DNA from: Thermoleophilia bacterium
GTDB taxonomy: Bacteria; Actinomycetota; Thermoleophilia; UBA2241
Direction of reading: 5' to 3'
DNA length: 42,859 bases
Assembly: GCA_016933475.1 (NCBI GenBank)
Contig: JAFGAW010000037.1
Coordinates: forward strand, 1-42,859
Positions 1 through 42,859 of the stretch are shown one piece after another. The translations under genes were made by a program, and so were the position numbers. The notes beneath the pieces are model-generated. The model saw only the letters and a program-made list of their open reading frames with translations. It was not told the DNA's origin and searched no databases. Each line of letters opens with the position of its first letter. Positions within the stretch are counted from its first letter, which is position 1.

Positions 1-462
1 GACGCCATGCCGGAGACGGTGCGGCGCACGACCCTGGGCGAGCGCCGGCCCGGTGACGGCATCAACCTCGAGCGTGCGCTCACACTGCAGTCGCGCCTCG
101 GCGGCCACTTGGTCACCGGCCACATCGACGGCGTGGGCATCGTGCGCGCCGTGCGACGCGAGGACAACGCCCTGGTCGTCACCCTCGACGCCCCGCCGGA
201 GGTCTCCGCGGTGTCGGTGCCACAGGGCTCGGTCGCGCTCGACGGCGTGAGCCTCACGCTGGTCGCGGTCGAGGACCGCGAGGTGCGCGTCTCGCTGATC
301 CCGCACACGGCGGCGGCCACGACGCTGGCCGGGCTGGCCGCCGGGCGCCGGGTCAACCTCGAGGCCGACCTCATCGGCAAGTATGTACGCACGTTCCTCG
401 ACCGCGGTCGCGCGAGCGGGGGACTCACCTGGGACAAGCTGGCAGAAGCGGGGTTCGCATGA
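1..462 (+). CDS. ribE: riboflavin synthase alpha chain (5' end outside window)
   Basis: Riboflavin synthase converts two 6,7-dimethyl-8-ribityllumazine molecules into riboflavin and a pyrimidine that is recycled. The frame is open from base 1 and enters at the family segment [11 protein letters not shown], so roughly the first 40-50 residues of a normally about 200-residue protein lie upstream. The second lumazine-binding barrel is visible ([12 protein letters not shown], then [13 protein letters not shown]), followed by the usual YVRTFLD tail. The ATG at 7 in the ORF track is internal, not the start. The stop overlaps the ribBA start in an ATGA junction, which implies translational coupling in a rib operon. 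The promoter, any FMN riboswitch and ribD would be upstream and cannot be judged here. Confidence 0.93.
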
Positions 463-1871
463 GTGGCACCGAAGGACTCAAGGCACACGAGGACGAGGCG
501 GCGGCCGCCCGGGGCCAGGCGCCCGACGGCAGCAGTGAAGGCGCCGACGTCGCGGGCGGGCGCGCCGGACTCGCGGGCGAAGGCGCCGACGTCGCGGGCG
601 AACGCGCCGATTCCATGGGCGAGCGCCCCGACGCCGACGTCTTCGGCTCGATCGAGGCGGCGCTCGACGACCTGCGCGAGGGCAAGATGGTCATCGTCTG
701 CGACGACGAGGATCGCGAGAACGAGGGCGACCTCACGATGGCGGCCCAGTTCGCCACCGCCGAGCGCATCAACTTCATGGCCAAGGAGGGGCGCGGCCTC
801 ATCTGCCTCTGCCTGACGCCGCAGCGCTGCGCCGAGCTCAACCTGCCGCCGATGGTCTCGCACAACGAGGCCCGCCTGCAGACCGCTTTCACGGTCTCCA
901 TCGAGGCGCGGGAGGGTGTGACGACGGGCATCTCGGCGGCCGACCGCGCGCACACGATCCAGGTGGCCATCGACCCGAGCTCGCGGCCCGCCGATCTCGT
1001 GCAGCCCGGCCACGTCTTCCCGCTCATGGCGAAGCCCGGCGGGGTCCTCGAGCGGAGCGGGCAGACCGAGGCCGGCGTCGACCTCGCCCGGCTCGCCGGC
1101 CTCATCCCCGCGGGGGTCATCTGCGAGATCATGAACGACGACGGGACGATGGCGCGCGTCAACGACCTGATTCCTTACGCGCGCCGCCACGGTCTCAAGA
1201 TCATCACCGTCGCCGACCTCATCAAGTACCGGCGGCGCAACGAGAAGCTCGTCCGCCGCGCGGCGACCGTCGCCCTGCCCACGCGCTACGGCGAGTTCAA
1301 GGCGATAGGCTACGAGTCGGTCGTCGACGGCGCCCATCACGTGGCCATCGTCAAGGGCGACGTCGCGGGGCGGCACGACGTGCTCGTGCGGGTGCACTCG
1401 GAGTGCCTGACGGGGGACGTCTTCGGCTCGCTGCGCTGCGACTGCGGCGACCAACTCGCCGAGGCCCTCTGCCGCATCGAGGAGGAGGGCGCCGGCGTCG
1501 TCCTGTACATGCGCCAGGAGGGGCGCGGCATCGGGCTGATCAACAAGCTCAAGGCCTACGCCCTGCAGGAGGGAGGCCTCGACACGGTCGAGGCCAACGT
1601 CGAGCTCGGCTTCGCCCCCGACCTGCGCGACTACGGCATCGGGGCGCAGATCCTCGCCGACCTCGGTCTCTCGACGATCCGCATCATGACCAACAACCCG
1701 AAGAAGATCGTCGCCCTCGAGGGGTACGGACTGACCGTGACCGGCCGGGTCGCGATCGAGGCGACGCCGCGCCCCGACAACATCTGCTACCTGCGCACCA
1801 AGCGCGACAAGATGGGGCACCTGCTCGAGCACGACGACCTCTTCGAGCCCGACGAGGGTCTCGAGGGCTGA
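459..1871 (+). CDS. ribBA: RibBA: 3,4-dihydroxy-2-butanone-4-phosphate synthase / GTP cyclohydrolase II
   Basis: This is a two-domain enzyme that starts both branches of riboflavin synthesis. Residues about 60-265 are the DHBP synthase ([37 protein letters not shown]). Residues about 270-465 are GTP cyclohydrolase II with the zinc site ([18 protein letters not shown]) and RQEGRGIGL. Two oddities stand out. The family motif GHTEA reads SGQTEA here, so the His expected to bind the catalytic metal is Gln202. The first 55 or so residues are a low-complexity extension holding two 14-residue repeats. The start at 459 is chosen for the ATGA overlap with ribE. An in-frame ATG at 615 ([11 protein letters not shown]) would give a more typical length of about 418 residues but has no ribosome site. 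The cyclohydrolase half looks intact; activity of the DHBP synthase half is uncertain. Confidence 0.93.
537..620 (+). repeat. two 42-bp tandem units encoding 14-residue repeats in the RibBA N-terminus
   Basis: The units 537-578 and 579-620 begin with an identical 22-base stretch (GAAGGCGCCGACGTC...) and then diverge. They encode [14 protein letters not shown] and [14 protein letters not shown]. The exact 42-base period keeps the reading frame. This looks like a local duplication that built part of the disordered N-terminal extension. Confidence 0.85.
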
Positions 1872-1915
1872 GGCCTCCGCGAGCCCGGTCACAGGACGAA
1901 CGAAAGGACACAGGC

Positions 1916-2380
<465 letters not shown>

Positions 2381-2443
2381 CGCTCCGCGGCCGGCCAGGC
2401 GAGACCGACCGGGTGTTCAGGCGATGACTCCGCGAGGTCGCCG

Positions 2444-3841
2444 ATGACGGAGCACCGGCTCCGCGCGAGGGCCCTCGACGTCGAGGGCTGCGCTGCCGTG
2501 CACCGTGCGACGCTCGACGTCCTCGCGACGACCGGCGTCGAGGTCCGCCACGACAAGGCCCTCACCCTGCTGGTCGCGGCCGGCGCGCGCGTCGAGGGCA
2601 CGAGGGTCCGCATCCCGGCGGCGCTGGTCGAGCAGGCCCTGGCGACCGCGCCGCGCAGCGTGATGATCGCCGCGCGCGGCGGCGGCGAGCCCCTGCGCCT
2701 CGAGACGGGGGCCACGTACTACGGCACGGGGTCGGATTGCATCTTCGTCCTCGGTCCGGGTGCGCGCGACCGGCGCCCCGCGACCCTCGCCGACGTCGAG
2801 GCCATGGCGGCCCTGCAGGAGAAGCTGCCCGACATCGACTTCGTCATGTCGATGGCGCACCCGCACGAGCTGGCGGCCGACCTCGCGCCGGTGGCGCAGT
2901 TCGCCGCCATGCTGCGCGGCACCTCGAAGCCGCTCCTCATGGTCCCCGAGGACGCGACGCACCTCGAGCGCTTCACGGAGATGGCGGCGGCGTGCGGTGC
3001 GTCTGACAGCTGGGCGCTCTACGCGATGCCCACGCCGCCGCTCGTGCACGGCCGGGAGTCCGCCGACCGGCTGGTGCGCTGCGCCGAGCTCGGCGTGCCG
3101 ATGGTGTACGCGACCGCGTTACTCCAGGGGGCGACCGCGCCGGCCTCTCCGGCCGGCTTCCTCGTCGTGGCCAACGCGGAGATGCTGAGCGGGCTCGTGA
3201 TCACCCAGCTGGCCGCGCCTGGCGCGCCGTTCGTCTACGGTGTGGCCCAGGGCGCGATGAACCCGCGCTCGGGTCTGGTCGTCTACTGCGGCCCGGAGGA
3301 GATGGCGGTCCAGCAGGCGTCGGCGGACCTCGCCCGCCACTATGGGCTGCCCTCTTTCGGCAACGGCGGCTGCTCCGACTCGATGATGCTCGACGAACAG
3401 TGGGCGCTCGAGGCCGGCGTGACGCTCCTCCAGGCCGCCCTGTCGGGGGTGACGCTGCTGCACGACCTCGGCTACGTCGCCTCGGGGACGGCTTCGTCGT
3501 TCGAGGCCGTCGTCGCGATGGACGAGCTCGTGCGCTACGTGAAGGCCTACCTGCGCGGCGTCACGGTCGACGAGGAGTCCCTCGCCGTCGGCGAGATCGC
3601 CGCCGTCGGCCCGGGCGGCACGCACCTGGCACGCAGGTACTCGCGGCAGCACTATCGCGACTACTTCATGCCGCGGCTCATTGCCCAGGAGTCCCACGAA
3701 GCCTGGCAGGCGGCTGGAGCGCGGTCGCTGCTGGACCGCGTCGCCGAGCGCACGCGCGACCTCCGCGAGAGCGAGCCGTCGTATCGACTCGACGCCGGCG
3801 CCCTGCGGGCGCTCGACGACCTCGTGGCAGGGGCGCGCTGA
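2444..3841 (+). CDS. MttB-superfamily (trimethylamine methyltransferase-like) protein, non-pyrrolysine type
   Basis: The 465-residue protein has the layout of the MttB/COG5598 superfamily: LDVLATTGVEV near residue 25, a central TIM-barrel region, and a C-terminal segment with SFGNGGCSDSM and LLHDLGYVASG. Founding members move a methyl group from trimethylamine to a corrinoid protein and contain pyrrolysine read through UAG. This gene runs uninterrupted at normal length, so it belongs to the larger Pyl-free group, some members of which demethylate glycine betaine or related quaternary amines. No corrinoid protein or activase gene lies beside it. The start ATG has GAGG six bases upstream. It is followed by tyrosine phenol-lyase 90 bases downstream on the same strand. 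The substrate is unknown. Confidence 0.82.
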   Translation: MTEHRLRARALDVEGCAAVHRATLDVLATTGVEVRHDKALTLLVAAGARVEGTRVRIPAALVEQALATAPRSVMIAARGGGEPLRLETGATYYGTGSDCIFVLGPGARDRRPATLADVEAMAALQEKLPDIDFVMSMAHPHELAADLAPVAQFAAMLRGTSKPLLMVPEDATHLERFTEMAAACGASDSWALYAMPTPPLVHGRESADRLVRCAELGVPMVYATALLQGATAPASPAGFLVVANAEMLSGLVITQLAAPGAPFVYGVAQGAMNPRSGLVVYCGPEEMAVQQASADLARHYGLPSFGNGGCSDSMMLDEQWALEAGVTLLQAALSGVTLLHDLGYVASGTASSFEAVVAMDELVRYVKAYLRGVTVDEESLAVGEIAAVGPGGTHLARRYSRQHYRDYFMPRLIAQESHEAWQAAGARSLLDRVAERTRDLRESEPSYRLDAGALRALDDLVAGAR

Positions 3842-3865
3842 CGGGGCGCCTCGCGTGCCCGGTGA

Positions 3866-5329
<1,464 letters not shown>

Positions 5330-5511
5330 GGGCGTCGCCCGGTATCAGGTTCGCGCGTGGCCTTGATCGCCCCGCGTCTCACAGGTCTCGTTGCGCGGCG
5401 TCGGTGGCTGCGGACGAATGGTAGTTTTACACCGTGCAAACATGGGAAAGCCACACCATCATCGTTCCGCCAAGAGAACCCACATCGATGCCGCACACAA
5501 GGGAGACCCGT

Positions 5512-6156
5512 ATGAAGGCCACCGCCCAGCCTGCCGCCAAGCTGAGGCTCGTGCTGTTGCTGTTCGCCATGATCTCTGCTGCGCTGCTCACACTGTCGGT
5601 CGTCACGGCCGACGCCCATGCCGCCCTGTGGCGCCTGGACGACTGGGGCGCGACGAACGTCCGCACCGACCCTGACACGACGACGCTGCTGTTCAGCGCC
5701 GGGATCATCCCGCTGCCCATGGCGCCGACCACGGTCACGCCCACGGTGGACGCCGCGAGGTACCGCAATCCGATCACCGGCGGCCGCCTCGACTCCAAGA
5801 CGCTCGCCGGGAAGATCCGTCACTCGGGTGGCATCCTGCTCGCACGGCGCAACGCCGACAACACGTGGACCTCTCTGAGTCTCGAACGCTTCACCATCCG
5901 GATCGACGGCACACCGGATCTGACGGCGCTCGTGGCCGGCACGGTCCGCGTGCCCATCGCCACTCTCGACCTGTCGGCTGCCAGGATCACCACGGTCCGG
6001 GAGCACGGCCACATCTACCTGAAGATCGCCAACGTCGGCGTCACGCTCAACAAGACGGCGACGGACGCGATCGAGGCGACGTTCTTCGGCGGGGACGACG
6101 TGCTCCCCGACGAGGTGAAGCTCGGTACCGCCAGAGTCTTTGCCAGGACGATCTAG
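5512..6156 (+). CDS. secreted protein with HtaA-like beta domain
   Basis: From the ATG at 5512 (GGGAGA six bases upstream) this encodes 214 residues. Residues 1-38 form a clear Sec signal peptide: KLR, then a hydrophobic LVLLLFAMISAALLTLSVV core, then ADAHA. The mature part is beta-rich, with PITGGRLDSKTLAGKIRHSGG near residue 85 and VRVPIATLDLSAARI followed by VTLNKTATDAIEATFF and LGTARV. That order matches HtaA-type domains common in secreted actinobacterial proteins; in Corynebacterium HtaA binds haem. The match is by pattern only, and haem binding here is not shown. The ORF-track start at 5434 adds 26 residues before the signal peptide and is unlikely. The gene stands alone: the upstream gap is unusually AT-rich for this window, and a hairpin follows the stop. 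Confidence 0.6.
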   Translation: MKATAQPAAKLRLVLLLFAMISAALLTLSVVTADAHAALWRLDDWGATNVRTDPDTTTLLFSAGIIPLPMAPTTVTPTVDAARYRNPITGGRLDSKTLAGKIRHSGGILLARRNADNTWTSLSLERFTIRIDGTPDLTALVAGTVRVPIATLDLSAARITTVREHGHIYLKIANVGVTLNKTATDAIEATFFGGDDVLPDEVKLGTARVFARTI

Positions 6157-6177
6157 CCTGAAGACAGAACCTCGTGA

Positions 6178-6212
6178 GTGCCGCCCCGTCATCGCATCGA
6201 GGCGGGCGGCAC
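6178..6212 (+). terminator. hairpin after the HtaA-like gene
   Basis: GTGCCGCCC (6178-6186) pairs perfectly with GGGCGGCAC (6204-6212) around a 17-base loop, starting 22 bases after the stop codon. No T-run follows, so it would be a GC-type terminator or an RNA-stabilising structure. Confidence 0.4.
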
Positions 6213-6313
6213 GGGAACGGTGACGAGACGGGCGGCGCCTGACGGCGCCGCTCGTCGCACGCTCAGCGTTGGTCAGTTCGCCCTCCGCGCCGAGACGAGG
6301 GCGACGATCACGC

Positions 6314-6348
6314 GCGAGGCCCGCTGCCCCCGCGGCAGCGGGCCTCGC
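6314..6348. terminator. 15-bp perfect stem between convergent genes
   Basis: GCGAGGCCCGCTGCC (6314-6328) is the exact reverse complement of 6334-6348, separated by a five-base loop. It lies between the ends of the HtaA-like gene and rpmB, so it could terminate both strands. There is no U-tract on either side. Confidence 0.55.
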
Positions 6349-6565
6349 TGGCGGGCGGCGCGGGCTGACGTACCAGTCGGCCCGCCCTCGGCTCGCCGAC
6401 GTCACGGGAAGGGTACGTAGAGGTTCGCCGCGCAAGGCGCTGAGACAGCTGGAGTGAGGCGCTGAACGCGTGGGCTACGGCGCGTGCCAGCCGCCCGAGG
6501 CGGGGACGGCGGCCACGCTCGGCGGGCCTACGCCATCTGACGCCGTTAGGAGACTACTGGGGCCG

Positions 6566-6757
6566 CTAGACTGCCTTGCGGACGCGGCCCGACTTGAGGC
6601 AGCGGGCGCAGACGTAGGCCATCTGCGGGCGACCGTCGACGAGCACGCGGACGCGCTGCAGGTTGGGCTGGAAGAGGCGCTTGGTGGCACGGTTCGAGTG
6701 GCTGCGGCTGTTGCCCACGACGGGCGCTTTGCCACAGGTGAGACAGACTTTGGACAT
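6566..6757 (-). CDS. rpmB: 50S ribosomal protein L28, zinc-binding form
   Basis: The 63-residue protein matches L28 throughout: MSKVCLTCGKAPVVGN, SHSNRATKR, FQPNLQRVRV, then VCARCLKSGRV. The two CxxC pairs (VCLTCG and VCARC) mark the C+ form that coordinates zinc, as opposed to the cysteine-less paralogue some actinobacteria use under zinc limitation. L28 sits on the large subunit and is needed for late assembly. The start has AAGGGA nine bases upstream. It is divergent from the Asp23/DAK2 genes, a neighbourhood also seen in Firmicutes. The 149-residue plus-strand ORF at 6470-6919 covering it is a shadow. Confidence 0.95.
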   Translation of the reverse strand: MSKVCLTCGKAPVVGNSRSHSNRATKRLFQPNLQRVRVLVDGRPQMAYVCARCLKSGRVRKAV

Positions 6758-6793
6758 CAGGTATCCCTTGGCTTGATAGCGGGCAGGCGCGAA

Positions 6794-6823
6794 ATTATGC
6801 TACACGCGGACGTCGGGACGCAA
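6794..6823 (-). promoter_or_regulatory. rpmB promoter
   Basis: On the minus strand TTGCGT (6823-6818), an 18-base spacer and CATAAT (6799-6794) form a good housekeeping-type promoter. The predicted transcript start near 6787 gives a leader of about 30 bases before the rpmB ATG. This is the most AT-rich spot in the divergent region. Confidence 0.6.
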
Positions 6824-6916
6824 ACGCAAGCTCCCGACGCCTTGTCGTTGGGGGGAGCGGTGACCGGGTCCGACAAACATCTGCCCGTTCTTCAACACCC
6901 AGAGGCCGGGAGCCTG

Positions 6917-6922
6917 TAGACT
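6917..6922 (+). promoter_or_regulatory. -10 box of a leaderless-type promoter for the Asp23 gene
   Basis: TAGACT is followed by seven bases and then the ATG at 6930, so transcription should begin at or next to the start codon. No ribosome site lies at proper distance; the nearest purine tract, GGGAG, ends 17 bases upstream. The -35 region is weak. Confidence 0.5.
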
Positions 6923-6929
6923 ACGCGCC

Positions 6930-7295
6930 ATGGCGAGCGGCGACCTGACACTGCCGATCGAGACCCCGGGTCCTCCCGGCGAGGTCGTCGTCGCCCCCGT
7001 GGTCGTCGCGAAGCTGGCCGGCGCCGCGGCGCGCTCCACCTACGGCGTGGTGCGCATGGAGTCGTCGCCGATGCGGCGCCTCGCCCGTTTCCTCAAGGGC
7101 TCGCTCACCGAGGGGGTCGAGGTCGAGGTCGAGGGCGAGGCCGTCACCATCGAGCTGCACGTGGCCATGGAGCGCGGGGTCAACCTCGCCCAGGTCACGG
7201 CCAACCTCCAGGAGCAGGTGCGCTACCAGGTCGAGGGCGTCGCCGGTGTGCCGGTGGACGAGATCAACGTCAGGGTCGAGGACCTCGAAGACTGA
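6930..7295 (+). CDS. Asp23/Gls24 family envelope stress response protein (YloU-like)
   Basis: The 121-residue protein shows the family pattern: VVAPVVVAKLAGAAARSTYGVV near residues 20-40, a central beta hairpin (VEVEVEGEAVTIELHVAMERGVNL), and a final helix plus strand (LQEQVRYQVEGVAGVPVDEINVRVEDL). Members are small cytosolic or membrane-associated proteins of poorly defined role; the pairing with a DAK2/FakA-like gene is conserved widely (yloU-yloV in Bacillus). The stop overlaps the next start (TGATG), so the two are probably coupled. It is first in a four-gene run with recG and is likely translated from a leaderless mRNA. Confidence 0.85.
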   Translation: MASGDLTLPIETPGPPGEVVVAPVVVAKLAGAAARSTYGVVRMESSPMRRLARFLKGSLTEGVEVEVEGEAVTIELHVAMERGVNLAQVTANLQEQVRYQVEGVAGVPVDEINVRVEDLED

Positions 7296-8914
7296 TGGTC
7301 CGCGCCATCGCCATCGCCGCGATCGAGGCCGCGCTCGCCGCCGTCGAGGCCGAGCGCCAGCTCATCAACGACCTCAACGTGTACCCGGTCCCCGACGGCG
7401 ACACCGGCACCAACCTGGCCCTGACCGTGCGTGCCGTGCTCGACGAGCTCGAGCAGAGCGACGCCGAGGGCATCCCCGGGGTCGCCGCCGCGGTCACGAA
7501 GGGTTCGCTCATGGGCGCGCGCGGCAACTCGGGCGTGATCCTCTCCCAGGTCGTGCGCGGCGTGTGCGAGGTCTGGGGCACGTCGGGCAGTCTCGACGTG
7601 CGTGTCGTCAAGGAGGCGCTCGACGCCGGCCAGGCGGCTGCGTATCGCGCCGTCAAGGAGCCGGTCGAAGGCACCATGCTCACCGTGATCCGCGAGATGG
7701 CGATCGCCGCGCAGGCGATGCCCGACAGCCTCGGCCTCGAGACGCTGCTCGCCGCCGTCGACGAGGCGGGCAGCAGCGCCGTCGAGCGCACGACGAGTCA
7801 GCTGGCGGCGCTGCAGAAGGCGGGCGTCGTCGACGCCGGGGGCTACGGCCTGCTCGTGCTCTTCCGCGGGCTCGCCACCGGCATCGAGGAGCTGCTGCGC
7901 GGCGGCGGGGTCTCGACGCGCCCGCGCCGCGGGCGCCCGGTGGCGGTCACCTCGGCGGGTCTCGCCCTCGAGACCGAGAGCGAGCTGTCGCAGTACCGGT
8001 ACTGCACGAGCTTCCTCGTGCGCGGCGAAGGACTCGACGCGGCCGCGTTCGAGGTCTTCCTCGCCCCGCTCGGCGACAGCGCCCTCGTGGTCGGCGACGA
8101 GCACATGATGAAGGTGCACGTGCACGTCGACGACCCCGGCGTCGTGCTGTCGCGCGCGGTCGCCATGGGCGCCGTGGGCGAGATCGACATCAACGACATG
8201 CACGAGCAGACGCGGGCTCGCGACGAGCGCCTGCGCCACGACGCCGCGGGCGACGAGGCGGCGACGGTCGTCGTCGCCGTGGTCGCCGGCGAGGGCAACA
8301 AGCAGCTCTTCCGCGAGCTGGGCTGCGGGGCCATCGTCGACGGCGGGCAGTCCATGAACCCGAGCGCCGCCCAGCTCCTCGAGGCGGTCGAGGCGCTGGG
8401 GTGCGACGAGGTCGTGATCCTGCCCAACAACGGCAACGTGATCCTCACCGCCGAGCAGGCGGCGGGCATGAGCGCGCGTCACATCGCCGTCATCCCCTCG
8501 AGCTCGATCCCGGCCGGGCTCGCCGCCATGGTGGCCTTCGAGCCCGAGCGCGACGCGGTCGACAATGCGCGCCTCATGGAGGAGGCGATCGACGGCATCC
8601 AGAGCGCCGAGATCACCTACGCCGTGCGCGACTCCGAGGTCGACGGTGTCGAGGTGCGCGAGGGCCAGGCGATCGGCATCGTCGACGGCACGCTCGTGGC
8701 GGCCGGTGATGCGGTCGACGAGGTCTTCGGGCGCGTGCTCGAGACCCTCGCCGCCAACGGCGCCGACCAGCTCACGGTCCTCACTTCGCTCAACGGGTCG
8801 GGCACGACGCCGGCACGGCTCGGCGAACTCGCCGCCCGGGTCGCGCCCGACCTCGAGCTGCACGTGTACGACGGTGGACAGCCCCTGTACCCGATCCTGG
8901 TGAGTGCCGAATGA
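7295..8914 (+). CDS. DAK2-domain protein, FakA/YloV-like fatty acid kinase subunit
   Basis: The 539-residue protein starts with a dihydroxyacetone-kinase-type nucleotide-binding domain: VYPVPDGDTGTNLALT near residue 30, then GARGNSGVILSQVVRG near residues 72-88. It continues with the YloV middle and C-terminal regions (MMKVHVHVDDPG near 270, LPNNGNVILTAEQAAG near 380). In Firmicutes FakA uses ATP to phosphorylate exogenous fatty acids presented by FakB, a DegV-family protein. The immediate downstream gene here is a DegV protein, which supports the same pair. It overlaps the Asp23 gene by one base and the DegV gene by four. The fatty acid kinase role is inferred from family and context. Confidence 0.85.
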   Translation: MVRAIAIAAIEAALAAVEAERQLINDLNVYPVPDGDTGTNLALTVRAVLDELEQSDAEGIPGVAAAVTKGSLMGARGNSGVILSQVVRGVCEVWGTSGSLDVRVVKEALDAGQAAAYRAVKEPVEGTMLTVIREMAIAAQAMPDSLGLETLLAAVDEAGSSAVERTTSQLAALQKAGVVDAGGYGLLVLFRGLATGIEELLRGGGVSTRPRRGRPVAVTSAGLALETESELSQYRYCTSFLVRGEGLDAAAFEVFLAPLGDSALVVGDEHMMKVHVHVDDPGVVLSRAVAMGAVGEIDINDMHEQTRARDERLRHDAAGDEAATVVVAVVAGEGNKQLFRELGCGAIVDGGQSMNPSAAQLLEAVEALGCDEVVILPNNGNVILTAEQAAGMSARHIAVIPSSSIPAGLAAMVAFEPERDAVDNARLMEEAIDGIQSAEITYAVRDSEVDGVEVREGQAIGIVDGTLVAAGDAVDEVFGRVLETLAANGADQLTVLTSLNGSGTTPARLGELAARVAPDLELHVYDGGQPLYPILVSAE

Positions 8915-9774
8915 GCGAACCTCTCCTCACACTCGATAACACGGCGATAGTGCTCGACTCGACCTGCGACGCGCCCGAGGGTTTCTTCGAGCGCGACGGC
9001 CTCTTCATGGTGCCGTTGCGCGTGCACTTCGGCGACGAGAGCTTCCGCGACGGCGTCGACCTCGGGCACGACGAGTTCTTCGCCAAGCTCGAGGGCTCTG
9101 AGGTGCTGCCGACGACCTCGCAGCCGACCGACGCCGAGTTCGCCGCCGCCTTCGAAGAGGCGCGGCGCCACTACGAGCACGTGTTCTCGCTGCACATCTC
9201 GCGCAAGATGAGCGGCACCTTCCAGGCCGCCGAGCGCGCCGCCCAGGGTTTCGACGGGGTCGAGGTCTACGACCTCAAGACGGTGTCGGCGGCGATGGCG
9301 ATGTGCGCTGAGCGCCTGCGCGCCCGCCTCGAGCCCGGCTGCACGCTCGCCGAGGCGCGCGCGTACATCGAGCACTTCGCCGCCCACAGCCAGCTCCTCG
9401 TCCACGCCGCGACCCTCGAGTACCTCCGCCGCGGCGGGCGCATCGGCAGGGCCGCCTCGCTGGTCGGCGGCGTCTTCGACATCAAGCCGCTCATCTACTG
9501 CCTCGACGGCGAGCTCACGCCGTACGCCAAGGTCCGCGGCCAGAAGAAGGCGTTCGCCGCCATGGAGCGCTTCCTCGACGAGCACAGCACGCCCGACGAC
9601 GAGCTGCACTACTGTCTGATCGACGCGCTCAACCCCGAGGAGATCACTCTCGTGGACGAGCTGATCAAGCGCGCGCGTCCGAAGGCGCACTTCCACTTCC
9701 GCGGCCGCGTCGGGGCGGTCGTGGGCACCCACATCGGCCCCGGCACGACCGCCTTTGCACTGATCGTCGAGTGA
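8911..9774 (+). CDS. DegV family (FakB-like) fatty-acid-binding protein
   Basis: The 287-residue protein has DegV signatures: ALVLDST-like IVLDSTCDAPEG near residue 10, LPTTSQPTDAEF near 65, SRKMSGTFQAAERAA near 95, and LEYLRRGGRIGRAASLVG near 170. DegV proteins bind a single fatty acid in a buried pocket and, as FakB, present its carboxylate to the FakA kinase. The start overlaps the DAK2 gene (ATGA) and the stop overlaps recG (GTGA), so all three are translationally linked. Ligand preference cannot be read from the sequence. Confidence 0.87.
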   Translation: MSEPLLTLDNTAIVLDSTCDAPEGFFERDGLFMVPLRVHFGDESFRDGVDLGHDEFFAKLEGSEVLPTTSQPTDAEFAAAFEEARRHYEHVFSLHISRKMSGTFQAAERAAQGFDGVEVYDLKTVSAAMAMCAERLRARLEPGCTLAEARAYIEHFAAHSQLLVHAATLEYLRRGGRIGRAASLVGGVFDIKPLIYCLDGELTPYAKVRGQKKAFAAMERFLDEHSTPDDELHYCLIDALNPEEITLVDELIKRARPKAHFHFRGRVGAVVGTHIGPGTTAFALIVE

Positions 9775-11933
9775 CCGGGGAGACACTCCCGCTGCGCTTC
9801 GGGGGCGGCCGGTACGAAGACCGGCCGCCCGCCCCGAGGCTCTCCCTCGACCCCTCCGCTCTCGCTGCACCGCTCTCGTCGCTCGAGGGCGTCACGCCGG
9901 CCGTTGCCCGCCGCCTCGAGGGGTTCGGGCTCGTGACCGTCGGCGATCTCGTGCGCCACTACCCGCGCCGCTACGACGACTTCCGCCAGCGCAAGCAGAT
10001 ACGCGAGCTGCGTATCGACGAGGAGGCCACGGTGCGCGGCGTCGTGGAGCGCGTGCGCGCCGACCGCACGGCGCGCCGCAAGGTACGCGTGGTGAAGGCG
10101 CTCGTGCGCGACGCCACCGGCGCCGTCGAGGCCGTGTGGTTCAACCAGGGGTACCTCACACGGGTCCTCACCGAGGGCGCCCATCTGAGCGTCCGCGGCA
10201 CGTACCGGCCCGTCGGCGGGCGGCCGCAGTTCGTCGTTCGCAGTCACGAGATCCTCGAGGAGGACGAGGGGGAGGGCGTCCACACGGAGGGCGTCGTCGC
10301 CGTGTACCCGGCCAGCGAGCAGGTCTCGGCGCGACTGTTGCGCTCCCTGGTGCGACGCGCGGTGCCGGTGATGCGACGCCTGCGCGACCCGCTGCCCGCC
10401 GCCCTGCGCGTCGCCGAGGGTCTGCCCTCGCACCGCGAGGCCACACTGGCCGCGCACCTGCCCTCCGGGCTCGAGGAGGCCGAGCTCGCGCGCGAGCGCC
10501 TCGTCCTCGAGGAGCTGCTCCTCATGCAACTCGGCCTGCTGGCCCACAAGCGCGAGCAGCAGGAGCGGGTACGGGCGCGCCCGCTGCCGGCGCCGGGCGT
10601 GCTGAGCACGGGTTTCGTCGCCGGCCTGCCCTTCGCGCTGACCGCGCACCAGCAGGCCGCTCTCGAGGAGATCGACCGCGACCTCGGCCGCGCGCAGCCG
10701 ATGCGACGGCTCCTGCAGGGTGACGTAGGCTCGGGCAAGACGGTCGTCGCCCTCTACTGCCTGCTGCGCGCCGCCGAGGCCGGGCTGCAGGGCGCGCTGA
10801 TGGCACCGACCGAGACGCTCGCGTTGCAGCACGCCCACACCGCGGCCCGCCTCTGCGGCGACGCCGTGCCGCTGGAGGTGCTGACGGCGGCGCTCGGGGC
10901 GCGCGAGCGCCGGGAGGCGCTCGGGCGCCTCGCCGCCGGCGGGCCGCAGCTCGTCATCGGCACGCACGCGCTGCTCACCGGGGACGTCGTCTTCCCGGCG
11001 CTCGGCGTGCTCGTCGTCGACGAGCAGCACCGTTTCGGCGTGCGCCAGCGCGACGAGCTCGTGCGGCGCGGCGAGCACGACGGCCTCGCGCCGCACGTGC
11101 TGCACATGACGGCGACGCCGATCCCGAGGACCCTCGCCCTGACCGTGTACGGCGACCTCGACGTGACGACGATCGCCGGCGTGCCGGCGGGGCGCCAGCC
11201 GGTCACGACGCGGCTTGTCGACGAGGCGAAGCGCGCGGAGGGGTACGCCTTCGTCGCTCGCCAGCTGGACAAGGGCCGGCAGGCCTACGTCGTCTGCCCG
11301 GCCATCGACGAATCGGAGTCGATCGAGGCGGCGACGGCGATCGCCGAGGCCGAGCGGCTCGCCGCCGGTGAGTTTGCGCGCTACCGGGTCGCCGTCGTGC
11401 ACGGGCAGATGAAGCCGGCCGAGCGCGAGGCGGTGATGGCGGCCTTCACGGCCGGCGAGGTCGACGTGCTCGTCGCCACCAGTCTCATCGAGGTCGGCAT
11501 CGACGTGCCCAACGCGACCGTGATGATGGTCGAGGGAGCGGAGCGCTTCGGCCTCGCCCAGCTGCACCAGCTGCGCGGCCGCGTGGGGCGCGGGAGCGCA
11601 CGCTCCTACTGCCTGCTCTTCTCGAGCAGCGACACTCCGGGCGGGCAGGCGCGGCTCTCGGCCCTGCTCGACACGACCGACGGCTTCGAGCTCGCCGAGC
11701 GCGACCTCGAGCTGCGCGGGGAGGGCCAGCTCATGGGGGCGCGCCAGGCGGGCGCCGGCGACCTGCGCCTCGCCCGCCTGGCGCGCGACCGCGAGGCGCT
11801 CGTCCGGGCACGGGGCCTGGCAGAGCGTCTGCTCGGAGCCGACCCCGATCTCGCGGCCCCCCGGCACGGGCCCCTGCGCGCGGCCATGCGCGAGGCCTTC
11901 GGCACCGAGCTGGGCTGGCTGCTGAAGGCGTGA
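9771..11933 (+). CDS. recG: ATP-dependent DNA helicase RecG
   Basis: RecG remodels stalled replication forks and branches D-loops and Holliday junctions. The 720-residue protein has the wedge/OB domain (residues about 40-170, with VGDLVRHYPRRYDDF), then a superfamily 2 motor: GDVGSGKTVVAL (Walker A, near 322), MAPTETLALQH (motif Ia), VVDEQHRFGVRQR (DEQH box, near 415), MTATPIPRTLAL (motif III), and in the second half LIEVGIDVPNATVM and LHQLRGRVGRG (motifs V and VI). The GTG start at 9771 is taken because of the GTGA overlap with the DegV gene. The long minus-strand ORF 9609-11867 is its codon-bias shadow. Confidence 0.95.
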   Translation: MTGETLPLRFGGGRYEDRPPAPRLSLDPSALAAPLSSLEGVTPAVARRLEGFGLVTVGDLVRHYPRRYDDFRQRKQIRELRIDEEATVRGVVERVRADRTARRKVRVVKALVRDATGAVEAVWFNQGYLTRVLTEGAHLSVRGTYRPVGGRPQFVVRSHEILEEDEGEGVHTEGVVAVYPASEQVSARLLRSLVRRAVPVMRRLRDPLPAALRVAEGLPSHREATLAAHLPSGLEEAELARERLVLEELLLMQLGLLAHKREQQERVRARPLPAPGVLSTGFVAGLPFALTAHQQAALEEIDRDLGRAQPMRRLLQGDVGSGKTVVALYCLLRAAEAGLQGALMAPTETLALQHAHTAARLCGDAVPLEVLTAALGARERREALGRLAAGGPQLVIGTHALLTGDVVFPALGVLVVDEQHRFGVRQRDELVRRGEHDGLAPHVLHMTATPIPRTLALTVYGDLDVTTIAGVPAGRQPVTTRLVDEAKRAEGYAFVARQLDKGRQAYVVCPAIDESESIEAATAIAEAERLAAGEFARYRVAVVHGQMKPAEREAVMAAFTAGEVDVLVATSLIEVGIDVPNATVMMVEGAERFGLAQLHQLRGRVGRGSARSYCLLFSSSDTPGGQARLSALLDTTDGFELAERDLELRGEGQLMGARQAGAGDLRLARLARDREALVRARGLAERLLGADPDLAAPRHGPLRAAMREAFGTELGWLLKA

Positions 11934-11979
11934 CGGCTCCCGCGGTCGCCAGGGTCCGCGTCGCCGGCCGCGGGTGCCG

Positions 11980-12008
11980 ACGTGCGGCCAGCGCCGCGCG
12001 CCGCACGT
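11980..12008 (+). terminator. hairpin downstream of recG
   Basis: ACGTGCGGC (11980-11988) pairs perfectly with GCCGCACGT (12000-12008) around an 11-base loop, 47 bases after the recG stop. It abuts the next promoter, so it probably insulates the two transcription units. No T-run. Confidence 0.45.
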
Positions 12009-12037
12009 GACCGGGTCGCGGCGGCTCCCTCTATACT
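12007..12037 (+). promoter_or_regulatory. leaderless-type promoter of the DHH-CBS-nucleotidyltransferase gene
   Basis: TATACT (12032-12037) lies six bases before the ATG at 12044, with GTGACC (12007-12012) as a possible -35 at 19 bases spacing. Transcription would start at the ATG itself. There is no ribosome-binding sequence in front of this gene. Confidence 0.55.
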
Positions 12038-12043
12038 GGGGCC

Positions 12044-14638
12044 ATGCGACCCCGGGAGCTCATCGCCACGCACAGCAACACCGACTTCGACGGCTTCGCC
12101 GGCATGGTCGCCGCGCACAAGCTGTACCCGGAGGCGCACATCTCCCTCGGCGGCGCCGTCAATCGCAACGTGCGCGAGTTCCAGGCGCTCTACGCCGACC
12201 TCGTGCCGGTGGTCGACCCGGTCGAGCTCGACCTCGAGGGGGTCGAGCGCCTGATCCTGGTCGACACGACGCACGCCAACCGCATCGGCGACCTGGGGCG
12301 GCTCTGCGGGCGCGACGGCGTCCAGGTCGTCGCTTTCGATCATCACGGCGAGGAGCGGCCGCCCTACCTGAGCGACGAGCATCTCATCACGTCCCGCGAC
12401 GGCTCGATCGTCACCCTGTTGCTGCGCATCGTCGCCGAGCGCGGTATCCCGGTGACGCCCTTCGAGGCGAGCCTCTTCGCCATCGGCATCCACGAGGACA
12501 CGGGGTCGCTCACGTTCTCGACCACGACCGAGCACGACGCCGAGGCGCTCGCCTTCTGCATGCGCCACGGTGCCGACCCGGTCCTGATCGAGCGCTGGCT
12601 CACGAACGCCCTCACGCCGGGGCAGCGAAGCACCCTGGCCGCCGCGCTCGAGGCGGCCGAGGAGCACGAGGCCGGCGGCCGGCGCGTGCTGCTCGCCGCC
12701 GTGGTGCGCGACGACTACGTCGAGGGCGTCAGCGTGGTCGCCCACCGCGTGATGGACCTGACCGCCTGCGACGCCTTCGTGCTCCTCGTCGAGATGGAGG
12801 AGCGCGTCTTCGCCACGGCGCGCAGCCGCGGCGGAGGGGTCGACGTGGCCGCCCTGCTCGCGCCGGTGGGCGGGGGCGGGCACAGCGCCGCCTCGTCGGC
12901 GGTGCTCAAGGACCAGTCGCTGGCGGCGGCGCGGGCGGCGGTGCTCGCCGCCCTGCCGGGCGCCGTGACGCCGGCGCCGAGCGCGGCCGAGGTCATGACC
13001 CCCGGCCTGCCGGCGGTCGACGCCGTGTCGAGTGTCGACGACGCGCTCATCGCCTGCCGGCGGCAGGGCCTCGACGGCCTCGCGGTCACGAAGGACGGCC
13101 TTGTCGTCGGCAGTGTGGGGCTCGTCGATCTCGAGCGCGCGCTCGGCCACGGGCTTGGGCACGCCCCGGTCAAGGCGGTGATGACGGCGCGCCTGCCCGC
13201 AGTGGCAGCCGCGACCGCGATCGAGCGCGCCGCCGAGGCGATCGTCGACGGCGGGCTCGGGTGGGCGGCCGTGGTCGGCGATGGGGCGCCGCGGCCGCCG
13301 CGCGAGGGGGACGTGCTCGGCGTCGTCTCGCGACGCCTCTTCGCGCGCGAGCAGGTGGCGCCGGCCGAGCCCGCGCCCGAGGTCGCCGGCAACGTCGCCG
13401 GCCGCCTCGCCGAGCTCGGCCTCAGCGAGCTCTTCGCCCACGTGCAGGCCCTGGCCGGCGACGTACGTGGCGTGTACCTCGTCGGCGGCGCGGTGCGCGA
13501 CCTCCTGCTCGGGGAGAGGAGCTTCGACATCGACGTCGCCGTCGAAGGGGACGGCATCGCCTTCGCCGAGGCGCTCGCCGCCCGGCTGCACGGGCACGTG
13601 CGCGCGCACCGCAAGTTCGGCACCGCGGTCGTCGTCACGTCGCGGCGGGCGCCGCACATCGACGTCGCCTCGACGCGCTCCGAGTCGTATGAGTACCCGG
13701 CCGCCCTGCCGAAGGTCGAGCACGCCGGCATCCGCAGCGACCTCGCGCGGCGCGATTTCACCATCAACGCGATGGCCGTCGCCCTGCAGCCCGACCTCTT
13801 CGGCGCCCTCCTCGACCCGTTCGGCGGACTCAGCGACCTGCAGGCCAAACGCATCGTCGTGCTGCACAACCTGAGCTTCATCGAGGACCCGACGCGGATC
13901 CTGCGCGCGCTCCGCTACGAGACTCGTTACGGCCTGCGCATGGACGAGCACACGCTCGGCCTGGCGCGCGCCTGCGCCGGCATGGACCTGATCGGCGACC
14001 TCTCGTCGGCACGCCTGCGCGACGAGCTCGTGGCGCTGCTCGACGAGGAGAAGGTCGAGTTCGCCCTCGAGCGGCTCGAGGACCTCGGTCTCGAGGAGGC
14101 GGTGCATGCGCGCTTCCGCGCCGGGGCGCGGGAGCGCGTCCTCGTGCGCCACGGGGATGAGGTCGTGCGTCGCCACCATCTCGAACGCGAGGTCCCGCGG
14201 TGGCGCCTGCGCCTGCTCTGGCTGCTGCTCGAGCTCGAGCCCGAGGAGATCGCCGCCTGGGCGCGGCGCATGCGTGTCAGGCGCCGCGACGCCGACGTGC
14301 TCGAGCGCGGGCATCTGGTGGCGCGGCGGGTCGTGCGGCGCCTGGCCTCGGGCCCGGGCGAGGCCGAGCTCGCCGAGCTCCTGCGGCAAGAGCCGCTCGA
14401 GGCCGCCGTGCTGGCGATCGTGCTCGGCGAGAGCGTCGCCGCACCCTCGCGGGTCGGGCACTACCTCGACGTCACCCGCCACGTGCGGCTCGAGATAGAC
14501 GGGGAGGACCTCCTCGCCCTGGGGCTGTCGCGCGGGCCGCGCGTGGGCGAGGTCCTCGCCAGCGTGCTGCGGCTCAAAGTCAACGGCACCGTGGCGGGGC
14601 GCGACGAGGAGCTCGCCGCCGCGCGGCGCCTGCTCTGA
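12044..14638 (+). CDS. DHH phosphoesterase - twin CBS - tRNA nucleotidyltransferase/poly(A) polymerase fusion
   Basis: This 864-residue protein joins three units. Residues about 1-310 are a DHH/DHHA1 phosphoesterase: HSNTDFDGFAGM, DTTHANRIGD, DHHGEE near 100, and GGGHSAASSA near 275. Residues about 315-440 hold two CBS domains (VMTPGLPAVD; VMTARLPAVA), which usually sense adenine nucleotides. Residues about 455-864 are a class II CCA-adding/poly(A) polymerase: YLVGGAVRDLLLGERSFDIDVAVEGDG near 477-503 with the GG and DxD metal motifs, RRDFTINAMAVAL near 568, and DPTRILRALRYETRYG near 615. Fusions like this are known in Aquifex and some proteobacteria, where related enzymes add the terminal A of tRNA. 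Whether it does full CCA addition, A addition only or RNA tailing cannot be decided from sequence. Confidence 0.88.
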   Translation: MRPRELIATHSNTDFDGFAGMVAAHKLYPEAHISLGGAVNRNVREFQALYADLVPVVDPVELDLEGVERLILVDTTHANRIGDLGRLCGRDGVQVVAFDHHGEERPPYLSDEHLITSRDGSIVTLLLRIVAERGIPVTPFEASLFAIGIHEDTGSLTFSTTTEHDAEALAFCMRHGADPVLIERWLTNALTPGQRSTLAAALEAAEEHEAGGRRVLLAAVVRDDYVEGVSVVAHRVMDLTACDAFVLLVEMEERVFATARSRGGGVDVAALLAPVGGGGHSAASSAVLKDQSLAAARAAVLAALPGAVTPAPSAAEVMTPGLPAVDAVSSVDDALIACRRQGLDGLAVTKDGLVVGSVGLVDLERALGHGLGHAPVKAVMTARLPAVAAATAIERAAEAIVDGGLGWAAVVGDGAPRPPREGDVLGVVSRRLFAREQVAPAEPAPEVAGNVAGRLAELGLSELFAHVQALAGDVRGVYLVGGAVRDLLLGERSFDIDVAVEGDGIAFAEALAARLHGHVRAHRKFGTAVVVTSRRAPHIDVASTRSESYEYPAALPKVEHAGIRSDLARRDFTINAMAVALQPDLFGALLDPFGGLSDLQAKRIVVLHNLSFIEDPTRILRALRYETRYGLRMDEHTLGLARACAGMDLIGDLSSARLRDELVALLDEEKVEFALERLEDLGLEEAVHARFRAGARERVLVRHGDEVVRRHHLEREVPRWRLRLLWLLLELEPEEIAAWARRMRVRRRDADVLERGHLVARRVVRRLASGPGEAELAELLRQEPLEAAVLAIVLGESVAAPSRVGHYLDVTRHVRLEIDGEDLLALGLSRGPRVGEVLASVLRLKVNGTVAGRDEELAAARRLL

Positions 14639-14660
14639 GGAGGCCCCCGTCGACCAAGAT

Positions 14661-15284
14661 GTGATCGTCCGGTTCCTGGTGACGCTGCCGCTGCTGCTGC
14701 TCAGCCTCGCCGCGCACGAGCTCGCCCACGGCGTCACCGCCGACCGGCTGGGCGACCCGACGCCGCGCCTCGCGGGGCGCCTGACCGCCAACCCGCTGCG
14801 CCACCTCGACGTCATGGGGACGCTCGTCCTCGTCGCGACCTTCGTCTCGCAGGCGGGCATCTTCTTCGGCTGGGCGAAGCCGATCCCCGTGGACCCGCGT
14901 CGCTTCGCCGACCCGCAGCGGGGCATGCTCCTCGTCGGTCTCGCAGGACCTCTCGCGAACGTCGTGCTGGCGGCCGTGGCCGCGGGGCTCGTCTGGGTAA
15001 CGCTGGACGTGTCGCTGATGATCGCCGAGGCGCTCGCGCTGGTCTTCCTGCTCAACGTGCTGCTGGCGCTGATCAACCTCGTCCCGGTGCCTCCGCTCGA
15101 CGGCTCGCGGGTCCTGGGCGGCTTCCTGCCCCGGAGCTGGTATCCCGCGTGGATCGCGCTCGACCGCTACGGCACCTGGGTGCTGCTCGCCCTGCTCGTG
15201 CTGCTGATCACGCGGCCGGAGGTCTTCGAGGCCACGCTGGGCAGGGCGCTCGACTTCGCCTTCGAGACCTTCCTGCCGGCATGA
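14661..15284 (+). CDS. M50 family (site-2-protease-like) membrane metallopeptidase
   Basis: The 207-residue protein is mostly membrane segments. The zinc motif HELAHG is at residues 19-24 within the first segment, and the third zinc ligand is in NLVPVPPLDGSRVLGG near residue 145, the conserved NxxPxPxLDG loop of this family. A GWAKPIPVDPRRF segment sits between. Such small M50 proteins lack the PDZ domain of RseP; their substrates are mostly unknown. The start is a GTG at 14661; the GAGGAGG site overlapping the previous stop is 17-18 bases away, so initiation may depend on coupling to the upstream gene. Confidence 0.87.
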   Translation: MIVRFLVTLPLLLLSLAAHELAHGVTADRLGDPTPRLAGRLTANPLRHLDVMGTLVLVATFVSQAGIFFGWAKPIPVDPRRFADPQRGMLLVGLAGPLANVVLAAVAAGLVWVTLDVSLMIAEALALVFLLNVLLALINLVPVPPLDGSRVLGGFLPRSWYPAWIALDRYGTWVLLALLVLLITRPEVFEATLGRALDFAFETFLPA

Positions 15285-15324
15285 GACGGCGGCAGTCCGG
15301 GGTCTGCGGGGAAGAGAGGAAGCG

Positions 15325-16134
15325 ATGAGCGGATTCACGTGCGGGTGGCGCGTCGACGGCGGTCTGCGGTGGCTGTGGTGGGGAGGAGCCGGCGTCGAGG
15401 CCGTCTTCCCGACCCGGGAGGGTGGCCTGTCCGCCGACCCCTACGCCAGCCTGAACCTCGGCCTCGCCGTGGGCGACGACCCCGCGGCGGTGCTCGAGAA
15501 CCGGCGCCGGCTCGGCGCCGCCACCGGTCTCGACGTCGGGCGCTGGGTGGTGCCCTCCCAGGTGCACGGGACCCACCTCGTGGAGGTCGGCGAGGCCGAG
15601 GCCGGGCGCGGGGCCCGCGACCTCACGTCGACGATCGCCGAGACCGACGGGCTCCTCACCGCCGCGCCGGGCGTCGGCCTCGCCGTCAGCCACGCCGACT
15701 GCGTGCCGGTCGTGACCGTCGCGGCCGGCGCGGCGGGGCCCGTGATCGCCGCCGTGCACGCCGGCTGGCGCGGCATGCTTGACGGCATCGTCGAGGAGGC
15801 GGCCGCGGCGCTTGGGCGCCGCGGCCGCCTCCTCGGTGCCGTCGTCGGTCCCAGTATCGGGCCGTGCTGCTTCACCGTCGACGATGCGCTGCGGCGGCGT
15901 TTCGACGCCCGCTTCCCGGGCGTCGCGACGGGCGCCGCCGTCGACCTCTGGGAGTGCGCCGCTCGCCAGCTGCGCGCCGCCGGCGTGCCCGCCGGCGAGA
16001 TCACGGTCACGCGGCTCTGCACCTCGTGCGACGGGCGCTTCTTCTCGCACCGTCGCGAGAGGGGTGTGACCGGGCGTCACCTGACGCTGGCGTGGCGCAC
16101 AGACAGGGCCGCGGCCGCGAACGGCGAATCTTGA
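15325..16134 (+). CDS. pgeF: PgeF/YfiH family protein (laccase-domain, peptidoglycan editing factor)
   Basis: The 269-residue protein shows the DUF152 core: FPTREGGLS near residue 30, NRRRLGAATGL, VPSQVHGTHLVEV near 75, SHADCVPVVTV near 125, HAGWRGMLDGIVE near 147, and GPSIGPCCF near 175. The His and Cys residues form a metal site. In E. coli the protein prevents or corrects wrong (Ser-containing) muropeptides; it has also been described as a purine nucleoside phosphorylase, so substrate is debated. Placement directly before yggS and sepF is the common Gram-positive division-cluster order. The ATG follows a GAGGA ribosome site. Confidence 0.92.
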   Translation: MSGFTCGWRVDGGLRWLWWGGAGVEAVFPTREGGLSADPYASLNLGLAVGDDPAAVLENRRRLGAATGLDVGRWVVPSQVHGTHLVEVGEAEAGRGARDLTSTIAETDGLLTAAPGVGLAVSHADCVPVVTVAAGAAGPVIAAVHAGWRGMLDGIVEEAAAALGRRGRLLGAVVGPSIGPCCFTVDDALRRRFDARFPGVATGAAVDLWECAARQLRAAGVPAGEITVTRLCTSCDGRFFSHRRERGVTGRHLTLAWRTDRAAAANGES

Positions 16135-16178
16135 CGGGGCCGGGCGTCTGTGCGCCCGGCGTGACGAAGGGGAGTGAC

Positions 16179-16871
16179 GTGGTCAGGCAGTACAGCGGGT
16201 CTGCCGCCAGCGTGCGGGAGAAGTTCGAGGAGGTCGAGGGGCGGGTCGCCGAGGCGGCGCGGCGCGCCGGGCGGGACCCGGCCGCCGTCGAGATCCTCGT
16301 CGCCACGAAGTACGTCGATGTCGACCACCTGGGCGTGCTCGCCGAGGCCGGCATCCGCCTGATCGGCGAGAACCGCGCCCAGGACCTCGCCGCCAAGTAC
16401 GAGCGGTACGGCGACATCTTCACCTACGACTTCATCGGCCACCTGCAGAGCCGCAAGACCAAGGCCGTACTGCCGCTGGTCCGACTGATTCACTCGGTCT
16501 CGAGCTTAAGCGTGGTCAAGGAGCTCGAGGCGCGCGCCGCCGGCCCGGTCGAGGTGCTGCTCGAGGTCAACGTCGGCGGAGAGGAGAGCAAGAGCGGCGT
16601 GCCGTTCGCCGCGGTCGACGCCTTCCTCGAGCAGGCCGCCGTGTCCGAGAAGGTCGTCTTCGGCGGCCTCATGTGCATGCCGCCCCTCTCCGACGATCCC
16701 GAGGAGGCGCGGCCGTTCTTCGCCCGCACGCGGGCGCTGGCCGAACGGCTTTCGGAGGACTGGCGCGGCCGATATACTTTCGCCCGACTCTCGATGGGAA
16801 CGAGCGCCGACTACGAGGCGGCAGTGCTCGAGGGTGCGACCATCGTGCGCGTCGGGAGCGTGCTCTTCTAG
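16179..16871 (+). CDS. YggS family pyridoxal-5'-phosphate homeostasis protein
   Basis: The 230-residue single-domain TIM barrel binds PLP through the lysine of ILVATKYVDVDHL near residue 40 and buffers intracellular PLP without known catalysis. Family signatures are IGENRAQDLAAKYE, FIGHLQSRKTKAVLP, LEVNVGGEESKSGV, LMCMPPLSDDPEEARPFF and LSMGTSADYEAAV...TIVRVGSVLF. The ORF-track entry begins far upstream inside pgeF. Two GTG codons are realistic, 16161 and 16179; the second has AAGGGGAG just upstream and gives the usual N-terminus, so I use it. It sits between pgeF and sepF. Confidence 0.9.
   Translation: MVRQYSGSAASVREKFEEVEGRVAEAARRAGRDPAAVEILVATKYVDVDHLGVLAEAGIRLIGENRAQDLAAKYERYGDIFTYDFIGHLQSRKTKAVLPLVRLIHSVSSLSVVKELEARAAGPVEVLLEVNVGGEESKSGVPFAAVDAFLEQAAVSEKVVFGGLMCMPPLSDDPEEARPFFARTRALAERLSEDWRGRYTFARLSMGTSADYEAAVLEGATIVRVGSVLF
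16751..16778 (+). promoter_or_regulatory. possible internal promoter for sepF within yggS
   Basis: TATACT (16773-16778) in an otherwise GC-saturated coding region is preceded 16 bases upstream by TTCGGA. It would start transcription about 108 bases before the sepF ATG. The -35 match is poor, and the bases also encode a conserved YggS segment (RYTFARL), so this may be chance. Confidence 0.3.
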
Positions 16872-16892
16872 AGAGCGGCAGGGAGGGACTGA

Positions 16893-17414
16893 ATGGGCCT
16901 CGGAGATTCCTGGCACAAGGTCGCCGTGTACTTCGGCCTCGCCGACGAGGACGAGGAGTACGACGAGGACGAGACGCTCGCCCCGTACGAGGAGCTCGAG
17001 CGCTCCTACCAGGACCGCCCCAACGTGCGCAAACTGGGCAGTTCCCGGCGCAACGACTACGACGAGATCTTCTCGGACGAGCCGCCGCGCCGCGCCGCCG
17101 CGCCGGTGCGCGCCGTCGAGAGCGTGCGCCCGCCGCGCGTCGAGGTCCACCTCGTCATCCCCAAGACCTTCAACGACGCCCAGCAGATCGCCGACAAGTT
17201 CAAGATCGACGTGCCGGTGATCGTCAACCTGCAGGGCTCCGACACCGAGCTCGCCAAGCGCCTCATCGACTTCTGCAGCGGCCTCACCTACGCCCTCGAC
17301 GGCGGCATGCAGCGCGTGGGCGACAAGATCTTCCTGCTCACGCCGCGCAACGTCGAGGTCTCCGCCGAGGAGAAGGCGCGGCTCATCGAGAAGGGCTTCT
17401 TCAACCAGTTCTGA
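16893..17414 (+). CDS. sepF: cell division protein SepF
   Basis: SepF tethers FtsZ to the membrane and helps align Z-ring filaments. The 173-residue protein has the expected three parts: an N-terminal amphipathic stretch (MGLGDSWHKVAVYFGLA), an acidic linker (residues about 20-80) and the C-terminal SepF core (VHLVIPKTFNDAQQIADKFK, VPVIVNLQGSDTELAKRLIDFCSGLTYAL, GDKIFLLTPRNVEV). GGGAGG lies upstream of the ATG. In many relatives yggT lies between sepF and divIVA; here there is only a 154-base spacer. ftsZ is not in the window. Confidence 0.95.
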   Translation: MGLGDSWHKVAVYFGLADEDEEYDEDETLAPYEELERSYQDRPNVRKLGSSRRNDYDEIFSDEPPRRAAAPVRAVESVRPPRVEVHLVIPKTFNDAQQIADKFKIDVPVIVNLQGSDTELAKRLIDFCSGLTYALDGGMQRVGDKIFLLTPRNVEVSAEEKARLIEKGFFNQF

Positions 17415-17416
17415 GC

Positions 17417-17461
17417 CCGGGTCCACGCCGGCCGGCTTCGTCTCTCGCGGACGGGGCCCGG
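17417..17461 (+). terminator. possible hairpin after sepF
   Basis: CCGGGTCC (17417-17424) can pair with GGGCCCGG (17454-17461) with one G-U pair. The loop is 29 bases and itself contains GCCGGCCGGC. It begins two bases after the sepF stop. No T-run, so a weak candidate. Confidence 0.3.
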
Positions 17462-17568
17462 CGAGTGACGGCACACGCGCAGGAATCCGCGCCGTCGCGG
17501 CACAATAAGATGACAAGACCACGCTGAGCCCGTCCCTCGCGTCGCCCGCGCGAGCAAAGGAGTGCTGC

Positions 17569-18477
17569 ATGAAGCTGACACCGCTCGACATCCGCCACAA
17601 GGAGTTCAAGCGCGGCATGCGCGGCTACGCCGACGAGGAGGTCGACGAGTTCCTCGACCAGATCGCCGACGAGTTCGAGCGCCTGTTCAAGGACAACATC
17701 GACCTCGGCGAGCGTGTCGAGAACCTCGAGGAGCAGGTGACGCGCTACCGGCGCATCGAGGAGACCCTGCAGAAGACGTTGGTCTCCGCCCAGCAGAGCG
17801 CCGAGGAGCTGAAGCAGAACGCCACCAAGGAGGGCCAGCTCATCCTGCGCGACGCCGAGCTCAAGGCGCGGCAGATGGTGAACGAGAGCTACGCCGACAA
17901 GCAGCGCATCGAGGGCTCGCTGACCAAGCTGCGCGGGGTCGAGGAGGAGTTCCGCATCCGCTTCCGCCAGCTGCTCGAGGGCTTTCTCAAGCAGGTCGAG
18001 CAGGCGCCGCCGGTGGCGCCGCCGCCGCAGAACGACCTCAACCGGAAGGCGGAGGCCATCAAGGAGGCCATCGCCCGTGAGGAGACCGTCATGGCGCCGG
18101 CGCCTCCGGCACAGGGCGCCGCGCCGGCTCGGGCCGCCGCGCCCGCTCCAGCGGCCCCCGCGCCGCCCGGGCGAGCTCCCGAGCCGCGGCCGGCCGAGCC
18201 GCCTCAGCCGCGTCCCGACCCCGCGACGAGGAAGGTACCGCGGTTCGGCCCCGGCTCGGGCGACCTCGAGGCGATGACCTCCGTGGTCCCGCAGACCGGG
18301 CCCGGGGCGTCTCAGCCGGGGGCCGGCGGGGCCGAGCCGCAGACGGCTCCGTCGTCGTCACCGGCGCCCGGCAAGGGAAGTCCCGGCGGCGCGCCGGTCG
18401 CCGGCGCGCGCCCGGACGACCGCGACCTGGTGGTCGACGTCGACGCCGGGGTGTCCGACGACGAATTCAAGTGGTGA
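17569..18477 (+). CDS. divIVA: DivIVA domain protein (Wag31-like)
   Basis: DivIVA proteins mark negatively curved membrane at poles and septa and, in actinobacteria, direct polar growth. The N-terminus is canonical: LTPLDIRHKEFKRGMRGYADEEVDEFLDQ (residues 3-31), which forms the membrane-binding crossed loop and coiled coil. A long coiled coil follows to about residue 140. The rest is a Pro/Ala/Gly-rich disordered tail (residues about 165-280) ending in an acidic DLVVDVDAGVSDDEFKW segment. AAAGGAG lies seven bases before the ATG. The 302-residue length is typical of Wag31-like forms. The gene follows sepF on the same strand. Confidence 0.93.
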   Translation: MKLTPLDIRHKEFKRGMRGYADEEVDEFLDQIADEFERLFKDNIDLGERVENLEEQVTRYRRIEETLQKTLVSAQQSAEELKQNATKEGQLILRDAELKARQMVNESYADKQRIEGSLTKLRGVEEEFRIRFRQLLEGFLKQVEQAPPVAPPPQNDLNRKAEAIKEAIAREETVMAPAPPAQGAAPARAAAPAPAAPAPPGRAPEPRPAEPPQPRPDPATRKVPRFGPGSGDLEAMTSVVPQTGPGASQPGAGGAEPQTAPSSSPAPGKGSPGGAPVAGARPDDRDLVVDVDAGVSDDEFKW

Positions 18478-18487
18478 GACCGGCCCC

Positions 18488-18769
18488 GTGCGGCGCAGCC
18501 GTCGGGGCGTGACGCTCGCCGTGTGGGTGGTACCGGGGGCGGCCGACGACAGTGTCGTCGGCGTCGCCGGCGGGCGCCTGAAGGTGCGGTTGCGGGCACC
18601 GGCCCGCGAAGGGGCCGCGAACCGTGCCCTGGTGCGGTTCCTGGCGCGGCGCCTCGAGGTGGCCCCGGCTGCGGTGCGCCTGCGCCACGGTGAGGGTGGG
18701 CGGCGCAAGCTCGTCGAGGTCGACGATCTGGATGAAGCCGGGGCGCGACAGCGCCTCGGCCTACAGTAA
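18488..18769 (+). CDS. DUF167 / UPF0235 (YggU family) protein
   Basis: This 93-residue protein carries the family core WVVPGAADDSVVGVAGGRLKVRLRAPAREGAANRALVRFLARRL, then an RHGEGGRRKLVEV segment. The function is unknown; members are small single-domain proteins often encoded near yggT or divIVA, as here. The GTG at 18488 is used; another in-frame GTG at 18509 would drop seven basic residues and gives a more family-like N-terminus (VTLAVWVVPGA). The gene begins 10 bases after the divIVA stop. Confidence 0.82.
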   Translation: MRRSRRGVTLAVWVVPGAADDSVVGVAGGRLKVRLRAPAREGAANRALVRFLARRLEVAPAAVRLRHGEGGRRKLVEVDDLDEAGARQRLGLQ

Positions 18770-18779
18770 GGGAGACGGC

Positions 18780-18941
18780 ATGGCGAAACTCGCCTACTGC
18801 AAGCGCTGCAAGGCGACCTACCCGCTGGCGATCGTGCAGAACGACGGCGGGCGCTCCGGCAAGGTGAAGGTCCCGGCGTGCCCAATGGGGCACACGAAGC
18901 TCCAGGAGCTGGACACGCCGCGCCGGCGTGCCAAGCCCTGA
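18780..18941 (+). CDS. small Cys-rich protein, possible zinc ribbon, unknown function
   Basis: This 53-residue ORF is hidden in a longer track entry (18624-18941). The ATG at 18780 has a textbook AAGGGAG site six bases upstream and starts 10 bases after the DUF167 stop. It contains a CxxC (YCKRCKATY) near residue 8 and a second Cys near residue 34 in ACPMGHTKL, so the ligands could be C-C-C-H. The C-terminus is basic (PRRRAKP). I do not recognise a named family. The tight packing between DUF167 and lspA, with a 14-base overlap into lspA, supports it being a real translated gene. Confidence 0.7.
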   Translation: MAKLAYCKRCKATYPLAIVQNDGGRSGKVKVPACPMGHTKLQELDTPRRRAKP

Positions 18942-19371
18942 GAGCAGAGTCGCCGCCGGGCTGATCGCCCTGGCGGCGCTGGCCGCGGACCAGCTCGCGA
19001 AGTGGCTGGTGCGCGGCGCCGACGCGCTGCCCTACGACCTCGTCGGCGGCGCGCAGATCGTCCTCGTGTACAACACGGGCGTCTCGTTCGGCCGTCTGCG
19101 CGACCTGGGCGGCCTGCTGGTCGCGGGGGTCGCGGTCCTGGTCGTGTGCCTGACCGTCGCGATGCTGCTGGCGCCGGGCCGGTATCGGGTCGGGCTGGCC
19201 CTGATCCTCGGCGGAGCGGCCGGCAACCTCGTCGACCGGCTGCGCTTCGACGGTGCGGTGCTGGATTTCTTCGACACGCCCTGGTGGCCGGCCTTCAACC
19301 TCGCCGACGCGTTCATCGTCGCCGGCGTCGGCGTTGTCCTCCTGGCGGTGCTGCGTGGCGCGCGCGCCTGA
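18928..19371 (+). CDS. lspA: lipoprotein signal peptidase (signal peptidase II)
   Basis: LspA cleaves the signal peptide of lipoproteins after diacylglyceryl transfer. The 147-residue protein has four membrane segments and the aspartyl catalytic pair: AGNLVDRLRFDGAVLDFFD (first Asp near residue 99) and FNLADAFIVAG (second Asp near 129). DQLAKWLV near residue 21 and VYNTGVSFG near 48 are further family motifs. It starts at GTG 18928, overlapping the preceding small gene by 14 bases, and its end overlaps rluD by 17 bases, so the cluster is translationally coupled. Confidence 0.93.
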   Translation: MPSPESRVAAGLIALAALAADQLAKWLVRGADALPYDLVGGAQIVLVYNTGVSFGRLRDLGGLLVAGVAVLVVCLTVAMLLAPGRYRVGLALILGGAAGNLVDRLRFDGAVLDFFDTPWWPAFNLADAFIVAGVGVVLLAVLRGARA

Positions 19372-20275
19372 GCGCGGCCGCTGGGCGGTCTCCGCCGGCG
19401 ACGCCGGGCGGCGGGTCGACGCCGCCCTCGCCGAGCGGCTCGGCGCGTCCCGTGCCGCCGCCCAGCGCCTGATCGCCGAAGGCCGCGTGCGCGTCGACGA
19501 CGCGGCCGTCGACAAGGGTCACACGCTGCGGGTGGGGGAGACCGTGACCTGGGAGAGGTCGCCGGAAGCGCCCTCCGAACTCGTCGCGGAGGCGATCGCC
19601 GTGCCGATCGTCTACGAGGACGACTGGCTGCTGGTCGTCGACAAGCCGGCGGGCATGGTGGTGCACCCCGCACCGGGCCACGAGCGCGGCACGCTGGTGC
19701 AGGCGCTGCTCGACCGCGGGATCGCCGGCGGGCACGGACGCCGCCCCGGGGTGATCCACCGTCTCGACCGGGAGACCTCCGGCCTGCTCATCGTGGCCCG
19801 CGGCGAGGAGCCCTACCGGCGGCTCGTGGCGGCGATGAGCGGGCGACGTATCTCGCGCACCTATCTGGCGCTGCTCTGCGGCGAGCTCGCGCAGGACAAG
19901 GGGACGATCGACGCCCCCATCGGCCGGCACCTGCGCGACCGCCGCCGGATGGCCGTGCACAGCGTCCGCGCGCGGCCTGCGGTCACCCACTTCACCGTGC
20001 TCGCCCGGGACGCGGGGTACACGCTCGCCCGCGTGCGCCTCGAGACCGGGCGCACCCACCAGATCCGCGTCCACTTCGCCGCCCTGGGGCACCCGGTCGC
20101 CGGCGACGCGACCTACGGCCGGCGCCCGGTCCCCGACGGACTCACGCGGCACTTCCTGCACGCTGCCGAGTTGCGCTTCGCGCACCCGGACGACGGCCGC
20201 GAGCTCCGCTTCACGAGCCCGCTGCCGGCGGAGCTCGCAGCCTTCCTCGAGGGGCTCGGGCTGCCGCAGCCCTGA
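19355..20275 (+). CDS. rluD: RluD-family ribosomal large subunit pseudouridine synthase
   Basis: The 306-residue protein has an N-terminal S4 RNA-binding domain (RRVDAALAERLGASRAAAQRLIAEGRVRVDD, residues about 18-50), then the RluA-type catalytic domain. Family landmarks are VVDKPAGMVVHPAPGH near 96, GVIHRLDRETSGLLIVAR near 130 with the catalytic Asp, and TGRTHQIRVHFAALGHPVAGDATYG near 230-255. RluD converts uridines in helix 69 of 23S rRNA; the exact target here is inferred from family and from the lspA-rluD linkage. The GTG at 19355 overlaps lspA by 17 bases; the track start at 19253 is too far upstream. Confidence 0.9.
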   Translation: MARAPERGRWAVSAGDAGRRVDAALAERLGASRAAAQRLIAEGRVRVDDAAVDKGHTLRVGETVTWERSPEAPSELVAEAIAVPIVYEDDWLLVVDKPAGMVVHPAPGHERGTLVQALLDRGIAGGHGRRPGVIHRLDRETSGLLIVARGEEPYRRLVAAMSGRRISRTYLALLCGELAQDKGTIDAPIGRHLRDRRRMAVHSVRARPAVTHFTVLARDAGYTLARVRLETGRTHQIRVHFAALGHPVAGDATYGRRPVPDGLTRHFLHAAELRFAHPDDGRELRFTSPLPAELAAFLEGLGLPQP

Positions 20276-20350
20276 GTGTCTCACTCGCCGGAGCATCGCG
20301 AGCGCCTGTAGCACGCGGCGGTCCGGCGGCAGGCATGCGCGTCCACCCGC

Positions 20351-20356
20351 TATCAT
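20351..20356 (+). promoter_or_regulatory. possible -10 box for the proline catabolism genes
   Basis: TATCAT is the best -10-like hexamer in the 215-base gap before the proline dehydrogenase gene. No convincing -35 lies 16-19 bases upstream. It would give a leader of about 128 bases. Confidence 0.3.
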
Positions 20357-20490
20357 GTGAGGGGACCTGTGGGAGTCGCGCGACAGTCGCCGGGGACGCA
20401 CGCGGTGCAGCGCATGAGCCGACACCGGCTTTGAGAGGCGGGCATGACGAGGGGGTGTAAGGTGCGCCGATCCGTGGTGGAGGGGAGCCC

Positions 20491-21455
20491 GTGAGCGGGG
20501 CCCGACAGACCGGGGTCTTCGACCGCCTGGTCTCGGCAGCCGTACCGTTGGTCCCTCAGCCCATCGTCCGCCGTCTCGGTGCGCCGTACGTTGCCGGGAC
20601 AACGCTCGACGACGCACTGCGCATCGTCGCCGCGCTGCGCGCGGAGGGACTCGAGGCGACGCTCGACATCCTCGGCGAGCACGTCGCCGACCGGGCCGCG
20701 GCGAGGCTCGCCGCCGACGCCTACGTCGAGACTCTCGACGCCCTCGAGCGACGGGGCCTTGCGAGCCACATCAGCGTCAAGCTCAGCGGCTTGGGCTACG
20801 GGCTCGGGCTCGACGTCGCCGCCGAGGGCGTCGAGCGCATCGTCGGCCGCGCCGAGGAGCTGGGCACCTTCGTGCGTCTCGACATGGAGGACTCCTCGAC
20901 GACGGACGACACACTCGCCCTGTACCGCCGGCTGCGCGCCGCCGGGCACACGAGCGTCGGCGTCGTGCTGCAGGCCGGTCTCTGGCGCACGGCGGCCGAC
21001 GTCGTGGCCCTGGCGCCGCTCGCGCCGAGCGTGCGCCTCTGCAAGGGCATCTACGTGGAGCCGCCCACGGTCGCCCTGCAAGACCGGGAGGCGATCCGGC
21101 GCAGCTTCGCGGCGCTGCTTCGCCGCCTGCTGCGCGCCGGCAGCCACGTCGCGCTGGCGACGCACGACGAGGCGCTGGTAGTGGATGCCCTCGATGTTCT
21201 GGCCGAGGCCGGTGCCGGCCCGGAGCGGTTCGAGTTCCAGACCCTGCTCGGCGTACGCGCCGATCTCGCCCGCCTGCTGGCGCGCGACCACCGGGTGCGC
21301 GTCTACGTGCCTTTCGGGGTCGATTCGTTCGCCTACGCGCAGCGCCGCCTGCGTGAGAACCCGCAGATCGCCGGGTACGTGGCTCGTGACGTCATCCGCG
21401 ACACCGCGCGCGCCGTCCGATCCCTGGCCGACCGCCCACGAGGAGGCGAAGCACA

Positions 21456-21459
<4 letters not shown>
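20491..21459 (+). CDS. putB: proline dehydrogenase
   Basis: This is the monofunctional FAD enzyme that oxidises L-proline to 1-pyrroline-5-carboxylate and passes electrons to the quinone pool. The 322-residue TIM barrel shows GLEATLDILGEHV, HISVKLSGLGYGL near residue 95, VRLDMEDSSTTDDTL near 130, VGVVLQAGL, VRLCKGIYVEPP near 185, LATHDEALV near 228 and the C-terminal RRLRENPQIAGYV that binds the substrate carboxylate. The GTG start follows a strong GGAGGGGAG site. It overlaps pruA by four bases, so the two-step proline to glutamate route is made as one unit. Confidence 0.92.
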
Positions 21460-23090
<1,631 letters not shown>

Positions 23091-23108
23091 GGCGACAGCT
23101 GCGCGTGA

Positions 23109-23153
23109 GGGCGAAGGGGCCGCGCCGGCATCGCCGGCGCGGCCCCTTCGCCC
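23109..23153. terminator. 21-bp perfect-stem bidirectional terminator
   Basis: The 21 bases 23109-23129 (GGGCGAAGGGGCCGCGCC...) are the exact reverse complement of 23133-23153, with a three-base ATC loop. It lies between the convergent ends of pruA and rocD, so it can end both transcripts. There is no U-tract; the stem is very stable. Confidence 0.8.
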
Positions 23154-23232
23154 GTCGCGGATCCGCCCCGATCGCCGGCAGAAGCTGCGTCGCCTTCGCC
23201 CGGCGGCTCGCCCAGGCGGCCGCGGCCCGGCC

Positions 23233-24468
<1,236 letters not shown>

Positions 24469-24546
24469 GGCCCCCCCATGTCCGTCCGTGCACCGATGGT
24501 GCCGCGACTCAGGCGGCAGTGTGCGTCGAATCGGTGTGCAGAAGTG

Positions 24547-24577
24547 ATTCTACCCGGTCACTACCCGAGGGCGTGAA
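24547..24577 (-). promoter_or_regulatory. probable rocD promoter
   Basis: On the minus strand TTCACG (24577-24572), a 19-base spacer and TAGAAT (24552-24547) make a plausible promoter, giving a leader of about 70 bases. The spacer contains the direct repeat GGGTAG-N5-GGGTAG (24566-24550 on this strand), spaced one helical turn, a possible regulator site. Confidence 0.45.
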
Positions 24578-24687
24578 GACCACCGCTGCCGCCCGCCTCC
24601 GGGCGCGGAGCTCGGCGTCCCTCGAGGACTCTCTTACCTGAGGCAACGAATCACGTGAGCACATTCCGGGTGAGGCACTGTGCGCTC

Positions 24688-24716
24688 TTGCGCCCCCGCG
24701 GGCCCGCTGCTACACT
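24688..24716 (+). promoter_or_regulatory. pyr operon promoter
   Basis: TTGCGC (24688-24693), exactly 17 bases, then TACACT (24711-24716). The predicted transcript start near 24723 falls just before the PyrR-binding hairpin, so the whole regulatory leader is transcribed. Confidence 0.65.
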
Positions 24717-24724
24717 CCGCCCGG

Positions 24725-24754
24725 CCTTTAACCGTGTCCCGAGAGACCGAAAGG
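24725..24754 (+). promoter_or_regulatory. PyrR-binding hairpin in the pyr leader RNA
   Basis: The RNA matches the PyrR binding-loop pattern known from Bacillus: CCTTTAA at the 5' side, a terminal GTCCCGAGAGAC hairpin with a CCGAGA hexaloop, and GAAAGG at the 3' side. CCTTT (24725-24729) pairs with AAAGG (24750-24754). The 3' arm is also the ribosome site of the leader ORF at 24761, so PyrR with UMP bound here should block that ORF. Confidence 0.78.
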
Positions 24755-24760
24755 GGGGTG

Positions 24761-24823
24761 ATGACGCTGCCGTACCGCGACGACGGTGACGGCGGCCTTT
24801 TTTATGCCCGGATCCAGACCTGA
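24761..24823 (+). CDS. pyr leader peptide, 20 codons
   Basis: The short ORF begins with ATG at 24761 (an in-frame GTG precedes it directly) behind AAAGGGGGG and ends at TGA 24821-24823. The peptide MTLPYRDDGDG... is not rich in any single regulatory amino acid, so the act of translation rather than codon content would matter. Its codons span both arms of the terminator hairpin and the T-run, and its stop overlaps the start of pyrR. It is too short for the ORF track. No expression evidence; called from position. Confidence 0.5.
   Translation: MTLPYRDDGDGGLFYARIQT
24766..24803 (+). terminator. intrinsic terminator / attenuator before pyrR
   Basis: GCTGCCGTACC (24766-24776) pairs with GGT-ACGGCGGC (24785-24796, one bulged G at 24788 and one G-U pair) and is followed after one C by six T residues (24798-24803). 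Such a T-run is rare in this GC-rich window. The T-run ends exactly at the pyrR ATG, so termination here would silence the whole operon. Confidence 0.72.
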
Positions 24824-25391
24824 GACCGAGGCCGTGGTCCTCACGGCCGACCAGATGCGACGCACGATCACACGCATCTCGCACGAGATCCTCGAGAAGA
24901 ACCCCAAGGAGAGCCGGCTCGCCGTCGTGGGCATCCACACGAGGGGCGCCTTCCTCGGCGAGCGCATCCACCGCCTGCTCTGCGAGGTGGGGGGGCGAGA
25001 GTTGCCCCTGGGCAACCTCGACATCTCGTTCTACCGCGACGACGTCGCCGCGCGCGGCGTGGTCGGGGTCATCCCGCGCACGCCGCAACCCGAGGTGAAG
25101 GACACCAACCTGCCCTTCGAGATCGACGGCGCCACCGTGATCCTCGTCGACGACGTCCTCTACACCGGGCGCACGATCCGCGCCGCGATCGAGGCCCTCT
25201 TCGACTTCGGGCGGCCGGCGCGCGTGCAGCTCGCGGTCCTCGTCGACCGCGGTCATCGCGAGCTCCCGATCCGGCCCGACTACGTCGGCAAGAACCTGCC
25301 CACCGCGCCGCGCGAGCGCATCTGGGTGCGGCTCGAGGAGCCCGACGGGGTCGACGAGGTCGTCCTCGTCCGGGCCGGGAAGGAGGCCTGA
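24804..25391 (+). CDS. pyrR: bifunctional pyr operon regulator / uracil phosphoribosyltransferase PyrR
   Basis: PyrR senses UMP/UTP against PRPP and binds pyr mRNA; many members also make UMP from uracil and PRPP. The protein shows AVVLTADQMRRTITRISHEILEKN near the N-terminus, VGIHTRGAFLGERI, LDISFYRDDV near residue 73, the PRPP-binding VILVDDVLYTGRTIRAAIEAL near 112-132, and RPARVQLAVLVDRGHRELPIRPDYVGKNLPT near 138-168. The track start (GTG 24786) lies inside the terminator; I use ATG 24804, directly after the T-run. GTG 24834 is an alternative that starts at VVLTAD. Neither has a good ribosome site, which fits coupling to the leader peptide. Confidence 0.93.
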   Translation: MPGSRPETEAVVLTADQMRRTITRISHEILEKNPKESRLAVVGIHTRGAFLGERIHRLLCEVGGRELPLGNLDISFYRDDVAARGVVGVIPRTPQPEVKDTNLPFEIDGATVILVDDVLYTGRTIRAAIEALFDFGRPARVQLAVLVDRGHRELPIRPDYVGKNLPTAPRERIWVRLEEPDGVDEVVLVRAGKEA

Positions 25392-25393
25392 CC

Positions 25394-26335
25394 GTGGCGA
25401 AGCGCGACCTCATCTCCATGGAGGACCTCTCGCGCGAGCAGGTCGAGCTCCTGCTCGACACGGCCGAGAGCTTCCTGCCCGTGCTCGAACGCGACATCAA
25501 GAAGGTGCCGACGCTGCGAGGACGCACCATCGTCAACCTCTTCTGGGAGGCCTCGACCCGCACCTCGTCGAGCTTCGACCTGGCCGCCAAGCGGCTCTCG
25601 GCCGACACCCTCGCCCTCAAAGCCTCGGGCTCTGCCGTCGAGAAGGGCGAGTCGCTCAAGGACACGGCCATCACCCTGTCGGCCTACGGGCCCGACATCA
25701 TCGTCATGCGGCACCCCTCGGCCGGCGCCTGCCAGGTGCTCTCGGCGAACACCGACGCCAGCGTCATCAATGCCGGTGACGGCAAGCACCAGCACCCGAC
25801 GCAGTGCCTGCTCGACCTCTTCAGCCTCCGTCAGACCTTCGGCCGCGATCTCTCCGGCATGAAGATCTGGATCGTCGGCGACATCCTCCACAGCCGCGTC
25901 GCCCGCAGCGACATCATGGGCTTCCAGATGCTCGGCATGGACGTGACCCTGGCCGGCCCGCCGACGATGATGCCGCGCGGCATCGGGGAGATGGGGGTCG
26001 GCGTCGAGTACGACCTCGGCCGGCTCAAGGAGGCCGACGTCATCTACCTCCTGCGCATCCAGCAGGAGCGCATCAAGGCCGGGGCGAACTTCTTGTCCTC
26101 GCTGCGCGAGTACAGCCGGCTGTTCGGCATCACCACGGCGCGCCTGCACCCTCACCAGCGGGTCATGCACCCCGGCCCCATCAACCGCGGCGTCGAGATC
26201 GGCGCCGACATCGCCGACGACGAAGAGAACCTCATCGCTCACCAGGTCTTCAGCGGCCTCGCGGTGCGCATGGCGATCCTCTACCGCACCATCGTCGGCT
26301 ACAGCGACGTCTCGAGCGGCGGGGAGGTGCTCTGA
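25394..26335 (+). CDS. pyrB: aspartate carbamoyltransferase catalytic subunit
   Basis: This enzyme condenses carbamoyl phosphate with aspartate, the committed pyrimidine step. The 313-residue protein has both domains and the expected active-site residues: STRTSSSF near residue 55 (carbamoyl phosphate), SAVEKGESLKDTA near 78, MRHPSAG near 102 (Arg), GDGKHQHPTQCLLD near 127 (His and Gln), GDILHSRVARSD near 157 (Arg), LLRIQQERI near 217 and MHPGPINRGVEI near 258. FWEASTRTSS differs slightly from the common FFEPSTRTR. No regulatory PyrI subunit is encoded nearby. The GTG start lies two bases after the pyrR stop. Confidence 0.94.
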   Translation: MAKRDLISMEDLSREQVELLLDTAESFLPVLERDIKKVPTLRGRTIVNLFWEASTRTSSSFDLAAKRLSADTLALKASGSAVEKGESLKDTAITLSAYGPDIIVMRHPSAGACQVLSANTDASVINAGDGKHQHPTQCLLDLFSLRQTFGRDLSGMKIWIVGDILHSRVARSDIMGFQMLGMDVTLAGPPTMMPRGIGEMGVGVEYDLGRLKEADVIYLLRIQQERIKAGANFLSSLREYSRLFGITTARLHPHQRVMHPGPINRGVEIGADIADDEENLIAHQVFSGLAVRMAILYRTIVGYSDVSSGGEVL

Positions 26336-27651
26336 TGGAGCGCACGTGGAGCCGGCCGGGGCCGGCGCTCGACCTCCTGCTCAAGGGAGGTCGCGTCGTC
26401 GACCCCGGTGAGGGCATCGACGAGGTCCAGGACGTCCTGATCCGCAAGGGCAAGGTCGCCGAGCTCGGCACCAGCCTCGAGGCGCCGGGCGGCGTGCGCG
26501 AGGTCGATGCCCGCGGGCTGCTCGTGCTGCCCGGCTTCGTCGACCTGCACACTCACCTGCGCACGCCCGGGCGCGAAGACGAGGAGGACCTCGACACCGG
26601 CACCCGCGCCGCCGCGGCCGGCGGCTACGTCGCCGTCTTCGGCATGGCCAACACCGACCCCGTGGTCGACACGGCGGCGCTGCTCTCAGGCCTCGTCGAT
26701 CGCGCGAGGCGCGAGGCGGTCGTGCCGGCCGGGTTCTTCGCCGCCGTGAGCCGCGGCCTCGCCGGCGAGCAGCTCACCGAGATGGCCGAGCTCGCCGAGG
26801 TTGGCGCCGTCGGCTTCAGCGACGACGGGCAGCCCCTGGCGACCGCCCAGCTCGTGCGCCGTGCGCTGCAGTACGTCAAGCTCACCGACCGGTTCGTGGC
26901 CGTGCACGCCGAGGACGCCTCGCTGGTGCGCGACGGCCACATGCACGAGGGCGCCGTCTCGGCGCGTCTCGGCCTCGGGGGCATGCCGTCGATCGCCGAG
27001 AGCATCGACGTGCAGCGTGTGCTGGAGGTGGCGGCGTACGAGGACGGCCGCGTGCACCTCTGCCACCTGAGCGCGGCCGCCTCGCTCGAGCACCTCGAGC
27101 GGGCGAAGAAGGCCGGCGTGCGCGTCACGGCCGAGGCCACGCCACACCACCTCACCATGACCGACGACGAGGTCGCCTCTCTCGAGAGCACGCTCAAGAT
27201 GAACCCGCCGCTGCGCGAGGAGAGCGACCGCGCCGCGCTCGTCAAGGCGCTGAAGAGCGGCCTCGTCGACTGCGTCGCGACCGATCACGCGCCGCACGCC
27301 CCCGAGGAGAAGGACGTGCCGTTCGAGGAGGCGCCCTTCGGCACGACCGGGCTCGAGACCGCCTTCGCCGCGCTCTACACCGGCCTGGTCAAGAAGCGGG
27401 CCCTGCCTCTGGGCACCCTGGTGGCGCGCATGAGCGCCGGGCCGGCGGCGATCGCCGGCATCGCGCCGCCGGCGGTGCGCGCCGGCGCGCGCGCCGACCT
27501 CTGCGTCGTCGACCCCGAAGCGGTCTGGACCGTCGCGCGCGACGGCTTCCAGTCGCGCTCGAGCAACTCAGCCTGGCTCGGCCGGAAGCTGACCGGGAGG
27601 GTGCGGCTCACCGTGGCCGCCGGCCGATTGGCATGGGAGGCCGATGCCTGA
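26335..27651 (+). CDS. pyrC: dihydroorotase, class I
   Basis: Dihydroorotase cyclises carbamoyl aspartate to dihydroorotate. From ATG 26335, which overlaps the pyrB stop by one base, it encodes 438 residues. The binuclear zinc site is visible: [10 protein letters not shown] near residue 70 (HxH; the usual REPG is RTPG here), GFSDDG near 164 (bridging Asp instead of a carboxylated Lys, as in the Bacillus-type class), [11 protein letters not shown] near 191, [11 protein letters not shown] near 241 and [14 protein letters not shown] near 316 (catalytic Asp). The ORF-track entry begins 531 bases upstream inside pyrB. It overlaps carA by eight bases. Confidence 0.94.
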
Positions 27652-28953
27652 GCGCGCCCTCGTCGTCCTCGAAGACGGCGTCTGCTTCAGCGGCGAGGCG
27701 CTCGCCGGGAGCGGTACCGTCGGCGGCGAGCTCGTCTTCACGACGAGCATGACCGGGTACCAGGAGGTGGCGACCGACCCGTCGTATGCGGGGCAGATCG
27801 TCACCTACACGTTCCCCATGAACGGCAACTACGGCGCCGACCCCGCGCGTGACGAATCGGGGTCGGCGTACCCGCGCGCCGTGCTGGCGCGCGAGCTCAC
27901 GAACTACCGCTTCAACCGCGCCTCCTCGGCGACCTGGCTCGAGTGGCTCAACGAGCACGGGGTGCTCGCCGTGAGCGAGGTCGACACGCGCGCCCTGACC
28001 CGCCACATCCGCGAGCAGGGCGCGCTGCGTGCCGTCGTCTCGACCGAGAACAACGACGTGCGCGACCTGCGCCGCCGCGCGCAGCGGCTGCCGCTGATGG
28101 CCGGCCTCGACCTCGCACGCGCGGTCACGACCGATGCGGCCTACGAGATCGCGCCGCACGGCGACGGCGTGCTGCAGCCGACTGCGGGCACCGCCGACAC
28201 AGGTCTGACGCCGGCCGATGGAGAAGGCTCGGCGGCGGACGGGGCGGAGGCAGCGGACGGCGTCTCGCTGGAGGCGGACGCCGTGGAGCGCGTCTCGCTG
28301 GACGCCGAGACGCAGGCAGCGGGCGGGACCGAGGCGGGCGAGGCGCCGCCGCCGGAGGCGGGTACGGCGCCGCCCCGTCACGTCGTCGTCTACGACTTCG
28401 GCGTCAAGCGCTCGATGCTGCGCCTGCTCGCCGCCGAGGGCCTACGCCTCACCGTGGTGCCGGCGGCGACCAGCGCCCGCGAGGTCATGAAGTTGCACCC
28501 CGACGGCGTCTTCCTCTCCAACGGACCGGGCGACCCGGCCGCCGTCGAGTACGCCGTCAAGGCGGTCGGTCGCTTGCTCGGCAAGGTGCCGGTCTTCGGC
28601 ATCTGCCTCGGCCACCAGCTGCTCGCCCTCGCCCTGGGCATGACGACCTACAAGCTCAAGTTCGGGCACCGTGGCGCGAATCACCCGGTGAAGGACCTGC
28701 GCGACGTGACGATCGCGATCACGACCCAGAACCATGGCTTTGCCGTACGCGAGAGCGACACCGCGCACCCGGCTGCGCGCATCACGCACCTCAACCTCAA
28801 CGACGGCACGGTCGAGGGGCTGGCGGCGCCCGAGCTGTACGCGTCTTCGGTGCAGTACCACCCCGAGTCGACGCCGGGGCCGCACGACTCACTCCACCTC
28901 TTCGCGCGCTTCGTCGCCGAGATGGAGCGCTTCGCCGCGGAGAGGGGCGCCTG

Positions 28954-28954
<1 letters not shown>
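27644..28954 (+). CDS. carA: carbamoyl-phosphate synthase small (glutaminase) subunit with linker insertion
   Basis: CarA hydrolyses glutamine and channels ammonia to CarB. The N-terminal domain is normal ([20 protein letters not shown], then MNGNYG, residues about 30-65). The class I amidotransferase domain is intact, with [14 protein letters not shown] (nucleophile Cys), NHGFAV and [10 protein letters not shown] (His and Glu). At 436 residues it is about 55-75 longer than usual. The excess is a low-complexity Ala/Gly/Glu/Asp-rich stretch at residues about 172-245 (28160-28380) between the domains, containing a repeated VSL[ED]A unit. ATG 27644 follows GGGAGG and overlaps pyrC; the stop overlaps carB by one base. 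Confidence 0.94.
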
Positions 28955-32145
<3,191 letters not shown>

Positions 32146-32149
32146 CGCG

Positions 32150-32944
32150 ATGACGGCAGGCGACAGCGCACACGAGGGGCACGGCGAGCACTGGGCCGAG
32201 ACGGTCGCCTGCCGCGTGGTCGCGGCGCACCCGTTCGGGGCCTTCGCCGCCGTCGAAGTCGTGGCGCCGGCTATCGCCGCCGCGGCGGCGCCGGGGCAGT
32301 TCGTGATGGTCACGGTGCCGGCGCCGGGCTTCTTCCTGCGCCGCCCGCTCTCGCTGTTCACCGTGCGCGACGACCGCGTGGGCCTGCTCGTCGAGGACCG
32401 CGGCCCGGGCTCGCGCGAGCTGGCGAGGGTCGCGGTGGGGGAGACCCTGGAGCTCGCCGGCCCGCTGGGCACGCCGTTCCCGGTCGAGGGTGTGACCTCG
32501 GGGCTGCTCGTCGGCGGCGGTATCGGCTGCGCGCCGCTGCAGTACCTCGCCGACGAGCTGCGGCGACGCGGCGCGCTCGTCACCGCCGCCTTCGGCTTCA
32601 GGGACCTGCGTCAGGCGCGGGCTGCAGCCGCCTTCGACATCGAGCGCCTGTGGCTGGCGACCGAGGACGGCAGCGTGGGTCGCCCGGGCACCGTCGTCGA
32701 CCTGCTGGCGGGCGTCGACGCCGCGCCCAACACGGTCGTGTATACGTGCGGACCCCTGGCGATGGTCGCCGCCGTGCAGCGCTGGGCGCACGAGGCCCGC
32801 CTCGGTGGTTACGCCTCCCTCGAGGCACACATGGCCTGCGGCACGGGTTCCTGCCACGGCTGCGTGGTCGCGACCACCGAGGGCTACCTGCGCGTCTGCA
32901 GCGAGGGTCCCGTCTTCGCCCTCGACACGGTGGTGGCGCCGTGA
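32150..32944 (+). CDS. pyrK: dihydroorotate dehydrogenase electron transfer subunit
   Basis: PyrK carries FAD and a 2Fe-2S cluster and moves electrons from PyrD to NAD+. The 264-residue protein has the ferredoxin-reductase barrel (PGQFVMVTV and FFLRRPLSLFTV near residues 45-68, flavin binding), the NAD domain start GLLVGGGIGCAPLQYLADEL near 120, and the cluster motif CGTGSCHGCVV...CSEG near 225-245 with four cysteines. Its presence means PyrD is the NAD-linked class 1B form rather than a quinone-linked class 2. ATG 32150 is five bases after carB, and the end overlaps pyrD by four bases. Confidence 0.93.
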   Translation: MTAGDSAHEGHGEHWAETVACRVVAAHPFGAFAAVEVVAPAIAAAAAPGQFVMVTVPAPGFFLRRPLSLFTVRDDRVGLLVEDRGPGSRELARVAVGETLELAGPLGTPFPVEGVTSGLLVGGGIGCAPLQYLADELRRRGALVTAAFGFRDLRQARAAAAFDIERLWLATEDGSVGRPGTVVDLLAGVDAAPNTVVYTCGPLAMVAAVQRWAHEARLGGYASLEAHMACGTGSCHGCVVATTEGYLRVCSEGPVFALDTVVAP

Positions 32945-33975
32945 GTGCCGCCGCGCCCGGGGCGCGCCCGGTCCCGGCGCCCGACCCCGCGGAGCGCCCG
33001 GCCTTGCCGGCCGTTCCCGAGGCGGAGGTCGACCTGGGCGTGAGGCTGGGGCCGCTCGAGCTCGAGCACCCCTTGGTAGACGCCTCGGGCACCTTCGACG
33101 CCGTCGAGTACGCGCGCCGGTCGCGGGGCGACTTCTTCGCCGCCTTCCCGTACGCGGCCTACGTGCCCAAGACGGTCACCGTGGAGCCGCGCGCCGGCAA
33201 CCCGCCGCCGCGGGTCACCGAGACGGCCGCGGGCATGATCAACGCGATCGGCCTCGCCAACCCGGGTGTCGAGGCGTGGCTCGGGTCGCTCTCCGAGCTC
33301 GGGGCGTTGCGGCAGCCGATGATCGTCAGCGTCGGCGGCAACGCGCCGGAGCACTACGCCGCCGTCGTCCGGGCCGTCGAGGCGTGGGCGGCCGGCCGCG
33401 CCGGGGCACGGCCGGCCGTGGGCGGCTACGAGCTCAACGTCTCCTGCCCCAACCTGTCGGGTGGTCGGCTGATCGGCGCCGAGCCGGCGGCGACCGCCGA
33501 GGTGGTCGCCGCCGTGCGCGCCGAGACCGGGCGCCCCGTCTTCACGAAGCTCACGCCGAACGTCACCGACGTGCTCCCGGTCGCCGCGGCCGCCCTCGGG
33601 GCCGGCTCGACCGGGCTCGCCCTCGTCAACACCTTCAAGGCGCTGGTGCTCGAGCCGAAGAGCCTGCGACCGTTCCTCGGCAACCGGACGGGCGGCCTCT
33701 GCGGCCCGGCCATCAAGCCCATCGCCCTGCGCATGGTCGCCGAGGTGGCGGCCGCCTTCCCGGCCGTGCCGCTGGTCGGGATGGGCGGCGTCGTCTGCGG
33801 CCTGGACGCCCTCGAATTCATCGCCTGCGGGGCCACCGCGGTGGCCGTCGGGGCGGCGAACTTCAGGGGCGTCGAGGCGCCCCGGCGCATCCTCGACGAG
33901 CTCCGCCGCGAGCTGGCCGTACGGGGCTTCGGCGGTGCGAACGAGGCTCGCGGCGTCGCTCTCGCCGGGGCCTGA
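32941..33975 (+). CDS. pyrD: dihydroorotate dehydrogenase, class 1B catalytic subunit
   Basis: PyrD oxidises dihydroorotate to orotate with FMN. From GTG 32941, which overlaps pyrK (GTGA), it encodes 344 residues. A Pro/Ala-rich N-terminal extension of about 28 residues precedes the barrel. Key segments are HPLVDASGTFDAVEY near residue 40, INAIGLANPGVEAWL near 100, GYELNVSCPNLSGG near 163 with the catalytic Cys of class 1 enzymes, FTKLTPNVTDV near 202, and GGLCGPAIKPIALRMV near 255. The next canonical gene, pyrF, is missing; mihF follows after a 92-base gap. The long minus-strand ORF over this gene is a shadow. Confidence 0.94.
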   Translation: MSAAAPGARPVPAPDPAERPALPAVPEAEVDLGVRLGPLELEHPLVDASGTFDAVEYARRSRGDFFAAFPYAAYVPKTVTVEPRAGNPPPRVTETAAGMINAIGLANPGVEAWLGSLSELGALRQPMIVSVGGNAPEHYAAVVRAVEAWAAGRAGARPAVGGYELNVSCPNLSGGRLIGAEPAATAEVVAAVRAETGRPVFTKLTPNVTDVLPVAAAALGAGSTGLALVNTFKALVLEPKSLRPFLGNRTGGLCGPAIKPIALRMVAEVAAAFPAVPLVGMGGVVCGLDALEFIACGATAVAVGAANFRGVEAPRRILDELRRELAVRGFGGANEARGVALAGA

Positions 33976-33987
33976 GCCGCAGCACCG

Positions 33988-34018
33988 CGAAAACTCCCGC
34001 AAAGGGCGGCGTTTGTCG
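33988..34018 (+). terminator. imperfect hairpin after pyrD
   Basis: CGAAAAC (33988-33994) pairs with GTTTGTCG (34011-34018) with one mismatch or bulge, enclosing CCGC/GCGG. It starts 13 bases after the pyrD stop and just before a separate strong promoter, so it may end the pyr operon. No T-run follows. Confidence 0.35.
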
Positions 34019-34031
34019 GGCAGACCGGCAG

Positions 34032-34060
34032 TTGAACTCGACGCCCCTCTTCCATATACT
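34032..34060 (+). promoter_or_regulatory. strong leaderless-type promoter of mihF
   Basis: TTGAAC (34032-34037), exactly 17 bases, then TATACT (34055-34060), then seven bases and the GTG at 34068. This is the best sigma70-like match in the window. Transcription should begin at the GTG, and there is no ribosome site, so the mRNA is probably leaderless. Confidence 0.75.
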
Positions 34061-34067
34061 GCCGTCC

Positions 34068-34400
34068 GTGCCCACCTCTGCGAAGTCATCGAGCAGCGCC
34101 CCCGCCCGTTCACTGAGCCAGCGCATGGACGCGCTCGCGCGCGCCAACGACATCCGATCGCGCCGCGCCGCGCTCAAGTCCGACCTCAAACACGGCAAGG
34201 TCGCGATCGCCGACGTCCTCGCCGCACCGCCCGAGTACCTGATGACCGCCAAGGTGCTCGACGTCCTCATGGCGGTCCCCAAGTGCGGCAAGGTCAAGTC
34301 CGCGCGCATCATGGAGCAGTGCCGCATCAGCCCGAGCAAGACGGTCGGGGGTCTCTCCGGCCGGCAGCGCGGCGAGCTGCTCGCCTTCTTCGGGCGGTGA
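34068..34400 (+). CDS. mihF: actinobacterial integration host factor (mIHF family)
   Basis: This small nucleoid-associated protein is specific to Actinobacteria, essential in mycobacteria, and unrelated to E. coli IHF. From GTG 34068 it encodes 110 residues. An N-terminal basic/Ser-rich tail leads to helix RANDIRSRRAALKSDLKHGK (near residues 25-45), then a helix-two-turn-helix DNA-binding part: LMAVPKCGKVKSARIMEQC and ISPSKTVGGLSGRQRGELLAFF. The ORF track shows it only as the tail of a much longer frame. The start is set by the -10 box seven bases upstream. It precedes gmk and rpoZ, the standard actinobacterial order, and its TGA lies nine bases before the proposed gmk start codon. Confidence 0.9.
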   Translation: MPTSAKSSSSAPARSLSQRMDALARANDIRSRRAALKSDLKHGKVAIADVLAAPPEYLMTAKVLDVLMAVPKCGKVKSARIMEQCRISPSKTVGGLSGRQRGELLAFFGR

Positions 34401-34409
34401 GCCATCCCC

Positions 34410-35027
34410 CTGGTCTTCGTCATCTCGGGGCCGTCCGGCGCCGGGAAGGGCACCGTCCTCGCCCGCGTCCGCGAGCGTGTCTCGCATCTGGAGTGCTCGG
34501 TGTCGGCGACCACACGGCCGCCGCGGCCCGGTGAGGTCGACGGCAGGGAGTACCGCTTCCTGAGCGAAGACGACTTCGACGGCTGCGTGCGCGAGGGTCG
34601 CTTCCTGGAGTGGGTACAGTACAGTGGTCACCGGTACGGCACCTTGCGTGACGACGTCGAGGCGCGGCTCGCCGCCGGAGACGACGTCGTCCTCGAGATC
34701 GAGCTGCAGGGGGCCCGCGCGGTGCGCGCGGCTCTGCCGGGCGCGATCTCGGTGTTCATCGCGCCGCCGTCGCTGGCCGAGCTGGCCGAGCGGCTGAAGG
34801 GCCGCGGCACCGAGGGCGACGCCGCCATCGCCCGGCGGTTGCACATCGCCGAGGGCGAGGTCGCGGCGGCCGACGAGTTCGACCATATCGTCGTCAATGA
34901 CGACGCCGACCGGGCGGCCGCCGAGGTGGCCGCCATCATAGAAGCACGGAGAAAGGACAGCGGGTGGACAAGCCACGCATCGACGAGCTCCTCCCGCACG
35001 CAGGCGGGTCGCGCTACGCACTCGTGA
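34410..35027 (+). CDS. gmk: guanylate kinase, with apparent non-canonical start codon
   Basis: Gmk phosphorylates GMP to GDP. The ATP-binding P-loop SGPSGAGKGT is encoded at about 34425-34455, then SATTRPPRPGEVDGREYRF, WVQYSGHRYGT and DDVVLEIELQGARAV. The track entry starts at GTG 34500 and would lose the P-loop. Between the in-frame mihF TGA (34398-34400) and 34500 there is no ATG, GTG or TTG in this frame. CTG 34410 falls exactly where relatives have Met (L-VFVISGPSG), giving 205 residues; ATC 34404 is the other option. Coupling to mihF termination nine bases upstream is likely. The C-terminal 21 codons overlap rpoZ. Confidence 0.88.
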   Translation: MVFVISGPSGAGKGTVLARVRERVSHLECSVSATTRPPRPGEVDGREYRFLSEDDFDGCVREGRFLEWVQYSGHRYGTLRDDVEARLAAGDDVVLEIELQGARAVRAALPGAISVFIAPPSLAELAERLKGRGTEGDAAIARRLHIAEGEVAAADEFDHIVVNDDADRAAAEVAAIIEARRKDSGWTSHASTSSSRTQAGRATHS

Positions 35028-35206
35028 TGATCGCCGCCAAGCGTGCGCGCCAGATCAACTCCTACTACCACAGCCTCGGTGAAGGTCTCATGGGCGAGCA
35101 GGAGACGCTCACGCCGCCGCTCATCTCGACGCGGAGCACCAACCTCCTCACCATCTCGCTCGAAGAGATCGCCGACGGCCTGCTCGAGTCGACCGCCGTC
35201 GAGTGA
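34964..35206 (+). CDS. rpoZ: RNA polymerase omega subunit
   Basis: Omega helps fold and hold the beta-prime subunit. The 80-residue protein reads PRIDELLPHAGGSRYALVMIAAKRARQINSYY, the conserved omega core, then a TPPLISTRSTNLLTISLEEIADGLL tail. The GTG at 34964 lies inside the end of gmk, a 64-base overlap, with GAAAGGA upstream. Its place after gmk and before coaBC is standard. The stop is seven bases before coaBC. Confidence 0.94.
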   Translation: MDKPRIDELLPHAGGSRYALVMIAAKRARQINSYYHSLGEGLMGEQETLTPPLISTRSTNLLTISLEEIADGLLESTAVE

Positions 35207-35213
35207 CGCTGCC

Positions 35214-36434
35214 GTGACCGGGGCGGGCGCGCAGGGCGGCGCCCCGGGCTCCGACCGGCGGGTGCTGGTCGGCGTCACGGGGGGCATCGCCATCTACAAG
35301 GCGGTCGAGCTCGTGCGCGGGCTCGCGCGCGAGGGCTTCGCGGCGACCGTCGTCACGACCGCCGCGGCGCGGCGCTTCGTGACGCCGCTCACCTTCGCCG
35401 CCGTCTCGCGCGGGCCGGTCCTCGACGACGAGAGCGCCTGGCAGTCGACGGGCGGCTGGTTCGAGCACATCGACGCCGCCCGCGAGGCCGACGTCATGGT
35501 CGTAGCGCCGGCCACGGCGAACACGCTCGCCAAGATGGCGGCCGGTATCGCCGACAACCTGCTCACCGCCGTCTACCTGGCCTTTCGCGGCCCCGTCATC
35601 GTCGCGCCGACGATGAACTGGGCGATGTACGAGCACCCAGCGACGCAGGAGAACCTGCGCCGCCTCGCCGGGCGCGGCGTCGAGGTGCTGCCGACCGGGC
35701 GCGGCGAGCTCGCCTGCGGCGAGGAGGGTCTCGGGCGCATGGCCGAGCCCGAGGCGATCCTCGCCGCCGTCCGTCGAGCCTTCGCCGTCGCGGCCGAGGG
35801 GCCATTGTGCGGCCGGCGCGTCGTGGTCACGGCCGGCGGCACGCGCGAACGCATCGACGCCGTGCGCTACGTCGGCAACCGCTCGAGCGGCAAGATGGGC
35901 CGCGCCCTGGCCGACGAGGCCTACCTGCGCGGCGCCGAGGTGACGCTGGTGGCGACCCACGCGGTCGAGGGTGCCCCGTACACCACGGTGCCGGTCGAGT
36001 CCGCCGAGGAGATGGCCGCGGCCGTACGCGAGTCGACCGCGGCCGCCGACGTGCTCGTGATGGCGGCCGCCGTCGCCGATTTCAGGCCGCGTGAGGCCGA
36101 GCCCGGCAAGATCGAGCGCGGCCAGCGCGAGACGCTCGGCCTCGAGCTCGAGCGCACGGTCGACGTGCTGGCGGCCGCGGCCCGGCCGGGGCTCTTGCGC
36201 GTCGCCTTCGCCGCCGAGGCCGGCCCGCGGATCGACCGGGCGCGCGAGAAGAAGGCGGCCAAGGGCGTCGACCTGCTGGTCTTCAACGACGTGCTCGCCG
36301 AAGGCGTCGGCATCGGCGCCGACGAGAACGAGATCACGATCCTCACGGGCGACCGCGAGATCCACGTGTCGCGGCGCGACAAGCGCGCCTGCGCCGCGGC
36401 CGTGCTCGACGCGGTCGAGGAGGCCCTGCCATGA
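35214..36434 (+). CDS. coaBC: bifunctional phosphopantothenoylcysteine decarboxylase / phosphopantothenate-cysteine ligase
   Basis: CoaBC makes 4'-phosphopantetheine for coenzyme A. From GTG 35214 it encodes 406 residues. The CoaC flavodoxin half (to about residue 195) shows VGVTGGIAIYKAVELVRGL, PATANTLAKMAAGIADNLL, APTMNWAMYEHPATQENL and GELACGEEGLGR with the catalytic Cys. The CoaB half shows VVVTAGGTRERIDAVRYVGNRSSGKMG (NTP binding; usually GGTREPIDPVR), MAAAVADFRP and the KTP-binding FAAEAG and LLVFNDV segments. The track start at 35043 is too long. It overlaps the HD-domain gene by four bases (ATGA). Confidence 0.94.
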   Translation: MTGAGAQGGAPGSDRRVLVGVTGGIAIYKAVELVRGLAREGFAATVVTTAAARRFVTPLTFAAVSRGPVLDDESAWQSTGGWFEHIDAAREADVMVVAPATANTLAKMAAGIADNLLTAVYLAFRGPVIVAPTMNWAMYEHPATQENLRRLAGRGVEVLPTGRGELACGEEGLGRMAEPEAILAAVRRAFAVAAEGPLCGRRVVVTAGGTRERIDAVRYVGNRSSGKMGRALADEAYLRGAEVTLVATHAVEGAPYTTVPVESAEEMAAAVRESTAAADVLVMAAAVADFRPREAEPGKIERGQRETLGLELERTVDVLAAAARPGLLRVAFAAEAGPRIDRAREKKAAKGVDLLVFNDVLAEGVGIGADENEITILTGDREIHVSRRDKRACAAAVLDAVEEALP

Positions 36435-36991
36435 GTGCACCGTCGCGCGACGCCGTCCTCGCCCTCGTCGAGGCGCGTGTCGCCAACGAGAACACGCGCC
36501 GCCACATGCTCGCCACCGAGGCGATCATGCGCGCCCTCGCCTCGCGCCTCGGCGAAGACCCCGACCTTTGGGGCCTCGCCGGCCTCGGGCACGATCTCGA
36601 CGTCGAGGGTACGGAGGGCGACTTCACCAAGCACGGCTCGCAGGCCGCCGAGGCGCTGCGCGCAGCCGGCCTGCCCGAGGCCGCGGCGCACGCCGTGGAG
36701 GCGCACAACCCGGCTACCGGGGTCGCCGCCGAGTCGACGCTCGACGTGGGCCTCATCGCCGCCGACCAACTCAGCGGGCTCGTCACCGCGGCGGCGCTGA
36801 TCCGCCCCGACAAGCGCCTCGCCGAGGTCAAGCCGAAGTCGGTGCGCAAGCGTTACCGCGAAGGGGCCTTCGCCCGCGGCGTCGACCGTGAGTCGATCGC
36901 CCGCTGCGGCGAGCTCGGTCTCGAGCTCGACGAGTTCCTCGAGCTCGGCCTCACGGCGATGCAGGGCATCTCCGCCGACCTCGGCCTCTGA
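36431..36991 (+). CDS. HD-domain (HDIG-type) predicted hydrolase
   Basis: The 186-residue protein has a metal-dependent HD fold: NTRRHMLATEAIMRALA (first His near residue 26), LWGLAGLGHDLDVE (HD pair near residue 54), HGSQAAEALRAAGLPE, AVEAHNP (later His), and GLIAADQLSGLVTA (final Asp). Such stand-alone HD proteins hydrolyse nucleotides or phosphoesters, but the substrate cannot be told. The ATGA overlap with coaBC ties it to coenzyme A synthesis transcriptionally. It begins the accessory tail of this operon together with the following TPR gene. Confidence 0.78.
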   Translation: MSAPSRDAVLALVEARVANENTRRHMLATEAIMRALASRLGEDPDLWGLAGLGHDLDVEGTEGDFTKHGSQAAEALRAAGLPEAAAHAVEAHNPATGVAAESTLDVGLIAADQLSGLVTAAALIRPDKRLAEVKPKSVRKRYREGAFARGVDRESIARCGELGLELDEFLELGLTAMQGISADLGL

Positions 36992-37002
36992 GGCCGTCGC
37001 CG

Positions 37003-37392
37003 ATGGACCCCGCGCCGCGGCGCACCCCTTCCTTCGACGCCGAGAGTGAGGCGTACAGCCTCTTCCGTCGCGGGGTCGCCCTCCTGCGCGAGCGTCACCC
37101 CGCCCAGGCGGCGATGCTGCTCGGGCAGGCCCTGCGCCTCGAACCCGGGCGCAACTCGATCCGTGAGGCCCTCGGCCGCGCGGAGTACGCCCTCGGGCGC
37201 TACGACGCGGCGGCACAGCACTTCGCCGCCGTCGCGGGCGACGCCCCCGACAGCGACTACGCGCGCTACGCCCTCGGCCGTTGCCTGCTGCACCTCGGGC
37301 GCAGGGAGGAGGGGCAGGGGCAGCTGCGCCTGGCGCACGCCCTGCGGCCCCAGAGCGACGTCTACCGCGCCGCCCTCGACGAGCTCGACTGA
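37003..37392 (+). CDS. tetratricopeptide-repeat protein
   Basis: The 129-residue protein is nearly all TPR: EAYSLFRRGVALLRERHPAQAAMLLGQALRLEPG (residues about 15-48), IREALGRAEYALGRYDAAAQHFAAVAGDAPD (about 53-83) and YARYALGRCLLHLGRREEGQGQLRLAHALRPQ (about 87-118). It therefore folds as about three helical hairpins and probably acts as a protein-binding scaffold. No signal peptide or membrane segment. It starts 11 bases after the HD gene, so it is likely the last gene of that operon. The partner is unknown. Confidence 0.75.
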   Translation: MDPAPRRTPSFDAESEAYSLFRRGVALLRERHPAQAAMLLGQALRLEPGRNSIREALGRAEYALGRYDAAAQHFAAVAGDAPDSDYARYALGRCLLHLGRREEGQGQLRLAHALRPQSDVYRAALDELD

Positions 37393-37442
37393 CGCGGCGG
37401 GCGCGACGCGCTCGAGCGGCGGCGGTCGGCCGTCGGAGAGTG

Positions 37443-37479
37443 GGGCCCGGAGCGGGGCCCAGGCCGCAGTCAGACTGCG
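37443..37479. terminator. possible convergent terminator between the TPR gene and htpX
   Basis: Two small palindromes lie here: GGGCCC-N6-GGGCCC (37443-37460) and CGCAGTCAGACTGCG (37465-37479), the second covering the htpX stop codon. Neither has a T-run. Confidence 0.25.
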
Positions 37480-38432
37480 TCGGGCGTGGGGGCGCCGCTG
37501 CCGCCCGGCGGCGCTCCCAGCGCCTCCGGCCCCACATGGGCCATCTTGAGCAGCACGGCGATGCGCTCGTCCACCGGCGGGTGTGTGGCGAAGAGGGCGC
37601 CGGTGTGCTGCCGGCGCAAAGGGTTGGCGATGTAGAGGTGGGCGGTCGCGCGGTTGGCGCTCTCGAGCCGGCCCGTGTCGCCGGCGATCTCGTGCAGGGC
37701 GCGGGCGAGCCCGAGAGGGTTGCGCGTCAGCTCGACCCCCGAGGCGTCGGCCAGGTACTCGCGACGCCGCGAGATGGCGAACTGCACGGCGGCGGCGGCC
37801 AGCGGCGCGAGAATCGCGAGCAGGAGCGCGACGATCATCATCAACCCGCCGCCGCTCGAGTCGCCGCCGCGCCGGCGCCCCATGCCGAAGAAGGTCGAGC
37901 GCAGGAAGAAGTCGGCGACGAGGGCGATGATGCCGACGAGGATCCCGACCAGCGTGGCGAAGCGGATGTCGTAGTTGCGGATGTGGGAGATCTCGTGGGC
38001 GACGACGCCCTGGAGCTGCTCGCGGTCCAGGCGCTCGAGGAGGCCGCGCGTCACGGCCACCGCCGAGTGGGCGGGGTCGCGCCCGGTGGCGAAGGCGTTG
38101 AGCGCCTCGTCCTCGATGACGTACACCGCCGGCGGCTGCGCGAGGCCGGCGGCGATCGTCATCTCCTCGACCACGTTGTAGAGGCGGGGCTCGTCGGCGT
38201 GGGTCACGAGGCGGGCGCTGCTGACGGCGAGGACCATCTTGTCGCCGGTGTAGTAGCCGACGAGGCTCCAGGCGATGGCGACGACACCGAAGACGCCGAG
38301 CAGGCCGAGGCCGCCGGCCTGCTCGCCGGTCCAGGCCAGGCCGAACACGTAACCGATGAGGGCGAAGAGCGCCACGATGATCCCCATGAGGAGCCACGAG
38401 GCGCGCCGGTTGCGGGCGATCTGCTCGTACAT
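37470..38432 (-). CDS. htpX: HtpX-like M48 membrane metalloprotease
   Basis: HtpX degrades misfolded membrane proteins. The 320-residue protein has two N-terminal membrane segments (residues about 14-65), the zinc motif VVAHEISHIRNYD near residue 143, further membrane segments (IALVADFFL, MMIVALLLAILAPLAAAAVQF) and the third zinc ligand region RRREYLADASGVELTRNP near 215. ALNAFATGRDPAHSAVAVTRGLL near 112 is a family signature. A Gly/Pro/Ala tail ends the protein. It lies 74 bases downstream of lemA on the same strand, a pairing seen in many bacteria. Confidence 0.92.
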   Translation of the reverse strand: MYEQIARNRRASWLLMGIIVALFALIGYVFGLAWTGEQAGGLGLLGVFGVVAIAWSLVGYYTGDKMVLAVSSARLVTHADEPRLYNVVEEMTIAAGLAQPPAVYVIEDEALNAFATGRDPAHSAVAVTRGLLERLDREQLQGVVAHEISHIRNYDIRFATLVGILVGIIALVADFFLRSTFFGMGRRRGGDSSGGGLMMIVALLLAILAPLAAAAVQFAISRRREYLADASGVELTRNPLGLARALHEIAGDTGRLESANRATAHLYIANPLRRQHTGALFATHPPVDERIAVLLKMAHVGPEALGAPPGGSGAPTPDAV

Positions 38433-38506
38433 GACCCTCTAGCGCTCGCCCCGATGCCGATGCGCGTCAGCCGAGCCGCGGGCACGGCCTCGCGAGCGGC
38501 GGCCGG

Positions 38507-39070
38507 TCACCGCAGGTCCACCTTGGGCACTTCGCGAGCGGCCTCCGGCGCCTCGAAGTACTGGCGCGCGGTGAAGTTGAAGAGCCCGGCGACGAGGTTC
38601 GACGGCACGGTCTGGATCTTGTTGTTGTACGTCAGCACGCTGTCGTTGTAGAACTGCCGCGCGAAGGAGATCTTGTTCTCGGTCGCGGTGAGCTCCTCCT
38701 GGAGGCTCATCACGTTCTGGTTGGCCTTGAGGTCGGGGTAGTTCTCGGCGACGGCGAAGAGCGACTTCAGCGCGTCGCTCAGCATGTTCTCGGCCTGGGC
38801 CTGGGCCTCGGGGCCGCGCTGCTCGGCGGCCACCGCCATGTTGCGCGCCTCGGTGACCCTGGTCAGCGTCTCCTGCTCGAACTCCATATAGTCCTTGACG
38901 GCCTCGACCAGATTGGGGATGAGGTCGTGCCGGCGCCGCAGCTGCACGTCGATCTGGCTCCACGAGTTGTCGACCTGGTTGCGCCGCTTGACGAGGCTGT
39001 TGTAGATCGCGACCAGGGCCAGCACGACGACCGCGATCACGACGAGGACGATGATGACGATGAGGGTCAC
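38507..39070 (-). CDS. lemA: LemA family protein
   Basis: The 187-residue protein has one N-terminal membrane anchor (TLIVIIVLVVIAVVVLALVAIYNSL), then a long alpha-helical domain: LVKRRNQVDNSWSQIDVQLRRRHDLIPNLVEAVK, the LemA hallmark, and FNFTARQYFEAPE near the C-terminus. The role is unclear. The track starts at 39142, but the GTG at 39070 has an AAAGGAG site and begins right at the anchor (VTLIVIIV), so I use it. It is first in a lemA-htpX unit and divergent from the L,D-transpeptidase. Confidence 0.92.
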   Translation of the reverse strand: MTLIVIIVLVVIAVVVLALVAIYNSLVKRRNQVDNSWSQIDVQLRRRHDLIPNLVEAVKDYMEFEQETLTRVTEARNMAVAAEQRGPEAQAQAENMLSDALKSLFAVAENYPDLKANQNVMSLQEELTATENKISFARQFYNDSVLTYNNKIQTVPSNLVAGLFNFTARQYFEAPEAAREVPKVDLR

Positions 39071-39104
39071 GCGCGCTCCTTTCGGGGTTGGACGCTCCGC
39101 AGGT

Positions 39105-39110
39105 AGTGTA
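39105..39110 (-). promoter_or_regulatory. -10 box for lemA-htpX
   Basis: TACACT on the minus strand, about 35 bases before the lemA GTG, is identical to the pyr operon -10. The -35 region is not clear. Confidence 0.45.
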
Positions 39111-39131
39111 CGCCGCCGCGAGCGGGCATCC

Positions 39132-39162
39132 TGTGTACACACAGTCCGCCTTCGACTACCCT
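39132..39162 (+). promoter_or_regulatory. L,D-transpeptidase promoter with overlapping palindrome
   Basis: TGTACA (39134-39139), 17 bases and TACCCT (39157-39162) form a possible promoter ending nine bases before the ATG. The -35 lies inside the perfect palindrome TGTGTACACA (39132-39141), which could be an operator placed between this gene and lemA. Sequence only. Confidence 0.4.
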
Positions 39163-39171
39163 AGGAGACGC

Positions 39172-39972
39172 ATGTCGTCACGTTCCCGCGATCTCGTCCT
39201 CAGCCTGGCGGCGGTCGCCGCCCTCGTCGCTCTCGCCGCCGGCGGCTGGTCGGTCGTGCGCGCCCGGGCGGAGGGGAGCGGCGCCGTGCAGTCTCCGGCG
39301 CCGGTCGTCGTGCCGACGCCCGGCCCGACGGCGAGCGAGGCGCCGCCCGCCGAGCCCCAGTACGAGACCTGGCTGGTCGGCAAGGCCGTGGGCGAGGTCG
39401 TCGTGCGTACGAGGCCCTCCGACGAGGCGGCGGTCAAGGTGCGCCTCGAGAAGCGCAACTACCACGACTACCCGACGGTCGTGCTGGTCGACACGGTGCG
39501 CACGGTCGACGGGGTCACCTGGCACCGCGTGTGGCTCTCGGTGCGGCCCAACGGCAGCCGGGGCTGGGTCAAGGAGGGCCAGCTCGCCTTCTACACGACC
39601 GCGTCGAAGATCGAGATCGACCTCTCCGAGCGCCTCCTCCGCGTCTACCGCCGCGGCGAGTTGCGCGGCGAGTACACGGTCGCGGTCGGCAAACCGGCCT
39701 TGCCGACGCCGACCGGCTTCTACTTCGTCAACCAGAAGCTGAAGCCCGCCGACCCGGGCGGCGTCTACGGGGTGCTGGCGCTCGGCATCAGCGCCTTCCA
39801 GCCCGACCTCGCCGACTGGCCCAACGGCGGCCCGGTGGCGATCCACGGCACGAACCAGCCCGAGCTCATGGGGCAGGCGGTGAGCCACGGCTGCGTGCGC
39901 ATGCGCAATCGCGACGTCAGTGAGGTCGGGCGGCTGGTGCCCGCCGGCAGCCCGGTGGTCATCAGCGAGTAG
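39172..39972 (+). CDS. L,D-transpeptidase (YkuD domain) with N-terminal anchor
   Basis: L,D-transpeptidases form 3-3 peptidoglycan cross-links or attach proteins to the wall. From ATG 39172 (AGGAG upstream) it encodes 266 residues. One signal anchor (DLVLSLAAVAALVALAAGGW) leads to a Pro-rich spacer (to about residue 65), an SH3-like part (GKAVGEVVVRTRPSDEAAVKV...RGWVKEGQLAFY), and the YkuD domain: KIEIDLSERLLRVYRRGEL near 146, GFYFVNQKL, VAIHGTNQPELMGQAVSHGCVRMRN, with catalytic Cys near residue 241 in HGCVRM. The track start at 39088 is upstream of the promoter and unlikely. Confidence 0.92.
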   Translation: MSSRSRDLVLSLAAVAALVALAAGGWSVVRARAEGSGAVQSPAPVVVPTPGPTASEAPPAEPQYETWLVGKAVGEVVVRTRPSDEAAVKVRLEKRNYHDYPTVVLVDTVRTVDGVTWHRVWLSVRPNGSRGWVKEGQLAFYTTASKIEIDLSERLLRVYRRGELRGEYTVAVGKPALPTPTGFYFVNQKLKPADPGGVYGVLALGISAFQPDLADWPNGGPVAIHGTNQPELMGQAVSHGCVRMRNRDVSEVGRLVPAGSPVVISE

Positions 39973-40022
39973 CGGCGCGCGAGCGCCCGCCCCGGCGGGG
40001 CGTGGCGCCGATGACACGTCCG

Positions 40023-40043
40023 GGCGGGCGCGGCGCGCCCGCC
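40023..40043. terminator. hairpin between convergent L,D-transpeptidase and zinc-ribbon genes
   Basis: GGCGGGCGCG (40023-40032) and CGCGCCCGCC (40034-40043) are perfect complements with a single central base, so about eight base pairs would form around a small loop. It lies between the two 3' ends. Confidence 0.4.
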
Positions 40044-40047
40044 GCTC

Positions 40048-40332
40048 TCACCAGTAGTCGCCCTGGATCAGGCGCATGTCGTGCGCCTTGCACTTCGGGC
40101 AGGTGTACGAAGCGGCCTTCTCGAGGAAGAAGAGCTGGCTGCCGCAGTCGGGGCAGTCGAACTCGTCGACCATGAGGTCGGCGCCGGTGAGGTCGACCTC
40201 GCGGATCGTCCCGCACTCGACGCAGTAGGCGGGCATGCAGCGCTGGCGAGGGTCGTTGACGCTGACCCCCCAACGCACCCGTTCGGCCTTGTAGCCGCAG
40301 GCCCTGCACTCGAACGTGGTGTACTCGCCCAT
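40048..40332 (-). CDS. zinc-ribbon protein of unknown function
   Basis: The 94-residue protein holds four CxxC knuckles: ECRACGYK near residue 8, YCVECG near 40, FDCPDCGSQ near 60 and TCPKCKAHD near 77, enough for two zinc ribbons. Between them is an acidic strand (REVDLTGADLMVDEF). I recognise no named family. The track starts at 40389, but the ATG at 40332 (MGEYTTFECRACG) is the better family-like start; there is no strong ribosome site for either. It is convergent with the transpeptidase gene and divergent from rimP. It could bind nucleic acid or protein, but nothing specific supports either. Confidence 0.7.
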   Translation of the reverse strand: MGEYTTFECRACGYKAERVRWGVSVNDPRQRCMPAYCVECGTIREVDLTGADLMVDEFDCPDCGSQLFFLEKAASYTCPKCKAHDMRLIQGDYW

Positions 40333-40435
40333 GCTCGGATCACGCCTCTCTGACGCGCGCCGTGACGCGGCGGCGCCGCGTCGACTCAACCGGGGATATC
40401 GGCAGGATCCCCCCGCTCATTGAGGGCTCCCGGCG

Positions 40436-40465
40436 TTGTGAGGCGGCGCCGGGCGGTGCTATACT
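40436..40465 (+). promoter_or_regulatory. rimP-nusA-infB operon promoter
   Basis: TTGTGA (40436-40441), 18 bases and TATACT (40460-40465). The transcript would start near 40472, giving a leader of about 76 bases that contains a terminator-like hairpin. Confidence 0.65.
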
Positions 40466-40500
40466 GGCTTGGTCAGGCAACACGCGCGGAGAGATCTGTG

Positions 40501-40534
40501 AAAGTCGGTGCGCAGCAACCGGCTTTTGTTTTTG
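40501..40534 (+). terminator. hairpin plus T-run in the rimP leader (putative attenuator)
   Basis: AAAGTCGGT (40501-40509) pairs with ACCGGCTTT (40518-40526, one G-U pair) around an eight-base loop, followed by TGTTTTTG. This is a classic intrinsic terminator shape, placed between the promoter and the rimP ATG. Leader hairpins are known upstream of rimP-nusA operons in other bacteria, where NusA controls its own synthesis. Confidence 0.65.
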
Positions 40535-40547
40535 TAGGGAGCGGGAC

Positions 40548-40988
40548 ATGCGGCGCAGCAGGCAGGAGCTCGAGGCCGCCGTCGAGGCGGCGCTGGCCGA
40601 GCCCTTCGCCGAGGTCGAGGTCGTCGATCTCGAGCTCAAGGGTGAGCGGCTGGTGGTGTACATCGACCGGCCCGGCGGCGTCGATCTCGACCTCTGCGCG
40701 GCGGTGTCCGGGGCGCTCGACGAGCTGCGCGACGAGTTCGCTCTCGAGGTCTCGTCGCCGGGGCTGGACCGCCCGCTGCGCAAGCCGGCCCACTTCGCCG
40801 CCGCCGTGGGCCAGGAGGTCGCCGTGCGTACGGCGGCGCCGGCCGGCGGTCGCCGCCACTTCCGCGGGCGGCTCGTCGGGGCCGACGAGACGAGTGTCAC
40901 CGTCGAGCTGACAGACGGCGGTGGCGAGGTAAGGCTCGAGATGAGCGATATCGCGCGCGCCCACGTGGTGTACGCGTTCGACAGGTGA
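40548..40988 (+). CDS. rimP: ribosome maturation factor RimP
   Basis: RimP is needed for 30S subunit maturation. From ATG 40548 (AGGGAG eight bases upstream) it encodes 146 residues with the two-domain layout: an N-terminal alpha/beta domain (FAEVEVVDLELKGERLVVYIDRPGGVDLDLCAAVSGALDE, residues about 20-62), the family signature FALEVSSPGLDRPLRKPAHF near 66-84, and a C-terminal SH3-like barrel (GRRHFRGRLVGADETSVTVEL, then IARAHVVYAF). The track entry runs 62 residues too far upstream, across the promoter. It is followed 13 bases later by nusA. Confidence 0.92.
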   Translation: MRRSRQELEAAVEAALAEPFAEVEVVDLELKGERLVVYIDRPGGVDLDLCAAVSGALDELRDEFALEVSSPGLDRPLRKPAHFAAAVGQEVAVRTAAPAGGRRHFRGRLVGADETSVTVELTDGGGEVRLEMSDIARAHVVYAFDR

Positions 40989-41001
40989 ACCGGAGGCCGT
41001 T

Positions 41002-42327
41002 GTGAGCAGAGAGATCATCGAGGCGCTGCACCAGATCGAGAAGGAGAAGGGGATCGCCTTCGACGCCCTGCTCGAGGCGCTCGAGGACGCCCTGCTCTCC
41101 GCCTACAAGAAGACGCCCGACGCGGTCGAGCACGCCAAAGCCGAGGTCGATCGCGACACCGGCGACATGAAGGTCTACCAGCTCATCTTCCCCGAGCACG
41201 TCGACGTCGAGGCGCTCAAGATGCACGACGAGGAGGGCGAGGAGATCGGCCTCGACCTCTCGGGTGTCGACATGAGCGAGGTCGAGCGCATCGACGTGAC
41301 CCCCGACGACTTCGGCCGCATCGCCGCGCAGACCGCGAAGCAGGTCATCATGCAGCGCATCCGCGACGCCGAGCGCGACCTCATGTTCGAGGAGTACGTC
41401 GACCGCGTCGGCGAGCTCGTCACCGGGGTCGTGCAGCAGAGCGACGCGCGCTACACGCTCGTCGAGCTCGGGCGCGTCGAGGCGCTGCTGCCCAAGAGCG
41501 AGCAGATCGAGACCGAGCACTACGAGCACGGCGCCCGCGTCAAGGCCGTGATCGTCAAGGTCGAGGACTCGACCAAGGGCCCCCAGGTCATCCTCTCGCG
41601 CAAGAACGAGCAGCTCGTGCGCCGGCTCTTCGAGATCGAGGTGCCCGAGATCGCCGACGGGCTCGTCGAGATCCGCCAGGTGGCGCGTGAGACCGGCTAC
41701 CGCGGGCGCGACGGCAAGCCCGTGCCCGGGCGCTGCAAGATCGCGGTCATCTCGCACGCCGACGGGGTCGACCCGGTCGGCGCCTGCGTCGGGCCGCGCG
41801 GCTCGCGCGTGCGCATGGTGGTCAGCGAGCTGCGCGGCGAGCGCATCGACATCATCCCCTACCACGACGACGCCGCGCGCTACGTCGCCAAGGCGCTGTC
41901 GCCGGCGCGCGTGCGCGAAGTGCTGGTCGACGACGAGGACCAGTCGGCGACGATCATCGTGCCCGACGACCAGCTCTCGCTGGCCATCGGCCGCGACGGG
42001 CAGAACGCGCGCCTTGCGAGCAAGCTCACGGGCTGGCGCATCGACATCCGCAGCCAGCAGCAGCAGGCTGAGGCCGAGGCCGACATGGACTTCGCCGAGG
42101 AGGAGGGCGTGGCAGGGCAGTGTATGGCGGTCACCGCGACCGGCAAGCGTTGTCCGAACCAGGCGGTGGCCGGGTCGCGCTACTGCAGCATCCACGCCGA
42201 CTACGTCGAGCCCGAGGGCGACGAGGCCGAGACTCCGGCGGCCGACGCCGCACCGGGGCCCGAGGCGGAGGCTGCGGGCGAGGCCGGCGAGACGCCCGGC
42301 GGCGACGGCGCGGAGCCGGAGGCGTGA
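41002..42327 (+). CDS. nusA: transcription termination/antitermination factor NusA with C-terminal Cys/His motif
   Basis: NusA binds RNA polymerase and nascent RNA and tunes pausing, termination and antitermination. The 441-residue protein has the N-terminal polymerase-binding domain ([28 protein letters not shown]), an S1 domain (about residues 132-200, [23 protein letters not shown]), and two KH domains with [18 protein letters not shown] and [19 protein letters not shown]. After residue 360 it is unusual: a C-x9-C-x10-C-x2-H motif (Cys374, Cys384, Cys395, His398; [18 protein letters not shown]), then an acidic Ala/Glu/Gly tail. GTG 41002 has CGGAGG upstream. Confidence 0.94.
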
Positions 42328-42331
42328 CCCT

Positions 42332-42601
42332 GTGGGTGCGCCGGAGCGCACCTGCGTCGGCTGCCGCCGACGCAGGCCGCAGGGCGACCTGATACGATTC
42401 GCCCTGCGTGACGGGCAGCTCACGCTCGCCGGGCCTGAGGCGCCCGGCAGGGGCGCCTACGTGTGCCCCGCGCAGAGCTGCCTCGAGGCGGCCCTCGAGC
42501 GACGCGCCTTCGCGCGCGCCTTTCGGGGTCCCGTGACCATCGACAAGGCGACCGTGCACGAGTTCGCGGTCGCCTGTGAACGGAGAAAGGCGGTGAGGTG
42601 A
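42332..42601 (+). CDS. ylxR: YlxR (DUF448) family RNA-binding protein
   Basis: The 89-residue protein begins APERTCVGCRRRRPQGDLIRF, the YlxR signature, then GRGAYVCPAQSCLEAALERRAFARAFRG. It is usually encoded between nusA and infB, as here; reported roles include RNA or nucleoid binding and RNase P regulation, none settled. The track gives an over-long frame from 41687; GTG 42332, 10 bases after GGAGG and four bases past the nusA stop, gives the usual size. The stop abuts the infB start. Confidence 0.9.
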   Translation: MGAPERTCVGCRRRRPQGDLIRFALRDGQLTLAGPEAPGRGAYVCPAQSCLEAALERRAFARAFRGPVTIDKATVHEFAVACERRKAVR

Positions 42602-42859
42602 GTGGCCAAGAAGCGCAAGGTCTCCGACATCGCCCGCCAGCGTGGTACGAGCGTCGACGACGTCCTCGCTCACCTCAAGAAGGCGGGGATCGAGGTCGTC
42701 GACGGCGAGGTCAGCGTCGACGAAGAGGCGATCGAGAAGGCGTACGCCGGGGCGACCCCGGCGCCGCGCCGGCGCGGCGGCCAGGGCGGCCGCCGCCGGC
42801 GGGTCATCATCGACGCCGGCGCCGCGCGCCGCGGCGGCCCGCAGGGCGGCGGCGGCGGC
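42602..42859 (+). CDS. infB: translation initiation factor IF-2 (3' end outside window)
   Basis: The first 86 codons are present. The start GTG 42602 follows the ylxR stop directly. The N-terminus shows the IF-2 N-terminal domain, AKKRKVSDIARQRGTSVDDVLAHLKKAGIEV, then the Arg/Gly-rich linker (RRRGGQGGRRRR) typical of high-GC actinobacterial IF-2. The GTPase domains would lie downstream. It is not in the ORF track because it runs off the window. Confidence 0.9.
   Translation, partial: MAKKRKVSDIARQRGTSVDDVLAHLKKAGIEVVDGEVSVDEEAIEKAYAGATPAPRRRGGQGGRRRRVIIDAGAARRGGPQGGGGG

Follow-up and report, generated by a model that had tools for sequence, protein, structure and literature searches.

The textbook mechanism of pyrimidine control in actinobacteria is translational repression of pyrR, as in Mycobacterium. 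The locus described here raises the question of how PyrR would act on an actinobacterial pyr operon in which a predicted terminator, in addition to a PyrR binding loop, lies ahead of the pyrR start. The locus is located in a 42.9-kb stretch of DNA with a GC content of 72.2%, the whole of which is referred to as the window. The window originates from a Thermoleophilia MAG (2.49 Mb, 80% complete), to which Thermoleophilia bacterium UBA2241 is a near relative.

The first gene of the operon, pyrR (24804–25391, + strand), starts with an ATG, and its product matched the NCBIfam PyrR equivalog with 229.8 bits. The nearest solved structure of the product is 1ufr, a pyr mRNA-binding attenuation protein, which we take to be the PyrR of Thermus. 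The remaining genes occupy 25394–33975 on the same strand, giving the order pyrR-pyrB-pyrC-carA-carB-pyrK-like-pyrD, where the pyrK-like gene encodes a dihydroorotate dehydrogenase electron-transfer subunit. The adjoining region (21456–24468) contains the genes of an L-glutamate γ-semialdehyde dehydrogenase (+ strand) and an ornithine aminotransferase (− strand), the latter being divergent from the pyr promoter.

The promoter was read from the sequence at 24688–24716 (+ strand), with a −35 element TTGCGC (24688–24693), a 17-nt spacer, and a −10 element TACACT (24711–24716). A TTG…TAnnnT motif was present at a comparable distance upstream of the loop in 14/14 loci of the window's family (14 loci with pyrR from 6 genera), and the −10 motif of the family is located a few bases upstream of the PyrR loop. 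The predicted transcript start, approximately 24723–24724, probably coincides with or adjoins the first base of the loop. The automatic sigma-70 consensus scan did not report the promoter at 24688–24716, nor did the automatic terminator scan report the leader hairpin described below; the weak −35 element and the bulged stem probably explain these misses.

The predicted PyrR binding loop occupies 24725–24754 (+ strand) and consists of an outer stem, in which CCUUU (24725–24729) pairs with AAAGG (24750–24754), an inner stem (24733–24738/24745–24749), and the loop CCGAGA. This element resembles the consensus of Bacillus subtilis pyr attenuation and of Rfam RF00515 (CCUUUAA…GUCCnGnGAGRC…AAAGG). 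The pattern TTTAAN(3-9)CCN(1-4)GAGR gave a single match in the whole 2.49-Mb genome, at the pyr leader, and a control pattern gave 0 matches in the same genome. RF00515, which takes in the antiterminator/terminator part of Firmicutes besides the loop, placed the loop on the correct strand with 16.5 bits versus a gathering score of 54. No match for the leader was obtained at the gathering threshold, and a search of the whole genome with RF00515 gave 0 matches at E≤10; the PyrR model of Rfam misses the element. Among 33 aligned loops, the core showed no variation. In the gap-free alignment A4, 92% of the cells of the loop stems were paired, and three pairs were changed on both sides.

A putative Shine-Dalgarno sequence, GAAAGGGGGG (24749–24758, + strand), overlaps the 3′ arm of the loop, and the same overlap was observed in relatives. 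It precedes a candidate leader ORF of 20 codons (24761–24823, + strand; MTLPYRDDGDGGLFYARIQT and a stop codon), which spans the terminator and ends 20 nt within pyrR, with its stop overlapping the pyrR start. The pyrR frame itself is closed by TGA TGA at 24759–24764, just 3′ of the Shine-Dalgarno sequence, and the pyrR ATG is located approximately 50 nt downstream of the ribosome site in the loop. The predicted intrinsic terminator hairpin (24766–24796, + strand) pairs 24766–24777 with 24784–24796 and has a folding energy of −20.4 kcal/mol (z = −3.6 against shuffles). It is followed by a U-tract, T6 (24798–24803, + strand), that abuts the pyrR ATG at 24804; no other run of six or more T occurs on the two strands of the window. 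RNA 3′ ends are predicted near 24803 when PyrR is bound. The first-pass annotation had described a promoter, a PyrR-binding hairpin, a 20-codon ORF with its ribosome site in the 3′ arm of that hairpin, and a second hairpin with six T residues ending at the pyrR ATG. These elements were recovered at the positions given above, and one correction was necessary: the stem of the second hairpin has 12 bp with one bulge (G24788), rather than 11 bp.

We compared the leader with those of relatives, as the first-pass annotation had proposed. The loop, hairpin, and U-tract were kept in 14/14 loci of the window's family and in 17/18 loci of a second Thermoleophilia family, which has a larger layout with the same order of loop, ORF, and hairpin with U-tract. 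The pyrR start codon of the second family, GTG or ATG, lies in the 3′ arm of the hairpin and overlaps the TGA of the leader. At least five T were present in the last 8 nt before the ATG in all 14 loci of the window's family. The hairpin was paired in 94% of the cells in the window's family and in 92% in the second family, the latter without excess covariation. The outermost counted pair of the window-family hairpin varied on both sides (GC in 8, AU in 5, and GU in 1 of the 14 loci), with a double-sided change in 5 sequences, which was reached by 1 of 500 shuffles. The covariation of the loop and hairpin stems is slight because these stems are nearly invariant.

The other Thermoleophilia loci with the loop form a contrast group, in which the terminator was found in 0/80 loci. 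A close-spaced layout was observed in 67/80 of these loci, and in 66 of the 67 the pyrR start is 3–16 nt past the AAGG of the loop, the 3′ arm being the ribosome site of pyrR, which shows what the loop acts on. The other 13 loci (L026, L027, L145, L147, L148, L150, L153, L154, L156, L158, L159, L177, and L178) lack a terminator and have a spaced leader ORF that in many cases overlaps the start of pyrR; a leader ORF of this type is possibly an intermediate form.

Both layouts of the contrast group speak for purely translational control, as in mycobacteria, in the window as well. PyrR would then block the translation of pyrR directly or via a coupled leader, the hairpin, which does cover the region just 5′ of the pyrR ATG, would merely occlude the pyrR start, and the U-tract would be incidental. 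However, this explanation does not account for the only T6 in a window of 72% GC or for the T-rich end that was kept in 14/14 members, and the two TGA codons bar pyrR from being started at the Shine-Dalgarno sequence in the window. We therefore regard purely translational control as unlikely.

The evidence for the leader ORF was evaluated separately. An ORF of this kind occurred in approximately half of the shuffled window leaders (null 0.50), and a gate ORF occurred by chance in 20–60% of most shuffled leaders. The occurrence of the ORF was rejected as evidence in itself, the null being mostly 0.2–0.6. Since the ORF alone is not beyond chance, its support comes from the relatives. The leader frame was free of stops in 12 loci of the window's family and 18 loci of the second family, where the internal length of the ORF is 60, 63, or 66 nt and the preceding spacer differs by single bases. 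The p values for frame maintenance were 0.014 and 0.13, and both were 0.13 under a stricter null. The BLOSUM scores of the changed codons gave no protein-coding signal in any frame, and the peptide sequence was not conserved above chance; accordingly, we do not argue that the peptide sequence matters. The ORF proposed in the first-pass annotation is present with its ribosome site as described; its start codons vary among relatives, and the comparative sequence support for its being coding is moderate.

L002, from the window's genus, has ACG at the position of the window's leader ATG; L004–L007, L011, and L013 have neither ATG nor GTG at the leader start position; and the homologous leader frame of L005 is interrupted by a stop. 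AUC or AUA is present at the leader start in 5/18 loci of the second family (L014, L016, L119, L121, and L122). These AUC, AUA, and ACG codons are possibly near-cognate, deliberately weak starts. Because several relatives have no standard start codon in the leader frame, the conserved property seems to be that a ribosome occupies the leader, whatever the peptide.

The missing standard starts would also fit an explanation without a separate leader peptide, in which the gated frame is pyrR itself with an N-terminal extension or in which binding of the 30S subunit alone blocks the hairpin. Most loci of genera g2 and g6 have a GTG, 2–4 nt past the Shine-Dalgarno sequence, that is in the pyrR frame and remains open across the hairpin, as this explanation would have it. 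On the other hand, an ATG-started ORF out of the pyrR frame is present in the window, L003, L008, L009, and L015, and the pyrR frame of the window is closed by the tandem TGA codons. We consider this explanation distinctly improbable. The loci with the open GTG (L004, L005, L007, and L010–L013) may encode an N-terminally extended PyrR; in L006, which belongs to the same group, the frame stops after 8 codons.

The folding energy of the loop plus terminator was compared, for each leader, with that of the best nascent-RNA fold without the 3′ arm of the terminator. The loop plus terminator was favoured by 6–16 kcal/mol in 14/14 loci of the window's family (−25.1 versus −12.1 kcal/mol in the window), whereas the nascent alternative was favoured in 13/15 loci of a Bacillus-like comparison set. 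The gap between the loop and the terminator is only 4–13 nt in the window's family, too short to accommodate an independent antiterminator easily. These folding energies suggest that the window's family has no competing antiterminator. A Bacillus-type mechanism, in which an antiterminator forms by default and is prevented when PyrR binds the loop, is very improbable for the window: pairing of the 5′ arm of the terminator with the region of the loop is possible in its nascent RNA, at a mean probability between 0.38 and 0.73 according to how the arm is defined, and such pairing is common in the second family, but upstream pairing of this arm is near zero in several members of the window's family, and the energies and the short gap stand against it. 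In the second family, the energy margin is smaller and the 5′ arm of the terminator often pairs with the loop in the nascent RNA; a mixed mechanism with an antiterminator is conceivable there. Bacillus-like terminators without a leader ORF spanning them are found in most Coriobacteriia-type loci.

If there is no antiterminator, something else must keep the terminator hairpin from closing under pyrimidine shortage, and the Shine-Dalgarno sequence in the loop, together with the ORF through the hairpin, points to the ribosome as the gate. We consider it likely that the leader is a Thermus-like, PyrR-controlled, ribosome-gated transcription attenuator, which is the best-supported explanation of the locus. 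The first-pass annotation had proposed the same logic, with PyrR-UMP masking the ribosome site, the leader left untranslated, and the terminator allowed to form; conservation, the contrast group, and the folding energies all support it, and we infer the dynamic steps as follows. Transcription would begin at or beside the PyrR loop. At low UMP, a ribosome would take the Shine-Dalgarno sequence in the 3′ arm of the loop and initiate the leader ORF. The footprint of a ribosome extends approximately 15 nt downstream, and a ribosome at the leader start codon would mask the greater part of the 5′ arm of the terminator (24766–24777). As it advanced, it would hold the hairpin open, and RNA polymerase would continue into pyrR-pyrB-pyrC-carAB-pyrK-pyrD. 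At high UMP, PyrR-UMP would clamp the loop and exclude the ribosome, the terminator would form, and transcription would end near 24803.

The ribosome-gated attenuator may carry a further layer. The overlap of the leader stop with the pyrR start, a feature absent from the first-pass annotation, was observed in most members (as [GA]TGA in the second family, for example, or as ATGA in L015) and suggests translational coupling besides attenuation. The hairpin probably also occludes the pyrR start and couples the translation of pyrR to that of the leader, in which case pyrR would be translated only by ribosomes that had first translated the leader and then reinitiated where its stop overlaps the pyrR start. 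A single hairpin would then serve as both terminator and lock on the pyrR start, and PyrR would control transcription of the operon and its own translation by one ribosome block. This dual lock, together with its interconversion, within one bacterial class, with direct translational repression and a leader-only intermediate, is a tentative proposal, to which we give slightly less than even chances. If true, it would allow the route from one known PyrR mechanism to another to be traced. The direct, leader-only, and leader-plus-terminator forms all occur in Thermoleophilia on the same loop, so that this class makes it possible to trace and test how one regulatory RNA evolved between a translational and a transcriptional output.

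A PyrR attenuator was reportedly proposed for Thermus strain ZO5 by Van de Casteele and co-workers in 1997, with a translating ribosome meant to prevent the terminator. The present locus shares with that proposal PyrR, the lack of an antiterminator suggested by the folding energies, and a ribosome that would prevent the terminator. The features of the Thermus type that are present here are a loop upstream of pyrR, a leader-ORF ribosome site in the loop, and a predicted terminator that lies ahead of pyrR and inside the leader ORF. The present locus belongs to another phylum, Actinomycetota, and may further differ from the Thermus system in that its transcript probably starts at the loop, its hairpin extends over the region of the pyrR start as well, and its leader stop overlaps pyrR. 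The Mycobacterium smegmatis system, for which Fields and Switzer are said to have described translational repression by PyrR in 2007, has the same loop with a ribosome site in its 3′ arm; unlike in that system, pyrR is not started at the site in the loop here, and a leader ORF and a terminator intervene. The absence of a competing antiterminator, as judged for the window's family, sets the locus apart from Bacillus subtilis pyr attenuation. As in the leader-peptide attenuators of amino-acid operons, terminator formation would be set by the position of the ribosome, but the signal would be PyrR blocking initiation rather than stalling at codons, and the peptide is not conserved. To our knowledge, ribosome-gated PyrR attenuation has been proposed for Thermus only, and the present locus appears to be a new, actinobacterial member of that mechanism. 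The comparative support for ribosome-gated attenuation in this deep actinobacterial lineage comes from two families, set against a clean contrast group.

Outside Thermoleophilia, candidate leader ORFs spanning a terminator downstream of a PyrR loop were found in two loci of Omnitrophota and in several further families of Actinomycetota; chance ORFs are common, and individual loci may owe theirs to chance. If these layouts are genuine, the dual-lock design may be widespread. The loci concerned include L055 and L077 (Omnitrophota) and L093, L105, L194, L209, L221, and L222 (other Actinomycetota). Within the operon of the window, the carA product (436 aa) matched a 361-position profile in two stretches, with a low-complexity insertion of approximately 60 residues between its two halves (28070–28268).

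Follow-up and report, generated by a model that had tools for sequence, protein, structure and literature searches.

The window, by which we mean the whole 42,859-nt stretch of DNA that was analysed, closes on an operon read from the forward strand. The gene rimP (40548-40988, with its ATG start at 40548; Pfam RimP_N and RimP C-terminal SH3 domain) is followed by nusA (41002-42327; Pfam NusA_N, S1 and KH_5), ylxR (42332-42601; Pfam YlxR) and the 5′ part of infB (42602-42859; Pfam IF2_N), which leaves the window at its edge. The leader of this operon lies on the + strand between rimP and a divergent zinc-ribbon gene (40048-40338, − strand), and an L,D-transpeptidase gene (39088-39972, + strand) is located upstream of the leader. 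A promoter scan of the + strand identifies an extended −10 element, TGCTATACT (40457-40465), and a weak −35-like hexamer, TTGTGA (40436-40441), which together form a promoter of the arrangement TTGTGA-18-TATACT with an upstream TG. The position of the promoter would place the transcription start about 7 nt 3′ of the −10 element, at 40471-40473 (+ strand), giving a leader of ~75 nt in total, of which ~29 nt separate the probable start from a hairpin. A −10 element of the TGNTATANT type is found at the same spacing to the hairpin in nearly all leaders compared, while conservation of the −35-like hexamer across the class was not seen in a by-eye comparison.

The hairpin itself, recognized from sequence, comparative alignment and folding, consists of a 5′ arm AAAGTCGGT (40501-40509), a loop GCGCAGCA (40510-40517) in which two further pairs are possible, and a 3′ arm ACCGGCTTT (40518-40526), all on the + strand. 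It runs into an interrupted U-tract, TTTTGTTTTTGT (40524-40535, + strand), on which transcription is predicted to stop at ~40529-40533, yielding a transcript of ~59 nt from the probable start to the end of the hairpin and U-tract. The ribosome-binding site of rimP, AGGGAG (40536-40541, + strand), is situated 3′ of this predicted stop. The preliminary description of this DNA had placed a 9-bp stem followed by TGTTTTTG between the promoter and the rimP start, and this is exactly what is present, with TGTTTTTG at 40527-40534, directly 3′ of the 9-bp stem at 40501-40526. Folded in isolation, the stem has a stability of −11.6 kcal/mol (z −3.2), which is equalled by none of 200 shuffles; the leader folded as a whole is not unusually stable, as is expected in DNA of 72% GC. 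With three A-U pairs at the end of the stem and an interrupted U-tract, the element shows the combination that characterizes suboptimal terminators of the B. subtilis type.

Runs of T are very rare in the window, as had also been stated in the preliminary description: there are two runs of at least five T in 42.9 kb (at 24798 and 40529) and no run of at least five A. The rimP leader tract is the sole 12-base stretch in the window that contains at least nine T, where ~0.1 such stretches would be expected. In the remainder of the window, loose scans for terminators return about as many matches as they do in shuffled sequence. The other T-run (24798-24803), which had been singled out as the only similar one and assigned to a pyr attenuator, does close a GC-rich hairpin immediately 5′ of a PyrR-like start (window 24700-24810). 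A CGAGAGACCGAAAGGGGGG stretch at this hairpin (24700-24810) resembles a PyrR-binding site, and a search of Rfam with the pyr-type leader at 24700-24810 gave no match even at a lax threshold. Both runs of at least five T thus sit in gene leaders after hairpins, and neither is at the 3′ end of a gene.

The stem is maintained by compensating changes across the class to which this genome belongs. In an alignment of 48 distinct leaders, drawn from eight class families and centred on the hairpin, 91.8% of stem cells are paired. Seven of 11 pairs show changes on both sides, giving 53 double-change cells where shuffles yield 14.1, and pairing falls to 54-59% when the partner is slid by one base; these figures are not clean probabilities, because the shuffle leaves relatedness uncorrected and sliding the partner is a control biased towards a structure that was read from the same sequences. 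The double-sided changes are spread over several pairs and several families, and for 14 family leaders RNAalifold predicts the terminator hairpin as the sole structure. The covariation that the preliminary description had proposed as a check is present, and there is strong support for a conserved attenuator in the leader of the nusA operon.

A covariance model of the hairpin finds one good match in the window's own genome, at 40498-40536 (E 0.0025), the next having an E of ~6. The class set comprises 149 genomes, in 139 of which nusA was found, and 125 of these 139 have a same-strand match to the model 150-660 nt ahead of nusA; 72 of the 125 matching genomes had contributed no sequence to the model. 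The proportion is a lower bound, since the hairpin can be recognized in some genomes that the model misses (L008, L179 and L181). In one leader (L020, genome G035), a hairpin with U-tract upstream of rimP has seemingly been lost. The spacing from the −10 element to the hairpin stays within a narrow range whatever the gene upstream, and in the different families 44-70 nt separate the probable start from the predicted end.

Outside the class, a G-rich hairpin with a T-tract is found at the corresponding place in 58 of 74 named genomes and in none of the coding controls of equal length. The 74 are those named genomes for which sufficient sequence was available upstream, Firmicutes for the most part, along with Acidimicrobiia and Coriobacteriia, and the count comes from a pattern search with coding controls, used in place of the model R1. 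The latter matches just 12 of 80 named loci outside the class at E 0.05, as the stems there differ in length and register. The hairpin and T-run past the rimP-nusA-infB promoter constitute a genuine terminator-type element of the rimP-leader kind, conserved over a wide range of genomes.

The core of the stem departs from the published form. In place of GGGc...gCCC, the window has CGGT...ACCG, in which the inner GG/CC alone is retained, and under a strict reading of the GGGc...gCCC core this leader would fall outside the rimP-leader definition. The first core pair is C-G and not G-C in six of the 48 distinct leaders, all of them from the window's genus (g1) and one related genus (g6); GGG occupies this place in leaders from the family's other genera and in most other members of the class. 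NusA of the window is 79-83% identical to that of members of g1 and g6 and 73-78% identical to that of the family's other genera, and these identities suggest that a single GGG...CCC to CGG...CCG swap took place in a common ancestor of g1 and g6. At thirteen named loci in Firmicutes and others, GTGAG replaces GTGGG, likewise within a paired stem. The compensated swap and the paired GTGAG variants indicate that pairing is kept where the base is not. One tentative explanation, to which we give rather less than even odds, is that the regulator senses formation of the hairpin and the U-tract and not the sequence of the G-rich arm, or else that a recognizing protein changed alongside in these genera. 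The swap would then amount to a natural mutation test, and sensing of structure alone would run against the argument made in 2010 for sequence-specific recognition.

The best explanation of the element, by analogy with systems described elsewhere, is an intrinsic rimP-leader attenuator through which NusA exerts feedback on rimP-nusA-ylxR-infB, a reading to which we assign a probability of about 0.7. RNA polymerase would start ~30 nt 5′ of the hairpin, and the 9-bp hairpin would form while the polymerase pauses on the interrupted U-tract, such that a share of transcripts would stop after ~59 nt, ahead of the rimP ribosome-binding site. When NusA is abundant, termination would increase and less rimP-nusA-ylxR-infB would be made; when NusA is scarce, readthrough would be favoured. 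The anatomy of the element, its conservation through paired changes and its specificity for this operon are shown by the sequences, and to these we add, by inference, termination at the hairpin, an efficiency set by NusA and the negative feedback loop that the two would form. Feedback by NusA is favoured by the terminal A-U pairs and interrupted U-tract, which in B. subtilis mark terminators dependent on NusA or NusG (PMC8060035), by the presence of nusA in the operon and by the precedent in B. subtilis, and it agrees with the rimP-leader proposal (PMC2965389). With 44-70 nt between start and end, there is no space for a ligand-binding domain, and the leader reduces to a simple terminator whose efficiency elongation factors can themselves set.

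Several points count against NusA feedback. The dependence on NusA is extrapolated from Firmicutes and E. coli, whereas NusG may matter more to actinobacterial polymerases; the window has lost part of the published GGG...CCC core; and the first four U residues are uninterrupted, so that termination may be efficient with no factor at all. In the main rival, the terminator is equally real but its efficiency is set by NusG or polymerase speed, or it acts as a constitutive brake on expression of the operon. Terminal A-U pairs and interrupted U-tracts also typify NusG-dependent terminators, and TTGTTT in the U-tract matches the TTNTTT pause motif (PMC8060035); a TTNTTT motif with a non-T third base occurs in just 23 of 54 class leaders. 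Against this rival stand the persistence of the element with the NusA-encoding operon across phyla and the demonstration of NusA feedback in B. subtilis (PMC12288461), and we consider this rival improbable, at well below half the likelihood of NusA feedback. Control by ribosomes, which would open the hairpin and so choose readthrough by translating a leader peptide or by loading early at rimP, is far less probable still. A GTG at 40498 has GGAG six bases 5′, and a GGAGGC-like motif between promoter and hairpin is kept in the family. By inspection, however, start codons and frames are not conserved across the family, so that a leader peptide was rejected: the sister genus g6 has no GTG, loop lengths vary by non-multiples of three, and the GTG frame of the window enters rimP out of frame, running to 40911. 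Furthermore, the ribosome-binding site of rimP is transcribed only after the U-tract. Since no leader reading frame is conserved and the polymerase has passed the whole terminator by the time it reaches the ribosome-binding site of rimP, the alternative of ribosome occupancy raised in the preliminary description is disfavoured. The GTG frame (40498-40911) spans the hairpin, and similar GTG codons are confined to the genus, where both remaining genomes have them; the GGAGGC-like motif of family f1 leaders (L002-L014) is degenerate in the window (40488-40491).

As improbable as ribosomal control is an upstream antiterminator, or a ligand-sensing, riboswitch-like fold, that competes for the 5′ arm. 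In f3 and f7 leaders, conserved segments further upstream are complementary to the 5′ arm (CATTTC/GAAATG and CTTTCG/CGAAAG), yet in the window's family the 5′ arm is sequestered in nascent RNA no more than in shuffles (mean z −0.26, and −0.32 for the window), and upstream parts swapped between leaders pair equally well or better (p 0.99 for f1, 0.67 for f3 and 0.33 for f7). A leader of ~29 nt is moreover too short for an aptamer and has no Rfam match, and in the family there is no conserved helix upstream of the terminator of the sort expected for a riboswitch or ribosomal-protein leader. An antiterminator is thus unsupported by sequestration and partner swapping, though f3 and f7 are suggestive by eye. 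In f7, the leaders L027, L036, L038, L039, L041, L143, L145, L147 and L149-L151 open with a conserved ACAGCTTTCG-like block, to which a variable GC-rich stem and finally the terminator-arm sequence GAAAG succeed; this arrangement could be a lineage-specific antiterminator, for which partner swapping gave no support. In f3 (L044-L046, L051-L053, L061 and L153-L160), predicted transcripts open with ACCACATTTC, which is complementary to GAAATGG of the 5′ arm, and the leader up to the stop is ~50 nt or less. The least probable reading is that the hairpin ends a transcription unit located upstream, or is an unrelated mRNA structure: the upstream L,D-transpeptidase gene shares its strand, but the divergent gene at 40048-40338 intervenes, and in families with different upstream genes the hairpin is always 3′ of a −10 element, with 44-70 nt from start to end.

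The element is not new in kind and belongs to the described rimP-leader attenuators; Naville & Gautheret (2010, PMC2965389) reported ‘rimP-leader’ to be the most ubiquitous of all attenuators of transcription. It shares with the published form a short terminator hairpin with a G-rich 5′ arm, a C-rich 3′ arm and a T-stretch in the leader of rimP-nusA-infB, and in the window's family no larger aptamer or antiterminator was found; the distance from the end of the U-tract to the rimP start, ~13 nt here, falls within the published 4-130 nt. The difference from rimP-leader lies in the CGGT...ACCG core of the window and its near relatives. In B. subtilis, NusA autoregulates at an intrinsic leader terminator of the nusA operon (Mondal et al. 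2016, cited in PMC12288461). There, too, an intrinsic terminator lies in the 5′ leader of a NusA-encoding operon, and by analogy the terminator described here may respond to NusA; the B. subtilis leader is reported to be ~180 nt long (PMC2965389), whereas that of the window is ~75 nt. The rimP 5′ UTR of S. agalactiae gives rise to a short transcript that ends 31 nt from its start (PMC4448216); as in the window, the terminator lies tens of nucleotides past the start and before rimP-nusA-infB, although the short RNA is observed there and predicted here. Rfam holds a family for the same operon, RF01770 rimP, a model of 102 positions that has no match in the window or in the 149 class genomes and that, among 14 controls, matches E. 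coli alone; searched against Rfam at gathering and lax thresholds, the window leader returns nothing meaningful. What is new, a modest detail, is the compensated core swap in g1 and g6, a natural separation of sequence recognition from structure that is relevant to NusA's sensing of its own operon. Actinobacteria count among the groups poorest in intrinsic terminators (PMC2965389), and the leaders described here, with their strong covariation, extend the range of a known and nearly ubiquitous attenuator to a GC-rich lineage in which intrinsic terminators seem sparse.
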